Assembly: GCF_000023285.1 (NCBI RefSeq)
Contig: NC_013162.1
Span: 2,074,501-2,138,500 of the forward strand
Reading direction: 5' to 3'
Source of the DNA: Capnocytophaga ochracea DSM 7271
GTDB lineage: Bacteria; Bacteroidota; Bacteroidia; Flavobacteriales; Flavobacteriaceae
Length of the DNA: 64,000 nucleotides
Part shown: positions 1 to 64,000 of the stretch, piece after piece
Layout of the letters: every line of letters starts with the position of its first letter
Numbering within the stretch: position 1 is the first letter of the stretch
The notes under the pieces: generated by a model
Seen by the model: the letters and a program-made list of their open reading frames with translations, nothing else
What the model was told of the DNA's origin: nothing
Databases searched by the model: none
Program-made: the position numbers and the translations under genes

Positions 1-398
1 TAGCTGGCGGACAGTTCCAAGAGGTATTAGATGACCCTATCGCTAAAGCTCAAAAAGTAAAACGCGTAGTATTTTGCTCTGGGCGCTATTACTACGACCT
101 CTATGCTGAACGCGAAAAACTTGGCAGAGACGATATAGCCTTAGTGCGCATCGAGCAGTTGTTCCCGCTACCGCTAACACAGCTCAAAACCATTATAGCG
201 AAGTACAAACACGCCACCGACTTTATTTGGGCGCAAGAAGAACCTAAAAATATGGGCGCTTATGGTTATATGTTAATGAATTTTGATTTGGTAAAATGGC
301 GTTATGTAGGTACTCCTGCTTATGCAGCCCCTGCCTCTGGTAGCCATACCCGTGACCGCGAACGCCACAGCAAAGCTATCGCAGCTGTATTTGAATAA
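1..398 (+). CDS. sucA: 2-oxoglutarate dehydrogenase E1 component, C-terminal end (partial)
   Basis: The reading frame is open from the window edge (codons from base 3) to the TAA at 396-398, giving the last ~131 residues. E1 is the thiamine-diphosphate decarboxylase of the 2-oxoglutarate dehydrogenase complex of the TCA cycle. The visible part fits the C-terminal domain of SucA: a VVFCSGRYYYDL segment, then the VRIEQLFPLP strand, then WAQEEPKNMGAY, and an end rich in GSHTRDRERH-like residues, all typical of the family. An internal Met at 144 is not the start. sucB follows at 2042 but is separated by two unrelated genes. The call is firm; only the 5' part is missing because of the window edge. 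Confidence 0.95.
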   Translation, partial: AGGQFQEVLDDPIAKAQKVKRVVFCSGRYYYDLYAEREKLGRDDIALVRIEQLFPLPLTQLKTIIAKYKHATDFIWAQEEPKNMGAYGYMLMNFDLVKWRYVGTPAYAAPASGSHTRDRERHSKAIAAVFE

Positions 399-423
399 TA
401 AAAACTAAAAATACCAATTTAAT

Positions 424-972
424 ATGAAACGAATTATTACATTACTATTACTGATAACCACTTATGCGCTACCAGCGCAAAAAACAGTTACCAAAATTGT
501 GTCACGAGAACAGAATTCACCCTTGTATGTAGTGAATGGCGTTCTGATAGACGATAACAAGGTAAGTAGTATCTTTTTAAACGCAATTGAGCCTAATGAT
601 ATTGAGAATATCAAGGTACTTAAAGATCCTTCTGCCACTGCTTTATATGGTAGTAAAGGCGAAAAAGGAGTGGTTATTATTACGTTGAAGAAAAGTAAAG
701 ATACTTCTAAGAAAGATAATCTACCAGGAATAGAAATTTCTAACAAAGATTTTCCTCTGATTGTTGTCAATGATGTAGAGTTTTCAGATTCTGAAGTAGG
801 AAAGCTTTTTATGAACAATATCAACCCTAAAAAAATAGAGAGTATCGTAATGCTGAAAGACAAAAAAGCTACTGAAAAATATGGTGAGAAAGCTAAATAC
901 GGAGTGATTTTAGTTACTCTAAAAGGAAAACCTGAAAAGTTAGATATACCACCTTATGAACCTAAGTCTTAG
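424..972 (+). CDS. Exported small protein with two TonB-receptor plug-like repeats
   Basis: This 182-residue protein has a cleavable signal peptide (residues 1-19, ending ALPAQ). It then carries two similar units: about 34-90 (PLYVVNGVLIDD ... IENIKVLKDPSATALYG ... GVVIITLKK) and about 110-168 (PLIVVNDVEFSD ... IESIVMLKDKKATEKYG ... GVILVTLK). This pattern is the core of the plug domain of SusC/RagA-type TonB-dependent receptors, but no beta-barrel follows. Such stand-alone plug-like proteins occur in Flavobacteriia; their role is not known to me. A periplasmic decoy or a protein partner of a receptor is speculation. It starts 25 nt after sucA and may share its transcript. Confidence 0.75.
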   Translation: MKRIITLLLLITTYALPAQKTVTKIVSREQNSPLYVVNGVLIDDNKVSSIFLNAIEPNDIENIKVLKDPSATALYGSKGEKGVVIITLKKSKDTSKKDNLPGIEISNKDFPLIVVNDVEFSDSEVGKLFMNNINPKKIESIVMLKDKKATEKYGEKAKYGVILVTLKGKPEKLDIPPYEPKS

Positions 973-1055
973 TACGACGAGCAATTCGTCGCAAACTTTG
1001 GCAAAGTTCAACCCCTATGGGGAATGGAGCTTTCTAACACATAACACCTAAAAAA

Positions 1056-2012
1056 ATGAGTCGAACTTTTTACATTAAAAATACACAAGCACCTAAGGAA
1101 ATGACTCCTCAACAATTGCTCGACCTCCAGCGTGAGGGATTTGTACAATACTCTATTGATGATAACGACGAGCATTACTCCCAAGTGATGAACGCACCGC
1201 TCAGTGATTGGGGCTATATGCTAATGGGACAAGAAGGCATCAGCGGTCGCGGTTTTGAGGTCTCTTACGACACCGAAACCCAAGATTACGGTGTGCGCGT
1301 CTTTACTCCCAGTACCGAAGCCGATTGGTTAGGTGCGTATGAGTTTATTGGCAAAGTAGCCACTGCATTGGGTAGCAAAGTAGTTGATGAAGAAGGAGAG
1401 GTTTATGAGCCCAATGCCATTACGTACGATTATAGAAACGATATTAAATTTGGCATCAAATGTTATGAAGGTGAAAAAGGAGGATCTTATCTGTTCGGTG
1501 TCTACCGCCCTATATGTTTGTCAGACGAAATGATAAACGGGTTATTAGCCGCCGAAGATAAGGTAAAAGCCTTTAGTCAGCTCATAGAAAAACAACTATA
1601 TGAGCACCCTGATGCATATATCGCACGTCAGCAGTTTTTTAGAAATGACAGAGGAGAGGTGATGGGAGCTTATGCTCTTACAGAGGGTGTCCCTACTATC
1701 TTGCCATATGAATATCCGCCTTTTGTAGATTTCACCCAAGTAAACCTCAGTCAAGACGATGTAAAGTTGTGGCGCATTAGTTTGGTAGTTATCAACGGCG
1801 ATGAAAACGACCCTAATGCTTATGGGGTACTCGATGGGCTCAATTACCAAACCTTTTTAGAGCGATTGCCTCAAGAGAAAATACAAAAACTCGATGGACA
1901 TTATATGTTAGTAGAACTCAACCACAAAGAACTTGAAGCTCTTTTACAAAACGATAGGCAAGAACGCAAAGGATTCTTAGCAAAATTGAAAAACTTTTTA
2001 ACGACGAAATAA
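1056..2012 (+). CDS. Uncharacterised cytosolic protein, DUF4299-like
   Basis: This is a 318-residue soluble protein with no signal peptide or membrane segment. It opens with MSRTFYIKNTQ, followed by an LLDLQ helix, a GYMLMGQEGISGRGFEVSY segment and RVFTPSTEADW. These resemble what I remember of the DUF4299 family, but I cannot check it and the assignment is tentative. The C-terminus is basic (KGFLAKLKNFLTTK). It lies between sucA and sucB in the same direction, 29 nt before sucB, so it is probably cotranscribed with them, although no link to the TCA cycle is visible. Confidence 0.7.
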   Translation: MSRTFYIKNTQAPKEMTPQQLLDLQREGFVQYSIDDNDEHYSQVMNAPLSDWGYMLMGQEGISGRGFEVSYDTETQDYGVRVFTPSTEADWLGAYEFIGKVATALGSKVVDEEGEVYEPNAITYDYRNDIKFGIKCYEGEKGGSYLFGVYRPICLSDEMINGLLAAEDKVKAFSQLIEKQLYEHPDAYIARQQFFRNDRGEVMGAYALTEGVPTILPYEYPPFVDFTQVNLSQDDVKLWRISLVVINGDENDPNAYGVLDGLNYQTFLERLPQEKIQKLDGHYMLVELNHKELEALLQNDRQERKGFLAKLKNFLTTK

Positions 2013-2041
2013 CTAATACCTAACACCTAAAACTAAACGAT

Positions 2042-3280
2042 ATGTTGGAAATGAAAGTCCCTTCACCTGGGGAATCTATCACCGAAGTAGAAATAGCCCG
2101 TTGGCTTGTAAAAACAGGTGATTATGTAACCAAAGACCAAGCTGTTGCCGAAGTGGATTCCGATAAGGCAACCCTCGAACTTCCCGCTGAAGCCAGTGGA
2201 GTTATTACACTGCAAGCCGAAGAAGGCGAAGCTGTAAAAGTAGGACAAGTGGTATGCTTGATTGATACTAAAGCAAAAGCGCCAGCAGGAGCTTCATCAG
2301 CAGGTACTTCACCATCACAACCAGTCAAAAAGGAAGCTCCTGTGGCACCCAAAACTACAGCTCCAGCACCTTCCACAGCTCCTATAGCACCTGCCTCTTC
2401 TGCAAAGCAAGTTCCAAGTCCTGCAGCTCGTAAAATATTAGCAGAACGCGAGATTCCTGCATCAGCAGTAGTGGGTACAGGCAAAGGAGGTCGCATTACC
2501 AAAGAAGATGCACTTAAAGCCTCCAAACCTTCGATGGGGACTCCTACGGGTGGCGTGCGCAAAGAAGTGCGTACTAAGATGAGTATGTTGCGCCGAAAAG
2601 TAGCCGAACGCTTGGTGAGTGCTAAGAATGAAACCGCTATGCTCACTACCTTCAATGAGGTGGATATGACGGCTATTTACGATTTGCGTGCCAAATATAA
2701 GGACGCTTTCAAAGAGCACCATAATGTGAGCCTCGGCTTTATGTCGTTCTTTACTTTAGCCGTCGTGCGTGCCCTTAAACTCTTCCCCGATGTCAATTCG
2801 ATGATTGACGGACAAGACAAGGTAACTTACGATTTCTGCGACATCTCTATAGCCGTTTCAGGACCTAAAGGCTTGATGGTTCCCGTGATTCGCAATGCCG
2901 AGAACCTTTCGTTTAGAGGTGTGGAAGCCGAAGTAAAACGCTTAGCCACTCGCGCTCGCGATGGACAAATTACGGTAGATGAAATGACTGGTGGTACTTT
3001 TACGATTACTAATGGGGGCGTGTTTGGCTCTATGCTTTCTACTCCTATCATCAATCCGCCACAATCAGGGATTTTGGGTATGCACAACATTGTAGAGCGT
3101 CCTATCGTGCGCAACGGACAGATAGTGATTGCTCCTGTGATGTATGTAGCTCTTTCATACGACCACCGTATCATCGATGGGCGTGAATCAGTAGGATTTT
3201 TAGTAGCTGTAAAAGAAGCTCTCGAAAATCCTATAGATATCTTGATGAATGGCAACCCTAAACAAGCCCTTGAGCTTTAA
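2042..3280 (+). CDS. sucB: Dihydrolipoyllysine succinyltransferase (2-oxoglutarate dehydrogenase E2)
   Basis: This 412-residue E2 core enzyme of the 2-oxoglutarate dehydrogenase complex transfers succinyl from lipoamide to CoA. Domains in order: one lipoyl domain (1-78) with the lipoylated Lys42 in DSDKATLEL; an Ala/Pro/Thr-rich linker (about 80-120); a peripheral subunit-binding domain (about 124-160, PSPAARKILAE ... GKGGRITKEDAL); and the acyltransferase domain (180-412) with catalytic His375 and Asp379 in YDHRIIDGRES. The length is normal. Lipoate comes from LipA, encoded further along at 45137. A strong hairpin follows the stop. Confidence 0.97.
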   Translation: MLEMKVPSPGESITEVEIARWLVKTGDYVTKDQAVAEVDSDKATLELPAEASGVITLQAEEGEAVKVGQVVCLIDTKAKAPAGASSAGTSPSQPVKKEAPVAPKTTAPAPSTAPIAPASSAKQVPSPAARKILAEREIPASAVVGTGKGGRITKEDALKASKPSMGTPTGGVRKEVRTKMSMLRRKVAERLVSAKNETAMLTTFNEVDMTAIYDLRAKYKDAFKEHHNVSLGFMSFFTLAVVRALKLFPDVNSMIDGQDKVTYDFCDISIAVSGPKGLMVPVIRNAENLSFRGVEAEVKRLATRARDGQITVDEMTGGTFTITNGGVFGSMLSTPIINPPQSGILGMHNIVERPIVRNGQIVIAPVMYVALSYDHRIIDGRESVGFLVAVKEALENPIDILMNGNPKQALEL

Positions 3281-3302
3281 AAAAGTAGAAATAAGAATAT
3301 AG

Positions 3303-3341
3303 AAAACTCCCTATAAAGCTAACAGCTTTATAGGGAGTTTT
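3303..3341. terminator. Bidirectional rho-independent terminator between sucB and glmM
   Basis: A perfect 18-bp inverted repeat (3303-3320 and 3324-3341) with a 3-nt loop. The ends are A-rich on the left and T-rich on the right, so it can act on both strands. It sits between the convergent genes sucB (+) and glmM (-). Confidence 0.85.
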
Positions 3342-3365
3342 AATAATTAGTGCATTATGAATCAG

Positions 3366-4760
3366 TTACTTTGCAAAAGCAACAGCTTTCATTTCTTCAA
3401 TGAAACGCAGAGCGAGTTTATCGGCTTCTACTTGACTTTTAGCTTCAGTGTAAATGCGAATAATAGGTTCAGTATTAGATTTTCGCAAGTGTACCCAGCT
3501 TTGAGGAAAATCAATCTTTAAGCCATCGATAGTATTGATTTGCTCGTGTGCGTACTTCTTTTGCATTTCACGTAGGATATTATCGGGGTTAATGTCTTTG
3601 GTAAGTTGTATTTTGTTCTTGCTCATATAATAAGCAGGATAACTATTGCGCAAGGTCTTTACACTGCATTTTCTTTCAGCAAGTAAGGAAAGGAATAACG
3701 CTACACCTACCAAAGCGTCACGACCATAGTGTAGTTCAGGATAGATAATACCTCCATTGCCTTCACCACCTATGATTGCGTGCACTTCCTTCATTTTAGC
3801 AACTACGTTTACTTCACCTACAGCTCCTGCAGCATACTGTACTCCGTGCTTTTCGGCTATATCTCTCAATGCACGAGAAGAAGAGAGGTTAGAGACTACA
3901 TTTCCTTTGGTTTTTCCTAAAATATAATCGGCGCAAGCAACCAAAGTATATTCTTCGCCGAACATTTCACCTTCTTCCGTAATAAAAGCTAATCTATCTA
4001 CATCGGGGTCTACTACGATACCAAAATCGGCTTTTTCTTCAAGTACTTTTTTGCAGATGTCTCCCAAATGTTCTTTTAAAGGTTCGGGGTTATGAGGAAA
4101 ATGTCCGTTTGGTTCACAATACAAACGAACTACTTCTACGCCAAAACGTTCTAATAACTTTGGAATTGCAATGCCTCCTGTGGAGTTCACCGCATCAACA
4201 ACCACTTTGAATTTACAATTGCGTATGGCTTCGATAGTGGAGGATGTTAGCAACCCTAACACTGCCTCAATATGTTTTTGAATATAGGTATTATCGTGAG
4301 AAATGCTTCCTAAAGCTTCTACGTCAGCAAAAACCACCTTATTCTCTTGAGCAATGGTTAGAATTCTTTCACCTTCTTTAGCACTGAGGAACTCTCCCTT
4401 ATTATTGAGAAGTTTTAGGGCGTTCCACTGTTTAGGATTATGACTTGCAGTGAGAATAATGCCCCCATCGGCTTTTTCCATTGTAACAGCTACTTCGACG
4501 GTAGGAGTTGTACTTAGCCCGATATCCACTACATTAATGCCTAATCCTACAAGGGTGTATTGTACTAAGTTCTGTATCATTTCGCCCGAAATACGTGCGT
4601 CTCTTCCTACAACTACCTTTATATTTGCTTTGTTGAGGGTTTCTTTGAGCCACGTACCATAAGCGGCAGCGAATTTTACGGCATCGATAGGGGTTAGATT
4701 TTCATCGGGTACACCTCCAATAGTACCACGAATACCTGAGATTGATTTGATTAATGACAT
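3366..4760 (-). CDS. glmM: Phosphoglucosamine mutase (alpha-D-phosphohexomutase family)
   Basis: This 464-residue cytosolic enzyme interconverts glucosamine-6-P and glucosamine-1-P for UDP-GlcNAc synthesis, which feeds peptidoglycan and lipid A. The alpha-D-phosphohexomutase signatures are visible: phosphoserine loop TASHNP (Ser106), metal loop DPDVDR (about residue 250), sugar-binding GEGNGG (about 330) and the C-terminal phosphate loop RKSNTEPIIRIY. In Bacteroidota this single-copy mutase is generally called GlmM, but activity on mannose or glucose phosphates cannot be ruled out from sequence. The ATG start is followed by the usual N-terminus SLIKSISGIRG. It is transcribed away from the repeat-rich gap and ends at the shared terminator. 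Confidence 0.9.
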   Translation of the reverse strand: MSLIKSISGIRGTIGGVPDENLTPIDAVKFAAAYGTWLKETLNKANIKVVVGRDARISGEMIQNLVQYTLVGLGINVVDIGLSTTPTVEVAVTMEKADGGIILTASHNPKQWNALKLLNNKGEFLSAKEGERILTIAQENKVVFADVEALGSISHDNTYIQKHIEAVLGLLTSSTIEAIRNCKFKVVVDAVNSTGGIAIPKLLERFGVEVVRLYCEPNGHFPHNPEPLKEHLGDICKKVLEEKADFGIVVDPDVDRLAFITEEGEMFGEEYTLVACADYILGKTKGNVVSNLSSSRALRDIAEKHGVQYAAGAVGEVNVVAKMKEVHAIIGGEGNGGIIYPELHYGRDALVGVALFLSLLAERKCSVKTLRNSYPAYYMSKNKIQLTKDINPDNILREMQKKYAHEQINTIDGLKIDFPQSWVHLRKSNTEPIIRIYTEAKSQVEADKLALRFIEEMKAVAFAK

Positions 4761-4826
4761 AATTTAAGTGATTATACTCTCTTCAAAAGATAATAATAAC
4801 ATAGAAGAGAGAGTGTTTTTTCGCGA

Positions 4827-4834
4827 CAAAAATA
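4827..4834 (-). promoter_or_regulatory. Probable -7 element of the glmM promoter
   Basis: TATTTTTG on the minus strand fits the Bacteroidota TAnnTTTG element, about 66 nt upstream of the glmM ATG. No clear -33 TTG is seen. Confidence 0.45.
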
Positions 4835-4953
4835 GGATAAAAAAATGATATATAAAAATTTGAAATCATAAAGATTAATGGTTAGTGATTAATGATTAAT
4901 GGTTAAATTAAAGGAGGCTTATGGGATAAACGAACAACAAGCGAAGAAAGAAT

Positions 4954-5239
4954 GGGTCTACAGTGGGTCTACAGTGGCTCTATAGTGGCTCTATAGTGGG
5001 TCTACAGTGGGTCTACAGTGGGTCTACAGTGGGTCTACAGTGGGTCTACAGTGGGTCTACAGTGGGTCTACAGTGGGTCTACAGTGGGTCTACAGTGGGT
5101 CTACAGTGGGTCTACAGTGGGTCTACAGTGGGTCTACAGTGGGTCTACAGTGGGTCTACAGTGGGTCTACAGTGGGTCTACAGTGGGTCTACAGTGGCTC
5201 TACAGTGGCTCTATAGTGGCTCTACAGTGGGTCTATAAT
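4954..5239. repeat. Tandem array, 26 units of an 11-bp repeat (GGGTCTACAGT)
   Basis: There are exactly 26 units of 11 bp without any indel. Variation is limited to two positions: GGG/GGC at base 3 and TAC/TAT at base 8. The variants cluster at both ends (units 3-4 and the last four); the middle is perfectly uniform. Because 11 is not a multiple of 3 and the unit has no stop codon, all forward frames are open, which creates false ORFs. Confidence 0.97.
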
Positions 5240-5326
5240 AGTTTAAGAATGCTTGATGAATGAACAAAAGACAAATTCAAAATAAGGAAATAATGGAGGT
5301 AAGAAAGAGACTATTGGGAGCTTTCA

Positions 5327-5357
5327 ACTTTGCCAAAGTCTGAAACTTTGGCAAAGT
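5327..5357. repeat. Inverted repeat ACTTTGCCAAAGT / ACTTTGGCAAAGT
   Basis: Two 13-bp near-palindromic arms, 5327-5339 and 5345-5357, are separated by 5 nt. The same core (AACTTTGGCAAAGTT) occurs once more after the plug-like gene near 993-1007, and in part near 12970. It looks like a small dispersed intergenic motif; no T-run follows, so it is not a clear terminator. Confidence 0.6.
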
Positions 5358-5393
5358 CCATACTGGAAAAGGGAGGGTAGTGACGTAAAGACG

Positions 5394-5412
5394 GTGCGAC
5401 CTGCACGGGCAG
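5394..5412. repeat. Short dispersed hairpin unit
   Basis: GTGCG-ACC-TGCAC-GGGCAG: a 5-bp stem (one G-T wobble), a 3-nt loop and a GGGCAG tail. It belongs to the family seen at 5503, 33936, 33955, 33973 and 34105. Confidence 0.65.
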
Positions 5413-5497
5413 GTGTTATTAGCAAATTAGCAAATTTGAGAATTAGCAAATGGGGGCGAGAGAATGAAATAATGTAGATATGGAGAGCTTATAGGAA

Positions 5498-5740
5498 AGA
5501 CGGTGCGAGCCGCACGGGCAGATAAACAAAAGACGAAGAAAAGACGAACAAATGACGAACAAATGACGAACAAATGACGAACAAATGACGAGCAAATGAC
5601 GAACAAAAGACGAACAAAAGACGAACAATGAACGAACAATGAACGAAGAATGAACGAAGAATGAACGAAGAAAATATGAAGGAAAAGTGAAGGAAAAGTG
5701 AAGGAAAAGTGAAGGAAAAGTGAAGGAAAAGTGAAGGAAA
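5498..5740. repeat. Hairpin unit followed by a phase-locked 11-bp array
   Basis: A 22-bp hairpin segment (5499-5520: GTGCG-AGC-CGCAC stem-loop plus GGGCA) and one 11-mer (5521-5531) lead into 19 units of 11 bp (5532-5740). The unit drifts from GACGAACAAAT through AACGAAGAATG to AGTGAAGGAAA, yet the 11-bp phase never slips. Bases 5498-5548 are identical to 34100-34150 (51 bp). Long minus-strand ORFs here are repeat artefacts. Confidence 0.9.
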
Positions 5741-5984
5741 AGATGAATGACGAATGACGAAAGCCCCCGAACCCCCGAAGGGGGACAAGCCTTAAAGAGA
5801 AATTGGTGAAGACTATCAATCTGAAAGACAAGACCTATTTGAAGAGAAAGCGAAGCTAAAGTAGACCTAAAACGAACAAATAACGCTGCGAGCCACAAGG
5901 GTGGATAAAGAATAAATGAACAAAAAGCGAATTTAAAGTAAATGAAATTGCGATTTTCTATGGCTTTATAGAAAAGATATTTGC

Positions 5985-7103
5985 TTATACTGATTTGCGA
6001 TAGGAGCGCCACCAACGTTCGGGGATAGTGCCACTAATGGCTTCTTCGTAGTCTTGAGGTAGACAAGGAATAAGTCCGGAGGGTATGTGGTTTTGAGGTC
6101 CGGAGTATTTATCGCCTCCGGGTTTCATCCACCAGCGTTCGGTTTGTGTACTTTTGAAGAACTCTATTTGGATATCTTCAATGGGTACGATGTATTTAGT
6201 ATAATTCTCGTCGTTTATCACAGGTAGTTCTTTGATACGGAAGTTAAATCCTTCGTAGAAATACCAAAGCATTTCGGCGAGTAGCTGACTTGCCAAATCG
6301 GTATTGGGGATATCGAAAATACCTGCCACTTGCACATTACTACTGATACCTGCATAACGCGTGATAGCACATATTTCCCTACTATTGAAGCCGTTTACAT
6401 TACCTTCAGTTAACATATCTTTTGCCTGCACACAGGTCATATCGACGCTCACGATATCGGCATCACGCATTGCGGGCTCGATAATCTTCAAATCATTCAC
6501 TATATTGCCCAAGCGGTGTACCTCAAAACACATTTTTTCGAGCAAATCGAGCTCTTCTTGAGCTACGTAATAAGACTGATAACCGAGATTGGTAAAATCG
6601 AGTAAATTCACGGGAGGTTCTGAAATGAGTTTGCTCATATAGGAGCTCTCTACAAAGAGTTCTTCGGTATCGCCAAAATCGAACTTAGCATCTACACACA
6701 CTACATTCACCATTTGTTCGAGACTATCGAAAGCGCGGTAGAGGAAATAAGTAAAGTCTTGCGAACCCCCCAGCACCACAGGGATAACGTCTTGCTTAAT
6801 GAGCTCGGCTACAATTTCTTTGATAGCAAAATGAGTATCGTCGTCGGTTTCGCCTAAGGGCAAGTTACCCAAATCGGCAATGGCAAAATTCCAATTTCCC
6901 ATAAAGAGAGAATACAGATGCTGACGGAAGCGATAGAATGACTGTCCTTCGGTTTCGATACAAAAAAAGGCAATTTTCACGTCGGTAAGGTCAGGTAAAC
7001 CAAGGGAGGGGAGGTGTTTATGGAGTTGGAAACCCACTTGTTGTGGCTTGTAATCGTCTAAGGTGAAAGCTTCATCAACGGGTTGTAAATAGGATAGTGA
7101 CAT
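5985..7103 (-). CDS. Arginase/formiminoglutamase-fold protein with degenerate metal site
   Basis: This 372-residue protein has the ureohydrolase (arginase/agmatinase/formimidoylglutamase) fold and would usually be named formimidoylglutamase. The metal-binding signatures are altered. GGxH is GGSQ (Gln115), DAHxD is DAKFD (Asp138, Lys140, Asp142) and SxDxD is SVDMT (Asp221, Thr223), so half of the six usual manganese ligands are lost. Hydrolysis by the classical two-metal mechanism is therefore doubtful. The start is the ATG at 7103 (MSLSYLQPVD); the longer frame runs back through the promoter and octamer repeats and is not coding. The C-terminus carries two WW motifs (RWWMKPGG, RWWRSY). Role unknown. 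Confidence 0.8.
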   Translation of the reverse strand: MSLSYLQPVDEAFTLDDYKPQQVGFQLHKHLPSLGLPDLTDVKIAFFCIETEGQSFYRFRQHLYSLFMGNWNFAIADLGNLPLGETDDDTHFAIKEIVAELIKQDVIPVVLGGSQDFTYFLYRAFDSLEQMVNVVCVDAKFDFGDTEELFVESSYMSKLISEPPVNLLDFTNLGYQSYYVAQEELDLLEKMCFEVHRLGNIVNDLKIIEPAMRDADIVSVDMTCVQAKDMLTEGNVNGFNSREICAITRYAGISSNVQVAGIFDIPNTDLASQLLAEMLWYFYEGFNFRIKELPVINDENYTKYIVPIEDIQIEFFKSTQTERWWMKPGGDKYSGPQNHIPSGLIPCLPQDYEEAISGTIPERWWRSYRKSV

Positions 7104-7125
7104 AATTTTTCTTATTAATAGACGG

Positions 7126-7156
7126 CAAAGGTAGGGGATAATTAGCAAATTAGCAA
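7126..7156 (-). promoter_or_regulatory. Promoter of the arginase-fold gene, with octamer repeat at -33
   Basis: On the minus strand: TTG (7156-7154), 20 nt, then TACCTTTG (7133-7126), about 22 nt upstream of the ATG. The TTG lies inside tandem TTTGCTAA-type octamers. Confidence 0.75.
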
Positions 7157-7212
7157 ATTTAAGGATTAGCAAATTATTTGTGGTTCTTCATTCGTAGTTC
7201 GTAATTATTTAT

Positions 7213-7220
7213 TATTTTTG
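7213..7220 (+). promoter_or_regulatory. -7 element upstream of the hydroxyacid dehydrogenase
   Basis: TATTTTTG fits the TAnnTTTG consensus, 62 nt upstream of the ATG at 7283. The -33 element is not obvious. Confidence 0.5.
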
Positions 7221-7282
7221 CAAAAAATTAAGACCTCTATTAGGCTCTTTATATTTAAAGATAAAAAAGGATTCACTTTAAA

Positions 7283-8233
7283 ATGAAGATATTACATATA
7301 GACAGAAACCACCCCTTGATGCTTTCACAACTCGCAGCACAGGGTTTTGAAAATTACGAAGACTATAAAAGCTCTAAAGAGTCTATTGAAGCTAAAATAG
7401 CTGATTACGATGGAATTATTATCCGCAGTCGTTTTACTATAGACAGGACATTTTTAGACAAGGCGACTCGATTGAAATTCATAGGCAGAGTAGGTGCAGG
7501 GCTTGAAAATATAGACGTAGCTTATGCCGAAAGTAAAGGTATAACGCTCATCGCAGCCCCCGAAGGCAATAGAAATGCAGTAGGCGAACACGCACTCGGT
7601 ATGCTTCTGGCATTGCTGAACAAGTTTAAGAAAGCCAATAACGAAATTAAAAACGGCAAATGGTTGCGCGAGGAGAACAGAGGTTGGGAGCTTGACGGCA
7701 AGACAGTAGGTATCATAGGCTACGGCAATATGGGAAAGAGTTTTGCTAAGAAATTGCGCGGTTTTGACTGTAGTGTGATTTGCTACGATATACTCCCCAA
7801 CAAAAGTGACGAGAATGCCAAACAAGTAACCTTAGTAGATTTTTTTCGTCAGGCAGATGTAGTGAGCTTGCACACACCTCAAACCCCACAAACTATAGGT
7901 ATGGTGAATGAAGTATTTATCAATAGTTTTGCTAAGAGTTTTTGGCTCTTAAATACTGCACGTGGGAAGAGCGTAGTTACCGATGATTTGGTACGCGCCT
8001 TGCAAAGCGGGAAAGTATTAGGAGCAGGTTTAGACGTGTTAGAATATGAAAAGGCATCGTTTGAAGACTTCTTTAGCGACGAACAAATGCCCAAATCGTT
8101 TAAATATCTATTGGAAGCGGATAATGTGATTCTCACTCCTCATATTGCAGGCTGGACTTTAGAAAGTAAAGAAAAGCTTGCGCAGATAATAGTAGACAAG
8201 ATAATTAGCAAATTTGGGGAATTAGCAAATTGA
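7283..8233 (+). CDS. D-isomer-specific 2-hydroxyacid dehydrogenase (phosphoglycerate dehydrogenase-like)
   Basis: This 316-residue NAD-dependent dehydrogenase has the two-domain D-2-hydroxyacid fold. Visible signatures are the nucleotide loop GIIGYGNMGKS (about residues 147-157), the substrate/catalytic Arg in NTARGKS, the Glu in GLDVLEYE, and the acid-base His287 in TPHIAGWT. It lacks the ACT domain of long SerA enzymes. The first step of serine synthesis (3-phosphoglycerate oxidation) is plausible but no serC or serB lies nearby, so the substrate is not settled. The end of the gene runs into TTAGCAAA octamer sequence, used here as codons (ISKFGELAN). The next gene starts 14 nt downstream. 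Confidence 0.85.
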   Translation: MKILHIDRNHPLMLSQLAAQGFENYEDYKSSKESIEAKIADYDGIIIRSRFTIDRTFLDKATRLKFIGRVGAGLENIDVAYAESKGITLIAAPEGNRNAVGEHALGMLLALLNKFKKANNEIKNGKWLREENRGWELDGKTVGIIGYGNMGKSFAKKLRGFDCSVICYDILPNKSDENAKQVTLVDFFRQADVVSLHTPQTPQTIGMVNEVFINSFAKSFWLLNTARGKSVVTDDLVRALQSGKVLGAGLDVLEYEKASFEDFFSDEQMPKSFKYLLEADNVILTPHIAGWTLESKEKLAQIIVDKIISKFGELAN

Positions 8234-8247
8234 CAAATTAAATAGAA

Positions 8248-9066
8248 ATGAAAAAGAATTATTTACTCATTGGAGTAGTAGCTTTACTGCTCGGTAGTTG
8301 CTGTGCTACTAAAAACATTACCACAACGCAAGCTACTACGCAAGAAAGTGCCCTCATTGCCAACGGCAAATTGTGGTCGTCTTACTTTCAGCAAAACGCT
8401 GCTGAATATGAAGCTTTGTGTTTGCAAGCCTTCAACGTGGCACAATTGCGATTGGACGAAGCCCTTGCTAAAAAGGGCGATAAACCGCTGGCAATTGTTA
8501 CCGATATAGATGAAACCTTTTTGGACAATTCGCCCTTTGAAGCCTATTGTGCGAAACAGGGTATTAGTTATTCACAAAAAGCGTGGGAAGAATGGACAGT
8601 TTTAGGCGATGCCAAACCGCTAACAGGCGCGTTAGAGTTCTTTAAATACGCCGATAGCAAGGGAGTAGCTATTTTCTATGTGACTAATCGTCGTGACAAC
8701 GAACGTGAAGGTACGACCAAGAACTTGCGCAAGTACAATTTTCCTTTGCCTTCGGACAATCGACTTATCTTGCGTTCTGCTGAGAAGAGCAAAGAAAACC
8801 GTCGATTACAAATTGCTAAAGATTACGACATTGTGCTCTTGATGGGTGACAACCTTTCCGACTTTTCTAAAGATTTCGATGGTGGTACTCCAAAAGAACG
8901 TTCAGAGGCAGTACATAAGAATAAAACAGAGTTTGGTAAGCGTTTTATTGTGCTCCCTAACTATTCTTACGGCGATTGGGAAGGAGCTGCTTATGGTCAT
9001 AAATACTCTATTCCAGAAGCCGAGAAAGAAGCGATTATTAAGAATAATACAAAGGCATTTAAATAG
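8248..9066 (+). CDS. 5'-nucleotidase / acid phosphatase, lipoprotein e(P4) family
   Basis: This 272-residue class C acid phosphatase of the HAD superfamily is anchored to the outer membrane as a lipoprotein: signal peptide with lipobox LGSC (Cys18). The catalytic motif is TDIDETFLDNS (Asp86 nucleophile, Asp88). Further HAD motifs are FYVTNRRD and LLMGDNLSDF. The Haemophilus e(P4) homologue dephosphorylates NMN and nucleotides so that nucleosides can be taken up, and a similar scavenging role is likely here. It is probably cotranscribed with the dehydrogenase 14 nt upstream. Confidence 0.92.
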   Translation: MKKNYLLIGVVALLLGSCCATKNITTTQATTQESALIANGKLWSSYFQQNAAEYEALCLQAFNVAQLRLDEALAKKGDKPLAIVTDIDETFLDNSPFEAYCAKQGISYSQKAWEEWTVLGDAKPLTGALEFFKYADSKGVAIFYVTNRRDNEREGTTKNLRKYNFPLPSDNRLILRSAEKSKENRRLQIAKDYDIVLLMGDNLSDFSKDFDGGTPKERSEAVHKNKTEFGKRFIVLPNYSYGDWEGAAYGHKYSIPEAEKEAIIKNNTKAFK

Positions 9067-9124
9067 GTAAGAGGTAAAGCTAGGGTTCTGGAGTTGGCGT
9101 GTATGTGAATAAGAGACAAAAATA

Positions 9125-9154
9125 TTGTCAATTGAAAATTAATTTCTATCTTTG
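9125..9154 (+). promoter_or_regulatory. Promoter of the menG-porT operon
   Basis: TTG (9125-9127), 19 nt, TATCTTTG (9147-9154). The predicted transcription start is about 12 nt before the ATG at 9173, so the leader is very short. Confidence 0.75.
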
Positions 9155-9172
9155 CAAAAAATTAAGCACTAT

Positions 9173-9907
9173 ATGCCTAAGAACACTGTTACGCCTTATC
9201 AAGATTCAGCACAGGGTAAAAAGGAACAAGTTACCCAAATGTTCAACACTATTTCAGATAGTTATGATGGTTTGAACCGTGTGATTTCGTGGGGCTCAGA
9301 TGTAAAATGGCGTAAATTTGTAGTACAAAAAGTGGCAGAGATACACCCTACTACGGTGCTTGATGTAGCTACAGGCACAGCCGATTTAGCAATTGCTCTT
9401 ACTACTATTCCAAATGTGAGGATTACAGGATTAGATATCTCAGAAGGAATGTTGGAAGTAGGGCGCGAAAAGATAGCTAAAAAAAAACTTACCGACCGCA
9501 TTAATTTAGTACACGGAGACAGTGAGCAACTACCTTTTGCTGATGCTACTTTCGATGCTGTAACGGTAGGCTTTGGAGTACGTAACTTTGAAGATTTAGA
9601 AAAGGGACTAAGTGAAATTCTCAGAGTGCTGAAACCTAAGGGGCGCTTGGTAGTATTAGAGACTTCTGTACCTAAAAAGTTCCCTTTTAAACAAGGGTAT
9701 CATCTATATACAAATTATATGATGCCCCTCATTGGCAAACTCTTTTCTAAAGACAGGTTGGCTTATCGGTACTTATCTGATTCGGCTATCCATTTTCCTT
9801 ATGGGAAGAAGTTTCAAGAGATATTAGATAAGGTAGGTTATCAGAAAACTGAATATTATCCTAAAACCTTAGGTGGAGTAGTCACCATTTACATAGCTAA
9901 TAAATAG
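9173..9907 (+). CDS. menG: Demethylmenaquinone methyltransferase
   Basis: This 244-residue SAM-dependent methyltransferase of the UbiE/MenG family performs the last step of menaquinone synthesis. The N-terminal signature (MFNTISDSYDGLNRVISWG), SAM motif VLDVATGTADLA, and C2 signature (RVLKPKGRLVVLE) are all present. I use the ATG at 9173; a TTG in frame at 9152 overlaps the -7 promoter element and cannot be translated from that promoter. Bacteroidota respire with menaquinone, so MenG is more likely than UbiE. An isochorismate synthase of the same pathway is at 39201. porT follows after 17 nt. Confidence 0.93.
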   Translation: MPKNTVTPYQDSAQGKKEQVTQMFNTISDSYDGLNRVISWGSDVKWRKFVVQKVAEIHPTTVLDVATGTADLAIALTTIPNVRITGLDISEGMLEVGREKIAKKKLTDRINLVHGDSEQLPFADATFDAVTVGFGVRNFEDLEKGLSEILRVLKPKGRLVVLETSVPKKFPFKQGYHLYTNYMMPLIGKLFSKDRLAYRYLSDSAIHFPYGKKFQEILDKVGYQKTEYYPKTLGGVVTIYIANK

Positions 9908-9924
9908 AACTTTAACAATAAAAA

Positions 9925-10647
9925 ATGAATAAGAAAACATTTAAAAAGAGTCTTATAGGGTTGTTCTTATTTTTAGGAGCATTGAATTTGTATGGGCAAA
10001 TCAAAGAGCCTATTATGAACTTAGAACATTTTGATGACAAACGCTTTCAATGGGGATACTATTTTGGTACCAATGTGTTTGATTTCAAAATAGATTACCG
10101 CGACTTAAATTATCGCACAGCTAATCTCCGAGAAATACAAACTGACCGTAAATTAGGTTTTAACGTAGGTCTTACAGGCTCTGTGCGCTTAGTGAAACAT
10201 CTCGATTTGCGAATTGAGCCAGGTTTGGTGTACAACAAGCGTATTCTTATCTTCCCTGGATTCTCTGATTCGAGAGATTCGATGCGCGATGTTCCTTCTA
10301 CATATATTTATATTCCGTTATTGCTAAAGTATAGCGCTAAGCGCTGGTATAACGTAAAACCCTACGTAACGGCAGGAGCTTCTATGGTGTTTAACTTGAG
10401 TAGTAATGCGAATCTAAATGTTGATAATTCCGAAAAGACTTTCCGTGCTACAAGAAATGTTTTCTTCTATGAATTAGGTTTAGGTATTGACTTCTACACT
10501 CCTTATTTTAGAGTCTCTCCTTCTCTGAGAGCCTTATTTTCAGTTAATAATGAGTTGATACCCGATAATAATCCCAATAGCCCTTGGACAAGTAACCTTA
10601 ATGGTTTAAAGAGCCGTGGTTTCTTATTAAATCTAAACTTCGAATAA
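9925..10647 (+). CDS. porT: Type IX secretion system outer-membrane protein PorT (SprT) family
   Basis: This 240-residue protein has a signal peptide (1-25, ending LYGQ) and alternating beta-strand segments ending in an aromatic residue (LLNLNFE), as expected for a small outer-membrane barrel. In Flavobacteriia the gene after menG/ubiE is typically porT (sprT), needed for type IX secretion and gliding. Size and features such as WGYYFGTNVFDFKIDYRD fit. The call rests on this synteny and on recognition of the sequence style. A generic porin-family protein is the alternative. Confidence 0.8.
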   Translation: MNKKTFKKSLIGLFLFLGALNLYGQIKEPIMNLEHFDDKRFQWGYYFGTNVFDFKIDYRDLNYRTANLREIQTDRKLGFNVGLTGSVRLVKHLDLRIEPGLVYNKRILIFPGFSDSRDSMRDVPSTYIYIPLLLKYSAKRWYNVKPYVTAGASMVFNLSSNANLNVDNSEKTFRATRNVFFYELGLGIDFYTPYFRVSPSLRALFSVNNELIPDNNPNSPWTSNLNGLKSRGFLLNLNFE

Positions 10648-10648
10648 T

Positions 10649-11260
10649 ATGAAGAAACTAATCCTTATAGTAGTTTTTTTGATAAGTCTTGCGTCTTATG
10701 CGCAGAACTTTAGCTACCCTATGGCAAGTCCACGTCAGGTAATCACACAACAGTTTTCTGTGAGTCAAATTACAGTAGATTACGGTCGCCCAAGTGTGCG
10801 TGGTCGTAAAATATTTGGCGAATTAGTCCCTTATGGGAAGATTTGGCGTTTAGGAGCTAATCAAGCTACGAGTATTAGTTTTCTTCAGCCTGTAAAATTT
10901 GGTGGTAAATCGGTAAAGAAGGGCGATTATGCTATTTTTGTAACTCCTGAAGCTCACCAGTGGACGGTAGTTCTCAATTACGATGCCGATGCGTGGGGAG
11001 CTTATAGCTATGACCCTAATGAGAATGCTATTGAATTTACAGTGCCTGTTACTCAAACCAAAGATTTACAAGAAGCTTTAGAGTTCTCATTCGAGAACAT
11101 TTCTAATGAAAAAGTAAATTTAGTAATTCGTTGGGAATATACTAAAGTGGAAATCCCTATTGAAATAGACAAAAAGGAAACTATTGATAAGATTATAGAG
11201 CAACTCAAAGAAGTAAAACAATTTGAGAGAGACTTGGAAGGTAAAGACGATAAGAAATAA
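10649..11260 (+). CDS. Exported DUF2911 family protein
   Basis: A 203-residue protein with a signal peptide (1-19, ending SYAQ). The DUF2911 hallmarks are SYPMASPRQ, VDYGRPSVRGRKIFG, VPYGKIWRLGANQAT, and KKGDYAIFVTPE. The tail (about 165-203) is charged and probably helical. The function of DUF2911 is unknown; the proteins are exported and common in Bacteroidota. It starts 1 nt after porT and its stop overlaps the next ATG by one base, so these genes form a tight operon. Confidence 0.85.
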   Translation: MKKLILIVVFLISLASYAQNFSYPMASPRQVITQQFSVSQITVDYGRPSVRGRKIFGELVPYGKIWRLGANQATSISFLQPVKFGGKSVKKGDYAIFVTPEAHQWTVVLNYDADAWGAYSYDPNENAIEFTVPVTQTKDLQEALEFSFENISNEKVNLVIRWEYTKVEIPIEIDKKETIDKIIEQLKEVKQFERDLEGKDDKK

Positions 11261-12315
11261 TGGAAAGGAAACAAGTATGGAAATATAGTGTTTTTGCTAT
11301 TTACATAGTTATTTGGCTTGTTTTTCGTACTTTCCCTACCGTTACAGAACATATTTATAGTAAAGGTATCTACCCGTATATAGCTAAAGTGTTGCACTTT
11401 TTATTCGGGTGGATACCTTTTTCTATGGGTGATATTCTATACACGTTGTTCATTATAGGTATATTTTTAGTCGTAGTAAAATACTTCAAAAAGTTATGGC
11501 AAACCCCCTTAAAAATCTTAGATAAAATATTTTCAAAAATAATACGTATTGTCTTTGCCTTTTTCTTCCTCTGGGGGTTCAACTATTTTAGGGTACCTTT
11601 ATCGGAATCTTTACACATTTCTAAAGAATATACCCAAGCTCAACTGTTGAAAGCTACACAAATGTGTATTAACAGAGCCAACTCAATCCATTCTCGATTA
11701 GCAACCAATGATACTACTAAAGTAGACTTTTGGCTTTCACAAAAAGAAATATATCGCATTGCTTATAACGGCTATCCTTTGGAGAAACAAGGTGTTACAG
11801 ACTTTAAAGCAATGAAAAGCGTCAAACCTTCTCTTTACAGTAAATTGCTTACCTATATGGGATATAGTGGGTATTTGAATCCGTTTACTAATGAAGCCCA
11901 AGTAAACAGAAAGATGATAGGTTATAGTGTACCTATTACTGTTTGCCACGAGATAGCACATCAAATGGGGTATGCTGCCGAAGAAGAAGCAAATTATTTA
12001 GGGTATTTGGCAGCTTTAAAAACTGATAATCCTTATTTTAAATACAGTGCAGAACTCTTTGCCTTGCGCTATTTTCTCAATGAAGTAGCTCAAGTAGCCC
12101 CTACTGAATATGAAAGCCTTCACTCTCAAATTCACAAAGGTATCTTTGAAAACTATAAAGAAGTGCGTTTTTTTTGGCAACAATATGAGAACAAAGCTGA
12201 GCCTGTTTTTAAAGCAAGCTACGATGCGTTCTTGAAAGCAAACAAACAATCACAAGGCATCAATAGTTATGATTTAGTGGTGGGATTACTAATTCCTCAT
12301 TATGCTGGAAATTAG
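11260..12315 (+). CDS. DUF3810 membrane protein with a metalloprotease motif
   Basis: A 351-residue protein with three predicted transmembrane segments (about 9-24, 55-73 and 95-112) followed by a large domain. That domain contains HEIAHQMG (His230, Glu231, His234), the zinc-protease HExxH motif, with nearby acidic residues (EEEANYLGYLA) that could give the third ligand. This arrangement matches DUF3810. A membrane-bound zinc peptidase is likely by motif, but no substrate is known. The start codon overlaps the stop of the DUF2911 gene (TAATG), which suggests translational coupling. Confidence 0.85.
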   Translation: MERKQVWKYSVFAIYIVIWLVFRTFPTVTEHIYSKGIYPYIAKVLHFLFGWIPFSMGDILYTLFIIGIFLVVVKYFKKLWQTPLKILDKIFSKIIRIVFAFFFLWGFNYFRVPLSESLHISKEYTQAQLLKATQMCINRANSIHSRLATNDTTKVDFWLSQKEIYRIAYNGYPLEKQGVTDFKAMKSVKPSLYSKLLTYMGYSGYLNPFTNEAQVNRKMIGYSVPITVCHEIAHQMGYAAEEEANYLGYLAALKTDNPYFKYSAELFALRYFLNEVAQVAPTEYESLHSQIHKGIFENYKEVRFFWQQYENKAEPVFKASYDAFLKANKQSQGINSYDLVVGLLIPHYAGN

Positions 12316-12356
12316 GAATTAGAACTAACCATTAATTATTGACCTTTAATCATTAA

Positions 12357-12653
12357 TTACAGAAATTTGTTAAGTTCCATTAGTAAAACTTCACTGTCTT
12401 GAAAGCCTTCTCCGCGCCAAATAAGATTCATATTATTAAAGATAATAACAGTAGGCAAGACACTTATCTTCAGTGCCTTACTTAATTCTTTATTCTTGTT
12501 AATGTCTACTTTCACAACCTTTACTCTATCCCTCAAAATAGTAACTACTTCGCGTAATACAGCATTCATATGTAGTGAAACTTCAATACCTTCAGAATAA
12601 AAACAAATGAGCACAGGTGTATTTACATTGATGATATCACCAAATTTCTCCAT
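12357..12653 (-). CDS. Thioredoxin-fold protein without the CXXC active site
   Basis: A 98-residue protein with the thioredoxin layout: a PVLICFYSEG strand at 13-22, KVVKVDINKN strand, the cis-Pro loop SVLPT (Pro67), and a final hairpin and helix. The WCxxC site is replaced by SEGIEVS (about 20-26), so it cannot do thiol-disulfide exchange. A structural or binding role is more likely. The start is the ATG at 12653; a longer frame would run through the promoter. It is single-standing, on the opposite strand to its neighbours. Confidence 0.8.
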   Translation of the reverse strand: MEKFGDIINVNTPVLICFYSEGIEVSLHMNAVLREVVTILRDRVKVVKVDINKNKELSKALKISVLPTVIIFNNMNLIWRGEGFQDSEVLLMELNKFL

Positions 12654-12677
12654 AATTTTATGTTTAAAATAATGGCA

Positions 12678-12706
12678 CAAAAATACAAAGTTTTTTTTAA
12701 TTACAA
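12678..12706 (-). promoter_or_regulatory. Promoter of the thioredoxin-fold gene
   Basis: On the minus strand: TTG (12706-12704), 18 nt, TATTTTTG (12685-12678), about 25 nt upstream of the ATG. Confidence 0.6.
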
Positions 12707-12794
12707 ATAGAAATAAACAAAATATATTATTTTTTATTTTTAAAAAGCTATTAACGCTATCTTATTTTCCTCTTTCCTTTAGCATTTCTTTGTT

Positions 12795-12915
12795 CATTGT
12801 TCGTCTTTTGTTCGTTCATTGTTCGTTGTAGAGCCACTGTAGACCCACTGTAGAGCCACTGTAGAGCCACTCATTGTTCGTTCTTCCTATAAGATTCGTA
12901 TAAGCTAAGTATAAG
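12795..12915. repeat. Composite 11-bp array joining three 11-mer families
   Basis: Eleven consecutive 11-mers (121 bp) with no slip. In order: three of CATTGTTCGTT type, four of GTAGAGCCACT type (reverse complement of the 4954 array), one CATTGTTCGTT, then CTTCCTATAAG, ATTCGTATAAG and CTAAGTATAAG. The same families make up separate arrays elsewhere in the window (4954, 5532, 22780, 34002, 42530, 55456). The array sits in the 558-bp gap between the thioredoxin-fold gene and dnaN; the rest of the gap is AT-rich with no gene apart from the flanking promoters. Confidence 0.95.
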
Positions 12916-13128
12916 ATTGCTTTAAACAAAAACTGTCTTTCTTTGTTGTTTATAGATTCGTTTTTCTATTGTTGGCAAAGTTTCTATTTTTTGGAATTCG
13001 TGGGAGATTAAAAAAAACAGCGAAACTACTTATTTGTAATTGCTTGTTGTGCTAAGAATTTCTGTAGTGTAAGTCATACTATCTCTTATGTCGAACTCAT
13101 ATTAAAATTAAAAAATATCTAAAAAAAT

Positions 13129-13159
13129 TTGGTAGTAACAAATATTCTTTCTACTTTTG
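13129..13159 (+). promoter_or_regulatory. dnaN promoter
   Basis: TTG (13129-13131), 20 nt, TACTTTTG (13152-13159), 53 nt upstream of the dnaN ATG. Confidence 0.7.
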
Positions 13160-13211
13160 CCATTATTACTCCGCAAAGGGGTAAGTTTTGTCATTTAAAA
13201 TATATAAAAAT

Positions 13212-14336
13212 ATGAAGTTTATAGTATCAAGTTCTTACTTATTAAAGAAGTTACAAGTATTTGGCGGTGTAATCAATAACAACAATACAATGCCTATACT
13301 CGATAACTTTTTGTTTGAACTGTCTACCAATTCTTTAACTATCTCTGCTTCCGATTTGGAAACTACTGTAAGAGGTACTTTGGAAGTAGAATCAGATTCA
13401 GAAGGGAGCATAGCAGTATCAGCTAAATTATTGACAGATATTCTTAAAACCTTTTCAGAACAACCCCTTACCTTTTTGGTAAAAGAGAATAATGTAATAG
13501 AAATTAGCTCTACTACCGGTAATTATACCTTAGCTTATTTAGATGGAGAGGAGTTTCCTCGCCCTGTAGCTTTGCCTGAAGCAAGCAAAGTAACGATGAT
13601 AGGCGATGTATTAGCAACTGCCGTGCAAAAGACTATCTTCGCAGCAGGAAATGACGATTTACGTCCTACAATGAGCGGTATTTTATTCCAATTCAGTGAA
13701 AACGGACTTACCTTTGTAGGTACTGATGCTCATAAATTAGTGAAATACGAACGCTTAGACATCAAAGCTAATGAAGCGGCTGATTTCATTATGCCTAAAA
13801 AACCGTTGAACATTCTCAAAGGTATTTTGGCAGGTAGCGAAACAGAAGTAACTGTGGAATACAACGAGAGCAATGCAAAATTCTCTTTTGACGATATGGA
13901 ATTCATCTGCCGCCTTATAGATGGTAAATATCCTAACTACGATGCAGTAATTCCTAAAGAAAATCCTAACAAACTTATCTTAAATCGTTCGCAATTCTAT
14001 AGTTCTATTAACCGTTTGTCGTTGTTTTCAAATAAAACCACTCACCAAGTGCGCTTGAAAATAGCTGGTTCTAGCTTGGTAATTTCAGCTGAGGACGTAG
14101 ATTATAGCAACAAAGGTGAGGAGCGTTTCACTTGCAACTATCAGGGAGACGATTTAGAAATAGGCTTCAACTCTAAGTTCTTGAAAGAGATGATTAATAA
14201 CTTAGACTCTGATGAAATCTTGATAGAAATGTCGTTGCCAAATCGCGCCGGACTTATCACGCCTGTTGATGGACTTGATGAGGGAGAGAAAGTGCTAATG
14301 TTGGCAATGCCAATTATGCTTAACACAAATCAATAA
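13212..14336 (+). CDS. dnaN: DNA polymerase III subunit beta (sliding clamp)
   Basis: This 374-residue processivity clamp has three similar domains and begins MKFIVSSSYLLKKLQ. Family features are NNTMPILDNFLFE near the start, DGEFPRP-like DGEEFPRP, TDAHKLV, LIDGKYPNYDAVIP, and the C-terminus PVDGLDEGEKVLMLAMPIML (the usual clamp ends with a similar PMRL/PIML strand). I use the ATG at 13212; the longer TTG frame has no support. dnaA and recF are not nearby, as is usual in this phylum. Confidence 0.97.
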   Translation: MKFIVSSSYLLKKLQVFGGVINNNNTMPILDNFLFELSTNSLTISASDLETTVRGTLEVESDSEGSIAVSAKLLTDILKTFSEQPLTFLVKENNVIEISSTTGNYTLAYLDGEEFPRPVALPEASKVTMIGDVLATAVQKTIFAAGNDDLRPTMSGILFQFSENGLTFVGTDAHKLVKYERLDIKANEAADFIMPKKPLNILKGILAGSETEVTVEYNESNAKFSFDDMEFICRLIDGKYPNYDAVIPKENPNKLILNRSQFYSSINRLSLFSNKTTHQVRLKIAGSSLVISAEDVDYSNKGEERFTCNYQGDDLEIGFNSKFLKEMINNLDSDEILIEMSLPNRAGLITPVDGLDEGEKVLMLAMPIMLNTNQ

Positions 14337-14361
14337 ATAAAGAATTTTTCATTTTTAAAAT

Positions 14362-14402
14362 GAAACGCCTTATGAGTCTCTTTTTAAGGCGTTTCTTTTT
14401 TT
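14362..14402 (+). terminator. Rho-independent terminator of dnaN
   Basis: Stem GAAACGCCTT / AAGGCGTTTC (14362-14371, 14386-14395), 14-nt loop, followed by a run of seven Ts. Confidence 0.85.
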
Positions 14403-14444
14403 AAGAGAGAAATCACAATGTTTATCATTCAAAAATAACTATCT

Positions 14445-16535
14445 ATGAAGTCCATTTTAGAAAGAATAAAACCTTTTACTTATATAGCTAGCTTATACCT
14501 TATCGTATCGTTTGTGATGCGCATCGTTTTTATGGTGCACCCTATCACTGCTACCACATTTTCGGTGTGGAGTGTGTTTAAGATGCTTTTCATAGGCTTA
14601 CTATCCGACGCTTTTGTGATAGTATTGGCAAGTAGTATTTTAATGCTTTATTTCCTATTTATTGCCAATGTAAAGTACAAAAAACCTTACGGAGGCATTA
14701 TTTTAGGAGCATTTATCCTCATACTACTCTATATACAGTTTTATCCTAACAATATATTTGCACAATATGGGGGCGTGATTCCCGAAATCGCATTAGCTTT
14801 CTTCGGCTTTAAAACGTTGTGTTTTGCTCTTTTGCTCTTTTTACCTAAGTACAGAGCCCAACTGCGCAATGCATTGTATTTTATTACGTTGGCTATCTAT
14901 GTATTTGCCATAGTGATGAATGCAGTAAGCGAATATTTCTTTTGGAATGAGTTCGGGATTCGTTATAACTTTATTGCAGTAGATTACCTTATTTATACCA
15001 ATGAAGTGATAGGTAATATAATGGAGAGTTACCCCATAGTGCCCTTATTTTCAGGGGTTTTTGTAGTAGTATTGGTAATTACTATATATTTATTTCTCAA
15101 GACTAAGAGTGCGCTAAAAACAATACCCACCCTCTTTGAAAAAACGGTTATAGTAGTGCCCTATTTGCTGTTAGTGCTTATAGGAATGTGGAGATTACCC
15201 CAGCTTGATGCTATGGTTGCCGAAAATACTTTTGCTCAAGAAATACAAAGCAATGGTGTTTACAAGTTTTATTACGCTTTTACTCATAGTGAGTTAGATT
15301 TCTTTCAGTTTTATCCTACCTTGCCAGAAAAAGAGGCTGAAAGCATTGTGCTCAAACAACTAAATGCTCCTGCCCTCGAACGACAGATTGTAGGCGATAC
15401 TACCGAAGTGCACCGTAATGTAGTACTCATTTCAATAGAAAGTCTTTCGGCGGAATACCTTACAATGTATGGCAATACTGATAATCGTACGCCTTTCTTG
15501 GATAGCTTAGCTAATAACAGCTTGTTTTTTACTAATTTGTATGCTACAGGTAACCGTACAGTACGTGGTCTGGAAGCGCTTACTCTTTGTATTCCGCCTA
15601 CTCCAGGGGAAAGTGTGGTGAAGCGCAAAGACAATAAAGATAAGTTTACCACGGGTAGCGTGTTCAAAAGTAAAGGTTATGATGTGAAATATCTCTATGG
15701 AGGCGATAGTTATTTTGATAATATGAAGGATTTCTTCAGTGGTAATGGTTACGATATTGTAGATAGCAAGAGCTTTACTCCAGAAGAAGTAACTTTTTCC
15801 AATATATGGGGCGTTTGCGATGAAGATATGGCAAACAAAGCTATAAAGGTGATGAATGAACAAGCTAAAGCAGGCAAACCATTCTTTAATCACTGGATGA
15901 CCGTGAGCAATCACCGTCCGTTTACTTATCCTGAAGGTAAAATTGATATTCCTCCTACTGAGAAACGACGTGCAGGTGGAGTAAAATATACCGATTATGC
16001 TCTCAAACGATTCTTTGAGATGGCAAAACAACAAGAGTGGTACAAAAACACTATTTTTGTGATTGTAGCCGATCACTGTGCATCGAGTGCAGGTAGTACC
16101 GAATTACCCTTAGATGGCTATCGTATCCCTTGTTTTATTGTTGCCGATTTTATCACTCCTAAGAAAATAGATATAATGGTATCACAAATAGATGTGATGC
16201 CTACCGTTTTTGGTTTGCTAAATTTCAATTATATCTCTAAGTTCATAGGGCAAGATGTACTAAAAGAAGGTTATCAGCCACGCGCTTATATTGCTACTTA
16301 TCAGGATTTAGGTTACTTAACCCCTGATAAACTCACTATTATATCACCTTTGAGAAAAACCACTCAATACAGTTTGCACAAAGAAACAGAACAACCCTCA
16401 CAAGAGTATCCCTTGTTTTATGAGCAAATAAAAGAAAATAATGTGAATAAGGAACAAGCCGATGCTTGTATTGGTACTTATCAAGCTACTGCCGAGTGGT
16501 TAAAAAACAAACAGTTCAATGCGCTCAAGAAATAA
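14445..16535 (+). CDS. LtaS-like membrane sulfatase/phosphoglycerol transferase
   Basis: A 696-residue protein with about five transmembrane segments in the first 270 residues and an extracytoplasmic alkaline-phosphatase-fold domain (about 325-650). Catalytic features of the LTA synthase family are visible: VVLISIESLSAEYL, the nucleophile Thr in ATGNRTVRGLEA, and VADHCASS. As the organism is Gram-negative, a lipoteichoic acid product is not expected. Transfer of phosphoglycerol or phosphoethanolamine to a periplasmic glycan or lipid A is a fair inference. The last 17 nt overlap the start of the HD-domain gene. Confidence 0.85.
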   Translation: MKSILERIKPFTYIASLYLIVSFVMRIVFMVHPITATTFSVWSVFKMLFIGLLSDAFVIVLASSILMLYFLFIANVKYKKPYGGIILGAFILILLYIQFYPNNIFAQYGGVIPEIALAFFGFKTLCFALLLFLPKYRAQLRNALYFITLAIYVFAIVMNAVSEYFFWNEFGIRYNFIAVDYLIYTNEVIGNIMESYPIVPLFSGVFVVVLVITIYLFLKTKSALKTIPTLFEKTVIVVPYLLLVLIGMWRLPQLDAMVAENTFAQEIQSNGVYKFYYAFTHSELDFFQFYPTLPEKEAESIVLKQLNAPALERQIVGDTTEVHRNVVLISIESLSAEYLTMYGNTDNRTPFLDSLANNSLFFTNLYATGNRTVRGLEALTLCIPPTPGESVVKRKDNKDKFTTGSVFKSKGYDVKYLYGGDSYFDNMKDFFSGNGYDIVDSKSFTPEEVTFSNIWGVCDEDMANKAIKVMNEQAKAGKPFFNHWMTVSNHRPFTYPEGKIDIPPTEKRRAGGVKYTDYALKRFFEMAKQQEWYKNTIFVIVADHCASSAGSTELPLDGYRIPCFIVADFITPKKIDIMVSQIDVMPTVFGLLNFNYISKFIGQDVLKEGYQPRAYIATYQDLGYLTPDKLTIISPLRKTTQYSLHKETEQPSQEYPLFYEQIKENNVNKEQADACIGTYQATAEWLKNKQFNALKK

Positions 16536-17736
16536 GCTAAAAATTATCAACGACCCTATTTATGGGTTTATCCATATCCCCAGCACTTTAGTGTTCGACA
16601 TTATTGAGCACCCCTATTTTCAGCGGCTCAGGCGTATCAATCAAATGGGACTTTCGTATTTGGTATTTCCAGGGGCTAAACACACTCGTTTTGAGCACGT
16701 ATTGGGGTGTGTGTTCTTAATGCAGAAAACAGTAGAGATGCTCCGTTTCAAGGGAGTACAAATCTCTGAAAAAGAGGCTGAAGGACTCTATATTGCCATA
16801 TTGTTGCACGATATAGGGCACGGACCTTTTTCTCACGCAATGGAACACAGCATTGTCGAAGGTATTTCTCACGAGGAAATCTCGTTGCGCTTTATGCAAG
16901 AGCTTAACAAGGTATTTAATGGCAAATTAGATACCGCTATAGCAATATTTCAAGGTACTTACCTTCGTAAGTTTATGCATCAACTCATCTCTGGTCAGTT
17001 AGATATGGACAGAGCCGATTACTTAAAACGCGATAGTTTTTATACAGGAGTCGCTGAGGGGAATATAAATTCTGAACGCCTTATCTCAATGCTTAACGTA
17101 CGCAACGACGAATTAGTAGTCGAAGAAAAAGGCTTATACTCGGTAGAGAAATTCCTAATAGCTCGCCGATTGATGTATTGGCAAGTGTATTTGCACAAAA
17201 CTAGCGTAGTAGCCGAGCAGATACTCATCAGGTTGCTCAATCGCGCCAAAGAGTTGGTGCAACAAGGGCAAGAACTGACTATGTCCACCGCTTTAGCTTT
17301 CTTTGTGAAAAACAAGATATCCAAAAATAATTTCTCACAAGAAGTACTTGAGATGTTTGCTTGTTTAGACGATACAGATATTATTTCAGCAATGAAAGAA
17401 TGGCAGTTCCACCCCGATGTAGTGCTTTCTAAACTCAGCAAAATGTTGCTCAACCGCGATTTGCTAAAAATAAAAGTCCGCTTAAACGATTTTGAAGAAC
17501 AGAAGATAAAGAGACTGCAGAAACTATCAGTTGCCAAAGGAGTAGAAGAAAAGGATATTAAGTACTTTGTCTTTACAGGAGTGATGACTAACAGAGCGTA
17601 TAATCCAGGAAAGGAAATAATTAAGATTCTTACCAAAAATGGAAGAGTAGTAGATCTTACTAAAACCTCTGAAGCTATCAATTTAGAACCTCTTTCACAA
17701 GTAACTGAACGATACTATATTTGCTATCCAAAGTAA
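16519..17736 (+). CDS. HD-domain phosphohydrolase (dNTPase-like)
   Basis: A 405-residue cytosolic metal-dependent phosphohydrolase. The N-terminal part has HTRFEHVLG and HDIGHGPFSHAMEH, the His-Asp ligands of the HD superfamily, then LISGQLDMDRADYLKRDSFY typical of dGTPase/SAMHD1-like proteins. This gene precedes lpxD in many flavobacteria. A dNTP triphosphohydrolase activity is plausible but not shown. It starts inside the end of the sulfatase gene (different frame), which implies coupling; an in-frame later ATG would remove conserved N-terminal residues. Confidence 0.87.
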   Translation: MRSRNKLKIINDPIYGFIHIPSTLVFDIIEHPYFQRLRRINQMGLSYLVFPGAKHTRFEHVLGCVFLMQKTVEMLRFKGVQISEKEAEGLYIAILLHDIGHGPFSHAMEHSIVEGISHEEISLRFMQELNKVFNGKLDTAIAIFQGTYLRKFMHQLISGQLDMDRADYLKRDSFYTGVAEGNINSERLISMLNVRNDELVVEEKGLYSVEKFLIARRLMYWQVYLHKTSVVAEQILIRLLNRAKELVQQGQELTMSTALAFFVKNKISKNNFSQEVLEMFACLDDTDIISAMKEWQFHPDVVLSKLSKMLLNRDLLKIKVRLNDFEEQKIKRLQKLSVAKGVEEKDIKYFVFTGVMTNRAYNPGKEIIKILTKNGRVVDLTKTSEAINLEPLSQVTERYYICYPK

Positions 17737-17811
17737 GGTAGAAAAGGAGGGAGTAAAATTACCAATAGAGAAAAAAAATAGCAAAAAGAGTGCTATATGA
17801 AATAATTTTTA

Positions 17812-17819
17812 TATTTTTG
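17812..17819 (+). promoter_or_regulatory. -7 element upstream of lpxD
   Basis: TATTTTTG, 75 nt before the lpxD ATG, in the only sizeable gap before the lipid A block. No clear TTG at -33. Confidence 0.45.
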
Positions 17820-17894
17820 TTGCGAAAAACAACCTTTTTTAAGACAAAAACATATAAATATTGCTTTATATCGTTCTGATTATAAACTAATTAA

Positions 17895-18914
17895 ATGAAA
17901 TTTACAGCATTACAAATAGCCAATGTACTCGGCGGTGAAGTAGAAGGAAATCCCCAAATTGAAGTCTATAAACTTTCAAAAATTGAAGAGGGAAGTGAAG
18001 GGAGTATATCTTTTTTGGCAAACCCTAAATACAAACATTTTATCTATACTACTCAAGCATCTATAGTGATTGTAAATAAGGACTTTGAGGCTGAAGATAA
18101 AATATCAGCAACCTTAGTGAGAGTAGACGATGCTTATGCCGCTTTTACTAAACTCTTAGAATTTTACAATCAAGTGAAAATGAATAAAGTAGGTATAGAA
18201 CAACCTTCGTTTATCGCTTCATCTGCTAAAATAGGACAAAATGTATATATAGGAGCTTTTGTGTATATTGGCGAAAATGTAGTGATAAGCGATAATGTGA
18301 AAATCTATCCTAACACTTACATAGGTGATAACTCATCAGTAGGTGAGGGGACTACTATTTTTGCAGGCTGTAAAATATATTCCGAAACTGTCATAGGTAA
18401 AGATTGTATGCTCCACAGTGGAGTAGTATTAGGGGCTGACGGATTTGGGTTCCAGCCTAATGAAAAAGGAGAGTTCAGCAGAGTACCACAGATAGGTAAT
18501 GTCGTGATTGAAGATTCTGTAGATATAGGTGCAGAAACAGCTATAGATCGTGCAACTTTAGGTTCTACTATCATTCATAAGGGAGTAAAGTTAGACAACC
18601 AAATACATATTGCCCACAATGTAGAAATAGGTAAAAATACAGTGATTGCTGCCCAAACAGGTATTGCTGGCTCAACTAAAGTAGGCGAAAATTGTATGAT
18701 AGGGGGTCAAGTGGGAATCGTAGGTCACTTAGTAATAGGCAATCGCGTGAAAATACAAGCCCAAACAGGGGTAGGTCGTAATCTTAAAGACGACGAAGCG
18801 ATACAAGGCTCTCCCGCTTTGGGGCACGCCGAATACAACAAAGCTTATGTCATTTTTAGAAAATTACCTAACTTGCTTAAACGCTTAGAAGAATTAGAAA
18901 AAAAATTAAAATAA
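17895..18914 (+). CDS. lpxD: UDP-3-O-acylglucosamine N-acyltransferase
   Basis: A 339-residue trimeric acyltransferase that adds the second hydroxyacyl chain to UDP-3-O-acyl-glucosamine in lipid A synthesis. It has the LpxD N-terminal uridine-binding domain (1-100), a left-handed beta-helix made of hexapeptide repeats (about 105-300), and the catalytic His in NQIHIAHNVEIG (about residue 239). A C-terminal helical extension (KLPNLLKRLEELEKKLK) binds acyl carrier protein in homologues. It is the first gene of the block lpxD-lpxC/fabZ-lpxA-efp-lpxD2, with 7-39 nt gaps. Confidence 0.95.
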   Translation: MKFTALQIANVLGGEVEGNPQIEVYKLSKIEEGSEGSISFLANPKYKHFIYTTQASIVIVNKDFEAEDKISATLVRVDDAYAAFTKLLEFYNQVKMNKVGIEQPSFIASSAKIGQNVYIGAFVYIGENVVISDNVKIYPNTYIGDNSSVGEGTTIFAGCKIYSETVIGKDCMLHSGVVLGADGFGFQPNEKGEFSRVPQIGNVVIEDSVDIGAETAIDRATLGSTIIHKGVKLDNQIHIAHNVEIGKNTVIAAQTGIAGSTKVGENCMIGGQVGIVGHLVIGNRVKIQAQTGVGRNLKDDEAIQGSPALGHAEYNKAYVIFRKLPNLLKRLEELEKKLK

Positions 18915-18921
18915 ATACACT

Positions 18922-20310
18922 ATGGTAAAGCAAAATACTTTATCCAAAGAAATTACCTTAGAAGGTATTGGGTTACATACTGGTAAACAAGTAAAAATGG
19001 TGCTCAAACCTGCACCAGTAGGCAATGGTTTTACCTTTGTACGTACCGATTTAGAAGGAAACCCCGTTGTCGAAGCGGATGCTACCTATGTAGCAAGTAC
19101 TGAACGTGGTACAGTCTTAGAAAAAAAAGGGGTGAAAATCCAAACTTGTGAGCACATCTTAGCAGCGCTCGTCGGTATGGATTTGGATAATGTGATTATT
19201 GAGCTCAACTCCTCTGAACCTCCTATTATGGATGGTTCTTCTAAATATTTTGTAGAAGCTATTGAAAAAGCGGGTATCACTCCTCAAGATGCAGAGCGTG
19301 ATGAATATATAGTAAAACAAGTGATTACCTACGTAAATGAAGAAACAGGTAGTGAGATTACTCTCATTCCTGCCGAGGAATACCAAGTGACTACAATGGT
19401 AGATTTTGGTACTAAGATTTTGGGCACTCAAAATGCTTACCTCAATAAACTTTCCGAATTTAAAACCGAAATAGCTGATGCTCGTACTTTTAGTTTCTTG
19501 CACGAGCTCGAAGCTTTACTTGATCACGGTTTGATTAAAGGAGGAGATTTGAATAATGCTATCGTATATGTAGATAAAGAAATTTCTGATAGTACGATGC
19601 AGAAACTTAAAAAGATTTTCAACAAAGATAATATTTCAGTGAAACCTAATGGAGTGCTTGATAATCTTACTTTGCATTACCCTAACGAAGCTGCTCGCCA
19701 TAAACTATTGGATGTAATAGGCGATTTGGCATTGGTAGGTACACGCATTCGTGGTAAAGTAATTGCTACTAAACCTGGACACTTCACCAATACCCAATTT
19801 GCTAAAAAACTTTCTAAGATTATAAAAAATGAACGTCGTAACAACGTTCCTTCTATAGATATTAATCAACCACCGTTGCTCAACACTACCGATATAATGA
19901 AGTTGTTACCTCACCGTTCACCATTCTTGTTGGTAGATAAAATCTTTGAACTTTCTGATAAACACGTTGTAGGTTTAAAGAATGTAACAATGGATGAACC
20001 TTTCTTCGTAGGGCACTTCCCAGGGGCTCCTGTAATGCCTGGTGTACTCCAAATAGAAGCAATGGCACAAACAGGAGGCGTATTGATACTCAGTACCGTC
20101 CCCGACCCCGAAAATTACCTCACTTATTTTATGAAAATAGACAATGTGAAGTTCAAGGTACAAGTAGTGCCAGGGGATACCCTTATATTCAAGTTAGAAT
20201 TGCTAACGCCTATTCGCCGTGGTATTTGCCATATGCAAGCTTACGCTTATGTGAACGGAAAGTTGGCTACTGAAGCTGAGCTAATGGCTCAAATTGTTAA
20301 AGTAAAATAA
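18922..20310 (+). CDS. lpxC-fabZ: Bifunctional LpxC deacetylase / FabZ dehydratase
   Basis: A 462-residue fusion known from Bacteroidota. Residues 1-300 are LpxC, the zinc deacetylase that commits to lipid A synthesis; zinc ligands lie in CEHILAAL and in RHKLLDVIGD (His and Asp), and the FLHELEALLDHGLIKGG segment is present. Residues about 315-462 are FabZ, 3-hydroxyacyl-ACP dehydratase, with LLPHRSPFLLVD, the catalytic His in FVGHFPGAPVMPGV and the Glu in LQIEAMAQ. The fusion links the two enzymes that compete for 3-hydroxyacyl-ACP, and may balance lipid A with fatty acid flux. Confidence 0.97.
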   Translation: MVKQNTLSKEITLEGIGLHTGKQVKMVLKPAPVGNGFTFVRTDLEGNPVVEADATYVASTERGTVLEKKGVKIQTCEHILAALVGMDLDNVIIELNSSEPPIMDGSSKYFVEAIEKAGITPQDAERDEYIVKQVITYVNEETGSEITLIPAEEYQVTTMVDFGTKILGTQNAYLNKLSEFKTEIADARTFSFLHELEALLDHGLIKGGDLNNAIVYVDKEISDSTMQKLKKIFNKDNISVKPNGVLDNLTLHYPNEAARHKLLDVIGDLALVGTRIRGKVIATKPGHFTNTQFAKKLSKIIKNERRNNVPSIDINQPPLLNTTDIMKLLPHRSPFLLVDKIFELSDKHVVGLKNVTMDEPFFVGHFPGAPVMPGVLQIEAMAQTGGVLILSTVPDPENYLTYFMKIDNVKFKVQVVPGDTLIFKLELLTPIRRGICHMQAYAYVNGKLATEAELMAQIVKVK

Positions 20311-20316
20311 AAGTAT

Positions 20317-21111
20317 ATGATTCAACCTTTGGCTTATGTCCACCCCGATGCCAAAATCGCTAAAAATGTAGTGATAGAGCCTTTTACTACTATCAGTAAA
20401 AATGTAGAAATAGGTGAGGGCACTTGGATAGGACCTAACGTAACCATTATGGAGGGAGCGCGTATAGGGAAGAACTGCAAAATTTTTCCTGGAGCTGTAA
20501 TTTCAGCTATTCCACAAGATCTCAAGTATAAAGGTGAAGAAACCACTACTCACATAGGCAATAATACTACTATCAGAGAGTGTGTAACCATCAATAAAGG
20601 TACTGTCGACCGTATGAGAACTGTAGTAGGCAACAATTGCTTGATAATGGCTTACTCTCATATCGCTCACGATTGTATTGTGGGGGACAACTGTATTTTC
20701 TCTAATGGTACTACTCTTGCAGGACACGTAACTGTAGGTGATTGTGCTGTGATGGCAGGAATGACTGCTGTTTATCAGTTTTGTTCTATAGGGAGTTATG
20801 CTTTTGTAACAGGAGGTTCGCTCGTAGGTAAAGATGTTCCCCCTTATGTAAAGGCCGCGCGCAACCCACTTTCTTATGTAGGGGTGAATTCTATAGGGTT
20901 ACATCGTCGTGGATTTACTACTGAGAAAATACGTGAGATACAAGATATTTACCGTGTACTTTTCCAAAAGAAACTCAGTACCTCTCACGCTTTGGACTAT
21001 ATAGAAGCTGAAATGGAAGCCACTGTAGAACGCGATGAGATATTGCAATTCGTGCGTCGCTCACAGCACGGTATTATGAAAGGCTATCACGGTGAATTAA
21101 TAAAAGAGTAA
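20317..21111 (+). CDS. lpxA: UDP-N-acetylglucosamine O-acyltransferase
   Basis: A 264-residue trimeric enzyme for the first step of lipid A synthesis. It is a left-handed beta-helix with hexapeptide repeats over residues 1-185; the catalytic His lies in MAYSHIAHDC (about residue 124), followed by NPLSYVGVNSIGLHRRGF and a C-terminal helical domain. It starts 6 nt after lpxC-fabZ. Length is standard. Substrate chain length cannot be read with confidence. Confidence 0.97.
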   Translation: MIQPLAYVHPDAKIAKNVVIEPFTTISKNVEIGEGTWIGPNVTIMEGARIGKNCKIFPGAVISAIPQDLKYKGEETTTHIGNNTTIRECVTINKGTVDRMRTVVGNNCLIMAYSHIAHDCIVGDNCIFSNGTTLAGHVTVGDCAVMAGMTAVYQFCSIGSYAFVTGGSLVGKDVPPYVKAARNPLSYVGVNSIGLHRRGFTTEKIREIQDIYRVLFQKKLSTSHALDYIEAEMEATVERDEILQFVRRSQHGIMKGYHGELIKE

Positions 21112-21150
21112 GAACTTAAAACTAAAAACAAATAACTTAAAATAGAATAA

Positions 21151-21717
21151 ATGGCAACAACCGCAGACATTAAAAAAGGATTATGCATTCGCTTCAATCA
21201 CGATATCTACAAAATTATTGAATTTCTACACGTAAAACCAGGTAAAGGGCCTGCTTTTGTACGTACTAAACTCAAAAGTGTTACCACAGGTAAAATTCTT
21301 GACAACACTTTCTCTGCTGGTCACAAAATTGAAGATGTACGTGTCGAAACTCGTTCTTTCCAATATTTGTATGCCGAAGGCGATGAGTTCGTATTTATGA
21401 ACAACGACGACTTCAACCAAGTGCATATTCGTAAAGATATGCTCGATTACCCCGATTTGCTTAAAGAAGGAGAAACCGTGATGGTGATCTTCAATGCCGA
21501 AGACGAAACACCGCTTTCAGTAGAAATGCCTGCCAATGTCATCCTTACCGTTACACACGTAGAACCAGGAGTAAAAGGTAATACAGCTACTAATGCTACC
21601 AAACCTGCTACTGTTGAAACAGGAGCTACCGTGAATGTACCTCTTTTTATCAACGAAGGTGACCGCATTAAGGTAGAAACTGAAAAAGGTACTTATGTCG
21701 AAAGAATGAAAGACTAA
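21151..21717 (+). CDS. efp: Elongation factor P
   Basis: A 188-residue translation factor that relieves ribosome stalling at polyproline. It has a KOW-like N-terminal domain with Lys32 in HVKPGKGPAF at the tip that enters the peptidyl-transferase centre, then two OB-type domains (YLYAEGDEFVFMN, and the C-terminal FINEGDRIKVETEKGTYVER). No efmA (epmA) or earP gene lies nearby, so the modification of Lys32 is unknown. Its place inside the lipid A block is common in flavobacteria. Confidence 0.97.
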   Translation: MATTADIKKGLCIRFNHDIYKIIEFLHVKPGKGPAFVRTKLKSVTTGKILDNTFSAGHKIEDVRVETRSFQYLYAEGDEFVFMNNDDFNQVHIRKDMLDYPDLLKEGETVMVIFNAEDETPLSVEMPANVILTVTHVEPGVKGNTATNATKPATVETGATVNVPLFINEGDRIKVETEKGTYVERMKD

Positions 21718-21719
21718 TT

Positions 21720-22637
21720 ATGCGTTTCTCACAGCCTTATACCCTTAAACAAATAGCTACTATCATCAATGCGAAATACGTAGGTGCAGAAGATTTTCCC
21801 GTACTTGGAATGAACGAAATTCACGTGGTACAAGCAGGTGATATAGTCTTTGTGGATCATCCTAAGTATTACGAGAAAGCATTACATTCTAAGGCTACTA
21901 TTGTACTGATTAATAAAGAAGTCGAGTGCCCTGAAGGGAAGGCCCTTTTAATATCTGATGACCCTTTTCGCGATTTCAACAAACTTACTGACTTTTTTAA
22001 ACCCTTTCAAAATGCAACTGCACTTATAGCTCCTTCAGCACGTATAGGTGAAAATACAGTAGTGCAGCCAGGTGCTTTTGTTGGTAATAATGTAGTAATA
22101 GGTAACAACTGCCGGATTCATTCTAATGTGAGTATCTACGACGATTGTGTGATAGGTGATAACGTAACTATTCACGCCGGCACAGTGCTCGGAGCAGATG
22201 CTTTTTATTACAAAAAACGTCCCGAAGGTTTTGATAAGCTCAAGTCCGGTGGTCGTGTAGTAATTGAGGATAATGTCGATTTAGGAGCTCTTTGTACTAT
22301 TGATAGAGGAGTAACAGGTGATACCACTATCAAAAAAGGAACTAAGATAGACAATCAAGTGCATATAGGTCATGATACAGTAGTAGGAGAGAAGTGCCTC
22401 ATTGCTTCACAAACAGGAATTGCTGGTTGTGTGGTAATAGAAAATGAAGTAACCATTTGGGGACAAGTAGGGATGACTAGCGGTATCACCATAGGTGAGA
22501 AAGCAGTAATTTTAGCCCAAAGTGGTATTTCTAAATCCTTAGAGGGTGGACAAACTTACTTTGGTTATCCTGCTGGTGAAGCTCGTGAGAAATATAAAGA
22601 AATGAGTGCACTCAAACAGCTTATCAATTGTAAATAA
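21720..22637 (+). CDS. Second LpxD-type acyltransferase
   Basis: A 305-residue paralogue of lpxD. It has the same N-terminal domain (TLKQIATIINAKYVGAEDFPV), hexapeptide beta-helix, and the catalytic His in NQVHIGHDTVVG. It differs by an insertion around YYKKRPEGFDKLKSGG and lacks the long C-terminal helix of LpxD (ends KEMSALKQLINCK). A second N-acyltransferase of different chain preference, or a role in another acylated sugar, are both possible. It starts 2 nt after efp and ends the operon before a terminator. Confidence 0.85.
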   Translation: MRFSQPYTLKQIATIINAKYVGAEDFPVLGMNEIHVVQAGDIVFVDHPKYYEKALHSKATIVLINKEVECPEGKALLISDDPFRDFNKLTDFFKPFQNATALIAPSARIGENTVVQPGAFVGNNVVIGNNCRIHSNVSIYDDCVIGDNVTIHAGTVLGADAFYYKKRPEGFDKLKSGGRVVIEDNVDLGALCTIDRGVTGDTTIKKGTKIDNQVHIGHDTVVGEKCLIASQTGIAGCVVIENEVTIWGQVGMTSGITIGEKAVILAQSGISKSLEGGQTYFGYPAGEAREKYKEMSALKQLINCK

Positions 22638-22659
22638 GTAATTTTATAGTTATACAATT

Positions 22660-22696
22660 AAGGAACTGCTTTTTTAGGTAGTTCCTTTCGTTTTTT
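22660..22696 (+). terminator. Terminator of the lpx-efp operon
   Basis: Stem AAGGAACT / AGTTCCTT (22660-22667, 22680-22687), 12-nt loop, followed by TCG and a run of Ts. Confidence 0.8.
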
Positions 22697-22779
22697 ATCA
22701 CTTTACCTTCGATCAAAACTCTTTTTTCTCTTAGTTCTTAACTGCTAATTCTCAACTTTTTATATAGCTATTGTATACC

Positions 22780-22834
22780 AATCGTCCAAGATTCGTTCAA
22801 GCTTCCTATAAGCTTTGTATAAGCTAACTATAAC
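22780..22834. repeat. 11-bp array, CTATAAG family (5 units)
   Basis: Five 11-mers in phase: AATCGTCCAAG, ATTCGTTCAAG, CTTCCTATAAG, CTTTGTATAAG, CTAACTATAAC, preceded by ATACC. The same ordered cassette appears at 55456-55499 and, reversed, at 42530-42573. It lies in the 337-bp gap before the ccs gene; nothing else but the terminator and promoter is seen there. Confidence 0.85.
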
Positions 22835-22934
22835 CATTTTACTCCTTATCTTTTATTTTTACCTCAAAAATTACTTCCGAACCTTTTTGTTTTCTTCCGA
22901 ATTTTCAGCTCTCTTCATTAGTTAATTGAAGAAT

Positions 22935-22965
22935 TTGCTAATTTGTTAATTACTCACTACCTTTG
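22935..22965 (+). promoter_or_regulatory. ccsBA promoter with octamer-type -33 region
   Basis: TTG (22935-22937, in AATTTGCTAATTTG), 20 nt, TACCTTTG (22958-22965). The ATG at 22975 is only 9 nt past the -7 box, so the mRNA should be leaderless or nearly so. Confidence 0.75.
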
Positions 22966-22974
22966 CCCCCAATT

Positions 22975-25689
22975 ATGAAATTACGCAGATTCATCTCTTT
23001 TTTCTATTCTACCAAGCTGATGGCAATTCTCTTCATTGCTTTTGCTATAGCTATGGCAGTAGGAACTTTTGTAGAAAATAGCTATGATACCGATACCGCC
23101 CGTATTTGGGTGTATAACACTTGGTGGTTTGAGGCGATAATGGGGCTTTTTGTGGTAAATTTTATAGGGAATATCCCTCGCTATCGATTGCTCAAAAAAG
23201 AGAATTGGGCAGTGCTGGTGTTGCACCTCTCGTGGGTGTTTATCATCATAGGGGCTGGGGTTACGCGCTACTTTGGCAATGAAGGTATGATTTCTCTACG
23301 CGAAGGAGAAACTACAAATACTTACCTCTCCGACCGCACTTATATCACTGCAATGGTAGATGGCAATTATCAAGGAGCTCTCTTGCGTAAAAAGAAACAA
23401 AAAGAGGCGCTTTTCTCGCCTTATACATCTAATCATTACAAGTGGTCGTCCGACTTTAAAGGCAAACCTTTTAGCATTACGTATAAATCATTTAAACGCA
23501 TAGGCAAGGAGATGAATGCCTTAGTATTAGAGGTTGTTTCAGGTAATCAGCGCAAGGAAGTAATCGTAATGGGCAAACGTGGCGTACAGCACCCTCCTAC
23601 CTCTATAGATTTGAACGGCTTGCAGTTTCACCTAAGCTATGGAGCACGCGAAGAAAAATTGCCTTTTAGTCTTACCCTCAACGATTTTATAGCCGAAAAA
23701 TACCCTGGTACCGAGAATAGTTACGCTTCCTTTAAAAGCAAAGTAACCGTGAGTGGGGGAGGGGAGAGCTTTCCTTATGATATTGAGATGAATCATATTC
23801 TCAATTATCAAGGTTATCGCTTGTTCCAATCTTCTTTTCACCCCGATGAACAAGGTACTATACTCTCGGTAAATCGTGACTTTTGGGGTACCCTTATCAC
23901 TTACGTAGGTTATATACTGCTCTTCGGCAGTTTGCTGGCATTTATGTTTGTAGGCAAATCCCGATTTAGAAAACTCAATCAGCAACTTAAAGACCTACAA
24001 GCCAAAAGGTTTGCAATCGTTTTGGCATTATGTTTTGGATCTTTGGCTACTGCCCAAACCCCTATGGTAGTACCCAACAAAGCGCACGCTGAAAAGTTTG
24101 GTGCAATGCTCATTCAAGATGATGGGCGTTTTAAGCCCGTGAATACCTTCTCTTCAGAACTCTTACGCAAACTTAGTAAACACGATACTTATAAAGGGCT
24201 CACTTCCGATCAAGTCTTGCTTTCTATGTTCCTCAGTCCGCAAGCGTGGTATGAGTCAGACATTATCTATGTGAAGAAAGCTAATGACAGTTTGCATCGT
24301 TTTTTGGGAGTTCCCGAAGGAACCAAATGGGTAAAGCCTAAAGATTTTTTTGATGCAAAAGGACAGTACAAGCTCGCCCCTTTATTGAAAGATATTTACA
24401 ACACAAATACTCCTAACCAATTTCAAAAAGATTTTAAGGAAGTAGACCAACGTATTGGCTTGCTCAACAGAGCGTTACAAGGCGATATCTTTAAGGTCTT
24501 CCCTGTGCCTAATGACCCTAATTATAAGTGGATTTCGCACTTAGATTACATAAACGACACCCTACAAATCACCGACCCACTTTACAAACAATTTGTAAAA
24601 AATGCACTGCCAGCTTACCTTATTTTGCTACAACAAGCCACTGAAACAGGCGATTATAGCAAAGCCGACAAGGTGCTCAACAATATCAAACTACAACAAG
24701 AGTTTTACTCGGCTGAGGTATTGCCTTCACCTGCCAAAGTACAAACTGAATTGTGGTACAATCGCATCAATATTTTTGAACAACTCTTTCAAGCATATTT
24801 GTATCTTGGCACAGTGTTATTTATAGTACTATTATGGCATATTTTTATGCCAAAACAATTTTTTAGAAGACTTACCCAAATAGGTATAGCCTTGCTGTGG
24901 CTCTGTTTTATCCTGCATACTGTGGGACTTATTGTTCGTTGGTATCTTTCAGGTCACGCACCTTTTAGCGATGCTTATGAGAGTATGATATATGTAGGAT
25001 GGTCGGCTATTGGGGTAGGACTTTTCTTTTCGCGACGTTCCCCCCTCACGGTTGCTGCTACCGCTTTTGTAACCGCTATGATACTGATGATCGCTCACTG
25101 GAATTGGATGGATCCTGCTATTGGAACCCTCCAACCCGTACTCAATAGCTATTGGCTGATGCTACACGTTGCCGTGATTGTAGGTAGTTATGGACCTTTT
25201 GCCTTAGGAATGCTCTTAGGTGTTATCAACCTCCTACTGATGATAGTTACTACCCGCAAGAATGCTTATAAAATCAATCTTATACAACAAGAACTCACTA
25301 TCGTAAACGAATTAGCTCTTACAGTGGGACTTGTGATGCTAACTATAGGCAACTTTTTAGGAGGTATGTGGGCAAACGAAAGTTGGGGACGTTATTGGGG
25401 GTGGGATCCAAAAGAAACTTGGGCATTGATTAGCATTATGGTTTATGCCTTAGTAATACACCTACGCTTGATACCCCATTGGCGCGGACGATGGGCGTTC
25501 AATTTTTTGAGTATCATTGCCTTTGGCAGTATCCTAATGACTTATTTTGGTGTGAATTTTTACCTTACAGGTATGCACAGCTATGCTACAGGCGATAAAA
25601 TTATCACCCCTACTTTTGTGTATTATGCTGTGGGTATAGTGCTGTTGTTAGGATTGGTATCGTATTTGAGAGTGAAAAATACATCATGA
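22975..25689 (+). CDS. ccsBA: Cytochrome c biogenesis protein, ResB-CcsA fusion
   Basis: A 904-residue inner-membrane protein. The N-terminal half is ResB/CcsB-like: transmembrane segments near 15-35, 50-65, 78-95 and 310-330 around a periplasmic domain. A large periplasmic part follows, with a hydrophobic stretch at about 340-360. The C-terminal third is CcsA/CcmC-like with many transmembrane helices and the haem-handling WWD motif (ESWGRYWGWDPKETW, about residue 800). In system II cytochrome c maturation this fusion exports haem and ligates it to apocytochrome c. I use the ATG at 22975; an upstream in-frame TTG lies within the promoter box. Confidence 0.93.
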   Translation: MKLRRFISFFYSTKLMAILFIAFAIAMAVGTFVENSYDTDTARIWVYNTWWFEAIMGLFVVNFIGNIPRYRLLKKENWAVLVLHLSWVFIIIGAGVTRYFGNEGMISLREGETTNTYLSDRTYITAMVDGNYQGALLRKKKQKEALFSPYTSNHYKWSSDFKGKPFSITYKSFKRIGKEMNALVLEVVSGNQRKEVIVMGKRGVQHPPTSIDLNGLQFHLSYGAREEKLPFSLTLNDFIAEKYPGTENSYASFKSKVTVSGGGESFPYDIEMNHILNYQGYRLFQSSFHPDEQGTILSVNRDFWGTLITYVGYILLFGSLLAFMFVGKSRFRKLNQQLKDLQAKRFAIVLALCFGSLATAQTPMVVPNKAHAEKFGAMLIQDDGRFKPVNTFSSELLRKLSKHDTYKGLTSDQVLLSMFLSPQAWYESDIIYVKKANDSLHRFLGVPEGTKWVKPKDFFDAKGQYKLAPLLKDIYNTNTPNQFQKDFKEVDQRIGLLNRALQGDIFKVFPVPNDPNYKWISHLDYINDTLQITDPLYKQFVKNALPAYLILLQQATETGDYSKADKVLNNIKLQQEFYSAEVLPSPAKVQTELWYNRINIFEQLFQAYLYLGTVLFIVLLWHIFMPKQFFRRLTQIGIALLWLCFILHTVGLIVRWYLSGHAPFSDAYESMIYVGWSAIGVGLFFSRRSPLTVAATAFVTAMILMIAHWNWMDPAIGTLQPVLNSYWLMLHVAVIVGSYGPFALGMLLGVINLLLMIVTTRKNAYKINLIQQELTIVNELALTVGLVMLTIGNFLGGMWANESWGRYWGWDPKETWALISIMVYALVIHLRLIPHWRGRWAFNFLSIIAFGSILMTYFGVNFYLTGMHSYATGDKIITPTFVYYAVGIVLLLGLVSYLRVKNTS

Positions 25690-25777
25690 GTTTTTACCAA
25701 CAAAGTTTAATACTAATTCCTAATTCCTAATTTCTAACTCCTAAATTGTTAATTATTAATTGTAAATTGTTAATTGA

Positions 25778-26740
25778 ATGAAGTCTTATATCAACGGAAT
25801 AGCCTGTATCTCGGCTCAAACTACTTTCTTAACTCCTCATTTTCTCAATGAAGCCCTAAAAGTTACTCCAGAGGAAGTGAGTTACGCTCAAGAACCTTCT
25901 TATAAAGAATATATTGCCCCTAATGCCAGTCGTCGTATGGCTAAAGGCGTAAAAATGGCTATAGCTACTGCTGCTGAAGCTCTAAAAGAAGCGCATATTA
26001 CTACCCCCGATGCTATTTTGGTGGGTACCGGTATGGGGTGCCTACAAGATTCTGAAAAATTCCTTAGAGCGCTTATCAACGACAACGAGGAACACCTTAC
26101 CCCCACGGCTTTTATACAATCTACCCACAATACTGTTGCCGGTCAGATAGCCCTTTTGTTACACTGCAAAGGAGAAAACTTTACCTATGTAAATGGGGCT
26201 GTATCATTTGAATCAGCTTTATTAGATGCTAAAATGCAAATGGAGCAAAATACTATCAATACTGCTTTGGTAGGAGGTGTAGATGAACACAGTCCGCACA
26301 CTTTGTATTTATATGATTTAGTAGGGCTTGACCAAAAGGGAGAAGGCGCAAGTTTCTTTGCTTTATCAGCAGAGGCTACTCCTAATACCTATGGAGAACT
26401 TGTGGATGTGGCTTTGTACAATGAACTCACCTCTGAGCAACAACAAACAGCCCTTAACGACTTTCTTTCTCGCCACCATCTTTCTCTTTCTAATATAGAT
26501 TTGATACTTACTGGTGAAGTTGAAAACCGTTCTTGGCAACGCCCTACCTTGCATTACAAAACTCTGAGTAGCGAGTATTACACAGCTTCAGCCTTTGGAC
26601 TTTGGTTTGCTTGCCAAGTACTACAAAAGCAAACCCTTCCCGCCATTTGTGAGCTTGCCCTCCCTACCCCCATACAACATATTTTATTAGTAAATTCATA
26701 TAGAGGCAAAGATTTCAGTTTTGTACTGTTAAAAAAATAA
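25778..26740 (+). CDS. Beta-ketoacyl synthase-like protein lacking the active-site Cys
   Basis: A 320-residue protein with the thiolase fold of ketosynthases (ILVGTGMGCLQDSEKF, STHNTVAGQIAL, VGGVDEHSPHTLY). The usual ACSS motif is replaced by NGAVSFES, so Ala141 stands where the acylated Cys should be, and it cannot condense acyl chains itself. In flexirubin and aryl polyene clusters a Cys-less partner ketosynthase (chain-length-factor type) pairs with an active enzyme; the following genes support that context. It is about 90 residues shorter than a full KAS. The active ketosynthase partner is not in this window. Confidence 0.78.
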   Translation: MKSYINGIACISAQTTFLTPHFLNEALKVTPEEVSYAQEPSYKEYIAPNASRRMAKGVKMAIATAAEALKEAHITTPDAILVGTGMGCLQDSEKFLRALINDNEEHLTPTAFIQSTHNTVAGQIALLLHCKGENFTYVNGAVSFESALLDAKMQMEQNTINTALVGGVDEHSPHTLYLYDLVGLDQKGEGASFFALSAEATPNTYGELVDVALYNELTSEQQQTALNDFLSRHHLSLSNIDLILTGEVENRSWQRPTLHYKTLSSEYYTASAFGLWFACQVLQKQTLPAICELALPTPIQHILLVNSYRGKDFSFVLLKK

Positions 26741-27105
26741 AAAAAAGCGACTTTTAGGGGGCACTATATTTTGCTAAAGTTGAAAAATGTTATTGGTGCT
26801 ACAATCTTGGGTAAAGTAGATTCCCTTAATAAAAACAGTATTCTTACATTTCGAGAAAAAAGTAATTCAAATTATTTGTAAGAAAGTAAAATGTATGTTA
26901 TTTTTGCCACGCTAAAAGTAACTCAAAGCAATATGAAATATATTTTATTTTACAATTGTATTCGTATTACAGTCTGTGTAAATCCAGCAACGAAGTTGTT
27001 AATCTGTCCACATCATATCTATTAATGAATAATTAAAAAGAAAAAAACTGTGAAATCTGTGCGAGATTTTCCTTGACAAAGTATCAACATTTTATTATTT
27101 AAACA
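26741..27105. other. 365-bp gap inside the pigment-type gene set
   Basis: No convincing gene is present. It contains a promoter (26876-26906) and about 190 nt of leader before the deacetylase start. A 30-codon frame (26933-27025) has no recognisable features. An acyl carrier protein gene, expected in a complete cluster, is absent. Confidence 0.7.
26876..26906 (+). promoter_or_regulatory. Promoter of the deacetylase-LolA-dehydratase operon
   Basis: TTG (26876-26878), 20 nt, TATTTTTG (26899-26906). This gives a leader of about 190 nt, unusually long for this window. Confidence 0.65.
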
Positions 27106-27837
27106 TTGAACAAACATCTTTTTATAATTGCAATATTTGTAGCTACTCTTGTAACAGCATTTATACAAAATGCTCCTTGGTGGGTATATGTGTTATTAAT
27201 AGTGTTGTTTTTAGGCATTACCTCTTGGGGCGTATTCGATATCCGCCTCTCTTATTTTGTTAAAACACAATACTTCTTAAAGGGGCGTCCAGCAAAAACA
27301 ATAGCACTAACTTTTGATGATGGTCCCTCAGAACTTACACCACAATTCTTAGACCTTTTGCAGCAATACAATGCCAAAGCAGTCTTTTTTTGTGTAGGCG
27401 AACAAATACAAAAGTATCCAGAGGTCGTCAAACGTATGCAGGCAGAAGGTCATTTAGTGGCAAACCATACTTTTACACATCAGCCTAAAAATATTCTGCA
27501 CGCAAAAGCTTTTGCCAACGAAATTCGCCATACCGATGAAGCATTGGCGCACTTGGATATCGTTACCCCATATTTCCGACCTCCATACGGAATCACCTCA
27601 CCGCCGGTTGCTAGAGCGATTAGGGCAACAGCTAAAAAAACTATAGGCTGGGATATACGTTCATTAGACACCGTGATACATAATGAGGATAAGCTCTTTC
27701 ATCGCATCGTTCGCAAGCTCACCAATGGCAATATCATCTTAATGCACGACCGCCTGCCTCATACCCTCAACGTTTTGGAACGCTTATTGCAGTACCTCAA
27801 AGAAAATAACTATACAATTACAAACAATTTAGAATGA
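27106..27837 (+). CDS. Polysaccharide deacetylase family protein (NodB domain)
   Basis: A 243-residue protein with two short N-terminal transmembrane segments (5-20, 24-42) and a NodB domain: TFDDGPS (Asp71, Asp72), metal-binding His121 and His125 in NHTFTH, RPPYG, and LMHDR. These residues are complete, so the enzyme should be an active metal-dependent deacetylase or related esterase-type hydrolase. It starts with TTG: an in-frame stop lies two codons upstream and no ATG is available. Deacetylase genes occur in flexirubin-type clusters, where the substrate is not known to me. Its stop overlaps the next start (ATGA). Confidence 0.85.
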   Translation: MNKHLFIIAIFVATLVTAFIQNAPWWVYVLLIVLFLGITSWGVFDIRLSYFVKTQYFLKGRPAKTIALTFDDGPSELTPQFLDLLQQYNAKAVFFCVGEQIQKYPEVVKRMQAEGHLVANHTFTHQPKNILHAKAFANEIRHTDEALAHLDIVTPYFRPPYGITSPPVARAIRATAKKTIGWDIRSLDTVIHNEDKLFHRIVRKLTNGNIILMHDRLPHTLNVLERLLQYLKENNYTITNNLE

Positions 27838-28448
27838 AAAAACTCTTAATATTCCTTATTTCTGTTGCACCTTTAACAATCAGTGCCCAAGCCCTTACCG
27901 AAGTCCAAATACGCGACTTCAAAACTCAAACTATTGCTAAAAACAAGGTAATTCAAACAATGCAAGCGGATTTTATTCAGAAAAAACACTTAGATTTTAT
28001 GAGTAAAGATATTGAGACTTTTGGAAAAATGGCATTCGCTAAACCAGATAAATTGAATTGGCAATATACAAAACCTTACCAGTATCGGATTGTTTTTCAG
28101 AAAGATAAAATTACAGTAAACGATGCAGGTAATATCTCACAGATGAAGGCCGATAATAAAGTCTTCAAAAAAATAAATAACCTCATTGTGAGTTCTATCA
28201 GTGGCGATATGTTCAACGAGAAAGAATTTGCTATGACCTTTGCCAAATCGGGCAAAAGTATATTGGTAAAACTATTGCCCAAGGATAAGACGCTTTTGAA
28301 ATACGTGAGTGAAATTCATCTGTATTTTGATGTTGATAGTGTCGTGGAACGTGTAAAACTCATAGAACCCTCGAAAGACTACGCCGAAATCTTATTCAGC
28401 AATAAAAAACTAAATACAAAAATTGATGAAGCAAATTTTAAAATGTAG
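27834..28448 (+). CDS. LolA-like periplasmic lipid/lipoprotein carrier
   Basis: A 204-residue protein with a signal peptide (1-19, ending ISAQA) and the LolA-type half-barrel pattern (MQADFIQKKHLDFM, GKMAFAKPDKLNWQYTKPYQYRIVF). LolA moves lipoproteins from inner to outer membrane. LolA-like proteins encoded in flexirubin/aryl-polyene clusters are thought to carry the polyene-lipid, and the position here supports that version rather than the housekeeping LolA. It overlaps both neighbours (4 nt upstream, 23 nt downstream). Confidence 0.83.
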   Translation: MKKLLIFLISVAPLTISAQALTEVQIRDFKTQTIAKNKVIQTMQADFIQKKHLDFMSKDIETFGKMAFAKPDKLNWQYTKPYQYRIVFQKDKITVNDAGNISQMKADNKVFKKINNLIVSSISGDMFNEKEFAMTFAKSGKSILVKLLPKDKTLLKYVSEIHLYFDVDSVVERVKLIEPSKDYAEILFSNKKLNTKIDEANFKM

Positions 28449-29037
28449 TTTGTTTGCTATATTGCTTAGCCTTAGCAGCTGCTCACCTTCTTATAAGCTC
28501 CCTACCGAATATCAGTTAGTTGCTACAAATAAAACAATTATTACAAATCCTCACATAAGGGTAGGGGAGGAGTACCTCTATCGCGCTACCATTACCGCTT
28601 ATGGACATACTTTTAGCGGACTTTTAGCAGCTAAAATTGCAGCAGATAATACTTGGCGAGTAGCCCTTACAACTGATTTTGGGAATACACTTTTCGATTT
28701 TGAAAACCAAAAAGGAAAGATAAAAACTAACTATGTAATTCCCAGCTTGAATAAGAAAATAATAATCCGCACCCTCACCACCGACTTTAAGCACCTTCTT
28801 AAAACCCATTGGCAGGTTACTCAAAAATACACCAATGGTACTATCGAAGTGCAACAGAGCAAAGATGGGAATGATGCTGTTTATTTGTTTACTTCAGGAA
28901 CCAACCTCTTCAAACAGCTCAATATGCAAGGTAAGAAGTTATACACTACTTTTACCTATAATACCAACAACATAACCATAGAACATCACTCTTTTACTAT
29001 TAAAATAGTTTTAGAACCCTTAATTATAAATCATTAA
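28426..29037 (+). CDS. Outer-membrane lipoprotein of unknown function, pigment-cluster type
   Basis: A 203-residue lipoprotein: signal peptide with lipobox LSSC (about Cys19). The rest is beta-rich, with a repeated pattern of short hydrophobic strands (YLYRATITAYGHTFSGLLAAK, WRVALTTDFGNTLFDFE). It may be related to the small DUF3261-type lipoproteins seen in aryl polyene clusters, but I cannot confirm this. I use the ATG at 28426; the preceding TTG adds one residue. It overlaps the LolA-like gene by 23 nt, so translation is coupled. Confidence 0.75.
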   Translation: MKQILKCSLFAILLSLSSCSPSYKLPTEYQLVATNKTIITNPHIRVGEEYLYRATITAYGHTFSGLLAAKIAADNTWRVALTTDFGNTLFDFENQKGKIKTNYVIPSLNKKIIIRTLTTDFKHLLKTHWQVTQKYTNGTIEVQQSKDGNDAVYLFTSGTNLFKQLNMQGKKLYTTFTYNTNNITIEHHSFTIKIVLEPLIINH

Positions 29038-29053
29038 TTGCTTATTCTCAAAG

Positions 29054-29422
29054 ATGTTAAAAGAATTTTATACCCTCAATAGCTTAAAAAAGCAAGACGC
29101 AGAAAACTATCTCTGCACTCTTACCCTCAACCCTCAACACGCTATCTTCAAAGGGCATTTTCCTGGTAATCCTATTACACCAGGGGTGTGTATGATGCAA
29201 ATAATCAAGAACCTTACCGAGGAAATTACAGGGCATAAACTCTTTTTAGCCAAAACTACCAATGTGAAGTTTATGGCGCTTATCAACCCCATTACTCACC
29301 CTATTTTGCAACTTACACTCGCCATTCAGCATAAAGATGCCGATATACAAGTGAAAAATACCACTTCCTTTGATGAAACGGTAGCACTAAAACTTACGAA
29401 TTTGTATAAAATAGTATCTTAA
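29054..29422 (+). CDS. Hotdog-fold 3-hydroxyacyl-ACP dehydratase-like protein
   Basis: A 122-residue single hotdog domain similar to FabZ. The FKGHFPGNPITPGV loop holds the catalytic His35. The usual Glu of LQIEAMAQ is Gln49 here (PGVCMMQII), so the acid/base pair is altered. In pigment-type clusters such small dehydratases act on the growing polyene chain. FabZ proper is already fused to LpxC at 18922, so this copy is a specialised paralogue. It ends the run 17 nt after the lipoprotein gene. Confidence 0.82.
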   Translation: MLKEFYTLNSLKKQDAENYLCTLTLNPQHAIFKGHFPGNPITPGVCMMQIIKNLTEEITGHKLFLAKTTNVKFMALINPITHPILQLTLAIQHKDADIQVKNTTSFDETVALKLTNLYKIVS

Positions 29423-29497
29423 AAAGTTCGTTTATTTATTCATTATCTGAAGTGAAAAAAAAAAGCTCAAAAATTACGCTATGTAAAATAAAATAGT

Positions 29498-29505
29498 TAC
29501 TTTTG
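29498..29505 (+). promoter_or_regulatory. -7 element upstream of the DUF4303 gene
   Basis: TACTTTTG, 57 nt before the GTG start. No TTG is found at the expected distance. Confidence 0.45.
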
Positions 29506-29562
29506 CAGACATTTTGAAAAAATCATTAAAAGCAAATAGAACTAAAACATCAATATTTTATA

Positions 29563-30171
29563 GTGGAAAAGGAACTAAAAAACTTTACAGAGAAGAGTTA
29601 CGAGAAGTTGAAAAATGCAATTCAAGAAATTGCAAATGAAGAGGATAAAAAAGAAGTCTACGTACTTTCTTTTTGTTGTACGTGTGACGATGATGACTTG
29701 CGATTTCCTAAAATTACACTGGGCTATAATACCCTTTCAAATGTAAAAGAAGAGAGTTACAACGCCACTTCGAAAGAAGATGCCAAGTGGAATTTTGATT
29801 ATTGGTTACAAACAGAAGTGGAAACCGTAGGAGGTAAAAAAGACAAATTGCTCAAGCAGTGGTTCGCCAAAACTCCTTATTTCTATTCTGATGAGGAAAA
29901 CGACCGCGCCATAGAAGAAGACGAAGATCTTTACGATAAGCTTCTCAAAAAAGGTGATAAGTTTGGTAAAGACTTTATCAAAGAAGTGATAGCCCTCGCC
30001 AAACGATTGTTGGACGACGGAGAGTTAGAAAAGGTATTTGGGCGTAATATTCCTATCATTATTCACCAGCGAGATTTTGAAGATACACCTATTTCTTGGA
30101 CAAAGAAAGCCAATCCTGCCAAGCTCATAAAGGAGTTTCTGGAATACTGGGATGGAGAAGAGGAAGATTAA
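29563..30171 (+). CDS. DUF4303-like protein
   Basis: A 202-residue acidic soluble protein starting with GTG. It shows the DUF4303 layout: an N-terminal helix, VYVLSFCCTCDDDDLRFPKITLGYNT strand pair, then SKEDAKWNFDYWLQ. The C-terminal half is helical and highly charged. DUF4303 belongs to the SMI1/KNR4-like neighbourhood of families often found as toxin immunity proteins. No toxin or Rhs gene lies nearby, so an immunity role is only a family-level guess. Confidence 0.7.
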   Translation: MEKELKNFTEKSYEKLKNAIQEIANEEDKKEVYVLSFCCTCDDDDLRFPKITLGYNTLSNVKEESYNATSKEDAKWNFDYWLQTEVETVGGKKDKLLKQWFAKTPYFYSDEENDRAIEEDEDLYDKLLKKGDKFGKDFIKEVIALAKRLLDDGELEKVFGRNIPIIIHQRDFEDTPISWTKKANPAKLIKEFLEYWDGEEED

Positions 30172-30209
30172 GATTAAAATTAGCTTATATATTATTATAA
30201 TAAAAATAT

Positions 30210-30243
30210 AAGGGCTGTTCAATGTACATTGAACAGCCCTTTG
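30210..30243. terminator. Bidirectional terminator, perfect 30-bp palindrome
   Basis: Two 15-nt arms without spacer (30211-30240), flanked by A on the left and T on the right, between the DUF4303 gene (+) and the MATE gene (-). Confidence 0.85.
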
Positions 30244-30266
30244 TTATTTATGAATTACAAAAAACT

Positions 30267-31655
30267 TTAAGAAGTATATTGGTGTCTGTTGGCTATCAGT
30301 TGTAAGCTGATACGGTTAAACCTATACAAAAGACAAACAGCAGCGACTGTGAGACCGGTGAGCAAGCCAATCCAAATACCCATAGTACCTAAATTGGTAT
30401 GAACGCCTAACACATAAAGAATAGGGAAGGCAATCAGCCAATAGGCTACAAAAGTGATGTACATAGGCACTTTAGCATCTTGTACTCCACGTAAGGCACC
30501 AAGAGCTGTTACTTGCATTCCATCGGATATTTGAAAAATAGCTGCAATGAGCAAGAGATTGGTAGCTTCGCCTATTACTAGAGTATTATTAGCTAATTTT
30601 TCTATGTTATCCATCTCTAAGTACAATGACGGTAACCAAGTGCGAAATACCGCTAAAAGAAGGGCAAAAAATACTTGTGTGCAGAGTACTAACAGAAATA
30701 CCGAAATAGCTACTCTACGCAAATTAGCATAGTTTCTCGCTCCTAATTGATTTCCTACACGTATCATAGCGGTAATTCCTAAGCCATTAGCAACCATAAA
30801 AGTCATACTCGATAAGTTGAGCGCAATTTGGTTTGCTGATAAATGATTTTCGCCCAGCATACCGCTTATCCAAATAGCTGCGGTAAAGATACCTGTTTCA
30901 AAAATCATTTGCATAGCGGTAGGGAGTCCGAGAGCAGTTATCTTTTTGTACATTGCTTGTTGCATATTCTTAAAACTGATACTCATAACATATTCACGCG
31001 ACTTCTCTAAGTTTTTCAGCATAAAGAAAAGCATTATAGGCATTACAATTCGTGATACTAAGGTGCCAATACCAGCGCCTAACACTCCTAATTTCGGGCA
31101 ACCCCAATTACCATAAATAAAAAGATAGTTTAGAAAGACGTTTAGCAAGTTTGCTAAGATAGTAACATACATAGCATATTTGGTCATTGATAAGCCATCG
31201 GCAAACTGCTTGAAGGTAGTGAAAACACCCAATGGAATAAGCGAAAAAGCTACCAAATGGGTGTAGGGTACTGCCAACTCTATTACTTTCTCGCTTTGTC
31301 CTGTATAGCGCATCACAGGTTCTACAAAAAACAATAAAAGGAAGAGTACTACTCCTAATATTACATTGAGTACCATTCCGTGATTGAGAATAGACTGAGC
31401 AGTTGGTTTATCACCTGCTTCATCAGCCATTGCTACTAAGGAAGTACTAGCAACAGAAAAACCAATGGCAAACGACATTGCAATGAATATAGCGGTATTA
31501 CCCAGAGCAGCAGCTCCGAGTTCGGTAATACCTACTTTACCTACCATTACATTATCTACGAACCCAACAAGGGTGTGCCCGAGCATTCCTAATATGATGG
31601 GGTAAGCAATTTTAAAGTTGTATTTGAATTCTTTTGTATAACTTGATAGGCTCAT
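30267..31655 (-). CDS. MATE family efflux transporter
   Basis: A 462-residue inner-membrane protein with about 12 transmembrane helices in two similar halves. The first helix segment (IAYPIILGMLGHTLVGFVDNVMVG) is typical of MATE proteins, as is the LPTAMQMIFE opening of the second half. These are Na+ or H+ driven exporters of cationic drugs and metabolites, similar to NorM. The substrate cannot be told from sequence. It is transcribed towards the shared terminator, and is separated from the S46 peptidase gene upstream by 52 nt. Confidence 0.92.
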   Translation of the reverse strand: MSLSSYTKEFKYNFKIAYPIILGMLGHTLVGFVDNVMVGKVGITELGAAALGNTAIFIAMSFAIGFSVASTSLVAMADEAGDKPTAQSILNHGMVLNVILGVVLFLLLFFVEPVMRYTGQSEKVIELAVPYTHLVAFSLIPLGVFTTFKQFADGLSMTKYAMYVTILANLLNVFLNYLFIYGNWGCPKLGVLGAGIGTLVSRIVMPIMLFFMLKNLEKSREYVMSISFKNMQQAMYKKITALGLPTAMQMIFETGIFTAAIWISGMLGENHLSANQIALNLSSMTFMVANGLGITAMIRVGNQLGARNYANLRRVAISVFLLVLCTQVFFALLLAVFRTWLPSLYLEMDNIEKLANNTLVIGEATNLLLIAAIFQISDGMQVTALGALRGVQDAKVPMYITFVAYWLIAFPILYVLGVHTNLGTMGIWIGLLTGLTVAAVCLLYRFNRISLQLIANRHQYTS

Positions 31656-31707
31656 TCTATTTTAGGAGTTAGGAATTAGCTTATATGCTAACTCCTAACT
31701 CTTTTAT

Positions 31708-33873
31708 CTACTGTACTGTTTCTATTTCATTTATAATGTTCTTGGCTCCGGCATAAATATCGATTACCCAGAGGACGTAGCGGATATCTACGTTGATAGT
31801 GCGTTGTAGTTGTTTGTCGAAGATTACATCGCCTGCCATTGCTTCGATATTGCCGTCGAAAGCAAGCCCTATGAGTTCTCCTTTACCATTCATTACAGGC
31901 GAACCTGAGTTACCACCTGTGATATCGTTATTAGTAAGGAAGTTTACGTGCATAGAACCGTCTTTGTCTATATACCTTCCAAACTCTTTCTTCTTATAAA
32001 GGTCGAGCATACGCTGTGGCATATCAAATTCGGCATCGCCTTTTTTGTACTTTGCCATTAGGGTATTGAAGGTAGTATAGTAGTTCTTCTTCACATCGGG
32101 GTTGCGTTTATCGGCAGCCAATGGAATGACCGTACCATAGGTAAGGCGCAGGGTAGAATTGGCATCGGGATACAAGATAGTACTGATTTTAGAATCGCGC
32201 ATACCTTTTATGAACTTGCGGAAGGCTTTGGCATAGCTGTCTTCTAAGCTAAGTTGTTCTTCTGAAGGGTTGCGATAGTTAACAAAAAGTGCTATAGAAA
32301 GTGCTAAAATAGGGTCGCTTGCTAAAGCCATATTTATCTGCTTTTCATTTTGAAAGACTTTGTTTTTAGGAAAAACACCTTCTTTAGCAGTTTCTTTGCT
32401 ACGGTAGATACTCTTAGCCAAAAGCTCTTCTACGTATTTGTTAAAATCACCCTTGTACTGTGTTTTAATAGTTTTGAGTTCAGAGGGGACATCAGTACCT
32501 TTGTTAGTGTATAATTTCAGCATATCGGCAAGGATAGCCTTTTCTACGTCTAAGTTTACTTTATCGTACTCAGTGAGTAGGTCGTCCACTCTTTTCTCCA
32601 ATTCGTCGGTAGGCATACCACCTTTTTTAGCATTACTTACCAAGCTAATGTAACGTGTAGGAATCTTTACGAAGAAAGAAGCACGCCATAGCATACCCAA
32701 ATAATTCTCATCGGCTGATTTAGCATTGGTTTTTTCAAAGAAATTAGATAAAGTGTTCAGTACGTCGCCATATTCAGCCTTATTTTCAGCTTTATTAGCC
32801 CATTTGGCGAAAATAGCTTCGGTTTTACGCTTAGTAGCTGCTGTTTTATGAGCCGTAAGTGCATCAATCATACCTTGGCGGTTTTTCCAATAATTGGCAA
32901 TGCTTGAATATTGTGAAGCGTATTGCAAGCGTACAGCATCGTCTTTATCCATAAAGCGCTTCATTGCGTCCATAGCTGTTTTAGAGGCTTCTACCCACGC
33001 AGGATAGGCATATTTTACGTTTTGGTCTACCCAATAAGAGCTTTCCCAACGGTTGGTACGTCCTGGGTATCCCATAATCATTGCAAAATCTTTATCTTGC
33101 ACGCCTTTAAGGCTCACTTTAAGATAACGTTTTGCTTTAAGAGGTACGTTATTAGGTGAATAGTCGGCGGCATTACCGTCTTTATCAGTGTAAACGCGGA
33201 AAAGTGAGAAGTCGCCTGTTTGGCGAGGCCATTCCCAATTATCGGTATCGCCACCGAATTTTCCAATGCTTTCAGGAGGCGTACCTACAAGTCGTACATC
33301 TTTAAAATCTTGGTATACGAAGTAATAATATTCATTACCTTGGAAGAATGGACGTACTGAAACTACGTATTTACCCCCTTCGCTGTTCTCTTTTTGTATT
33401 TTAGCCATTTCTTGGTTAAGAGCAGCTTCGCGTTCTTTTTCGTTCATTGAAGGTTTTACCACTGATAGCATACGGTCGGTTACATTGTCCATACGCACAA
33501 AGAAACGCACGAATGATTGCTTAGGAGAAAGTTCTTCGGCGTGAGAGCGTGCCCAGAATCCGTTTTTTAGATGGTTGTTTTCAGGTGTGGAGAGCTGAGC
33601 GATATTGCCATAGCCACAATGGTGGTTGGTGAGCACTAAGCCATCTTTGGAGATGATACTCGCAGTACAACCTCCATTAAATTGTACGATAGCATCTTTG
33701 AGACTGTTATTATTGATGCTATAAATTTCTTGAGCAGTGAGTTGTAAGCCTAACTTCTGCATATCTCTTTGGTTGAGACGTTCGATGAACATCAAAAACC
33801 ACATTCCTTCGTCGGCTTTTGCTATGGGAGTGAGCAATAAAAAAGCCAACAGTATAAGACTGATTTTCTTCAT
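31708..33873 (-). CDS. S46 family dipeptidyl-peptidase (DPP7-like)
   Basis: A 721-residue exported serine peptidase with a signal peptide (1-20, ending AKA) and mature start DEGMW, which is the typical S46 start. Catalytic elements: TNHHCGYGN (His84/85), GDTDNWEWPRQTGDF with the catalytic Asp, and GGNSGSPVMNGKGELIG with the Ser near residue 652. The residue after FD in LAFDGN is Gly. In Porphyromonas gingivalis Gly at this site marks DPP7 (hydrophobic P1) and Arg marks DPP11 (Asp/Glu P1), so a DPP7-type specificity is inferred. There is no type IX sorting domain at the C-terminus. It supplies dipeptides as nutrients. Confidence 0.93.
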   Translation of the reverse strand: MKKISLILLAFLLLTPIAKADEGMWFLMFIERLNQRDMQKLGLQLTAQEIYSINNNSLKDAIVQFNGGCTASIISKDGLVLTNHHCGYGNIAQLSTPENNHLKNGFWARSHAEELSPKQSFVRFFVRMDNVTDRMLSVVKPSMNEKEREAALNQEMAKIQKENSEGGKYVVSVRPFFQGNEYYYFVYQDFKDVRLVGTPPESIGKFGGDTDNWEWPRQTGDFSLFRVYTDKDGNAADYSPNNVPLKAKRYLKVSLKGVQDKDFAMIMGYPGRTNRWESSYWVDQNVKYAYPAWVEASKTAMDAMKRFMDKDDAVRLQYASQYSSIANYWKNRQGMIDALTAHKTAATKRKTEAIFAKWANKAENKAEYGDVLNTLSNFFEKTNAKSADENYLGMLWRASFFVKIPTRYISLVSNAKKGGMPTDELEKRVDDLLTEYDKVNLDVEKAILADMLKLYTNKGTDVPSELKTIKTQYKGDFNKYVEELLAKSIYRSKETAKEGVFPKNKVFQNEKQINMALASDPILALSIALFVNYRNPSEEQLSLEDSYAKAFRKFIKGMRDSKISTILYPDANSTLRLTYGTVIPLAADKRNPDVKKNYYTTFNTLMAKYKKGDAEFDMPQRMLDLYKKKEFGRYIDKDGSMHVNFLTNNDITGGNSGSPVMNGKGELIGLAFDGNIEAMAGDVIFDKQLQRTINVDIRYVLWVIDIYAGAKNIINEIETVQ

Positions 33874-33902
33874 AAAAAATGATATAATGATTTATTAGGG
33901 TG

Positions 33903-33933
33903 CAAAGATAGGGAATAATTGGCAAATTAGCAA
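33903..33933 (-). promoter_or_regulatory. Promoter of the S46 peptidase gene, with octamer-type -33 region
   Basis: On the minus strand: TTG (33933-33931), 20 nt, TATCTTTG (33910-33903), about 30 nt upstream of the ATG. The upstream part is TTTGCTAATTTGCC. Confidence 0.75.
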
Positions 33934-33935
33934 AT

Positions 33936-33991
33936 GTGCGAGTCGCATAGGCAGGTGCGAACCGCACGGGCAGTCGTAGCACGACAGGCAG
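33936..33991. repeat. Three tandem hairpin units with paired stem changes
   Basis: Units: GTGCG-AGT-CGCAT-AGGCAG (33936), GTGCG-AAC-CGCAC-GGGCAG (33955), GTCGT-AGC-ACGAC-AGGCAG (33973, sharing its first G with the unit before). The third has three changed bases on each side of the stem that keep all five pairs. The family also occurs at 5394, 5503 and 34105. This is the start of a 436-bp gene-free gap. Confidence 0.85.
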
Positions 33992-34001
33992 ATAATAAAG
34001 A

Positions 34002-34199
34002 GATGAACAAAAGACGAACAATGAACGAACAATGAACGAACAAAAGACGAACAAAAGACGAACAAAAGACGAACAAAAGACGAACAAAAGACAAACAAAA
34101 GACGGTGCGAGCCGCACGGGCAGATAAACAAAAGACGAAGAAAAGACGAAGAAAGGACGAAGAAAGGACGAAGAAAGGACGAAGAAAAGACAAACCAAG
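34002..34199. repeat. Two 11-bp arrays flanking an in-phase hairpin
   Basis: Nine 11-mers of GACGAACAAAA / AACGAACAATG type (34002-34100), a 22-bp hairpin segment (34101-34122) and seven 11-mers of GACGAAGAAAA type (34123-34199). The hairpin takes exactly two 11-bp slots. Bases 34100-34150 are identical to 5498-5548. Long minus-strand ORFs here are repeat artefacts. Confidence 0.92.
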
Positions 34200-34261
34200 A
34201 ACGACGATAAGGTGGAACTAAAGAGGGGATAAGATGAAGGTAAGGCAGATGTAGCACGAAT

Positions 34262-34290
34262 TTGCAATATGATTTTTTTTTGTACTTTTG
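34262..34290 (+). promoter_or_regulatory. Promoter of the 119-aa unknown gene and mtaB
   Basis: TTG (34262-34264), 18 nt, TACTTTTG (34283-34290), 19 nt before the ATG at 34310. Confidence 0.7.
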
Positions 34291-34309
34291 CACCCTAAAT
34301 GAATTTATT

Positions 34310-34669
34310 ATGACCGAACACGAGCTACTAAAAGCCCGTTGGGAAGAGGTGGTACAACGCCTTTCCGATACTTTTACCGAAGGAGAAACATTGGGGGTAG
34401 ATGGGATTATCTATCTCATCGGGGTACAAGAATTGGGACAATTGGGACGCACTTACGTCAAAGATGAGAAAGTAGACTTGATGCACATTGGCATTTGTAA
34501 GCTCTTAGAACCCTTTGGCTATTACCAATACGAATTTACAGACCCTGACGGCTGGCCTCATTACCGTTTGGTGCAAAACCTCCCTGACCTAAAGCCTGGT
34601 GAACAAACCATACTGATGAAAAAAGCCATTGTACAGTATTTTTTAGAGAGAGAATTTTTTAACGATTAA
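34310..34669 (+). CDS. Small conserved-looking protein of unknown function
   Basis: A 119-residue soluble protein beginning MTEHELLKARWEEVVQRL. It is predicted to be mostly helical, with the middle containing GVDGIIYLIGVQELGQL and a DPDGWPHYRLVQNLP stretch. I do not recognise a named family. Codon use is like its neighbours and it has a good promoter, so it is a real gene. It lies 30 nt upstream of mtaB and is probably cotranscribed. The longer frame starting at 34262 lies in the promoter and is not used. Confidence 0.8.
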   Translation: MTEHELLKARWEEVVQRLSDTFTEGETLGVDGIIYLIGVQELGQLGRTYVKDEKVDLMHIGICKLLEPFGYYQYEFTDPDGWPHYRLVQNLPDLKPGEQTILMKKAIVQYFLEREFFND

Positions 34670-34699
34670 CAATTGACAATTGATAATTGACAATTAATA

Positions 34700-36007
34700 A
34701 TGAAGAAAGTAGCATTTTATACTTTGGGTTGCAAACTGAACTTCTCGGAAACTTCAACTATTGCGCGGAGCTTTGAAGAAGAAGGCTACCAGCGCGTAGA
34801 TTTTGACGATCCTGCTGATATATATGTCATCAATACTTGTTCGGTAACTGAAAATGCTGACAAGCAATTCAAACAAATCGTACGTAAAGCACTGAAAACA
34901 AACCCTAAAGCATTCTTGGCGGCAGTGGGTTGTTATGCCCAACTGAAACCCGAAGAACTCGCTTCGGTAGATGGGGTAGATTTGGTATTGGGAGCAAAAG
35001 AAAAGTTCAACATTACCCAATATATCGACGACCTTACCAAAAACAATGAGGGTGTGGTACACTCCTGCGAGATTTCGGAAACTGATTTCTATGTGGGGAG
35101 CTACTCTATTGGAGACCGTACGAGGGCTTTCCTAAAAGTGCAGGACGGTTGCGACTATAAATGCACTTACTGTACCATACCGATGGCACGAGGTATTTCG
35201 CGCAGTGATACTATTGAAAATATCATTGCTAATGCTAAGAAAATTTCGGATAAAGGTATCAAAGAAATTGTGCTTACGGGCGTGAACATAGGTGATTACG
35301 GCAAGGGAGAATTTGGCAACAAAAAGCACGAGCATACCTTTTTGGAACTTGTGCAAGCCCTTGATAAGGTTGAAGGCATAGAGCGTCTGCGCATCTCATC
35401 GATTGAGCCGAATCTCATTAAGGACGAAACAATCGACTTTATAGCGCAATCTAAGAGCTTTGTGCCTCACTTTCACATTCCGTTACAAAGTGGAAGTAAT
35501 GAAATTCTCAAAAAGATGAAACGCCGCTACCTGCGTGAGCTTTATGTGAGTAGAGTAGCCAAAATACGCGAAGTGATGCCCGATGCTTGCATAGGGGTAG
35601 ATGTAATTGTAGGCTTTCCGGGGGAGACCGATGAGCACTTCTTGGAAACGTATTACTTCCTGAATGATTTGGACATCTCGTATCTGCACGTATTTACTTA
35701 TTCCGAGCGCGACAATACTGAGGCGGTGCTAATGGACGGGGTAGTGCCCGATGCCGTACGCGCTAAACGCAGTAAGATGTTACGTGGACTCTCGGCAAAG
35801 AAACGCAATGCCTTTTATACGAGTCAGCTGGGAAAAGAGAAGACTGTGCTTTTTGAGAGCGACAACAAACAGGGTTACATTCACGGATTTACTGAGAATT
35901 ATGTAAAGGTAAAAGCCCCGTGGGATCCTTCCTTAGTGAATACATTGCACAAAGTAAAGCTCACTAAGATAGATGCAGACGGTATGGTAAGATTTGAATT
36001 TGTTTAA
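34700..36007 (+). CDS. mtaB: tRNA N6-threonylcarbamoyladenosine methylthiotransferase
   Basis: A 435-residue radical-SAM enzyme that converts t6A37 to ms2t6A37 in tRNAs reading ANN codons. It has the N-terminal UPF0004 domain with its three Fe-S cysteines (TLGCKLN, NTCSVT, VGCYAQ), the radical-SAM CDYKCTYCTIPMARG motif (CxxxCxxC), and a C-terminal TRAM domain (about 370-435). The TLGCKLN start with Lys instead of the Gln of MiaB/RimO is the MtaB pattern. Confidence 0.93.
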   Translation: MKKVAFYTLGCKLNFSETSTIARSFEEEGYQRVDFDDPADIYVINTCSVTENADKQFKQIVRKALKTNPKAFLAAVGCYAQLKPEELASVDGVDLVLGAKEKFNITQYIDDLTKNNEGVVHSCEISETDFYVGSYSIGDRTRAFLKVQDGCDYKCTYCTIPMARGISRSDTIENIIANAKKISDKGIKEIVLTGVNIGDYGKGEFGNKKHEHTFLELVQALDKVEGIERLRISSIEPNLIKDETIDFIAQSKSFVPHFHIPLQSGSNEILKKMKRRYLRELYVSRVAKIREVMPDACIGVDVIVGFPGETDEHFLETYYFLNDLDISYLHVFTYSERDNTEAVLMDGVVPDAVRAKRSKMLRGLSAKKRNAFYTSQLGKEKTVLFESDNKQGYIHGFTENYVKVKAPWDPSLVNTLHKVKLTKIDADGMVRFEFV

Positions 36008-36027
36008 GGTAAAAGGTGAGATATAAA

Positions 36028-36681
36028 ATGAAATTTCTTTTAACAATACCCCTTTCACTACTGGTTTTAGCTTGCGATAACTCTGTTATTAGCTTAAAAA
36101 AGAACTGTAATGCCGAGACCGCTAAACAAACGGTTGCTGAATTAGCAGAAGTAAAAGCAAAAATACAACAGATAGAAAGTCTTGCGGGTAGTAATCGTAC
36201 CTATTGGGTGCAAGATAGCTTGCAACAAGATAGTAAAACGTATTACCGCTATCAGTTAATGAGCCAATTGCCTTATGCCGATATACATTTGTACACCTTT
36301 TGTGTAGCTAAAGATGATTGCAAACAGGTATTCTTACAGCAAAAGGGCGGTAGCTTATTACCTTATGCCGAAATGGAAAAGCAAACTAAACAGTTGCTAG
36401 ACCAGCAAAAGCAGTTCCCCGCTTTCTTCAAGCAATTCACTACTGATATGGCGTTTAGGCAACAGCATTTGGCAGAACCTTTAATGCGTTTGTTGGTACA
36501 GAAAGACGGCAGTGTACTTCTTACCGAAGAAGAGTTACTCACCGATGATATCAATGCCTTGCAAACCTATACTTTTAGTTATTATCCCGATGGGGTATGT
36601 TGTAAAAATACGGAAAAAGCTATTGCGTTTGTGTTTGTACCAGTAGGGGACACTTGGCGACTTTTGGAGATTTGGCATTAA
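36028..36681 (+). CDS. Lipoprotein of unknown function
   Basis: A 217-residue lipoprotein; signal peptide MKFLLTIPLSLLVLAC with lipobox VLAC. The mature part contains a coiled-coil-prone helix (TAKQTVAELAEVKAKIQQIE) and several Tyr-rich strands, and ends with FVFVPVGDTWRLLEIWH. No family recognised. I use the ATG at 36028; the upstream GTG at 36016 would add four charged residues before the signal peptide. It lies 20 nt after mtaB. A short palindrome (TGTGAC-GA-GTCACA) follows the stop. Confidence 0.78.
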   Translation: MKFLLTIPLSLLVLACDNSVISLKKNCNAETAKQTVAELAEVKAKIQQIESLAGSNRTYWVQDSLQQDSKTYYRYQLMSQLPYADIHLYTFCVAKDDCKQVFLQQKGGSLLPYAEMEKQTKQLLDQQKQFPAFFKQFTTDMAFRQQHLAEPLMRLLVQKDGSVLLTEEELLTDDINALQTYTFSYYPDGVCCKNTEKAIAFVFVPVGDTWRLLEIWH

Positions 36682-36728
36682 TGCTAAGAGAAGTGTGACG
36701 AGTCACAGAAATTAAAATAAAACTTAGA

Positions 36729-37358
36729 ATGGAAGATTTTATTAATGTACTATCACAGATAGACCAGATTTATCTCTGGGACTTAATAGGAACGGCTGTA
36801 TTTGGTATTTCGGGCGTGTTAGTGGGGTTAGAACGCCGTATGGACATATTTGGAATGCTTATTTTAGCCTTTGTAACAGGGGTAGGAGGGGGAACGCTCC
36901 GCGATATTATGATAGGCAGTGTACCGGTATTCTGGATGAACAATCTTACGTATATATTGATGATAGTCATTAGTGTAGTGATTACCGTTGTTTTCAAAAA
37001 GCAATTCTCTGAGCATTGGAGCAAATCGCTGATGGTGTTTGATACTATAGGGCTGGGAGTGTTTACTATCATCGGGATAGAAAAAGCATTGCGTTTTGGC
37101 TTGTCGCCTACTATTGCTATCATCTTAGGTACGATGACAGGTAGCTTCGGAGGAGTTATTCGGGATATATTAGCCAACAAACTACCTGCTGTCTTCCACA
37201 AAGAGATTTACGCAACGGCTTGCATAGCAGGAGGTACTGTTTATTTCCTTATTGATAACTTTGTAAATCACAACTTAGTAGTATTTATTACCATAATAGT
37301 AGTTATAGCTGTGCGATTGCTATCGGTAAAATACCATTGGGAGTTGCCGAAGTTTTAA
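36729..37358 (+). CDS. Trimeric intracellular cation channel (TRIC/UPF0126) family protein
   Basis: A 209-residue inner-membrane protein with about seven transmembrane helices in two inverted-looking repeats. Each repeat has its glycine/arginine signature: GVGGGTLRDIMIG and GSFGGVIRDILANK. Bacterial TRIC proteins form trimeric K+-permeable channels; the old name is UPF0126 (YicG/YadS). The physiological role in bacteria is uncertain. No functional partner is evident among the neighbours. Confidence 0.92.
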   Translation: MEDFINVLSQIDQIYLWDLIGTAVFGISGVLVGLERRMDIFGMLILAFVTGVGGGTLRDIMIGSVPVFWMNNLTYILMIVISVVITVVFKKQFSEHWSKSLMVFDTIGLGVFTIIGIEKALRFGLSPTIAIILGTMTGSFGGVIRDILANKLPAVFHKEIYATACIAGGTVYFLIDNFVNHNLVVFITIIVVIAVRLLSVKYHWELPKF

Positions 37359-37372
37359 TAATTGAGTTTCTA

Positions 37373-37402
37373 TTGTTATTTGCTCATTATTTATTACTTT
37401 TG
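37373..37402 (+). promoter_or_regulatory. Promoter of the ABC exporter gene
   Basis: TTG (37373-37375), 19 nt, TACTTTTG (37395-37402), 24 nt before the ATG at 37427. Confidence 0.7.
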
Positions 37403-37426
37403 CACTCTGATTGAGAATTTAAGCCA

Positions 37427-39172
37427 ATGGCACATCTGAGACATATACGTAAATATTTTTATAAATATAAATACCACTTACTACTTGGGATACTCATTAC
37501 CATAGTGTCGCGAGTGTTTTCACTCTTTATGCCGCGATATGTAAAAAACTCTATCGCAGCCATTGAGGACTTTGCTAAATCGGCTAACAAAGATGCCTCA
37601 CAAATGACTTCCTTACTTATAGAATACGCACTTATTATCATCGGTACAACTATCATATCGGCGGTGCTGATGTTCTTTATGCGTCAGCTTATCATCAATG
37701 TATCTCGTTACATCGAATACGATATGAAAAACGAGATATTTAAGAAATATGAACAGTTATCGCTTAGCTTCTACAAGCGCAACCGAGTAGGTGACCTGAT
37801 GAACCGTATCAGCGAGGATGTATCGAAAGTGCGTATGTACGCAGGTCCTGCTATTATGTATAGTGTGCAAACTATTACACTTTTTGCTTGCGTAATTCCG
37901 CTAATGTTTATCATCTCTCCCAAACTTACTATCTACACCCTTATCCCATTGCCTATTCTCTCTTTGCTTATCTACAAAATGAGCAAAAAGATTAATATCG
38001 AAACGATGAAGGTACAAGCCTACCTATCTGACCTTTCTACTTTCTCGCAAGAAACTTTCTCAGGTATCGGGGTGATAAAATCGTATAATAATGAGGCGGC
38101 TACCGATGCGCAATTAGCAGTACTCGCCGAAGATGGTCGTCAGAAAAACATCAAGCTCGCTAAGATACAGGCTTTCTTTATCCCTACAATGATACTGATG
38201 ATAGGATTGAGCCTTATCTTTGTAATCTTTATTGGGGGAAAGCTCTATTACACCGGTGAAATACAATCTATTGGAGTAATTGTAGAGTTCAGTATTTACG
38301 TGATGATGCTCACTTGGCCTGTGGCTACCGTAGGTTGGGTAAGTTCTATTGTACAACAAGCAGAAGCCTCACAAAAGCGCATCAACGAGTTTCTTTCCGA
38401 AGTACCTCAGATACGCAATCAGGTAGGAGAGCTTACGCCTATTAAAGGAGATATTACATTTGATAAAGTATTTTTCCGTTATGAAGATACGGGGATAGAA
38501 GCTCTCAAAGATGTATCTTTCCATATAGAAGCAGGACAAACAGTAGCCGTTATAGGCAAAACCGGTAGTGGTAAGACTACATTGTTAGACCTCATTGCAC
38601 GTATGTACGATGCAAATCAGGGTGAAGTACTGATAGGAGGCAAACCCGTAAGAGAATTGAATCTACACAGCTTGCGCAGAGCCATTTCGGTAGTGCCACA
38701 AGAGAACTTTTTGTTTTCGGACACTATTCGCAACAATCTGCGCTTTGGCAATAAAAATGCTACCGAAGAACAGATAATACAAGCCTGCCAAAAAGCAGTG
38801 GTACACAACAATATTACAGAGTTCACCCATCAATACGACTCGGTGCTTGGAGAGCGCGGGGTATCACTCAGTGGCGGGCAACGCCAACGAGTAGCTATCG
38901 CAAGAGCATTGCTTAAAGAAGCCGAAATTTATTTGTTAGACGATTGTTTATCAGCCGTAGATACTGATACCGAAGAGAAGATTTTAACTAATTTGCGCGA
39001 TACCTTAAAAGGCAAGACCGTAATTATAGTGAGTCATCGTGTGTCTATCACTAAATACGCCGATAAAATACTGATGCTCGACAAAGGAAAATTAGTAGAA
39101 CAAGGTACCAAAGATGAGCTATTGGCACGAAATGGTGCTTTTAAAGCTTTTTATGATTCACAAACGATATAA
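37427..39172 (+). CDS. ABC exporter, fused permease and ATPase
   Basis: A 581-residue half-transporter. Residues about 15-310 form the six-helix exporter domain; 330-581 form the ATPase with Walker A GKTGSGKTTLLDL, Q-loop VPQENFLF, signature LSGGQRQRVAIARALL, Walker B YLLDDCLSAVDTDTE and switch His in VSHR. The Walker B has Asp in place of the usual catalytic Glu (DDCLS), which suggests this half has a weak ATPase site. The substrate (lipid or drug) is not evident. A small AGC-loop hairpin (GCCGT-AGC-ACGGT, 39173-39185) lies just after the stop. Confidence 0.9.
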   Translation: MAHLRHIRKYFYKYKYHLLLGILITIVSRVFSLFMPRYVKNSIAAIEDFAKSANKDASQMTSLLIEYALIIIGTTIISAVLMFFMRQLIINVSRYIEYDMKNEIFKKYEQLSLSFYKRNRVGDLMNRISEDVSKVRMYAGPAIMYSVQTITLFACVIPLMFIISPKLTIYTLIPLPILSLLIYKMSKKINIETMKVQAYLSDLSTFSQETFSGIGVIKSYNNEAATDAQLAVLAEDGRQKNIKLAKIQAFFIPTMILMIGLSLIFVIFIGGKLYYTGEIQSIGVIVEFSIYVMMLTWPVATVGWVSSIVQQAEASQKRINEFLSEVPQIRNQVGELTPIKGDITFDKVFFRYEDTGIEALKDVSFHIEAGQTVAVIGKTGSGKTTLLDLIARMYDANQGEVLIGGKPVRELNLHSLRRAISVVPQENFLFSDTIRNNLRFGNKNATEEQIIQACQKAVVHNNITEFTHQYDSVLGERGVSLSGGQRQRVAIARALLKEAEIYLLDDCLSAVDTDTEEKILTNLRDTLKGKTVIIVSHRVSITKYADKILMLDKGKLVEQGTKDELLARNGAFKAFYDSQTI

Positions 39173-39200
39173 GCCGTAGCACGGTAAGCATTTAATTTAT

Positions 39201-40280
39201 ATGAAGATTAAAACTGAAGATTATATTTCATTTGAAGAACTTTTAAAACAAGTACAGCACAAATATGCTGAACACTTACCTTTTGTGTGCTACAAGCCCC
39301 CTTATCACACTTCAGTAATATTGTTGCAACAAGAAGATGATACACTTCATTTTTTTAACGCTGATAAAGAAGAACAAGAGGGATTTGTTTTCGCTCCTTT
39401 CGATGCTAACGAACCTGCTGTTATCATCACTGCTAACAAAGTTACCGTAAGTCATTTGCCTACACAATCGATTGTAGAAAATACTAATATTGATATTTTA
39501 GAAGATACCGAAGCTGAAAAACAAAAGCACATAGGTTTAGTAACCAAAGCTATTGATGAGATACACAGAGGTCATTTTGAGAAAGTGGTTCTTTCGCGCA
39601 AGATAACTATCAAAGAAGTGGTAAATCCGTTTAAGAGCTTTGCCAATATGGTAACACGATATCCTTCGGCATTTTGCTATTTGTTTTATCACCCAAAAGT
39701 AGGAACTTGGATGGCTGCTACGCCCGAAACACTCTTCCGCGGTAATGGCGAAGATTTTTGCACAATGGCATTAGCAGGGACACAACCTTTTAAAGAAGGT
39801 GAGATACATTGGCATACTAAGGAAAAAGAAGAACAGCAAATAGTTACTGATACCATCGTGCAGCAGTTACAAGAGTATGTTAATGAACTTGAAGTTTCAG
39901 CAGTTAAAACTGTGCAAGCAGGAAATGTGATGCATTTATGTACTGAAATTAAAGGAAAGATAGCTCCTGATAAAGTATATGAGTTAATAAAACGTCTGCA
40001 CCCTACACCAGCCGTCTGTGGTTATCCTACTGAGGAAGCTCGCACTTTTATTATAGAAAACGAACTTTATAAAAGGCAATATTACACAGGCTATTGTGGC
40101 TGGGTGTCCAGCAATAACCAAGCATTCTATGTGAATTTGCGTTGTATGCAAATCACTGATAACGAAGCCTATTTGTATGTAGGTGGAGGTATTACCAAAG
40201 ACTCCATTCCTGAAAAAGAATATGAGGAAACACAGAACAAAACGCAAACAATGAAATCGGTAATTTCTGTTGAAAAATAG
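39201..40280 (+). CDS. Isochorismate synthase (chorismate-binding family)
   Basis: A 359-residue enzyme of the MenF/EntC family, converting chorismate to isochorismate for menaquinone synthesis. Visible features are FEKVVLSRK, FCYLFYHPKVGTWMAATPETLF, MALAGTQPF and the C-terminal signature LHPTPAVCGYPTEEAR ... YTGYCGWVSSNN with RCMQI. No siderophore genes lie around, so a menaquinone role is most likely, in line with menG at 9173. Other men genes are outside the window. Five 41-bp repeats follow it. Confidence 0.87.
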   Translation: MKIKTEDYISFEELLKQVQHKYAEHLPFVCYKPPYHTSVILLQQEDDTLHFFNADKEEQEGFVFAPFDANEPAVIITANKVTVSHLPTQSIVENTNIDILEDTEAEKQKHIGLVTKAIDEIHRGHFEKVVLSRKITIKEVVNPFKSFANMVTRYPSAFCYLFYHPKVGTWMAATPETLFRGNGEDFCTMALAGTQPFKEGEIHWHTKEKEEQQIVTDTIVQQLQEYVNELEVSAVKTVQAGNVMHLCTEIKGKIAPDKVYELIKRLHPTPAVCGYPTEEARTFIIENELYKRQYYTGYCGWVSSNNQAFYVNLRCMQITDNEAYLYVGGGITKDSIPEKEYEETQNKTQTMKSVISVEK

Positions 40281-40298
40281 GAAAAAAGTGTTTTGAGT

Positions 40299-40503
40299 AA
40301 AATTCTACAGAACACAACCTTCCCCAAGCTGTGGGAGACAAAATTTTATAGAACACGACCTTCCCCAAGCTGTGGGAGACAAAATTTTACAGAACACGAC
40401 CTTCCCCAAGCTGTGGGAGACAAAATTCTATAGAACACGACCTTCCCCAAGCTGTGGGAGACAAAATTTTACAGAACACGACCTTCCTCAAACTGCGGGA
40501 GAT
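40299..40503. repeat. Five tandem 41-bp repeats
   Basis: Five units of 41 bp (starts 40299, 40340, 40381, 40422, 40463) without indels. A truncated sixth follows to about 40517. Each has an AT-rich part (AAAATTTTACAGAACACGAC) and a GC-rich hairpin-like part (CTTCCCCAAGCTGTGGGAG). The last unit is the most diverged (TCCTCAAACTGCGGGA). They make up most of the 325-bp gap between the isochorismate synthase and the DUF4369 genes. 41 is not a multiple of 11, so this is a different repeat type. Confidence 0.95.
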
Positions 40504-40605
40504 AATTTTCTATAGAAAATGAATTGAAAACAAAGTGTGACACGTAATTATCAATTGATGAAGGGTAGAAACACAAATGTAATAATTATTAATAACTAAA
40601 TTATA

Positions 40606-41331
40606 ATGAAAAGAATAGTAATGGCAATGTCCGCACTATTGATGATAGCTTGCGACAAGGAAGACAAGAACACAATGATCGTGGAAGGAAATATCGACGG
40701 ATTGAAGGTGGGTACTATCTACCTACAACAATTCGTAAACGATAAGCTCACCAATATCGATTCGGTAGTGGCAAATGGTAATGGTAAGTTTACCTTCAAA
40801 CGACACTTAGAGAGTCCTGAAGTGTTTTTTATTTACCTCGATTTAAAAAAACAAGCAGGTACCGACCTCGGTGACCGCCTAATGTTCTTTGGTGAACCTA
40901 AGCAGATTACTATTAACAGTTCTTATGATATGTTTGAAGTGAAAGCCAATATCAGTGGTTCGCAATCGCAAAAGGATTATGGAGAGTATGCCCACACTAT
41001 GCGACAGTTCGGAATGCGCAATGCTGAACTCCTTGAACAGCAAGTGAATGCTTTTAAGGCGGGTAATACAACCTTAGCTGACTCGCTGAATGCAGCATCG
41101 GAGAAAAATAACTTCCGTCGTCACCTCTTTGTGCTGAACTATGCCCTCACGCACCCCGATTCGTATATCACCCCTTATGTGGTATTGGTTGATGCCCCCA
41201 ATACTCGCGTAAAATACTTAGATTCTATTTATGGAAAGCTCAATAAAGAGGTTGCCAATTCTAAATACGGCAAAGAGTTCAAAAACTATATAGAAGAAGC
41301 TCGCAAGGCAGAAAAAGAAATGGAGAAGTGA
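40606..41331 (+). CDS. DUF4369-like lipoprotein
   Basis: A 241-residue lipoprotein: signal peptide MKRIVMAMSALLMIAC with lipobox MIAC. The N-terminal half (about 24-120) is a small beta-domain (VEGNIDGLKVGTIYLQQF, DSVVANGNGKFTFKRHLESPEVFFIYL) typical of DUF4369. This family often precedes an AhpC/TSA-thioredoxin domain, but here the C-terminal half is a charged helical region and no redox domain follows. A cell-envelope role is likely; no more can be said. Confidence 0.8.
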   Translation: MKRIVMAMSALLMIACDKEDKNTMIVEGNIDGLKVGTIYLQQFVNDKLTNIDSVVANGNGKFTFKRHLESPEVFFIYLDLKKQAGTDLGDRLMFFGEPKQITINSSYDMFEVKANISGSQSQKDYGEYAHTMRQFGMRNAELLEQQVNAFKAGNTTLADSLNAASEKNNFRRHLFVLNYALTHPDSYITPYVVLVDAPNTRVKYLDSIYGKLNKEVANSKYGKEFKNYIEEARKAEKEMEK

Positions 41332-41354
41332 AAAGTTAAAAGTTTTTCACCTAT

Positions 41355-42311
41355 CTAAAATCTGCCGTAGAGTATTCTTCTTAGCCATTTTATGCGCTGT
41401 ACCAATCGTTGTATTATATCGCAAGCGATGATGGCTAAAACGGTAAATATAGCTACGTTCAAATAGAAATTATCGCTTATATATTCTTTGATGTAAACTA
41501 CTAAGAAGCGCATATAATAGTGGGTGACGTATATTTCTAAAGAAATGCCTCCTAAATACTTCAAACATTGTGTTGCCTTATTTTCAGAACGGCAGCACCA
41601 TTCCCATAAAACATAAGAAGCAGCGATACCCGTAAGTGCTAAAGCATACAAACGGAGAGAGTGGAGTATGTAATGAGTTTTATCGACAGGGAAGAGCAAT
41701 AGGAGCGGAAAGGCAATAAAGCTCACCCAACCCATAGGGCGCAGAACTTTCAGTGCTTGAGGTTTGTACTTGTGTGTGGCGTAACCCAATGAAAAATAGA
41801 TGAAATACCAACACAATTCGGGCAATCCATAAAAGATAGGTTGTGCTCCTGTAACTCGGTGCAAGAAGATGAGAATGCTCCAGAGACCTATCATCACCCA
41901 TATTTCACGATGTTTATTAATCTTCAAAGCCAGATAGAGCAAGGCACACTCCCAAAATAGCAACCACAAGAACCACATTCCTTGTGTGGGTTTATAAATG
42001 AGCACGCAAAGATGTTCCCATACTTTTTCTATATTGAGGATATAACCGTGATAGGTGGCAGAAATTAAAAACCAGACGAAGAAAGGAATCACCAACACCT
42101 GAAAGCGTTTGCTGAGGTTCAGTTCGCCACGAATATTGAAGTTTACATAGCCTGAAAGAAACATAAAAAGGGGCATATGGAAAGCGTAAATGGTTACATA
42201 CAAGGGGTTGGTGCGGTCATCACCCGAAAACCATTGCGAAGCGTGCCCTATCACTACCAAGATGATAGCAAAACCTTTGAGCACATCGATAAGAGGGTTG
42301 CGTTCTTTCAT
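41355..42311 (-). CDS. Acyltransferase family 3 (OafA/fucose 4-O-acetylase-like) membrane protein
   Basis: A 318-residue inner-membrane protein with about ten transmembrane helices. It starts MKERNPLIDVLKGFAIILVVIGHASQWF, which has the RxxxDxLKG-like start and the GH motif with the catalytic His of the acyltransferase-3 family. Such enzymes put acetyl or other acyl groups on sugars of capsule, O-antigen or peptidoglycan. No glycan gene cluster is next to it. I use the ATG at 42311; the longer frame adds seven residues without hydrophobic character. Confidence 0.88.
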   Translation of the reverse strand: MKERNPLIDVLKGFAIILVVIGHASQWFSGDDRTNPLYVTIYAFHMPLFMFLSGYVNFNIRGELNLSKRFQVLVIPFFVWFLISATYHGYILNIEKVWEHLCVLIYKPTQGMWFLWLLFWECALLYLALKINKHREIWVMIGLWSILIFLHRVTGAQPIFYGLPELCWYFIYFSLGYATHKYKPQALKVLRPMGWVSFIAFPLLLLFPVDKTHYILHSLRLYALALTGIAASYVLWEWCCRSENKATQCLKYLGGISLEIYVTHYYMRFLVVYIKEYISDNFYLNVAIFTVLAIIACDIIQRLVQRIKWLRRILYGRF

Positions 42312-42329
42312 AGTTACTTCTTTATGAGG

Positions 42330-42358
42330 CAAAAATACATTCTTTTTTTGATACTACA
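42330..42358 (-). promoter_or_regulatory. Promoter of the acyltransferase gene
   Basis: On the minus strand: TTG (42358-42356), 18 nt, TATTTTTG (42337-42330), 19 nt upstream of the ATG. Confidence 0.6.
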
Positions 42359-42529
42359 AAATAATTGATTCATACCAGAAATGTCAATAATGCCAATGAT
42401 GCCAGAAATACCTGAGGCAATAAAAAAACTTTAACAAAGTGTGTACTACAAAAGTGGCATATTAGGGCTTTTCGGAAGGAAACGAAGGGTATCGTAGCAG
42501 GTGTGAAAGTGCTTTTAAGATGGGATTAG

Positions 42530-42573
42530 CTTATAGAAAGCTTATAGGAAGCTTATACGAATGTTGGAAGATT
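42530..42573. repeat. 11-bp array, CTATAAG family, reverse orientation (4 units)
   Basis: CTTATAGAAAG, CTTATAGGAAG, CTTATACGAAT, GTTGGAAGATT, then GGTAT. On the minus strand it reads ATACC-AATCTTCCAAC-ATTCGTATAAG-CTTCCTATAAG-CTTTCTATAAG, that is, the cassette of 22780 and 55456. Confidence 0.88.
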
Positions 42574-42829
42574 GGTATAGAAAAGGTATTTAAGTAGTTG
42601 GGAATGAATGATTAAGAGTGTGTGGTAGAAAATGTTAAAACGAAAGAAAAAGGAAGGAATGACGAATGATGGGAGACGAATGACACAAGGTAATGTAGCG
42701 ATGGGAACTTGTATAGAGCAAGAAAAGTATTAGATTTTGAAAAACAAAAAGATTTATTCTATCAAAAGCTAATAAAAAAAATTGCACTTGATAAAGGAAT
42801 TGGCGGGACAATAAAAAAAAGAAAATAAT

Positions 42830-42859
42830 TTGCTAATTGCTAAATGTTTTATATCTTTG
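42830..42859 (+). promoter_or_regulatory. rho promoter with octamer-type -33 region
   Basis: TTG (42830-42832, in AATTTGCTAATTGCTAA), 19 nt, TATCTTTG (42852-42859). The leader to the rho ATG is about 120 nt, long for this window, and may serve rho autoregulation. Confidence 0.7.
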
Positions 42860-42987
42860 CACCCGATTTCAGTACCTCTGATTAAAAAATACTTTCAATA
42901 ATATCCCATCTTAACTATATAAAAAGAGGAATTTCACTTATCTTGACTACTGAAAAAAATCACTTACTTTAATAATAACTATTTAAA

Positions 42988-44637
42988 ATGCTTAACATTG
43001 TAGAGTTAAAATCTAAAAAGCTAACTGAGTTACAGGAAATAGCAAAACATTTGGATATACCTAAATTTCGGTATGTAAATAAGCCTGAACTCATAGACCT
43101 AATTCTAAAAAATCAAAAAAAAGAACTCCCCAACAAAAAAGAAGAAGTTCAAAACGACAATTCTCCTATTATTACAACTGAGAACACAACTGAATCCAAA
43201 AAAAACAGTCGTAAAAAGAAAATAGAAATACCTCAAAAAGTAGGCAGTTCTAAACAAGAAAAGACTTCAAAAACACCAACCGTTAAAAAGGTTTCTTCGG
43301 CAGATGAATCTAAAACGTATCAGAAGAAAAACACTACTTCTGTTGTTTCTAACAATCATCAGAATAATGCTACCCCAACAAAAAACTACAGTTCCCCTGT
43401 ACAAAATGGCAATGGCAATAATGGTAATTACAATCAAAATGTGAACAATGGTAATACTATTGTTAATAATGAGAATTTTGATAAAGAAAAGAAAAACCGT
43501 TATCGCGCCCCCGATTTTGAATTTGACAGCGTGGTAGACTGCGAAGGGGTTTTAGAAATCACTTCTGACGGTTATGGTTTCTTGCGTTCTTCGGACTATA
43601 ACTATTTGGCTTCACCTGATGATATTTACGTATCTTCTTCACAAATCCGACTTTTTGGCTTGCAAACAGGAGATACTGTATATGGAGAAGTGCGTCCGCC
43701 TAAAGATGGCGAAAAGTATTATCCGCTACTAAAAGTTATAAAGATAAACGGACTTGACCCCCAAGTGGTGCGCGACCGAGTACTATTTGAACACCTTACG
43801 CCTCTTTTTCCTGATGTAAAATTTGAGTTGGCAGGCAAAGGCTCTACTGTTTCTACTCGCTTGATAGACCTTTTTGCTCCTATTGGGAAAGGACAACGCG
43901 GTATGATAGTGGCACAACCTAAGACGGGTAAAACAATGCTTTTAAAAGATATTGCGAATGCCATTAGCAAAAATCACCCCGAAGTGTACCTAATGGTACT
44001 CTTGATTGATGAGCGCCCTGAGGAGGTAACTGATATGCAACGCAGTGTGCGAGGAGAGATTATCTCTTCGACTTTTGATAAGGAAGCTGCCGAACACGTG
44101 AAAATAGCTAATATCGTACTTGAAAAAGCAAAACGATTGGTAGAATGTGGTCACGATGTGGTTATATTGTTAGACTCTATCACTCGTTTAGCTCGCGCTT
44201 ATAACACAGTGCAACCAGCTTCGGGGAAAGTGCTTACTGGTGGGGTAGATGCTAACGCTTTACATAAGCCTAAACGCTTTTTCGGAGCAGCTCGTAATAT
44301 TGAAAACGGAGGCTCTCTCTCTATCATCGCTACGGCTCTTACCGAGACAGGTTCAAAGATGGACGAGGTAATTTTTGAGGAATTTAAAGGAACGGGTAAT
44401 ATGGAATTACAATTGGATAGACGTATTTCGAATCGTCGTATTTTCCCAGCTATTGACCTAATAGCTTCGTCTACTCGTAGAGATGACTTGTTGCTTGATG
44501 AAAACACGCTTAATCGCACTTGGGTATTACGCAAGTATTTGGCAGAAATGAATCCGATAGAGGCGATGGAATTTATGGAAAAGCAAATTAAGCAAACGCG
44601 CAATAATGAAGAGTTTTTGGCAACGATGAACAATTAG
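42988..44637 (+). CDS. rho: Transcription termination factor Rho with a disordered insertion
   Basis: A 549-residue RNA-dependent hexameric ATPase that ends transcription. Domains: Rho-N helical domain (1-45); a low-complexity region of about 120 residues (46-170), first Lys/Ser/Thr-rich then Asn/Gly-rich; the RNA-binding cold-shock-like domain (about 178-250, [20 protein letters not shown]); and the ATPase core (about 270-549) with Walker [11 protein letters not shown], Walker [24 protein letters not shown] and the GTGN R-loop. It is about 130 residues longer than E. coli Rho because of the insertion. In Bacteroides such an insertion drives phase separation. Confidence 0.96.
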
Positions 44638-44725
44638 TTTTTTACAAAGGCAATATAGTTCATATCTGTAAAACAATAAATTATAGAAAGGAGAGAAAAA
44701 ATATGTAATTTTTTGCTTTTAAAAT

Positions 44726-44755
44726 TTGCAGATAATAAAAATAGTTGTACCTTTG
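44726..44755 (+). promoter_or_regulatory. Promoter of tRNA-Ser
   Basis: TTG (44726-44728), 19 nt, TACCTTTG (44748-44755), 39 nt before the mature tRNA 5' end. Confidence 0.7.
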
Positions 44756-44794
44756 CACCCGCATAATTGAGAAAACAATTGTGATTGTGCACTT

Positions 44795-44882
<88 letters not shown>

Positions 44883-44910
44883 AAGTCAGAATGTTGATAA
44901 AATTATTTTT

Positions 44911-44950
44911 AAGGCTAAAATAGAGCGGTTGTTTCTGTTTTAGCCTTTTC
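44911..44950 (+). terminator. Terminator after tRNA-Ser
   Basis: Stem AAGGCTAAAA / TTTTAGCCTT (44911-44920, 44938-44947) with a 17-nt loop, followed by TTC. Apart from the tRNA, its promoter and this hairpin, the 499-bp gap between rho and lipA shows only the lipA promoter. Confidence 0.7.
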
Positions 44951-45078
44951 TTCATATAAGAAAATATTTGGCTTTTACCTTAGTAAAACTTGGGTTAGAT
45001 ATAAGAAATAGCTTTTTGTGCTTCAGTTATAATCAGTACTTCCGATAGGGGATAGATATTTTTTCGGTTTAAAAACTT

Positions 45079-45107
45079 TTGTAATCATCAATTTTGTAGT
45101 ATCTTTG
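45079..45107 (+). promoter_or_regulatory. lipA promoter
   Basis: TTG (45079-45081), 18 nt, TATCTTTG (45100-45107), 29 nt before the ATG. Confidence 0.7.
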
Positions 45108-45136
45108 TAAAAAATTATATAGAACATTAAAAAATA

Positions 45137-46036
45137 ATGAATACAGAAACACTTGCTGTAGATGAAATAGAAACCACTACCACTACTACCTTAAAGAGCA
45201 ATAAACCAGAGTGGATACGGGTAAAATTACCCACTGGTAAAAAGTATACTGAACTGAGGAGTGTGGTGGACAGATATAACCTTCACACAATTTGTACTTC
45301 GGGCAGTTGCCCCAATATGGGAGAATGTTGGGGAGAAGGCACTGCTACTTTTATGATATTAGGGAATATCTGTACGCGCTCGTGTGGCTTTTGTGGCGTA
45401 AAAACAGGGCGACCTGAAAGTTTGGATTGGGAAGAACCTGAAAAAGTGGCTCGTTCTATCAAGCTGATGAACATTAGGCACGCAGTACTAACCTCGGTAG
45501 ACCGAGATGATTTAAAGGATATGGGAAGCATTATATGGGCTGAAACGGTGAGAGCCGTGCGCCGAATGAACCCTAATACCACAATGGAGACCTTGATTCC
45601 TGATTTTCAGGGAGTGGAACGCAACTTAAACCGTATACTGAAAGCTGCACCTGAAATCATTTCGCATAATATGGAGACGGTACGCCGATTGACTCGTGAA
45701 GTGCGTATACAAGCTAAATACGACCGAAGTTTGGGTGTGTTGCGTTACTTAAAGGAAAACGGTGCGAACCGTACTAAATCGGGGATTATGTTAGGACTTG
45801 GAGAAACCGAGGAAGAGGTGATAGAAACCTTGCACGACCTTAAAGAGGCAAAAGTGGATATTGTGACTATCGGTCAGTATTTGCAACCTTCGAAACAGCA
45901 CCTTCCTGTAAAGAATTTTGTCACTCCTGAACAGTTTGCCAAGTATAAAGAAATAGGCTTATCATTAGGTTTTCGTCACGTGGAAAGTGGAGCGTTAGTA
46001 CGTTCGTCTTACCGCGCTCATAAGCATTTGTTATAA
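45137..46036 (+). CDS. lipA: Lipoyl synthase
   Basis: A 299-residue radical-SAM enzyme inserting two sulfurs into octanoyl-lysine on lipoyl domains. Both Fe-S clusters are visible: auxiliary cluster Cys53, Cys58, Cys64 (CTSGSCPNMGEC) and radical-SAM cluster Cys79, Cys83, Cys86 (CTRSCGFC). The C-terminal RSSYRAHK carries the conserved Ser ligand of the auxiliary cluster. It would modify SucB at 2042. LipB is not in the window. Confidence 0.97.
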   Translation: MNTETLAVDEIETTTTTTLKSNKPEWIRVKLPTGKKYTELRSVVDRYNLHTICTSGSCPNMGECWGEGTATFMILGNICTRSCGFCGVKTGRPESLDWEEPEKVARSIKLMNIRHAVLTSVDRDDLKDMGSIIWAETVRAVRRMNPNTTMETLIPDFQGVERNLNRILKAAPEIISHNMETVRRLTREVRIQAKYDRSLGVLRYLKENGANRTKSGIMLGLGETEEEVIETLHDLKEAKVDIVTIGQYLQPSKQHLPVKNFVTPEQFAKYKEIGLSLGFRHVESGALVRSSYRAHKHLL

Positions 46037-46039
46037 ACC

Positions 46040-47281
46040 GTGTGGATTGTAATTCGTGAAAATATAAAAATAGCTCTTGACAGTATCAGAGGGCAACTAT
46101 TGCGCACAATTCTCACCGTGCTCATCATCGCTATTGGCATTACGGCATTGGTAGGAATTCTGAGCGTAATTACTGCTTTGCGCAATACGCTTGAAGGTAA
46201 TTTCTCGAGTATGGGAGCTAATACTTTTTCGATTACAAGGTATCAATACAGTCAGCGAGCTGAGGGGAGTGGAACCACCCAAAAGCCACACCCTTTAATT
46301 ACCTATCAAGAAGCAGTAGCTTTTAAACAACAGTTAGATAATCCGTTTGCAAAAACGAGTATTTCTATGAATGTTGCCTCCTCAGCTGAGGTGAAGTACG
46401 AGAACAAAAAAACTGACCCATTAGCCGTAGTGATAGGCGTAGATGAATACTACATTGGCAATTCGGGGTTAGAAGTGGAAGAGGGACACAATTTTAGCGA
46501 TTTCGATATACAGAACAATAGCTATGTGTGCGTGATAGGTCCGGATTTTAAGAAGACACTACTCAAAGATGTAAATCCATTAGGAAAGAGCATTTCGGTA
46601 CGTGGTTATAAGTTCAAAGTCATAGGTATACTTAAAGAACAAAGTTCCTCCTTTGGCAATTACGAAAACTTTCAAGTGTTGATTCCTTTAGGAATTGCAC
46701 GCAGTATTTTCCCGATAGACAATCCTAATTTTCAACTCAAAATAAGCGCTCAGAGCAAAGACCAGTTGGACGGACTTATAGATGATGCTACCGTAGTGAT
46801 GCGCAACCTGAGAGGCTTAGCACCTTTACAAGAAAATAATTTCGGGATAGAACGCAGTGACGACTTATTGCAACGCATAGGCAGTATTACAGGTACCCTT
46901 TCTGTTGCTGGTTTTGTGATTGGGCTTATTACCATCTTGGGGTCTTCAATCGCCCTATTGAACATTATGCTCGTTTCTGTAACCGAGCGCACTAAGGAGA
47001 TAGGCATTCGCAAAGCGTTGGGAGCTAAACGCAAGTCTATTACCTTACAGTTTTTTACCGAGACCCTAATAATAGCTCAATTGGGAGCACTTACGGGTAT
47101 TGTATTAGGTATCAGTTTAGGATATTTGATATCTAAAGCCGTTAAGTTTGATTTTACCATTCCGTGGGGTGTTATTATTATTGCTATATGTATAGCTCTT
47201 GTAGTAGCGGTAATATCAGGATTGTATCCGGCAGTAAAAGCCTCGAAATTAGATCCTGTAGAAGCGTTGAGATATGAATAA
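46040..47281 (+). CDS. MacB/FtsX-type ABC transporter permease
   Basis: A 413-residue inner-membrane protein with one N-terminal transmembrane helix (about 22-45), a large periplasmic MacB core domain (about 50-280), and three C-terminal helices (285-310, 335-365, 375-400). The TERTKEIGIRKALGAKRKSI segment is typical of FtsX permeases of the MacB class, which are mechanotransmission exporters. The start is GTG at 46040, 3 nt after lipA. The partner ATPase is not next to it, so it must be encoded elsewhere. Confidence 0.9.
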   Translation: MWIVIRENIKIALDSIRGQLLRTILTVLIIAIGITALVGILSVITALRNTLEGNFSSMGANTFSITRYQYSQRAEGSGTTQKPHPLITYQEAVAFKQQLDNPFAKTSISMNVASSAEVKYENKKTDPLAVVIGVDEYYIGNSGLEVEEGHNFSDFDIQNNSYVCVIGPDFKKTLLKDVNPLGKSISVRGYKFKVIGILKEQSSSFGNYENFQVLIPLGIARSIFPIDNPNFQLKISAQSKDQLDGLIDDATVVMRNLRGLAPLQENNFGIERSDDLLQRIGSITGTLSVAGFVIGLITILGSSIALLNIMLVSVTERTKEIGIRKALGAKRKSITLQFFTETLIIAQLGALTGIVLGISLGYLISKAVKFDFTIPWGVIIIAICIALVVAVISGLYPAVKASKLDPVEALRYE

Positions 47282-47283
47282 CT

Positions 47284-48222
47284 ATGCAGCCTTTATTATT
47301 CAATAACTTACATATAGAAAACGAACCCGTGAATATCCCGTTACCTGATGGGGTTACCCTTACGATAAAGCGAGAGGACAAAAATCACCCTTTTGTATCA
47401 GGGAATAAGCTCAGAAAGCTCAAGTACAACATAGTACAAGCCCAGCAGGAAGGCAAGGATACAATTCTCACTTTTGGAGGAGCTTATTCCAATCATATTG
47501 CTGCGACAGCAGCTGCGGGACAAATAGTAGGTTTGAAAACCATAGGTGTGATTCGTGGCGATGAGTTAGGTTCTAAAATAGATGTTAATCCTACGTTAAA
47601 GTTTGCTAAATCTTGTGGTATGGATTTTTATTTTGTTACAAGAGAGGCTTACCGACGAAAACACACGCCAGAGTTCCTGGAAAATCTTAGGAAACGCTAT
47701 GGACAAAACATCTATATAGCCCCTGAAGGAGGTACTAACGAGCTGGCAGTGAAGGGGTGTGAAGAAATCCTTACTCCTGAGGACAACGCTTTTGATGTGA
47801 TATGCAGTGCTGTAGGAACAGGAGGGACGATTTCAGGGCTTATCAATGCAAGTGCTAATCATCAGAAAGTCATTGGTTTTCCAGCTTTGAGAGGAACGTT
47901 TTTAAGTGAGGTAATCAAACAATATACAACCAAAAACAATTGGGAATTAGTGCACGATTATCACTTTGGTGGTTATGCTAAAGTAACTGATGAATTAGTA
48001 GATTTTTTAAATGATTTTAACAGTCAGACGAAAATTTTATTAGACCCGATATATGTAGGTAAGATGATTTTTGCTATCTTTGCCCTCACAAAGCAAGGAT
48101 ATTTTGCACCCAATACCCGTATATTAGCCATTCATACTGGTGGTTTGCAAGGGATTAAAGGTTTTAACAACGAACGAATTAAAAAACATAAAAGTATATT
48201 GAATTATGATGAAAAGATTTAG
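47284..48222 (+). CDS. PLP-dependent ACC deaminase / D-cysteine desulfhydrase family enzyme
   Basis: A 312-residue fold-type II pyridoxal-phosphate enzyme. The PLP lysine lies in SGNKLRKLKYN (about Lys39-43), followed by FGGAYSNHIAATAAAG and the phosphate-binding VGTGGTISGL. This matches the ACC deaminase/D-cysteine desulfhydrase family; which reaction it performs cannot be told, but D-cysteine or D-amino acid breakdown is more likely in a host-associated bacterium. It is the second gene after lipA, with 2 nt spacing, and overlaps the next gene by 17 nt. Confidence 0.87.
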   Translation: MQPLLFNNLHIENEPVNIPLPDGVTLTIKREDKNHPFVSGNKLRKLKYNIVQAQQEGKDTILTFGGAYSNHIAATAAAGQIVGLKTIGVIRGDELGSKIDVNPTLKFAKSCGMDFYFVTREAYRRKHTPEFLENLRKRYGQNIYIAPEGGTNELAVKGCEEILTPEDNAFDVICSAVGTGGTISGLINASANHQKVIGFPALRGTFLSEVIKQYTTKNNWELVHDYHFGGYAKVTDELVDFLNDFNSQTKILLDPIYVGKMIFAIFALTKQGYFAPNTRILAIHTGGLQGIKGFNNERIKKHKSILNYDEKI

Positions 48223-49240
48223 TTTGCTATTGCTAATTCTCTTTATAATATCATCGTGCTCTGATCAGCCTTACAGGAAAGGGAGAAATTCTCATTCGGT
48301 AATCTATCGAGGACAAAAGCCGACTCCGAGAGTGGAGATGAAAAAGCCTACCCATTCGGAGATAGCCCAAAGAAATAAGGCTTTAGCTGATTCAAAACAC
48401 AATTGTAGAGATGTCTCAGAAGACAGCTTTCACGAGATAACTCCTGCGGTACAAGTTACGACAGCCGTTACCCAAAAGTATATTCAGGATTATAAGGATA
48501 TTGCAATGGTAGAGATGCAACGTTACAATATTCCTGCGAGTATTACTTTGGCACAAGGCATTTTAGAAAGTGGCTCGGGGCAAGGACGCTTGGCACGTTA
48601 TGGCAATAACCACTTTGGAATTAAATGTCACGCTACTTGGGACGGTAAGACTATCACCCACGACGACGATGAGAAGAGCGAATGTTTTCGCAAATATAGA
48701 TATGCATACGAATCGTTTGAAGACCATTCACAATTTCTTGTAAATCGCAATCGTTATAAAGCACTGTTTGACCTTAGTCCTACAGATTATGAAGGTTGGG
48801 CACACGGGCTCAGAAAAGCAGGTTATGCCACTGACCCTACTTATGCAAAAAAATTGATAGCTCTTATCAAAAAGTTTGAATTACATCAGTATGACAATCA
48901 AGTAATAGCAGCTAAAGGAGGAGATATAACTTCTTCTAATACCCAAGTAGCAACTGTTTCAACCCCTAAAAAAGAAGTATCTAAACCAGCTACAGCCATT
49001 AAATCGGTGTCTAAACCCACTGTAACAAAAACAATCGTTAAACCTACTAATACTATTGATACCACTACCATTGAAAAAGAGGCTATTGCTGAAGTCTATT
49101 ATCAAGTACAAACAGGTGACACTCTTTATAAAATAGCACGGGAGCAACAAGTACCTGTACAACAATTGATGAAGCTTAATAATTTTGATGATGTGACTAG
49201 TAGTAACCTAAAAGTAGGACAACAAATTCGTGTGAACTAA
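48206..49240 (+). CDS. Glucosaminidase lipoprotein with LysM domain
   Basis: A 344-residue lipoprotein (lipobox ISSC near residue 16). Residues about 95-230 form a FlgJ-type N-acetylglucosaminidase domain: ASITLAQGILESGSGQGRLARYGNNHFGIKC with the catalytic Glu, then YRYAYESFEDHSQFLVNRNRYKALF. A Ser/Thr/Lys linker leads to a LysM peptidoglycan-binding domain (about 297-344, YQVQTGDTLYKIAREQQ). It should cut septal or old peptidoglycan. It overlaps the PLP gene by 17 nt, and shares one base with prmC. Confidence 0.92.
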   Translation: MMKRFSLLLLILFIISSCSDQPYRKGRNSHSVIYRGQKPTPRVEMKKPTHSEIAQRNKALADSKHNCRDVSEDSFHEITPAVQVTTAVTQKYIQDYKDIAMVEMQRYNIPASITLAQGILESGSGQGRLARYGNNHFGIKCHATWDGKTITHDDDEKSECFRKYRYAYESFEDHSQFLVNRNRYKALFDLSPTDYEGWAHGLRKAGYATDPTYAKKLIALIKKFELHQYDNQVIAAKGGDITSSNTQVATVSTPKKEVSKPATAIKSVSKPTVTKTIVKPTNTIDTTTIEKEAIAEVYYQVQTGDTLYKIAREQQVPVQQLMKLNNFDDVTSSNLKVGQQIRVN

Positions 49241-50085
49241 TGACTTTTAGTGAGCTAAGAGAGTATGTACATCATAAATTAGAAATACTTTATCCTAAGA
49301 GTGAAATAAATGCGTTTTACTTTATTCTTTTAGAGCATTATGGGAAGTACAGTAAAGCTACAATATTAGCAAATTCTGATACTTTACTTACTGAAGATAT
49401 AGCACAACCTATTTTGCAAGCGATTAGAGAATTACAAACAGCGAAACCCATACAGTATATTTTGGGTGAAACTGAGTTCTTCTCTAATCGTTTTTTCGTA
49501 AATGAAAATGTATTGATACCTCGACCAGAAACAGAAGAGCTAGTGGATTGGGTACTTCAAGAATATCCTGACAAAAGCGAGAAAATCAAAATATTAGATG
49601 TAGGGACAGGCAGTGGCTGTATTGCTATTTCACTTGCTAAAGCTCTTCCTAATGCCGTAGTAACAGCTATAGATGTCTCGGAAGAAGCTTTGAAAGTAGC
49701 TAAGCGTAATGCTGAATTAAACAGTGTAGTTACTCATTTTTTACAACAAGATATCTTGCGAATAGAAACTCTTTCTGATAAATATGATATCATTATCTCT
49801 AATCCGCCCTACGTACGTGAGTTAGAAAAAAAAGAGATACACCATAATGTTTTAGAATATGAGCCTCATTTAGCACTCTTTGTCCCTGATAATAATCCAT
49901 TATTATTTTACGATAAAATAGCTACTCTTGCTCAGCAGAGTTTAAATCCTAATGGGAGTCTTTTCTTTGAAATTAATCAGTATTTAGGGCAAGAAATGCA
50001 AACATTATTAGAACAAAAGCATTTTACTGAGATAACTTTACGTCAAGACCTTTTTGGAAATGATCGTATGATAAAAGCTAAGTAG
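49240..50085 (+). CDS. prmC: Release factor glutamine methyltransferase
   Basis: A 281-residue SAM-dependent enzyme that methylates the GGQ glutamine of release factors RF1/RF2. It has the N-terminal helical domain, the linker EFFSNRFFVNENVLIPRPETEELV, SAM motif LDVGTGSGCIAISLA and catalytic NPPYV (about residue 187). The start overlaps the stop of the glucosaminidase gene by one base (TAATG), so it is the last gene of the lipA-permease-PLP-glucosaminidase-prmC operon. Confidence 0.95.
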   Translation: MTFSELREYVHHKLEILYPKSEINAFYFILLEHYGKYSKATILANSDTLLTEDIAQPILQAIRELQTAKPIQYILGETEFFSNRFFVNENVLIPRPETEELVDWVLQEYPDKSEKIKILDVGTGSGCIAISLAKALPNAVVTAIDVSEEALKVAKRNAELNSVVTHFLQQDILRIETLSDKYDIIISNPPYVRELEKKEIHHNVLEYEPHLALFVPDNNPLLFYDKIATLAQQSLNPNGSLFFEINQYLGQEMQTLLEQKHFTEITLRQDLFGNDRMIKAK

Positions 50086-50186
50086 CTATAAAAGTAATAT
50101 AGAAGAAAAGGCTATCTAAATAATGATCATTAGAAAGTCTTTATTTATTTTCTAAAGCTGATACATAAAAGAAATGTTGTAATAAG

Positions 50187-51275
50187 CTATAGTTTCTCTT
50201 TAACTAAAATATTAGATTTGAATAACTTTCGGGAGTTGTTTATGAAGATACTCATACTATCCTTAACGCTCTCAGTAAGGTCTTTGTAGTGAGTAGTTTC
50301 GTATTCTTTGCAAGGTAATATTTCAAAAAGATATTTCTTATTAGTTTTTGGAGTGCGATTTACCCAAACTAAATAATATCCTTTATCAAGGATACGAGTG
50401 CCATAAGCATCTTTGAAGAGAGTCAGCTCTACCATCGCACCTCCGTCTGTTGAGCTTTTGCGCTGGTTAGATACAAAATTACCCAGTGAATAAACTACCA
50501 TCTGTTCCTTATGAAGTCCCGTTTGCGGATAGTAATACATAGGTTGTAAGACGTGTGGGTGACCTCCTATAATAATGTCTACTCCGTTGTCAAAAAGAAA
50601 TTGTGCTACTTCTTCCTGTTTTTTGTTTTGCTTTTGCTGGTATTCTATCCCCCAGTGTATCACTACTATCAGTTTATCGAGATTTACTTTTTTAGCTTTC
50701 TCAATATCCTGCTTCATTAGGTTGAGATTTATTTTATTTACGATGGTAGGTTCAGGCACAGGTAAACCATTAGTACCATAAGTATAGTTGAGTATTCCCA
50801 CTGAAATCCCATTTTTGGAAAGCACCAATAAATTATGTTTCTCAAAGTCTGCTTTGTTGCGAAAGGTTCCTGTATGAGCTATTTTTAAAGAGTCGAGTAC
50901 GTCTAAAGTACGAATAATTCCCTTTTTGCCTCTATCGCAAGTGTGATTATTGGCAGTTACCAATACATCTATTCCGCTATCTCTACAAGCAACTGCTAAA
51001 GCATCAGGCGACGAAAACTGGGGGTAACCTGTATAAGGTTCTCCTGCCAAAGTTACTTCCAAATTAGCAATAGCAAAATCTACCTGCGCAAACTTATGTT
51101 TGATTTTGTCAAATACAGGCATATAATTGTATTGCTTCGTCTCAATATCGTAAGCTCCTTCTATTTGTGGCACGTGCCCCATTATATCCCCCATAAAAAG
51201 CAATGACATTCGGTTACCTGTTTCTTGGGCAAAAGTTATCGAGACGAAGAGAAAAGTCAGAAATATACGTATCAT
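50187..51275 (-). CDS. CapA-family metallophosphoesterase-like exported protein
   Basis: A 362-residue protein with a signal peptide (1-15, ending TFAQ). It has the PGA_cap/CapA signatures: LLFMGDIMGH, IANLEVTLAG, TANNHTCDRGKKG, VIHWGIEYQ, GGHPHVLQPM and YSLGNFVSNQ. The fold is related to calcineurin-type phosphoesterases. CapA proteins help poly-gamma-glutamate capsule formation in Bacillus, but in Gram-negatives without capB/capC the role is unknown, and none are here. It directly follows the AAA ATPase gene (no gap), so the two are cotranscribed. Confidence 0.9.
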   Translation of the reverse strand: MIRIFLTFLFVSITFAQETGNRMSLLFMGDIMGHVPQIEGAYDIETKQYNYMPVFDKIKHKFAQVDFAIANLEVTLAGEPYTGYPQFSSPDALAVACRDSGIDVLVTANNHTCDRGKKGIIRTLDVLDSLKIAHTGTFRNKADFEKHNLLVLSKNGISVGILNYTYGTNGLPVPEPTIVNKINLNLMKQDIEKAKKVNLDKLIVVIHWGIEYQQKQNKKQEEVAQFLFDNGVDIIIGGHPHVLQPMYYYPQTGLHKEQMVVYSLGNFVSNQRKSSTDGGAMVELTLFKDAYGTRILDKGYYLVWVNRTPKTNKKYLFEILPCKEYETTHYKDLTESVKDSMSIFINNSRKLFKSNILVKEKL

Positions 51276-52415
51276 TTATTTGAAACCTATTTTAGTTTGC
51301 TTGTCTTGTTCTTTGAGTTCCTTTATGTCTATATTGGTCAGTTCTGCTAATGAGTAAGGCTTATCTACTCTAAAATCTCTATCGGTAGATTGCAAATACT
51401 TATTGCACTTCTCAACAGTTAGCTCTTTAAACTTATACTCGGCTATCAATCTGCCTTTGCGCAATAATGCCGAGTCTATCTTAGAAATATCGGAGTTAAA
51501 CGTGCATATCAGCTGGCATTCTAATACATCAGAAAGCATACCGTCAGCTATATTGAGGATAGACGACACTACATCGGTATTACTGTTGAAGGAGGTGCGT
51601 TCAGCTATATAGTTCTCACAATCTTCGAGTACCAATACAGAGTTCTTATTGCCTATAAGCAGACTAATAAAAGCAGGGTCGGTGAGCGACCCTATCATTG
51701 TAGTAGGTACAAAGATAAATTTTTTATTCGGGATTTGACTTGTAAGCCATTTGATGTAGTTTGTTTTCCCCGAACCAGCAATCCCGTGAAATAGTACCAC
51801 GCCCTTGTTGTCATTCGTTAGCGCATTTTTCACTCGAGTATGTACTTCGAAGAAATCATTGTTGTACATAGTTTCAAAATCTATGCGGTAAGGCTTGATG
51901 CTATGGGTTTTGATTTCTAATCCTATTTGCGTTTTTAGTAGTATAGAAACCTTAGATTCTTTAGAGATATACTTCTCTATATATTCTGAAAACAAGGTGT
52001 TGAGGTGTTCCTTAGCCTTTGGATTGTCGTTTTGGTAGTATACTGAGTTTACTTTGTATAATCCGTCTTCAAAAATCTGGTTATCGTACTCGTTGGAGAG
52101 ATTTTTGTCTATTACCAAAAAGATTTCGAGCTCTGGGTGAAAATAGCATTCTTCCGATTCGTATAGCTCATTTTGTTTGGAGGCGTATTCTATGGTGTAA
52201 TAGTCAGTACATTTCACAAAGTGTTTCAGTTTGTCTCGTTGGATAACCAAATCCTCTCCTCCTATATAAATTCTTGCCATCAAGTCGTCTAACAAACAAC
52301 GGTACGGGTTGCTGAAAGTCAGAAGTTTGTATTTATCGTACACCTCTACGTGGTCATCGGAGTCTATCTGCAAGAGGTTTACAGGGTGATAATATTTAGA
52401 TTCTTTTATTTTCAT
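51276..52415 (-). CDS. AAA-family ATPase of unknown role
   Basis: A 379-residue protein. The N-terminal 180 residues are unlike known domains and include acidic strands; the C-terminal part is an AAA module with Walker A LFHGIAGSGKTNYIKW, Walker B SVLVLEDCENYI, sensor 1 LICTFNSD and the arginine region DSALLRKGRLIAEYKF. The pattern is close to Bcs1/proteasome-type AAA proteins. Two ATGs are possible; the one at 52415 overlaps the folD stop in an ATGA arrangement and is preferred. It may be a remodelling or chaperone ATPase; partner unknown. Confidence 0.82.
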   Translation of the reverse strand: MKIKESKYYHPVNLLQIDSDDHVEVYDKYKLLTFSNPYRCLLDDLMARIYIGGEDLVIQRDKLKHFVKCTDYYTIEYASKQNELYESEECYFHPELEIFLVIDKNLSNEYDNQIFEDGLYKVNSVYYQNDNPKAKEHLNTLFSEYIEKYISKESKVSILLKTQIGLEIKTHSIKPYRIDFETMYNNDFFEVHTRVKNALTNDNKGVVLFHGIAGSGKTNYIKWLTSQIPNKKFIFVPTTMIGSLTDPAFISLLIGNKNSVLVLEDCENYIAERTSFNSNTDVVSSILNIADGMLSDVLECQLICTFNSDISKIDSALLRKGRLIAEYKFKELTVEKCNKYLQSTDRDFRVDKPYSLAELTNIDIKELKEQDKQTKIGFK

Positions 52416-53287
52416 CGATACCATTTATAAGCTAATAAAGTATTTTTCAAGAGCATTGCTATGGTCATAGGACCTACGCCCCCTGGTACAGGAGTAATGT
52501 AGCTCGCTTTTTCTTTTACTTCATCGAAAGCTACATCGCCTACAATGCGATAACCTTTATGGGTGCTATCGTCTTTTAGGCGTGTGATTCCTACATCTAT
52601 TACAGTTACGCCTTCTTTTACCATATCACCTTTTAGAAATTCTGGAATACCTAATGCCATTACCACAATATCTGCCTGACGTGTAAGCTCAGCGAGGTTA
52701 GGAGTATGACTGTGAGTAAGTGTAACGGTAGCGTTGCCTTGTGCTCCCTTTTGGCTGAGCAATATGCTGATGGGGCGACCTACGATGTGTGAACGTCCTA
52801 CTACTACCACGTGTTTGCCTTTGGTAGGCACTTCGTAGCGTTTCAGCAACTCCATAATACCAAAAGGTGTAGCAGGAATAAAAGCCTCCATATCCAGTGC
52901 CATTCTACCGAAGTTAGCAGGGTGAAAGCCGTCTACATCTTTTGTAGGGTCTATGGCTAAAAGTATTTTCTGCTCGTCGATGTGTTTAGGTAGTGGTAAT
53001 TGTACTATATAGCCGTCAATTTCAGGATTAGCGTTTAACTTTTCAATTTCTTGCAGTAACGCCTCTTCACTGATGTTAGTAGGGAGTTTTACTAAAGTAG
53101 ACTCAAAACCTACTTGTTCGCAAGCTTTCACCTTACTCCCCACGTAGGTAAGACTTGCCCCATCGTCGCCTACCAATACGGCAGCCAAATGTGGTACTTT
53201 CTTTCCCTCAGCTTTTAGTTGCTTTACTTCCTCAGCAATTTCTTGTTTGAGGGCTTCTGAAGTCTTTTTTCCGTCTAAGATAGTCAT
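52412..53287 (-). CDS. folD: Methylenetetrahydrofolate dehydrogenase / cyclohydrolase
   Basis: A 291-residue bifunctional enzyme of one-carbon metabolism, interconverting methylene-, methenyl- and 10-formyl-tetrahydrofolate. It shows YVGSKVKACEQVGF with the catalytic Lys, DGYIVQLPLPKHID, PTKDVDGFHPANFGRM, the NADP loop VVVGRSHIVGRPISILL and the C-terminal TPVPGGVGPMTIAMLLKNT. Length is normal. The ATPase gene is coupled downstream, which may reflect operon convenience rather than function. Confidence 0.96.
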   Translation of the reverse strand: MTILDGKKTSEALKQEIAEEVKQLKAEGKKVPHLAAVLVGDDGASLTYVGSKVKACEQVGFESTLVKLPTNISEEALLQEIEKLNANPEIDGYIVQLPLPKHIDEQKILLAIDPTKDVDGFHPANFGRMALDMEAFIPATPFGIMELLKRYEVPTKGKHVVVVGRSHIVGRPISILLSQKGAQGNATVTLTHSHTPNLAELTRQADIVVMALGIPEFLKGDMVKEGVTVIDVGITRLKDDSTHKGYRIVGDVAFDEVKEKASYITPVPGGVGPMTIAMLLKNTLLAYKWYR

Positions 53288-53308
53288 TACTGATTGTGTT
53301 TTTAGTGG

Positions 53309-53764
53309 TTAAAGAGCTTTTTCATCGGTGATGTCAAGCTCTATTTGGTTCAAAAGTTGTTTTACTTGGGCTAATGATTCGAACGAGTCACTAAAAGTAA
53401 CCGCAGTTTTCGTTCTGTCAATTTCTTTTATCAATGCTTTTATCAAATCAACAGGTACGAGTTCTTCTCCTCCTGATAAATCAGCGTTGAACCCAATACC
53501 CACTGCCATTGTTTCTACTTGCATTCCAAAGCAAATCTCAATAAACTCTTCTAAGGTAGCCGATTTTACAATTCCCTTAGCCCATTCGTCGGCTTTACAA
53601 GCTACTGCTTTATCTTCGTCTTCCCAAAAGAGGGCTACAGGAATAGCTTCTTTGGTTTCCTCAATGTAGAAGGCTTGCGAACCACACATAGCAAACGATT
53701 CGTCTACTTCTAGGTAAAACACTTCTTTATTTTTTACTACAGTCTCTATGAATTTCTTTAGCAT
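53309..53764 (-). CDS. Small soluble protein, DUF2750-like
   Basis: A 151-residue acidic protein. The order VFYLEVDESFAMCGSQAFYIEETKEAIPVALFWEDEDKAVACKADEW followed by a helix (LEEFIEICFGMQVETMAVGIGFNADL) is similar to DUF2750 proteins, which have no known function. This name is tentative. It lies between ffh (22 nt upstream) and folD (21 nt downstream) on the same strand, so it is likely part of their transcript. Confidence 0.7.
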   Translation of the reverse strand: MLKKFIETVVKNKEVFYLEVDESFAMCGSQAFYIEETKEAIPVALFWEDEDKAVACKADEWAKGIVKSATLEEFIEICFGMQVETMAVGIGFNADLSGGEELVPVDLIKALIKEIDRTKTAVTFSDSFESLAQVKQLLNQIELDITDEKAL

Positions 53765-53786
53765 AGTTATATTTTTAACATTTCAC

Positions 53787-55115
53787 TTACTTCATTCCCT
53801 GCATCATCTGCATCATCTTTCTGCCACCGCCACCTTGCATCATTTTCATCATCTTGCTCATTTGCTCGAACTGTTTCATTAGTTGGTTTACCTCTTGAAT
53901 ATCGCGACCGCTACCCTTGGCAATTCGTTTTTTGCGGTTTAAATCTATGATAGCAGGCGTATTGCGCTCTTTTGGAGTCATCGAATGGATAATTGCTTCG
54001 ATATGCTTGAAAGCGTCGTCTTTGATATCGAGGTCTTTCACTGCTTTCCCTACACCGGGGAGCATACCAAGGAGGTCTTTCATACTACCCATACGCTTAA
54101 TTTGCTGTATTTGTTCAAGAAAGTCGTCAAACCCAAATTGGTTTTTTGCAATTTTCTTTTGCAATTTGCGCGCTTGCTCTTCGTCAAACTGCTCTTGAGC
54201 GCGTTCTACTAATGATACCACGTCGCCCATACCGAGAATACGGTCAGCCATACGATCAGGATAGAACACATCAATAGCGTCCATTTTCTCGCCGGTACCT
54301 ACGAATTTGATAGGTTTATTCACTACCGATTTAATAGTGATAGCCGCCCCACCACGGGTGTCTCCATCGAGTTTGGTAAGGATAACCCCATCGAAGTTGA
54401 GCACATCGTTGAAGGCTTTAGCCGTGTTTACAGCATCTTGCCCCGTCATCGCATCTACTACAAAAAGGGTTTCTTGTGGGTTCAGTGCTTTGTGGATATT
54501 CGATATTTCGGTCATCATTTGCTCGTCTACTGCCAACCGACCTGCGGTATCCACAATCACCACGTTCAAGTGGTTTTCTTTGGCGTATTGCACCCCTTTT
54601 TTGGCAATATCCACAGGGTTATTGTTCCCTTTATCCGAAAAAACAGGTACCCCCACCTGTTCTCCTACAATATGTAATTGATCTATCGCAGCAGGACGAT
54701 ACACGTCGCACGCTACGAGTAATGGTTTTTTATTTCTTTTATTTTTGAGGTAGTTAGCCAATTTTCCTGAGAAAGTAGTCTTACCAGAACCTTGTAACCC
54801 CGACATCAATATAACAGTAGGATTCCCCGATAGGTTCACTCCAGCAGCATCTCCTCCCATTAGCTGGGTGAGCTCATCTTTTACAATCTTCACCATTAAC
54901 TGCCCTGGTTGTAGGGTAGTGAGCACTTGTTGTCCTAAGGCTTTTTCTTTTACGTTATTGGTAAAATCTTTGGCTATCTTATAATTCACGTCGGCATCAA
55001 GCAAAGCGCGACGCACTTCTTTCAGTGTTTCAGCTACGTTTATTTCGGTAATCTTACCGTGTCCCTTTAAGTTATGTAGGGCTTTCTCTAATTTATCACT
55101 TAAATTATCAAACAT
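53787..55115 (-). CDS. ffh: Signal recognition particle GTPase
   Basis: A 442-residue protein that targets nascent membrane and exported proteins with the SRP RNA. It has the N domain (1-85), G domain with G1 GLQGSGKTTFSGKLA, G3 VDTAGRLAVD, G4 TKLDGDTRGGA, and the Met-rich M domain (about 300-442) ending MMKMMQGGGGRKMMQMMQGMK. The SRP RNA gene itself was not found in this window. Confidence 0.97.
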   Translation of the reverse strand: MFDNLSDKLEKALHNLKGHGKITEINVAETLKEVRRALLDADVNYKIAKDFTNNVKEKALGQQVLTTLQPGQLMVKIVKDELTQLMGGDAAGVNLSGNPTVILMSGLQGSGKTTFSGKLANYLKNKRNKKPLLVACDVYRPAAIDQLHIVGEQVGVPVFSDKGNNNPVDIAKKGVQYAKENHLNVVIVDTAGRLAVDEQMMTEISNIHKALNPQETLFVVDAMTGQDAVNTAKAFNDVLNFDGVILTKLDGDTRGGAAITIKSVVNKPIKFVGTGEKMDAIDVFYPDRMADRILGMGDVVSLVERAQEQFDEEQARKLQKKIAKNQFGFDDFLEQIQQIKRMGSMKDLLGMLPGVGKAVKDLDIKDDAFKHIEAIIHSMTPKERNTPAIIDLNRKKRIAKGSGRDIQEVNQLMKQFEQMSKMMKMMQGGGGRKMMQMMQGMK

Positions 55116-55139
55116 TTTTGTCTATTTTAAAAAGTTGTG

Positions 55140-55147
55140 CAAAGGTA
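55140..55147 (-). promoter_or_regulatory. -7 element upstream of ffh
   Basis: TACCTTTG on the minus strand, 24 nt from the ffh ATG. The -33 element is unclear. Confidence 0.5.
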
Positions 55148-55455
55148 CTGAAAAAAAGTGGAAACTAAAAACTAAACAGCTAAAAAAGTGTATTGATATG
55201 GTTAATAAGCTGTTTTTCTATAATATAACTCCTTATTTTATAGAAGTTTAAAAGGCTGTTCTATAATAATCGTACAAGATTCCGTATAAGATTCCTATAA
55301 GCTAAGCATATTTTTCCTCCGAGTTTTTTAGAGTTCCTCCATATTTCTCCAATATCTCATCTTACCTTTTCTTTCGCCTCGTAACCCCGTTTTTAGCATT
55401 TTTTGCGTTGTTGTATCATATTATTAATCAATTACTTATATACCCTTTCTATACC

Positions 55456-55499
55456 AATCGTCCAAGATTCGTATAAGCTTCCTATAAGCTCTCTATAAG
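55456..55499. repeat. 11-bp array, CTATAAG family (4 units)
   Basis: AATCGTCCAAG, ATTCGTATAAG, CTTCCTATAAG, CTCTCTATAAG, preceded by ATACC: the same order as at 22780 and (reversed) 42530. Confidence 0.9.
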
Positions 55500-55626
55500 C
55501 TACCCCCACCCTTCTTACACCCTTTTCTCTTCAAAATTACTCTCAGTGTACTTCTGATATTTTTCGTTTCCTTCCGAAATTTCCATCTTCCTCCGACTAA
55601 TCAAATAACTATTTTAATCTCTCCCC

Positions 55627-55722
55627 ATCATTTCCTAATTTCCAAATTTGCTAATCTGCTAATTTTCACATTTGCTAATTCCCTAATTTCCTAATTTCCA
55701 AATTTGCTAATTCCCTAATTAT
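55627..55722. repeat. Tandem 8-bp array, 12 units (CTAATTTC / CAAATTTG type)
   Basis: Twelve octamers in phase, mostly CTAATTTC, CTAATTCC, CAAATTTG or CACATTTG. The array runs up to the promoter -7 box and one CAAATTTG unit gives its -33 TTG. Confidence 0.88.
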
Positions 55723-55733
55723 CCTTATCTTTG
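55704..55733 (+). promoter_or_regulatory. Promoter of the L,D-transpeptidase gene
   Basis: TTG (55704-55706, in an octamer), 19 nt, TATCTTTG (55726-55733), 21 nt before the ATG. Confidence 0.75.
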
Positions 55734-55754
55734 CACCCAAAATATGTTTTTAAT

Positions 55755-57470
55755 ATGATTCATATTGATTTAAAGATAAAAATTGCAGTTTTAATAGCTG
55801 TTTTTATCACCTTACAAAGCTGTAGAAAAACTACTCCCACTACTTCTCACCCCAATTCTTCATTAAATGAGGCTGGTAAAGAGGTTTATACTGAGGCTCT
55901 TACTATTGCAGTAGATACCTCTGTAACTTCATTTGAAAATCTTACAGTTCTTGATGCTACTTATAAAAAAGGAATACAGTCCGAAACCCATAGTTATTAT
56001 ACAGAAAATGGAGGAAAAACTCGTTGGCTCTTCGAAGATATCCCTTCTCGCATCTTTTCGCAATATATAGAAGCTTTAAAATGTATTGAAGAAGATGGTC
56101 TAAACCCCGAAACTTATAGGCGTTCTGCTTTGAAAAAAGTGGTAGATAGTACCTATAAATATAAACTCCCTAATGATTATAAGGTTTATTTAGATAAACA
56201 AATTACCGCCTCTTTTTTGCTTTTTGCCAAGCACCTTACTTCTGGTCGCTTTTCTAAAAGAGCCTATGGAAAACACACGTGGATAAAGCCAAAGTATAAG
56301 TATCGGAATATTGATATGCTCTTACATTTAGGAGATAATGATGATTTAGAAGCAAAATTAGCAAGTCTTTATCCCAAAGGAGAACAGTATAGACGAATGA
56401 AATATAAGTATATACAACTCAAAAATCAGCCTCTTGACACTATTCGTATCATTAAATTTTCAGACCCTAAAAACTTTGTTTACGGGTATACCGATCCTGA
56501 GGTTGAGAGCTTGCGCAATGCCTTAGCTAAAAAAGGCTTTGGGTCAGTTCCCAAAATCGACCCTCAGGAAGTAGATAGTACCCTTATATGGGCATTGAAA
56601 AGATTTCAGCGCAGTAATGGGCTTATTCCCGATGGTTCCTTAGGTATCCAAACACTCAATCGTCTGAATATGAATAAAGCACGCCAGCGCGATTTACTTA
56701 GGCTCAATATGGAGCGTATGCGTGTTTTCAATAATGATTTAGGTGATGATTATATAATAGTGAATATTCCTGATTATAAACTTTTTTTATATCATAAGGA
56801 CTCATTAATATATCAAACCAAAGTAGTGGTAGGGCGAGCTCAAAGCTCAACTCCCATTTTCACCGATTCTATTCGTTCAATAGAATTTCGCCCTACGTGG
56901 TCTGTGCCTCAGAGTATTATCAGAAAGGAAATGATTCCTCAAATGCTATTGCAAGAAGACCCCGAAAGATACAAAAATAGAGGTTATACTATGTATGAAA
57001 ATGGCAAGGTGATAGACCCCTTAGAGGTAGATTGGACGAATCCATTAGTACATAAACGTGCTTTTTATTTTGTAGAAGCTCCCTCCGAGCGCAACTCATT
57101 GGGCTTAGTGAAGTTCCTGCTCAATAATAATATGAGTATATATTTGCACGATACACCATCGAAGTATTTGTTCGAACGTGAGCAACGTGCACTTAGTCAC
57201 GGCTGTGTACGCGTGCAAAATCCTTCGCAATTAGCCTATTATCTACTGAAGAATGAAGGTGATGGAAAGTCTTGGACAGAAGAGAAGGTCAAAGACTTTA
57301 TGAACAATAATAAGCGCAATCAGTATCGTGTAAAACTCAATACAAAATATATGATTAATATTCTGTACTACACCATATCGGTAGATAAGAAAGGTGAAGC
57401 AACTATAAAGAATGATATCTACGATCTTGATAACGAACAGTTGAAAGACATAAAGCGGTTTGAAAGTTAA
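55755..57470 (+). CDS. L,D-transpeptidase (YcbB/LdtD-like) lipoprotein
   Basis: A 571-residue enzyme that makes 3-3 cross-links in peptidoglycan or attaches lipoproteins to it. It has a signal peptide with a LQSC lipobox (about Cys20), an YcbB-type N-terminal scaffold domain (about 70-250), a peptidoglycan-binding domain (about 250-310, LIWALKRFQRSNGLIPDGSLGIQTLNRLN), and a YkuD catalytic domain with SHGCVRVQNP containing the nucleophile Cys. I use the ATG at 55755; the longer TTG frame overlaps the promoter. The stop codon lies in the loop of the terminator. Confidence 0.93.
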   Translation: MIHIDLKIKIAVLIAVFITLQSCRKTTPTTSHPNSSLNEAGKEVYTEALTIAVDTSVTSFENLTVLDATYKKGIQSETHSYYTENGGKTRWLFEDIPSRIFSQYIEALKCIEEDGLNPETYRRSALKKVVDSTYKYKLPNDYKVYLDKQITASFLLFAKHLTSGRFSKRAYGKHTWIKPKYKYRNIDMLLHLGDNDDLEAKLASLYPKGEQYRRMKYKYIQLKNQPLDTIRIIKFSDPKNFVYGYTDPEVESLRNALAKKGFGSVPKIDPQEVDSTLIWALKRFQRSNGLIPDGSLGIQTLNRLNMNKARQRDLLRLNMERMRVFNNDLGDDYIIVNIPDYKLFLYHKDSLIYQTKVVVGRAQSSTPIFTDSIRSIEFRPTWSVPQSIIRKEMIPQMLLQEDPERYKNRGYTMYENGKVIDPLEVDWTNPLVHKRAFYFVEAPSERNSLGLVKFLLNNNMSIYLHDTPSKYLFEREQRALSHGCVRVQNPSQLAYYLLKNEGDGKSWTEEKVKDFMNNNKRNQYRVKLNTKYMINILYYTISVDKKGEATIKNDIYDLDNEQLKDIKRFES

Positions 57471-57489
57471 CTTTCAAACCGCTTTTTTT
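57452..57489. terminator. Bidirectional terminator overlapping the transpeptidase stop codon
   Basis: Perfect 15-bp stem (57452-57466 / 57471-57485) with loop TTAA, followed by Ts. The left arm is the coding end of the transpeptidase gene; the stop TAA lies in the loop. It also serves the convergent dapA. Confidence 0.88.
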
Positions 57490-57513
57490 ATTTGTCACTT
57501 ATTTTAATGCCCT

Positions 57514-58386
57514 TTATTTTAAAGCTTTTCTTATTTCTTCTTTTAAACTATCCGAAGCCTCTACCAAAGGCAAACGCACATAGGGCTCACATAAGCCTTG
57601 AGCAGCTAAAATAGCTTTAATTCCTGTGGGGTTCCCTTCTTTAAAAGCTAAAGCCATCATAGGTAACAATTCGTATTGCAATGTATTAGCTTTAGAAGTA
57701 TTACCGTTTAACCCTAACCGTACCATCTCAGAAAATTCTTTAGGGAAAGCAATCCCAATCACCGAAATTGCTCCACTACCACCCATATATACTGAAGGAA
57801 GGGTCGTAGTATCATCTCCTGATAAGAAAGTGAAATGTTTAGGCATATCTTTTAAGATATTCATATCTAACACTAAATTGCCAGAAGCTTCTTTTACAGC
57901 TATAATATTCTTAAAGTCATTAGCCAATCGTAATATAGTTTCAGCGGTCATACATACCCCTGTGCGCCCAGGTACATTATATAAAATAATAGGTAAAGGA
58001 CTCTCTTTGGCTATTGCTGCAAAGTGTGCATATAAACCATTTTGCGAAGGTTTATTGTAATAAGGTGTTACAGATAGAATCGCATCAAAAGGGGTTAAAT
58101 CCGTACTCTTGATTTCCTCAATAACACTTTGGGTATTATTGCCCCCAATACCTAATACTAAGGGTAAATGCTTTTTATTAGCCTTGATAATAGTCTCTCG
58201 CACAAGAGCCTTTTCTTCCTTACTGAGAGTAGGAGCTTCGCTGGTAGTTCCCAAAACTACAATGAAATCTACTCCACCATCAGTTACATATTCTACTATA
58301 CGGGTAAGAGCCTTAGTATCCACCCGCTTCTCAGCTGTGAAGGGTGTGATAAGAGCCACACCAGTTCCTCTTAGTTGTTTTGTCAT
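57514..58386 (-). CDS. dapA: 4-hydroxy-tetrahydrodipicolinate synthase
   Basis: A 290-residue TIM-barrel lyase joining pyruvate and aspartate semialdehyde in lysine and diaminopimelate synthesis. The Schiff-base Lys165 lies in IIAVKEASGN, Tyr136 in LYNVPGRTG, and the TTSEAPTLS loop holds the catalytic Thr pair. It provides meso-diaminopimelate for the peptidoglycan that the nearby L,D-transpeptidase works on. The DUF6913-like gene is 8 nt upstream and shares the transcript. Confidence 0.96.
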   Translation of the reverse strand: MTKQLRGTGVALITPFTAEKRVDTKALTRIVEYVTDGGVDFIVVLGTTSEAPTLSKEEKALVRETIIKANKKHLPLVLGIGGNNTQSVIEEIKSTDLTPFDAILSVTPYYNKPSQNGLYAHFAAIAKESPLPIILYNVPGRTGVCMTAETILRLANDFKNIIAVKEASGNLVLDMNILKDMPKHFTFLSGDDTTTLPSVYMGGSGAISVIGIAFPKEFSEMVRLGLNGNTSKANTLQYELLPMMALAFKEGNPTGIKAILAAQGLCEPYVRLPLVEASDSLKEEIRKALK

Positions 58387-58394
58387 AATTTTTT

Positions 58395-58913
58395 TTATTT
58401 ACGAATAATGGTTTCTAATATTTTTTTTAATTCATTAGCAAAAACCTTTTCATCAGCAGGAGAACAAGCTATCACAATATCGTTGTACTGTAGTCCTATT
58501 CCTTCAAAACCAGCTCTTAATTTAGCTTTGATAGACGAAGATAATAGCAACAATGGCAACTTAGGCTCACTAAAATAATTAATGAGCAAGTCATATTCTT
58601 GTTCAGCTAATCTATCGGCGTGGTAATTCCTAATCTTTCCTTGCCAATTAATTTCCTTATCAATCAGAAAAGGAGTTCCATTAGCGTGAGTTTCTTCTGA
58701 TTCACGCTTATATCCTAAGACAATATAGTTCTCAGGGCGAATGGAATAGTATTTTATAAGCTCCAATAAGGGGTCTACATTCTTCACTACATCCATATCC
58801 ACAATGCAACCAACTTTTGCTAAGTTGTTGTCTAACCTTTTGTTATAACTTTCTAAGGCTTTAAAATTCTTCCGAATTTTATTTTTTATGTTATAATTTT
58901 TTACGATGTCCAA
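58395..58913 (-). CDS. Small protein of unknown function, DUF6913-like
   Basis: A protein of about 172 residues, soluble, basic at the N-terminus, then GCIVDMDVVKNVDPLLELIKYYSIRPENYIVLGYKRE and YDLLINYFSEPKLPLLLLSSSIKAKLRAGFEG. It fits what I recall of the DUF6913 family of Flavobacteriia; the name is tentative. No ATG is available near the start. The first plausible start downstream of the promoter is TTG at 58913; a longer frame from TTG at 58943 would overlap the -7 box. Its partner dapA starts 8 nt downstream. Confidence 0.72.
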   Translation of the reverse strand: MDIVKNYNIKNKIRKNFKALESYNKRLDNNLAKVGCIVDMDVVKNVDPLLELIKYYSIRPENYIVLGYKRESEETHANGTPFLIDKEINWQGKIRNYHADRLAEQEYDLLINYFSEPKLPLLLLSSSIKAKLRAGFEGIGLQYNDIVIACSPADEKVFANELKKILETIIRK

Positions 58914-58922
58914 AATATATTG

Positions 58923-58948
58923 TAATTTTGCGTGTGATTGCAAAGGTA
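58923..58948. promoter_or_regulatory. Divergent -7 elements of the dapA and 5'-nucleotidase operons
   Basis: TACCTTTG on the minus strand (58948-58941) and TAATTTTG on the plus strand (58923-58930). The two boxes are only 10 nt apart and face away through each other, so the two polymerases may interfere. Confidence 0.5.
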
Positions 58949-58977
58949 AAAATAATTTTTAAAATAGAAATATATTT

Positions 58978-59763
58978 ATGAAAAAGTTTGATGTAATGAA
59001 GCATTATTTTTTTGTATTGCTTGTAACAATAGGATTTTTAGCCTCTTGCTCTTCGTCTAAAACGCAGCTTACAAGAGTAAAAGCTATAAACATTCCTATT
59101 ACCGATACTATTTCACAAAAAGCTGAAATAGAAAACTTTATCACACCATATCGCGAACATATATCCACTGAGATGTCTACCGTCTTAGCTCAAAACCCAG
59201 CCGATTTGGTGAAAGATAGAAAAGAAAAAGCATTAAATACCGCTATTGGTAATTTTATGGCTGATGCTACCTTCGAAATTGTAAATCCTCTTTACAAAAA
59301 ACGTACAGGTAAGGATATCGACTTTGTAATGCTCAACTGGGGAGGTATTCGTTCCGATTTGCCCAAAGGTGACGTTACAGTAGGTTCAGTTTATGATATA
59401 ATGCCTTTTGAGAATAAAGTAGTAGTACTTACAATGTCAGGAGAGAAAGTACAAGAGCTTCTTAACTATCTGATTAAAGAGCGAAAACCTCACCCTCTGT
59501 CAAAGCAAATAGATTTGCAAATCACCAAAGATGGTAAGGTGGTTCACTTCAATATCAATGGGAAACCTTTCGATTCTAAAGCTACTTATATAGTTGCTAC
59601 TTCCGATTATTTAATGAATGGGGGAGATGCGATGTACTTCTTCGAAAATTCTTTAAAAGTAGATGAAACAGATTATAAACTTCGCAATGTACTGATTGAC
59701 TATTTCAAAAAAATAGACGTATTAGACGCTAAAAAAGATAACCGATTTGAATATAAACTATAA
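58978..59763 (+). CDS. 5'-nucleotidase C-terminal domain lipoprotein
   Basis: A 261-residue lipoprotein (lipobox LASC near residue 25) made up only of the 5_nucleotid_C substrate-binding domain: LNTAIGNFMADATFE, MLNWGGIRSDLPKGDVTVGSVYDIMPFENKVVVLTMSGEKVQELLNYL, and ATSDYLMNGGDAMYFF. In classic periplasmic 5'-nucleotidases this domain follows the metallophosphatase domain. Here the catalytic half is a separate gene just downstream, so the two proteins probably act as a pair. Either of two ATGs (58978, 58996) could be the start. Confidence 0.9.
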   Translation: MKKFDVMKHYFFVLLVTIGFLASCSSSKTQLTRVKAINIPITDTISQKAEIENFITPYREHISTEMSTVLAQNPADLVKDRKEKALNTAIGNFMADATFEIVNPLYKKRTGKDIDFVMLNWGGIRSDLPKGDVTVGSVYDIMPFENKVVVLTMSGEKVQELLNYLIKERKPHPLSKQIDLQITKDGKVVHFNINGKPFDSKATYIVATSDYLMNGGDAMYFFENSLKVDETDYKLRNVLIDYFKKIDVLDAKKDNRFEYKL

Positions 59764-59770
59764 TAAGATT

Positions 59771-60679
59771 ATGAAAAGACGTACTTTTATTAAAAACATA
59801 GGAGCTTCATCTTTGCTAATGGGGGTAGGAGGTCTATCACTATCAATGAAGCCAAGCAATGCAAAACAAATTACTATTTTGCATACGAACGACGTACACA
59901 GTCACATCGACCCTTTTCCTATTACTGACCCTCATAACCCTAATAAAGGAGGAATAGCACGTAGGGCATATCTCATCGACCAAGTACGTAAAGAAAATCC
60001 TCATACCTTGCTTTTCGATGCAGGAGATATTTTTCAAGGCACTCCTTATTTTAATTTCTATGGAGGTGAGTTAGAGTTTAAGCTAATGTCAATGCTTAAA
60101 TACGACGCTGCTACCTTAGGGAATCACGATTTTGACAATGGGGTAGAGGGGCTTTTTGCACAGCTTCCTCACGCCAAGTTTGATTTTATTATTTCTAATT
60201 ACGATGTAAGTAAAACGCTCCTCAATGGGTACACAAACCCCTATAAAATTTATATGGTAGATGGTATTAAAATAGGAGTTTTTGGTCTGGGCGTTGAATT
60301 GGAAGGTTTGGTAAATAAAAAACAATACGGCGAAACAGTTTATCTGAACCCTATAGAGATAGCACAAGATATGGAACGCAAACTCTATAATGAAGAACAT
60401 TGTGACTTAATTCTCTGTCTGTCTCACTTAGGATATGATTACAAAAATAGCCCTAAGGTCTCCGATTTAAAAGTAGCTGCTCAAACCTCTTATATCGATT
60501 TAATTATAGGAGGTCATACACATACTTTTTTACCTCATCCTACTTTGGTTACAAATAAAAGAGGAAAAACTACTTTGGTAAATCAAGTAGGTTGTTATGG
60601 TATTAATTTGGGAAGAGTAGACTTCTTTTTTGAGGAAGGTAGCTTTGTAAAAAACAAAGCAGTGACTATTGAAGTTTAG
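59771..60679 (+). CDS. 5'-nucleotidase-type metallophosphatase domain protein
   Basis: A 302-residue protein with the calcineurin-type site of 5'-nucleotidases: ILHTNDVHSH, LLFDAGDIFQGTPYF, TLGNHDFDNG, CLSHLGYD and GGHTHTFL. The N-terminus MKRRTFIKNIGASSLLMGVGG is a twin-arginine-like signal, in contrast to the lipoprotein signal of its partner. I use the ATG at 59771, 7 nt after the upstream stop. Together the pair should hydrolyse nucleotides or UDP-sugars in the periplasm. Confidence 0.9.
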   Translation: MKRRTFIKNIGASSLLMGVGGLSLSMKPSNAKQITILHTNDVHSHIDPFPITDPHNPNKGGIARRAYLIDQVRKENPHTLLFDAGDIFQGTPYFNFYGGELEFKLMSMLKYDAATLGNHDFDNGVEGLFAQLPHAKFDFIISNYDVSKTLLNGYTNPYKIYMVDGIKIGVFGLGVELEGLVNKKQYGETVYLNPIEIAQDMERKLYNEEHCDLILCLSHLGYDYKNSPKVSDLKVAAQTSYIDLIIGGHTHTFLPHPTLVTNKRGKTTLVNQVGCYGINLGRVDFFFEEGSFVKNKAVTIEV

Positions 60680-60718
60680 GTTGTTATAAATTATTTTGTA
60701 AAAAAGTACTCGTTTTTT

Positions 60719-60748
60719 TTGTATATTTAAAAAACTTATGTACTTTTG
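60719..60748 (+). promoter_or_regulatory. Promoter of tRNA-Leu
   Basis: TTG (60719-60721), 19 nt, TACTTTTG (60741-60748), 18 nt before the mature tRNA. Confidence 0.7.
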
Positions 60749-60766
60749 CAACCGAATTAAAAAGGA

Positions 60767-60846
60767 GCCTGAGTGGCGGAATTGGTAGACGCGCACGACT
60801 CAAACTCGTGTTCTTCGGAGTGAGGGTTCGATTCCCTCCTCAGGTA
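60767..60846 (+). tRNA. tRNA-Leu (anticodon CAA)
   Basis: 80 nt without an encoded CCA (the next bases are CAA). Acceptor GCCTGAG / CTCAGGT with a G-U first pair, D-arm GCGGAATTGGTAGACGC, anticodon loop CTCAAAC between CACGA and TCGTG with CAA at 60801-60803, variable arm TTCTTCGGAGTG-like and T-arm AGGGTTCGATTCCCT. It reads UUG. The G-U end pair is odd but seen in some tRNAs. Confidence 0.93.
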
Positions 60847-60850
60847 CAAT

Positions 60851-60888
60851 AAAAGGAGCTACATTATTGTGGCTCCTTTTTGTTTTTT
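60851..60888 (+). terminator. Terminator after tRNA-Leu
   Basis: Stem AAAAGGAGC / GCTCCTTTT (60851-60859, 60872-60880) with a 12-nt loop, followed by TG and seven Ts. Confidence 0.85.
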
Positions 60889-60974
60889 TAATATAAAGTA
60901 GTTTTGAGAACTATTTATTTTTTAGGTTTTACTTCTTCTGTTAGATACCTCTTTTGTCTTTTCTCCTTTCTTAT

Positions 60975-61733
60975 TTACCGTTGTTTTTTCAATTCTTTAG
61001 CACGTTGTTTTAAGTCTTTTTCAGTAAAGTAGTAAACAGTAACTTTATTGCTAAAATATTCCTCTCGTAGGTAGTAATAGGTGTTAGTTTTAAGGTCTTT
61101 TACAAGGTAATGAGTACTATGGTTGTCAGGGAAGCCTTTGAGGATTTCATAAGTAGTGAGATGAAAGAGTTTGCGTACGAATTTACCAATGCGCTCGTCT
61201 TTAGGAATATCACTTTTCAGTTGGAAAGAAGGATTAGGCGATTTGCCTCGTATACCATAAATTTTGATAAAGCGCAGTAAAGTGGCTACGTCATTTAGTT
61301 TTTGTTTGTCGGCAGCAAAATTACCAGTACTTTTAATGAGGTAGTATTCATCGTTGGAGATTTTGTGGAGATAATAACTACTGAGATTAAGATTGAGCTC
61401 TATAGGAATACTATCACATTCCACCCCTCGTTTTTCCATTTTCTCTACCTGAATAGATAAATACTTACCTACCGCTTGATAAGTCCCTATAGTAGGAGAA
61501 GAGCAGGTATTACCACATTCGGTTACTAACCAGGAGGAGAAAGTACCATCTGAATTGAAGAGAATACGGTCGCCAAAAGTATATTTACTCTCAGGCGTTT
61601 TTAGGAAATAGACATCGGTCACGTCAGGGAACTCCCCTAAAAAATTATCAATGCGCCATTCTTTGCCTATAAAATCTTGAGCGTGAATAACACTGATTAG
61701 CAGTAGTCCAATAGTAGTAAAAAATGTTTTCAT
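60975..61733 (-). CDS. Exported protein of unknown function
   Basis: A 252-residue protein with a signal peptide (1-18, ending IHAQ). The mature start (DFIGKEWRIDNFLGEFPDVTDVYFLK) and the segment FNSDGTFSSWLVTECGNTCSSPTIGTYQ, with two close cysteines, look like lipocalin- or META-type small beta-barrel repeats, but no family is recognised. The C-terminus is a lysine-rich helix (EKDLKQRAKELKKQR). Its start overlaps the stop of the YfhO gene (ATGA), so they are translated together. Confidence 0.78.
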   Translation of the reverse strand: MKTFFTTIGLLLISVIHAQDFIGKEWRIDNFLGEFPDVTDVYFLKTPESKYTFGDRILFNSDGTFSSWLVTECGNTCSSPTIGTYQAVGKYLSIQVEKMEKRGVECDSIPIELNLNLSSYYLHKISNDEYYLIKSTGNFAADKQKLNDVATLLRFIKIYGIRGKSPNPSFQLKSDIPKDERIGKFVRKLFHLTTYEILKGFPDNHSTHYLVKDLKTNTYYYLREEYFSNKVTVYYFTEKDLKQRAKELKKQR

Positions 61734-64000
61734 TTTTTAAATTGTACAAAAATACCTCCTGCAAGCCATAAAAGCAATAAAATACACCCTACAAGACTTA
61801 ATCTACTACCTGTTTTTACTACTTCGGGGTCAAAAGCAAAGCGTATCTCGTGTTTTCCTGCGGGTACAGACATTCCTCGTAAAGTGTAATCTACACGGTA
61901 GATAGGCGTCTCTTTGCCATCAATAGTCGCTTTCCAGCCGTGAGGGTAGAACATCTCCGAGAAAACCGCAAAGCCTTCGTGAGAATTGTTACTTTCGTAA
62001 GTTAATTCATCAGGGCGCATATGTTTTAGTGCAATCGTAGCCGTGCTATCCACAGTGTATTGTGATGGAAGGTTTGTTTTCAAATCTTTGAGCGTTGCTA
62101 AAGCCTCTTCGGAAGGGTGAAACTCTTTTAAAGCTTTCATTACCTCATCATCACTGTTTTTTAAGCTAAGTTGCTTTACAAACCACGCATTACCTAAGGC
62201 ATCTTCGTTGTGCATTGGTTGTATTTCTCCTTCTTGGTTGCGCAAAAGTATATATTTTACGTTCAGCATATTGAGCACTTCCATATTTCCTTTGGCTATT
62301 TGGTAATCGAAGAGCTCTTGCAAGCGCTTGGGTTTCGCTGCGTGATAGCCTCCAATCGAATGGTGAAAAAACGAAGTACGTGCGCCATTGATACCCACTT
62401 GAGGTTCGTATACGCGATAATAGCTCTTGTCTTGAAGAATCGCCATATCAGCAGGAGTTGCCTCAAAAGGATTTTCTATTAGGTATTTATCTACAAAATT
62501 GTCTTTGTTTACATAGCGTTTGGCTACTCCTCCCAAATCAAAGAAAAGCAATGCTAAGAGTGCTATTTGCATTCCCCTAAGAGGAATTTTGTTGTACTGA
62601 TAAAGTACCAAAGCCAAAGCCGTGAGCAGTATAAGTACAGTGCTTCTCAGCAAATCAGCAGTGTAAATACTTTTGCGGTCTTCCACTATCATTTGCACAA
62701 TCTCTCTGTTGCCGTAATACACATCGTTTGCACTTTGGAAATCAAAGAATCCTTTTCCTAAGAAAAGCAATAACATTACCCCCAAACAAATATAAAGACT
62801 GTAAAGTAAGTATTTTTTGCGCTCCTCTTCAGGTGTTTTTAAGAACTGTTGTAACCCTACTATCGCCAATATAGGCACGCAGAGTTCTAAAATTACTTGT
62901 ATAGATGATACCGCTCTAAATTTATTGTATAACGGAAAGTAGTCTATCATAAAATCAGTAAGCAGTCCGAAGTTCTTGCCCCACGAAAGTACGAGTGCCA
63001 TTACTGAGCCCGTTAAAAGCCACCATTTAATTCTTCCTTTTACTACAAAAAGTGCTAAGACAAATAGGAAGAACACCACAGCTCCTATATAGGCAGGGGC
63101 AGCCACGATAGGCTGGTCGCCCCAGTAAGTGGGTAAACGTTGTGTTTCTTGTAATGCCTGCATAGGGGGTACCCCCAATTGTACCAAATACTGATACGTC
63201 TTAGAGTTTTCTCCTAAGTTTTCGTGGTTAGAACCTCCAAAAAGGCGAGGCACGATAAGGTTTAGTGATTCACTGATGCCATAACTATATTCGGTGATAT
63301 ATTCTTTTGCTAGACCGCTGTTCTGCTCTTTCGGAGTTCCATCAGGAGTAATAGTAAGTGTCGATTTACTACGGGTGCTCCAATCGGCGTATTCGCGAGT
63401 CGTGAGCAGTAAAGTAGCATTTGCCAGTACACTCACCACTAAAGCCCCAAGTAGTACCGTCATCGCTTTTGCAAAATCTTTGAGTTGTTTCTCTTTGATA
63501 GCTTTATAAAGGAAGCCTACACCTAAGAGCAATACCAATAAAAGCAGGTAATACGTCATCTGGAAGTGATTAGCGCAGATTTCTAACGCCAGTGCTACTG
63601 CTGTGAGTAATCCTCCCCAAAGGTATTTCCGCTGAAATACCAATAAGATACCCGCTAATAAAGGAGCAAAATAAGCAATGGCGTGTGCTTTGGCATTATG
63701 CCCTGCCCCTAAAATAATAATCAAGTAAGTAGAAAGACCAAAGGCAATAGCCCCCAAGAAAGCATTCTTGTAATCCACTTTTAACACCAAAAGTAGGACG
63801 TAAAAGCCTATAAAGTACAAGAAGAGATAATCGGCAGGACGAGGTAAAAAGCGCAACGTTCTGTCTAGCTGCTTTACAAAATCATTAGGATATTGTGCCC
63901 CTAACTGATAGGTAGGCATACCCCCAAAAGCGCTGTTTGTCCAATATGTCTCTTTGTTTTCTGTTTGACGGTAATCATTGCGCTCCTTCGCCATACCGGT
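61730..64000 (-). CDS. YfhO family membrane protein (5' end beyond the window)
   Basis: At least 756 residues are visible; the frame stays open to the window edge (codons Thr-Gly precede the Met at 63994), so the start is missing. It has about 11 transmembrane segments and a C-terminal periplasmic domain with FAVFSEMFYPHGWKATIDGKETPIYRVDYTLRGMSVPAGKHEIRFAF, which is typical of the YfhO family. YfhO proteins are GT-C-like glycosyltransferase-fold proteins involved in lipid-linked sugar transfer in Bacillus; the substrate here is unknown. The last helix ends QFKK. It is translationally coupled to the next gene. Confidence 0.92.
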   Translation of the reverse strand, partial: TGMAKERNDYRQTENKETYWTNSAFGGMPTYQLGAQYPNDFVKQLDRTLRFLPRPADYLFLYFIGFYVLLLVLKVDYKNAFLGAIAFGLSTYLIIILGAGHNAKAHAIAYFAPLLAGILLVFQRKYLWGGLLTAVALALEICANHFQMTYYLLLLVLLLGVGFLYKAIKEKQLKDFAKAMTVLLGALVVSVLANATLLLTTREYADWSTRSKSTLTITPDGTPKEQNSGLAKEYITEYSYGISESLNLIVPRLFGGSNHENLGENSKTYQYLVQLGVPPMQALQETQRLPTYWGDQPIVAAPAYIGAVVFFLFVLALFVVKGRIKWWLLTGSVMALVLSWGKNFGLLTDFMIDYFPLYNKFRAVSSIQVILELCVPILAIVGLQQFLKTPEEERKKYLLYSLYICLGVMLLLFLGKGFFDFQSANDVYYGNREIVQMIVEDRKSIYTADLLRSTVLILLTALALVLYQYNKIPLRGMQIALLALLFFDLGGVAKRYVNKDNFVDKYLIENPFEATPADMAILQDKSYYRVYEPQVGINGARTSFFHHSIGGYHAAKPKRLQELFDYQIAKGNMEVLNMLNVKYILLRNQEGEIQPMHNEDALGNAWFVKQLSLKNSDDEVMKALKEFHPSEEALATLKDLKTNLPSQYTVDSTATIALKHMRPDELTYESNNSHEGFAVFSEMFYPHGWKATIDGKETPIYRVDYTLRGMSVPAGKHEIRFAFDPEVVKTGSRLSLVGCILLLLWLAGGIFVQFKK

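Follow-up and report, generated by a model that had tools for sequence, protein, structure and literature searches.

Composite intergenic arrays of 11-bp repeats sharing one register in the genome of Capnocytophaga ochracea

The Capnocytophaga ochracea chromosome carries intergenic arrays in which unrelated 11-bp units follow one another in a stereotyped order. On the purine-rich strand, the composite consists of CTTATAG-type units (C'), one GAACAA unit, a variable number of TCTACAG units (B), a variable number of GAACAA units (A) and finally decayed 11-mers. We consider it probable (roughly 60%) that these arrays are composite intergenic minisatellites of common descent, which change in whole 11-bp steps and have spread by recombination. 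This reading draws on the stereotyped order and strand of the families, their shared 11-bp register, the many copies in this genome and the few in two sister genomes. The window, that is the whole stretch of 64,000 nucleotides analysed, covers positions 2,074,501-2,138,500 of the one-contig genome (2,612,925 bp).

The array at 12795-12915, upstream of dnaN, comprises eleven 11-mers of three sequence families in one register, as the first-pass annotation had described. The units read, in order, CATTGTTCGTC, TTTTGTTCGTT, CATTGTTCGTT; four copies of GTAGASCCACT; CATTGTTCGTT; and CTTCCTATAAG, ATTCGTATAAG, CTAAGTATAAG, and the 11 bases before them (12784, ATTTCTTTGTT) match the register weakly as well. 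Across 12784-12915, 78 of 121 comparisons match at lag 11, compared with 27 to 41 at the other lags from 6 to 20, and none of 10,000 base shuffles of this stretch reached 78 matches (maximum 50). Read as its reverse complement, the array is C', one A-like unit, four B units and three A units. The annotation had called the order of families mixed; instead, it is stereotyped and non-random, that of a recurrent composite, and mixed arrays of this kind recur at other loci, so that the one near dnaN is not unique to its place. The single-family arrays that it had named elsewhere in the window (starting at 4953, 5532, 22780, 34002, 42530 and 55456) are all present (Table 1).

Table 1. Repeat blocks and the dnaN gene in the window (positions counted from its first base).
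Feature	Position	Strand	Basis
B array, 26 units TGGSTCTAYAG	4953..5238	+	
Hairpin module (GTGCG-AGC-CGCAC, 22 bp) with a single decayed A unit, both in the A array's register	5499..5531	+	
A array, 13 units, GACGAACAAAA/AACGAAGAATG type	5532..5674	+	
D array (GAAGGAAAAGT type), in register after the A array	5675..5747	+	
A block, three GAACAA-type 11-mers (TTGTTCGT on +)	12795..12827	-	unit cutting, orientation, order
B block, four 11-mers GTAGASCCACT (TCTACAG type on -)	12828..12871	-	
Single A-type unit, far side of the B block	12872..12882	-	
C-type units, three 11-mers with TATAAG end on +	12883..12915	-	
dnaN (DNA polymerase III subunit beta), downstream of the array	13188..14336	+	TIGR00663, E 2.5e-79, above cut-off
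C core (CTATAAG 11-mers), divergent copy of the dispersed C element	22777..22833	+	
A array, nine units	34002..34100	+	
In-register hairpin module separating two A blocks	34101..34133	+	
Second A block, six units, GACGAAGAAAG type	34134..34199	+	
C core, divergent copy	42528..42567	-	
C core of a C element copy; second CTATAAG array at 55261-55301	55451..55505	+	

In 35 array clusters, the purine-rich strand was divided into successive 11-mers. The arrays bearing B units follow one plan: often C' (CTTATAG), next an A-like unit (GAACAATGAGT and similar), B (GGSTCTACAGT), A or other 11-mers and, at the end of the composite, decayed 11-mers such as GAAGACTAACC AAAGATTAATT GAATACTAACT. Among the matches listed (for A, 100 of 151 and 100 of 119; for B, one strand whole, with 81, and the other up to 1.89 Mb as judged by coordinate order), A and B are neighbours within 700 bp in ten cases, all ten on the same strand and nine with B before A; three further adjacent B-A pairs lie at 2025286, 2284892 and 2353216. 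Consecutive intergenic A or B kernels at most 60 bp apart are spaced by a multiple of 11 in 437 of 484 cases, and in 62 of 101 when they lie beyond the adjacent unit (>11 bp apart). The same holds for 13/13 kernel pairs flanking the unrelated 22-bp hairpin module, which occupies two grid units, and for 19/32 pairs of different families, a count that contains one free choice in 11, the A-to-B kernel offset having been fixed beforehand from arrays seen. The register also extends into the 93 flanks beyond the detected arrays, where lags 11, 22 and 33 stand out (0.357, 0.341 and 0.328; other lags 0.271-0.320), and a higher-order repeat of nine units is present in the array at 2527666. The earlier proposal that sequence is exchanged while unit length is kept thus survives in part: the families do share one register, but the array is an ordered composite, and free swapping of units is not supported. 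Because the three-family array is one copy of this composite, most of the apparent swapping would reflect common descent, with blocks growing separately.

The CTATAAG family mostly represents a dispersed element, here called the C element, which is about 230 bp long and has 11-mers at its core. Copies carrying the core word number 34 in 904 kb, the total C. ochracea sequence sampled (about 35% of the genome), and some of them are alike in the core alone. In being dispersed, non-coding and intergenic, with an internal array, these copies resemble a MITE with an internal minisatellite.

Eleven base pairs is the dominant unit length in this genome, which supports the annotation on this point. Tandem Repeats Finder (TRF) rows, which may overlap, were counted in 864 kb (the window and 40 spaced 20-kb stretches): 101 have period 11, whereas periods 10, 12 and 13 have 6, 17 and 5, and periods 7 (60 rows) and 8 (52 rows) are raised too. 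A stricter definition of tracts left 73 at lag 11, none at lag 10, two at lag 12 and 28 each at lags 7 and 8, and a single simulation of these stretches under a first-order Markov model had no tract at lags 5 to 33. One dominant unit length is therefore common to several families (A, B, C and D), and it is 11 nt rather than the 7 nt of heptamer repeats, period 7 being secondary. The annotation's statement that all arrays are intergenic agrees with the position of the A, B and C arrays outside predicted genes (86/86 TRF arrays, ORFs of at least 300 bp), a result that is partly built in because ORFs with more than 15% array content were removed beforehand. Gaps with arrays are enriched between divergent genes (25/61 versus 13/85 array-free gaps of at least 300 bp, p = 0.001); their depletion between convergent genes is not significant (5/61 versus 13/85, p = 0.31).

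We compared DnaA in 17 of 19 relatives, the closest being G018 (97.3%) and G010 (97.1%), followed by G009 (90.1%) and G013 (88.8%); the values for G008 and G019 are 83.8% and 83.1%. The two closest sisters have few period-11 TRF rows (9 in 600 kb of G010 and 5 in 413 kb of G018). A scan of the relatives for 11-mers found two other Capnocytophaga species to be rich in them, with mostly different letters (G013, 12 rows in 120 kb; G008, 16 in 140 kb), together with 4 rows in 140 kb of G002, 2 in 120 kb of G019 and none in 100 kb of G011. Exact matches to the A pattern number 270 in C. ochracea, one each in G008 and G010 and none in the other 17 of 20 genomes; the B pattern occurs 303 times in C. 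ochracea, then 7 (G010), 4 (G008), 3 (G011) and 2 times (G013), with none in the other 15. The C element query found at least 39 places in C. ochracea (39 of 185 candidates scored), three in G008 and none in 17 other genomes; in G011 it matched weakly at one place, over 36 bases. Two gene pairs are conserved in G010 with no array and a shorter gap, 200 versus 559 bp and 337 versus 760 bp, lengths taken between match ends in G010 and between ORFs in C. ochracea. At one place G010 and G018 have in common a four-unit A-like array that differs by substitutions only, so low-copy 11-mers predate their split; G010 also has a single B array and a further array whose units vary but stay in register (ACCCCACAGCC, TCTCTACAGCC, ACCATACAGCC). 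Across 78 DnaN loci, mostly of other genera and totalling 1.54 Mb, period 11 accounts for 11 rows, compared with 7 for period 10 and 36 for period 12, and none of the period-11 arrays has four or more copies, which led us to reject an excess at 11 bp as a family-wide feature.

Two observations concern the 11-mer-rich relatives themselves. In G008, the stretch C1:2450001-2470000 has a lower GC content (0.388, against 0.42-0.46 in other samples of that genome) and contains repeats of types A, B and C that are similar to the C. ochracea ones; it is possibly transferred DNA. In G013, several places carry a recurrent element about four 11-mers long, in which AACGAAGGATA alternates with AACGAACTATA and kin.

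If the arrays are composite minisatellites, old arrays of decayed 11-mers would have been their substrate, and whole units would be gained or lost, one to about nine at once, by replication slippage and unequal recombination, a process by which blocks grow separately while the register is maintained. The composite and its modules (the 22-bp hairpin and the ~230-bp C element) would have spread by ectopic recombination or gene conversion between copies, and such events may have aided rearrangements. One turn of DNA per unit may favour the 11-bp step; a function of the grid would not be required. Two things count against common descent alone, namely the abundance in G008 and G013 of 11-mers with mostly other letters and the avoidance of half the chromosome by the listed A arrays. 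It also counts against this reading that neither target-site duplications nor terminal inverted repeats indicate a route of spreading, and that the link to rearrangement loses significance among long gaps.

That link is as follows. Compared with C. periodontitidis, homology of the dnaN region spans 13104 to 22636, with repeats near both ends. Synteny is broken in 20 of 22 gap-by-genome rows for gaps with A/B arrays or C elements; the remaining gaps give 44 of 136 (p = 2e-7). Here 'broken' counts absent neighbours too, and one gap may count once per sister genome. This comparison excluded gaps shorter than 20 or longer than 3000 bp, genes with no match of 60% identity over 40% of their length, and non-conserved cases whose gene lay no more than 4 kb from the end of a sampled piece. 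Among gaps of at least 400 bp the difference is not significant (20/22 versus 8/12, p = 0.15), and gap length may therefore explain the association. The 11-mer arrays may help to reshuffle the chromosome.

Several other origins were weighed. The arrays could be binding platforms in which each 11-mer places a site for a nucleoid or regulatory protein on the same face of the DNA, with the register selected more than the letters and the families differing by region. The register held through unrelated hairpin modules and decayed flanks fits this idea, as do the enrichment between divergent genes, the same-sense reading of the gene downstream of the C element (25/34, p = 0.009) and the zonal distribution of A arrays described below. 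However, two sisters about 97% identical in DnaA manage with few arrays, the idea comes with no candidate protein, and whole-unit slippage would keep the register in the absence of selection; we regard such a platform as unlikely. Movement as a MITE-like element with an internal minisatellite, driven by a transposase in trans, would account for the dispersed C element and for the array-free sites in G010, and BrickBuilt (PMC4596501) offers a precedent. Yet 300 bp around one C element copy contain no inverted repeat of at least 11, no target-site duplication was seen by eye in the two array-free gene pairs of G010, and C. ochracea has no transposase of the Y1 family, the one searched, which makes this route quite improbable.

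The arrays might also act as RNA, as transcribed leaders or spacers with repeated structure. The stems of the short hairpin do vary with pairing kept (in 904 kb, GTGCG/CGCAC 20, GTCGT/ACGAC 12 and GTGTG/CACAC 6; one GTGCG/CGCAC hairpin each in the sampled parts of G010 and G018), and their commonest intermediate, GTGCG/CACAC (10), would form a G-U pair on the pyrimidine-rich strand. Folding of four strands from two arrays nonetheless shows them to be no more stable than shuffles (z 2.06, 0.69, -0.65 and -0.17), only the short hairpin forming, and Rfam gave nothing at the window arrays save a sub-threshold plant microRNA match at 5004-5107; we rejected RNA structure of the arrays as a whole and consider an RNA role very unlikely. 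Repeated copying of short templates by a reverse transcriptase would, in principle, turn a fixed step and different templates into a fixed length with varied letters. This origin, already disfavoured, is extremely unlikely: PF00078 has no match in C. ochracea or in G008 and G013, which are rich in 11-mers in the samples, and one in 7 of 20 genomes. Mobilisation of the RAYT/REP kind was likewise dismissed, for hairpins are present but PF01797 is unmatched in C. ochracea (2 of 20 genomes match), as was loss of MutS, since mutS is over its cut-off in 20/20 genomes.

The families also differ in chromosomal position. The segment 0.355-1.62 Mb, a zone chosen post hoc that makes up about half of the chromosome, holds none of 36 listed A clusters versus 18 of 38 listed B clusters (Fisher p = 6e-7). 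When no zone is imposed, median distances from dnaA (2.323 Mb) in the sample are 275 kb for A (26), 701 kb for B (18) and 657 kb for C (36), compared with 618 kb for the sampled DNA; A differs from B (p = 0.005) and from C (p = 0.0004), and B does not differ from C (p = 0.45). All 39 scored C elements lie within 0.075-1.83 Mb, around the probable origin. Identity among 34 C element copies falls weakly with linear chromosome distance (Spearman -0.18, p = 0.0005) and along the origin-terminus axis (-0.17, p = 0.008), a trend due in part to copies that are alike in the core only. Near 1.0 Mb the GC skew turns from minus to plus, although exceptions occur elsewhere; two 16S places were found, on the plus strand at 1.70 Mb and on the minus strand at 0.72 Mb (the VPI 2845T genome report gives four copies; PMC3035226); and DnaA-box-like words in the sample cluster most densely at 975-995 kb. 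On these three grounds, a position near 1.0 Mb is probable for the origin, and one close to the terminus for dnaA; the coding strand gave no clear answer as an origin indicator in C. ochracea. We use 'dnaA pole' as a safe term for the centre of the A-array zone. In the genus more widely, dnaA seems to lie opposite the skew-defined origin, near the terminus (G000:C1:2323163; G019:C1:25).

Because common descent alone does not explain why 11 recurs with other letters in G008 and G013, we keep a reading in which the 11-bp register itself would be maintained, by a protein or a one-turn replication step, while letters drift and unit families serve as chromosome addresses; we hold it to be rather improbable. 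If it were true, the GAACAA arrays would mark the surroundings of the dnaA pole, which is probably the terminus, the TCTACAG arrays other regions as well, and the C elements the region around the probable origin. Chromosome-domain sites exist in E. coli, where matS is restricted to a single region and has a protein dedicated to binding it.

Among known systems, the closest in form are heptamer direct repeats (TAACTGA and others), reported in the available text of PMC4679880 from Beggiatoaceae, Cyanobacteria and some Bacteroidetes. They are described there as intergenic, of one unit length and with several families often mixed within one spacer; most differences in spacer length are whole units (7 nt in Cyanothece), and in relatives of two Bacteroidetes the spacers are shorter and free of the repeats. 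The author suggests a role in rearrangement, and the paper separately cites Mrazek et al. 2007 for 7-nt units being commonest and perhaps reflecting a polymerase footprint. The C. ochracea arrays resemble them in being intergenic, with a fixed unit length, several families and whole-unit steps, and by analogy would work like them with an 11-nt instead of a 7-nt unit; a fixed family order, an in-register hairpin module and chromosome zoning are not found for heptamers in those portions of PMC4679880. BrickBuilt of Porphyromonas gingivalis, according to PMC4596501, is a MITE whose internal array of 23-nt units of one family is flanked by a leader and tail and small inverted-repeat ends. It shares with the C. 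ochracea arrays an oral Bacteroidota host and intergenic, non-coding, dispersed copies with an internal tandem array, whereas the latter draw on several families of 11-nt units and lack such ends in the single copy tested. Among the open-licence papers listed, no description of these 11-bp repeats was found. Intergenic arrays of Neisseria meningitidis (dRS3 and others) are mosaic accretions of several short modules, some palindromic; they resemble the C. ochracea arrays as mosaics of short intergenic modules, and we know of no 11-bp register in them. The C. ochracea arrays represent a second fixed repeat length, 11, beside the known 7-nt repeats, with unrelated modules in one register, and make it testable whether DNA helical phase governs the growth of bacterial minisatellites. 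C. ochracea and its close sisters also provide a natural experiment in intergenic repeat expansion and chromosome rearrangement.

Other repeats accompany the 11-mers in the window. Units of 8 bp (AATTAGCA and variants) form a second family, which often lies beside 11-mer arrays (5418-5451, 7140-7159, 8203-8240, 33917-33935 and 55630-55725), and an intergenic 41-bp tandem repeat of 5.3 copies, unrelated in length to the 11-mers, occupies 40299-40517. Finally, the spacer between the B and A arrays contains a perfect 13-bp inverted repeat at 5327-5357 (ACTTTGCCAAAGT/ACTTTGGCAAAGT, 5-nt loop), and similar text recurs in the spacers of other arrays.
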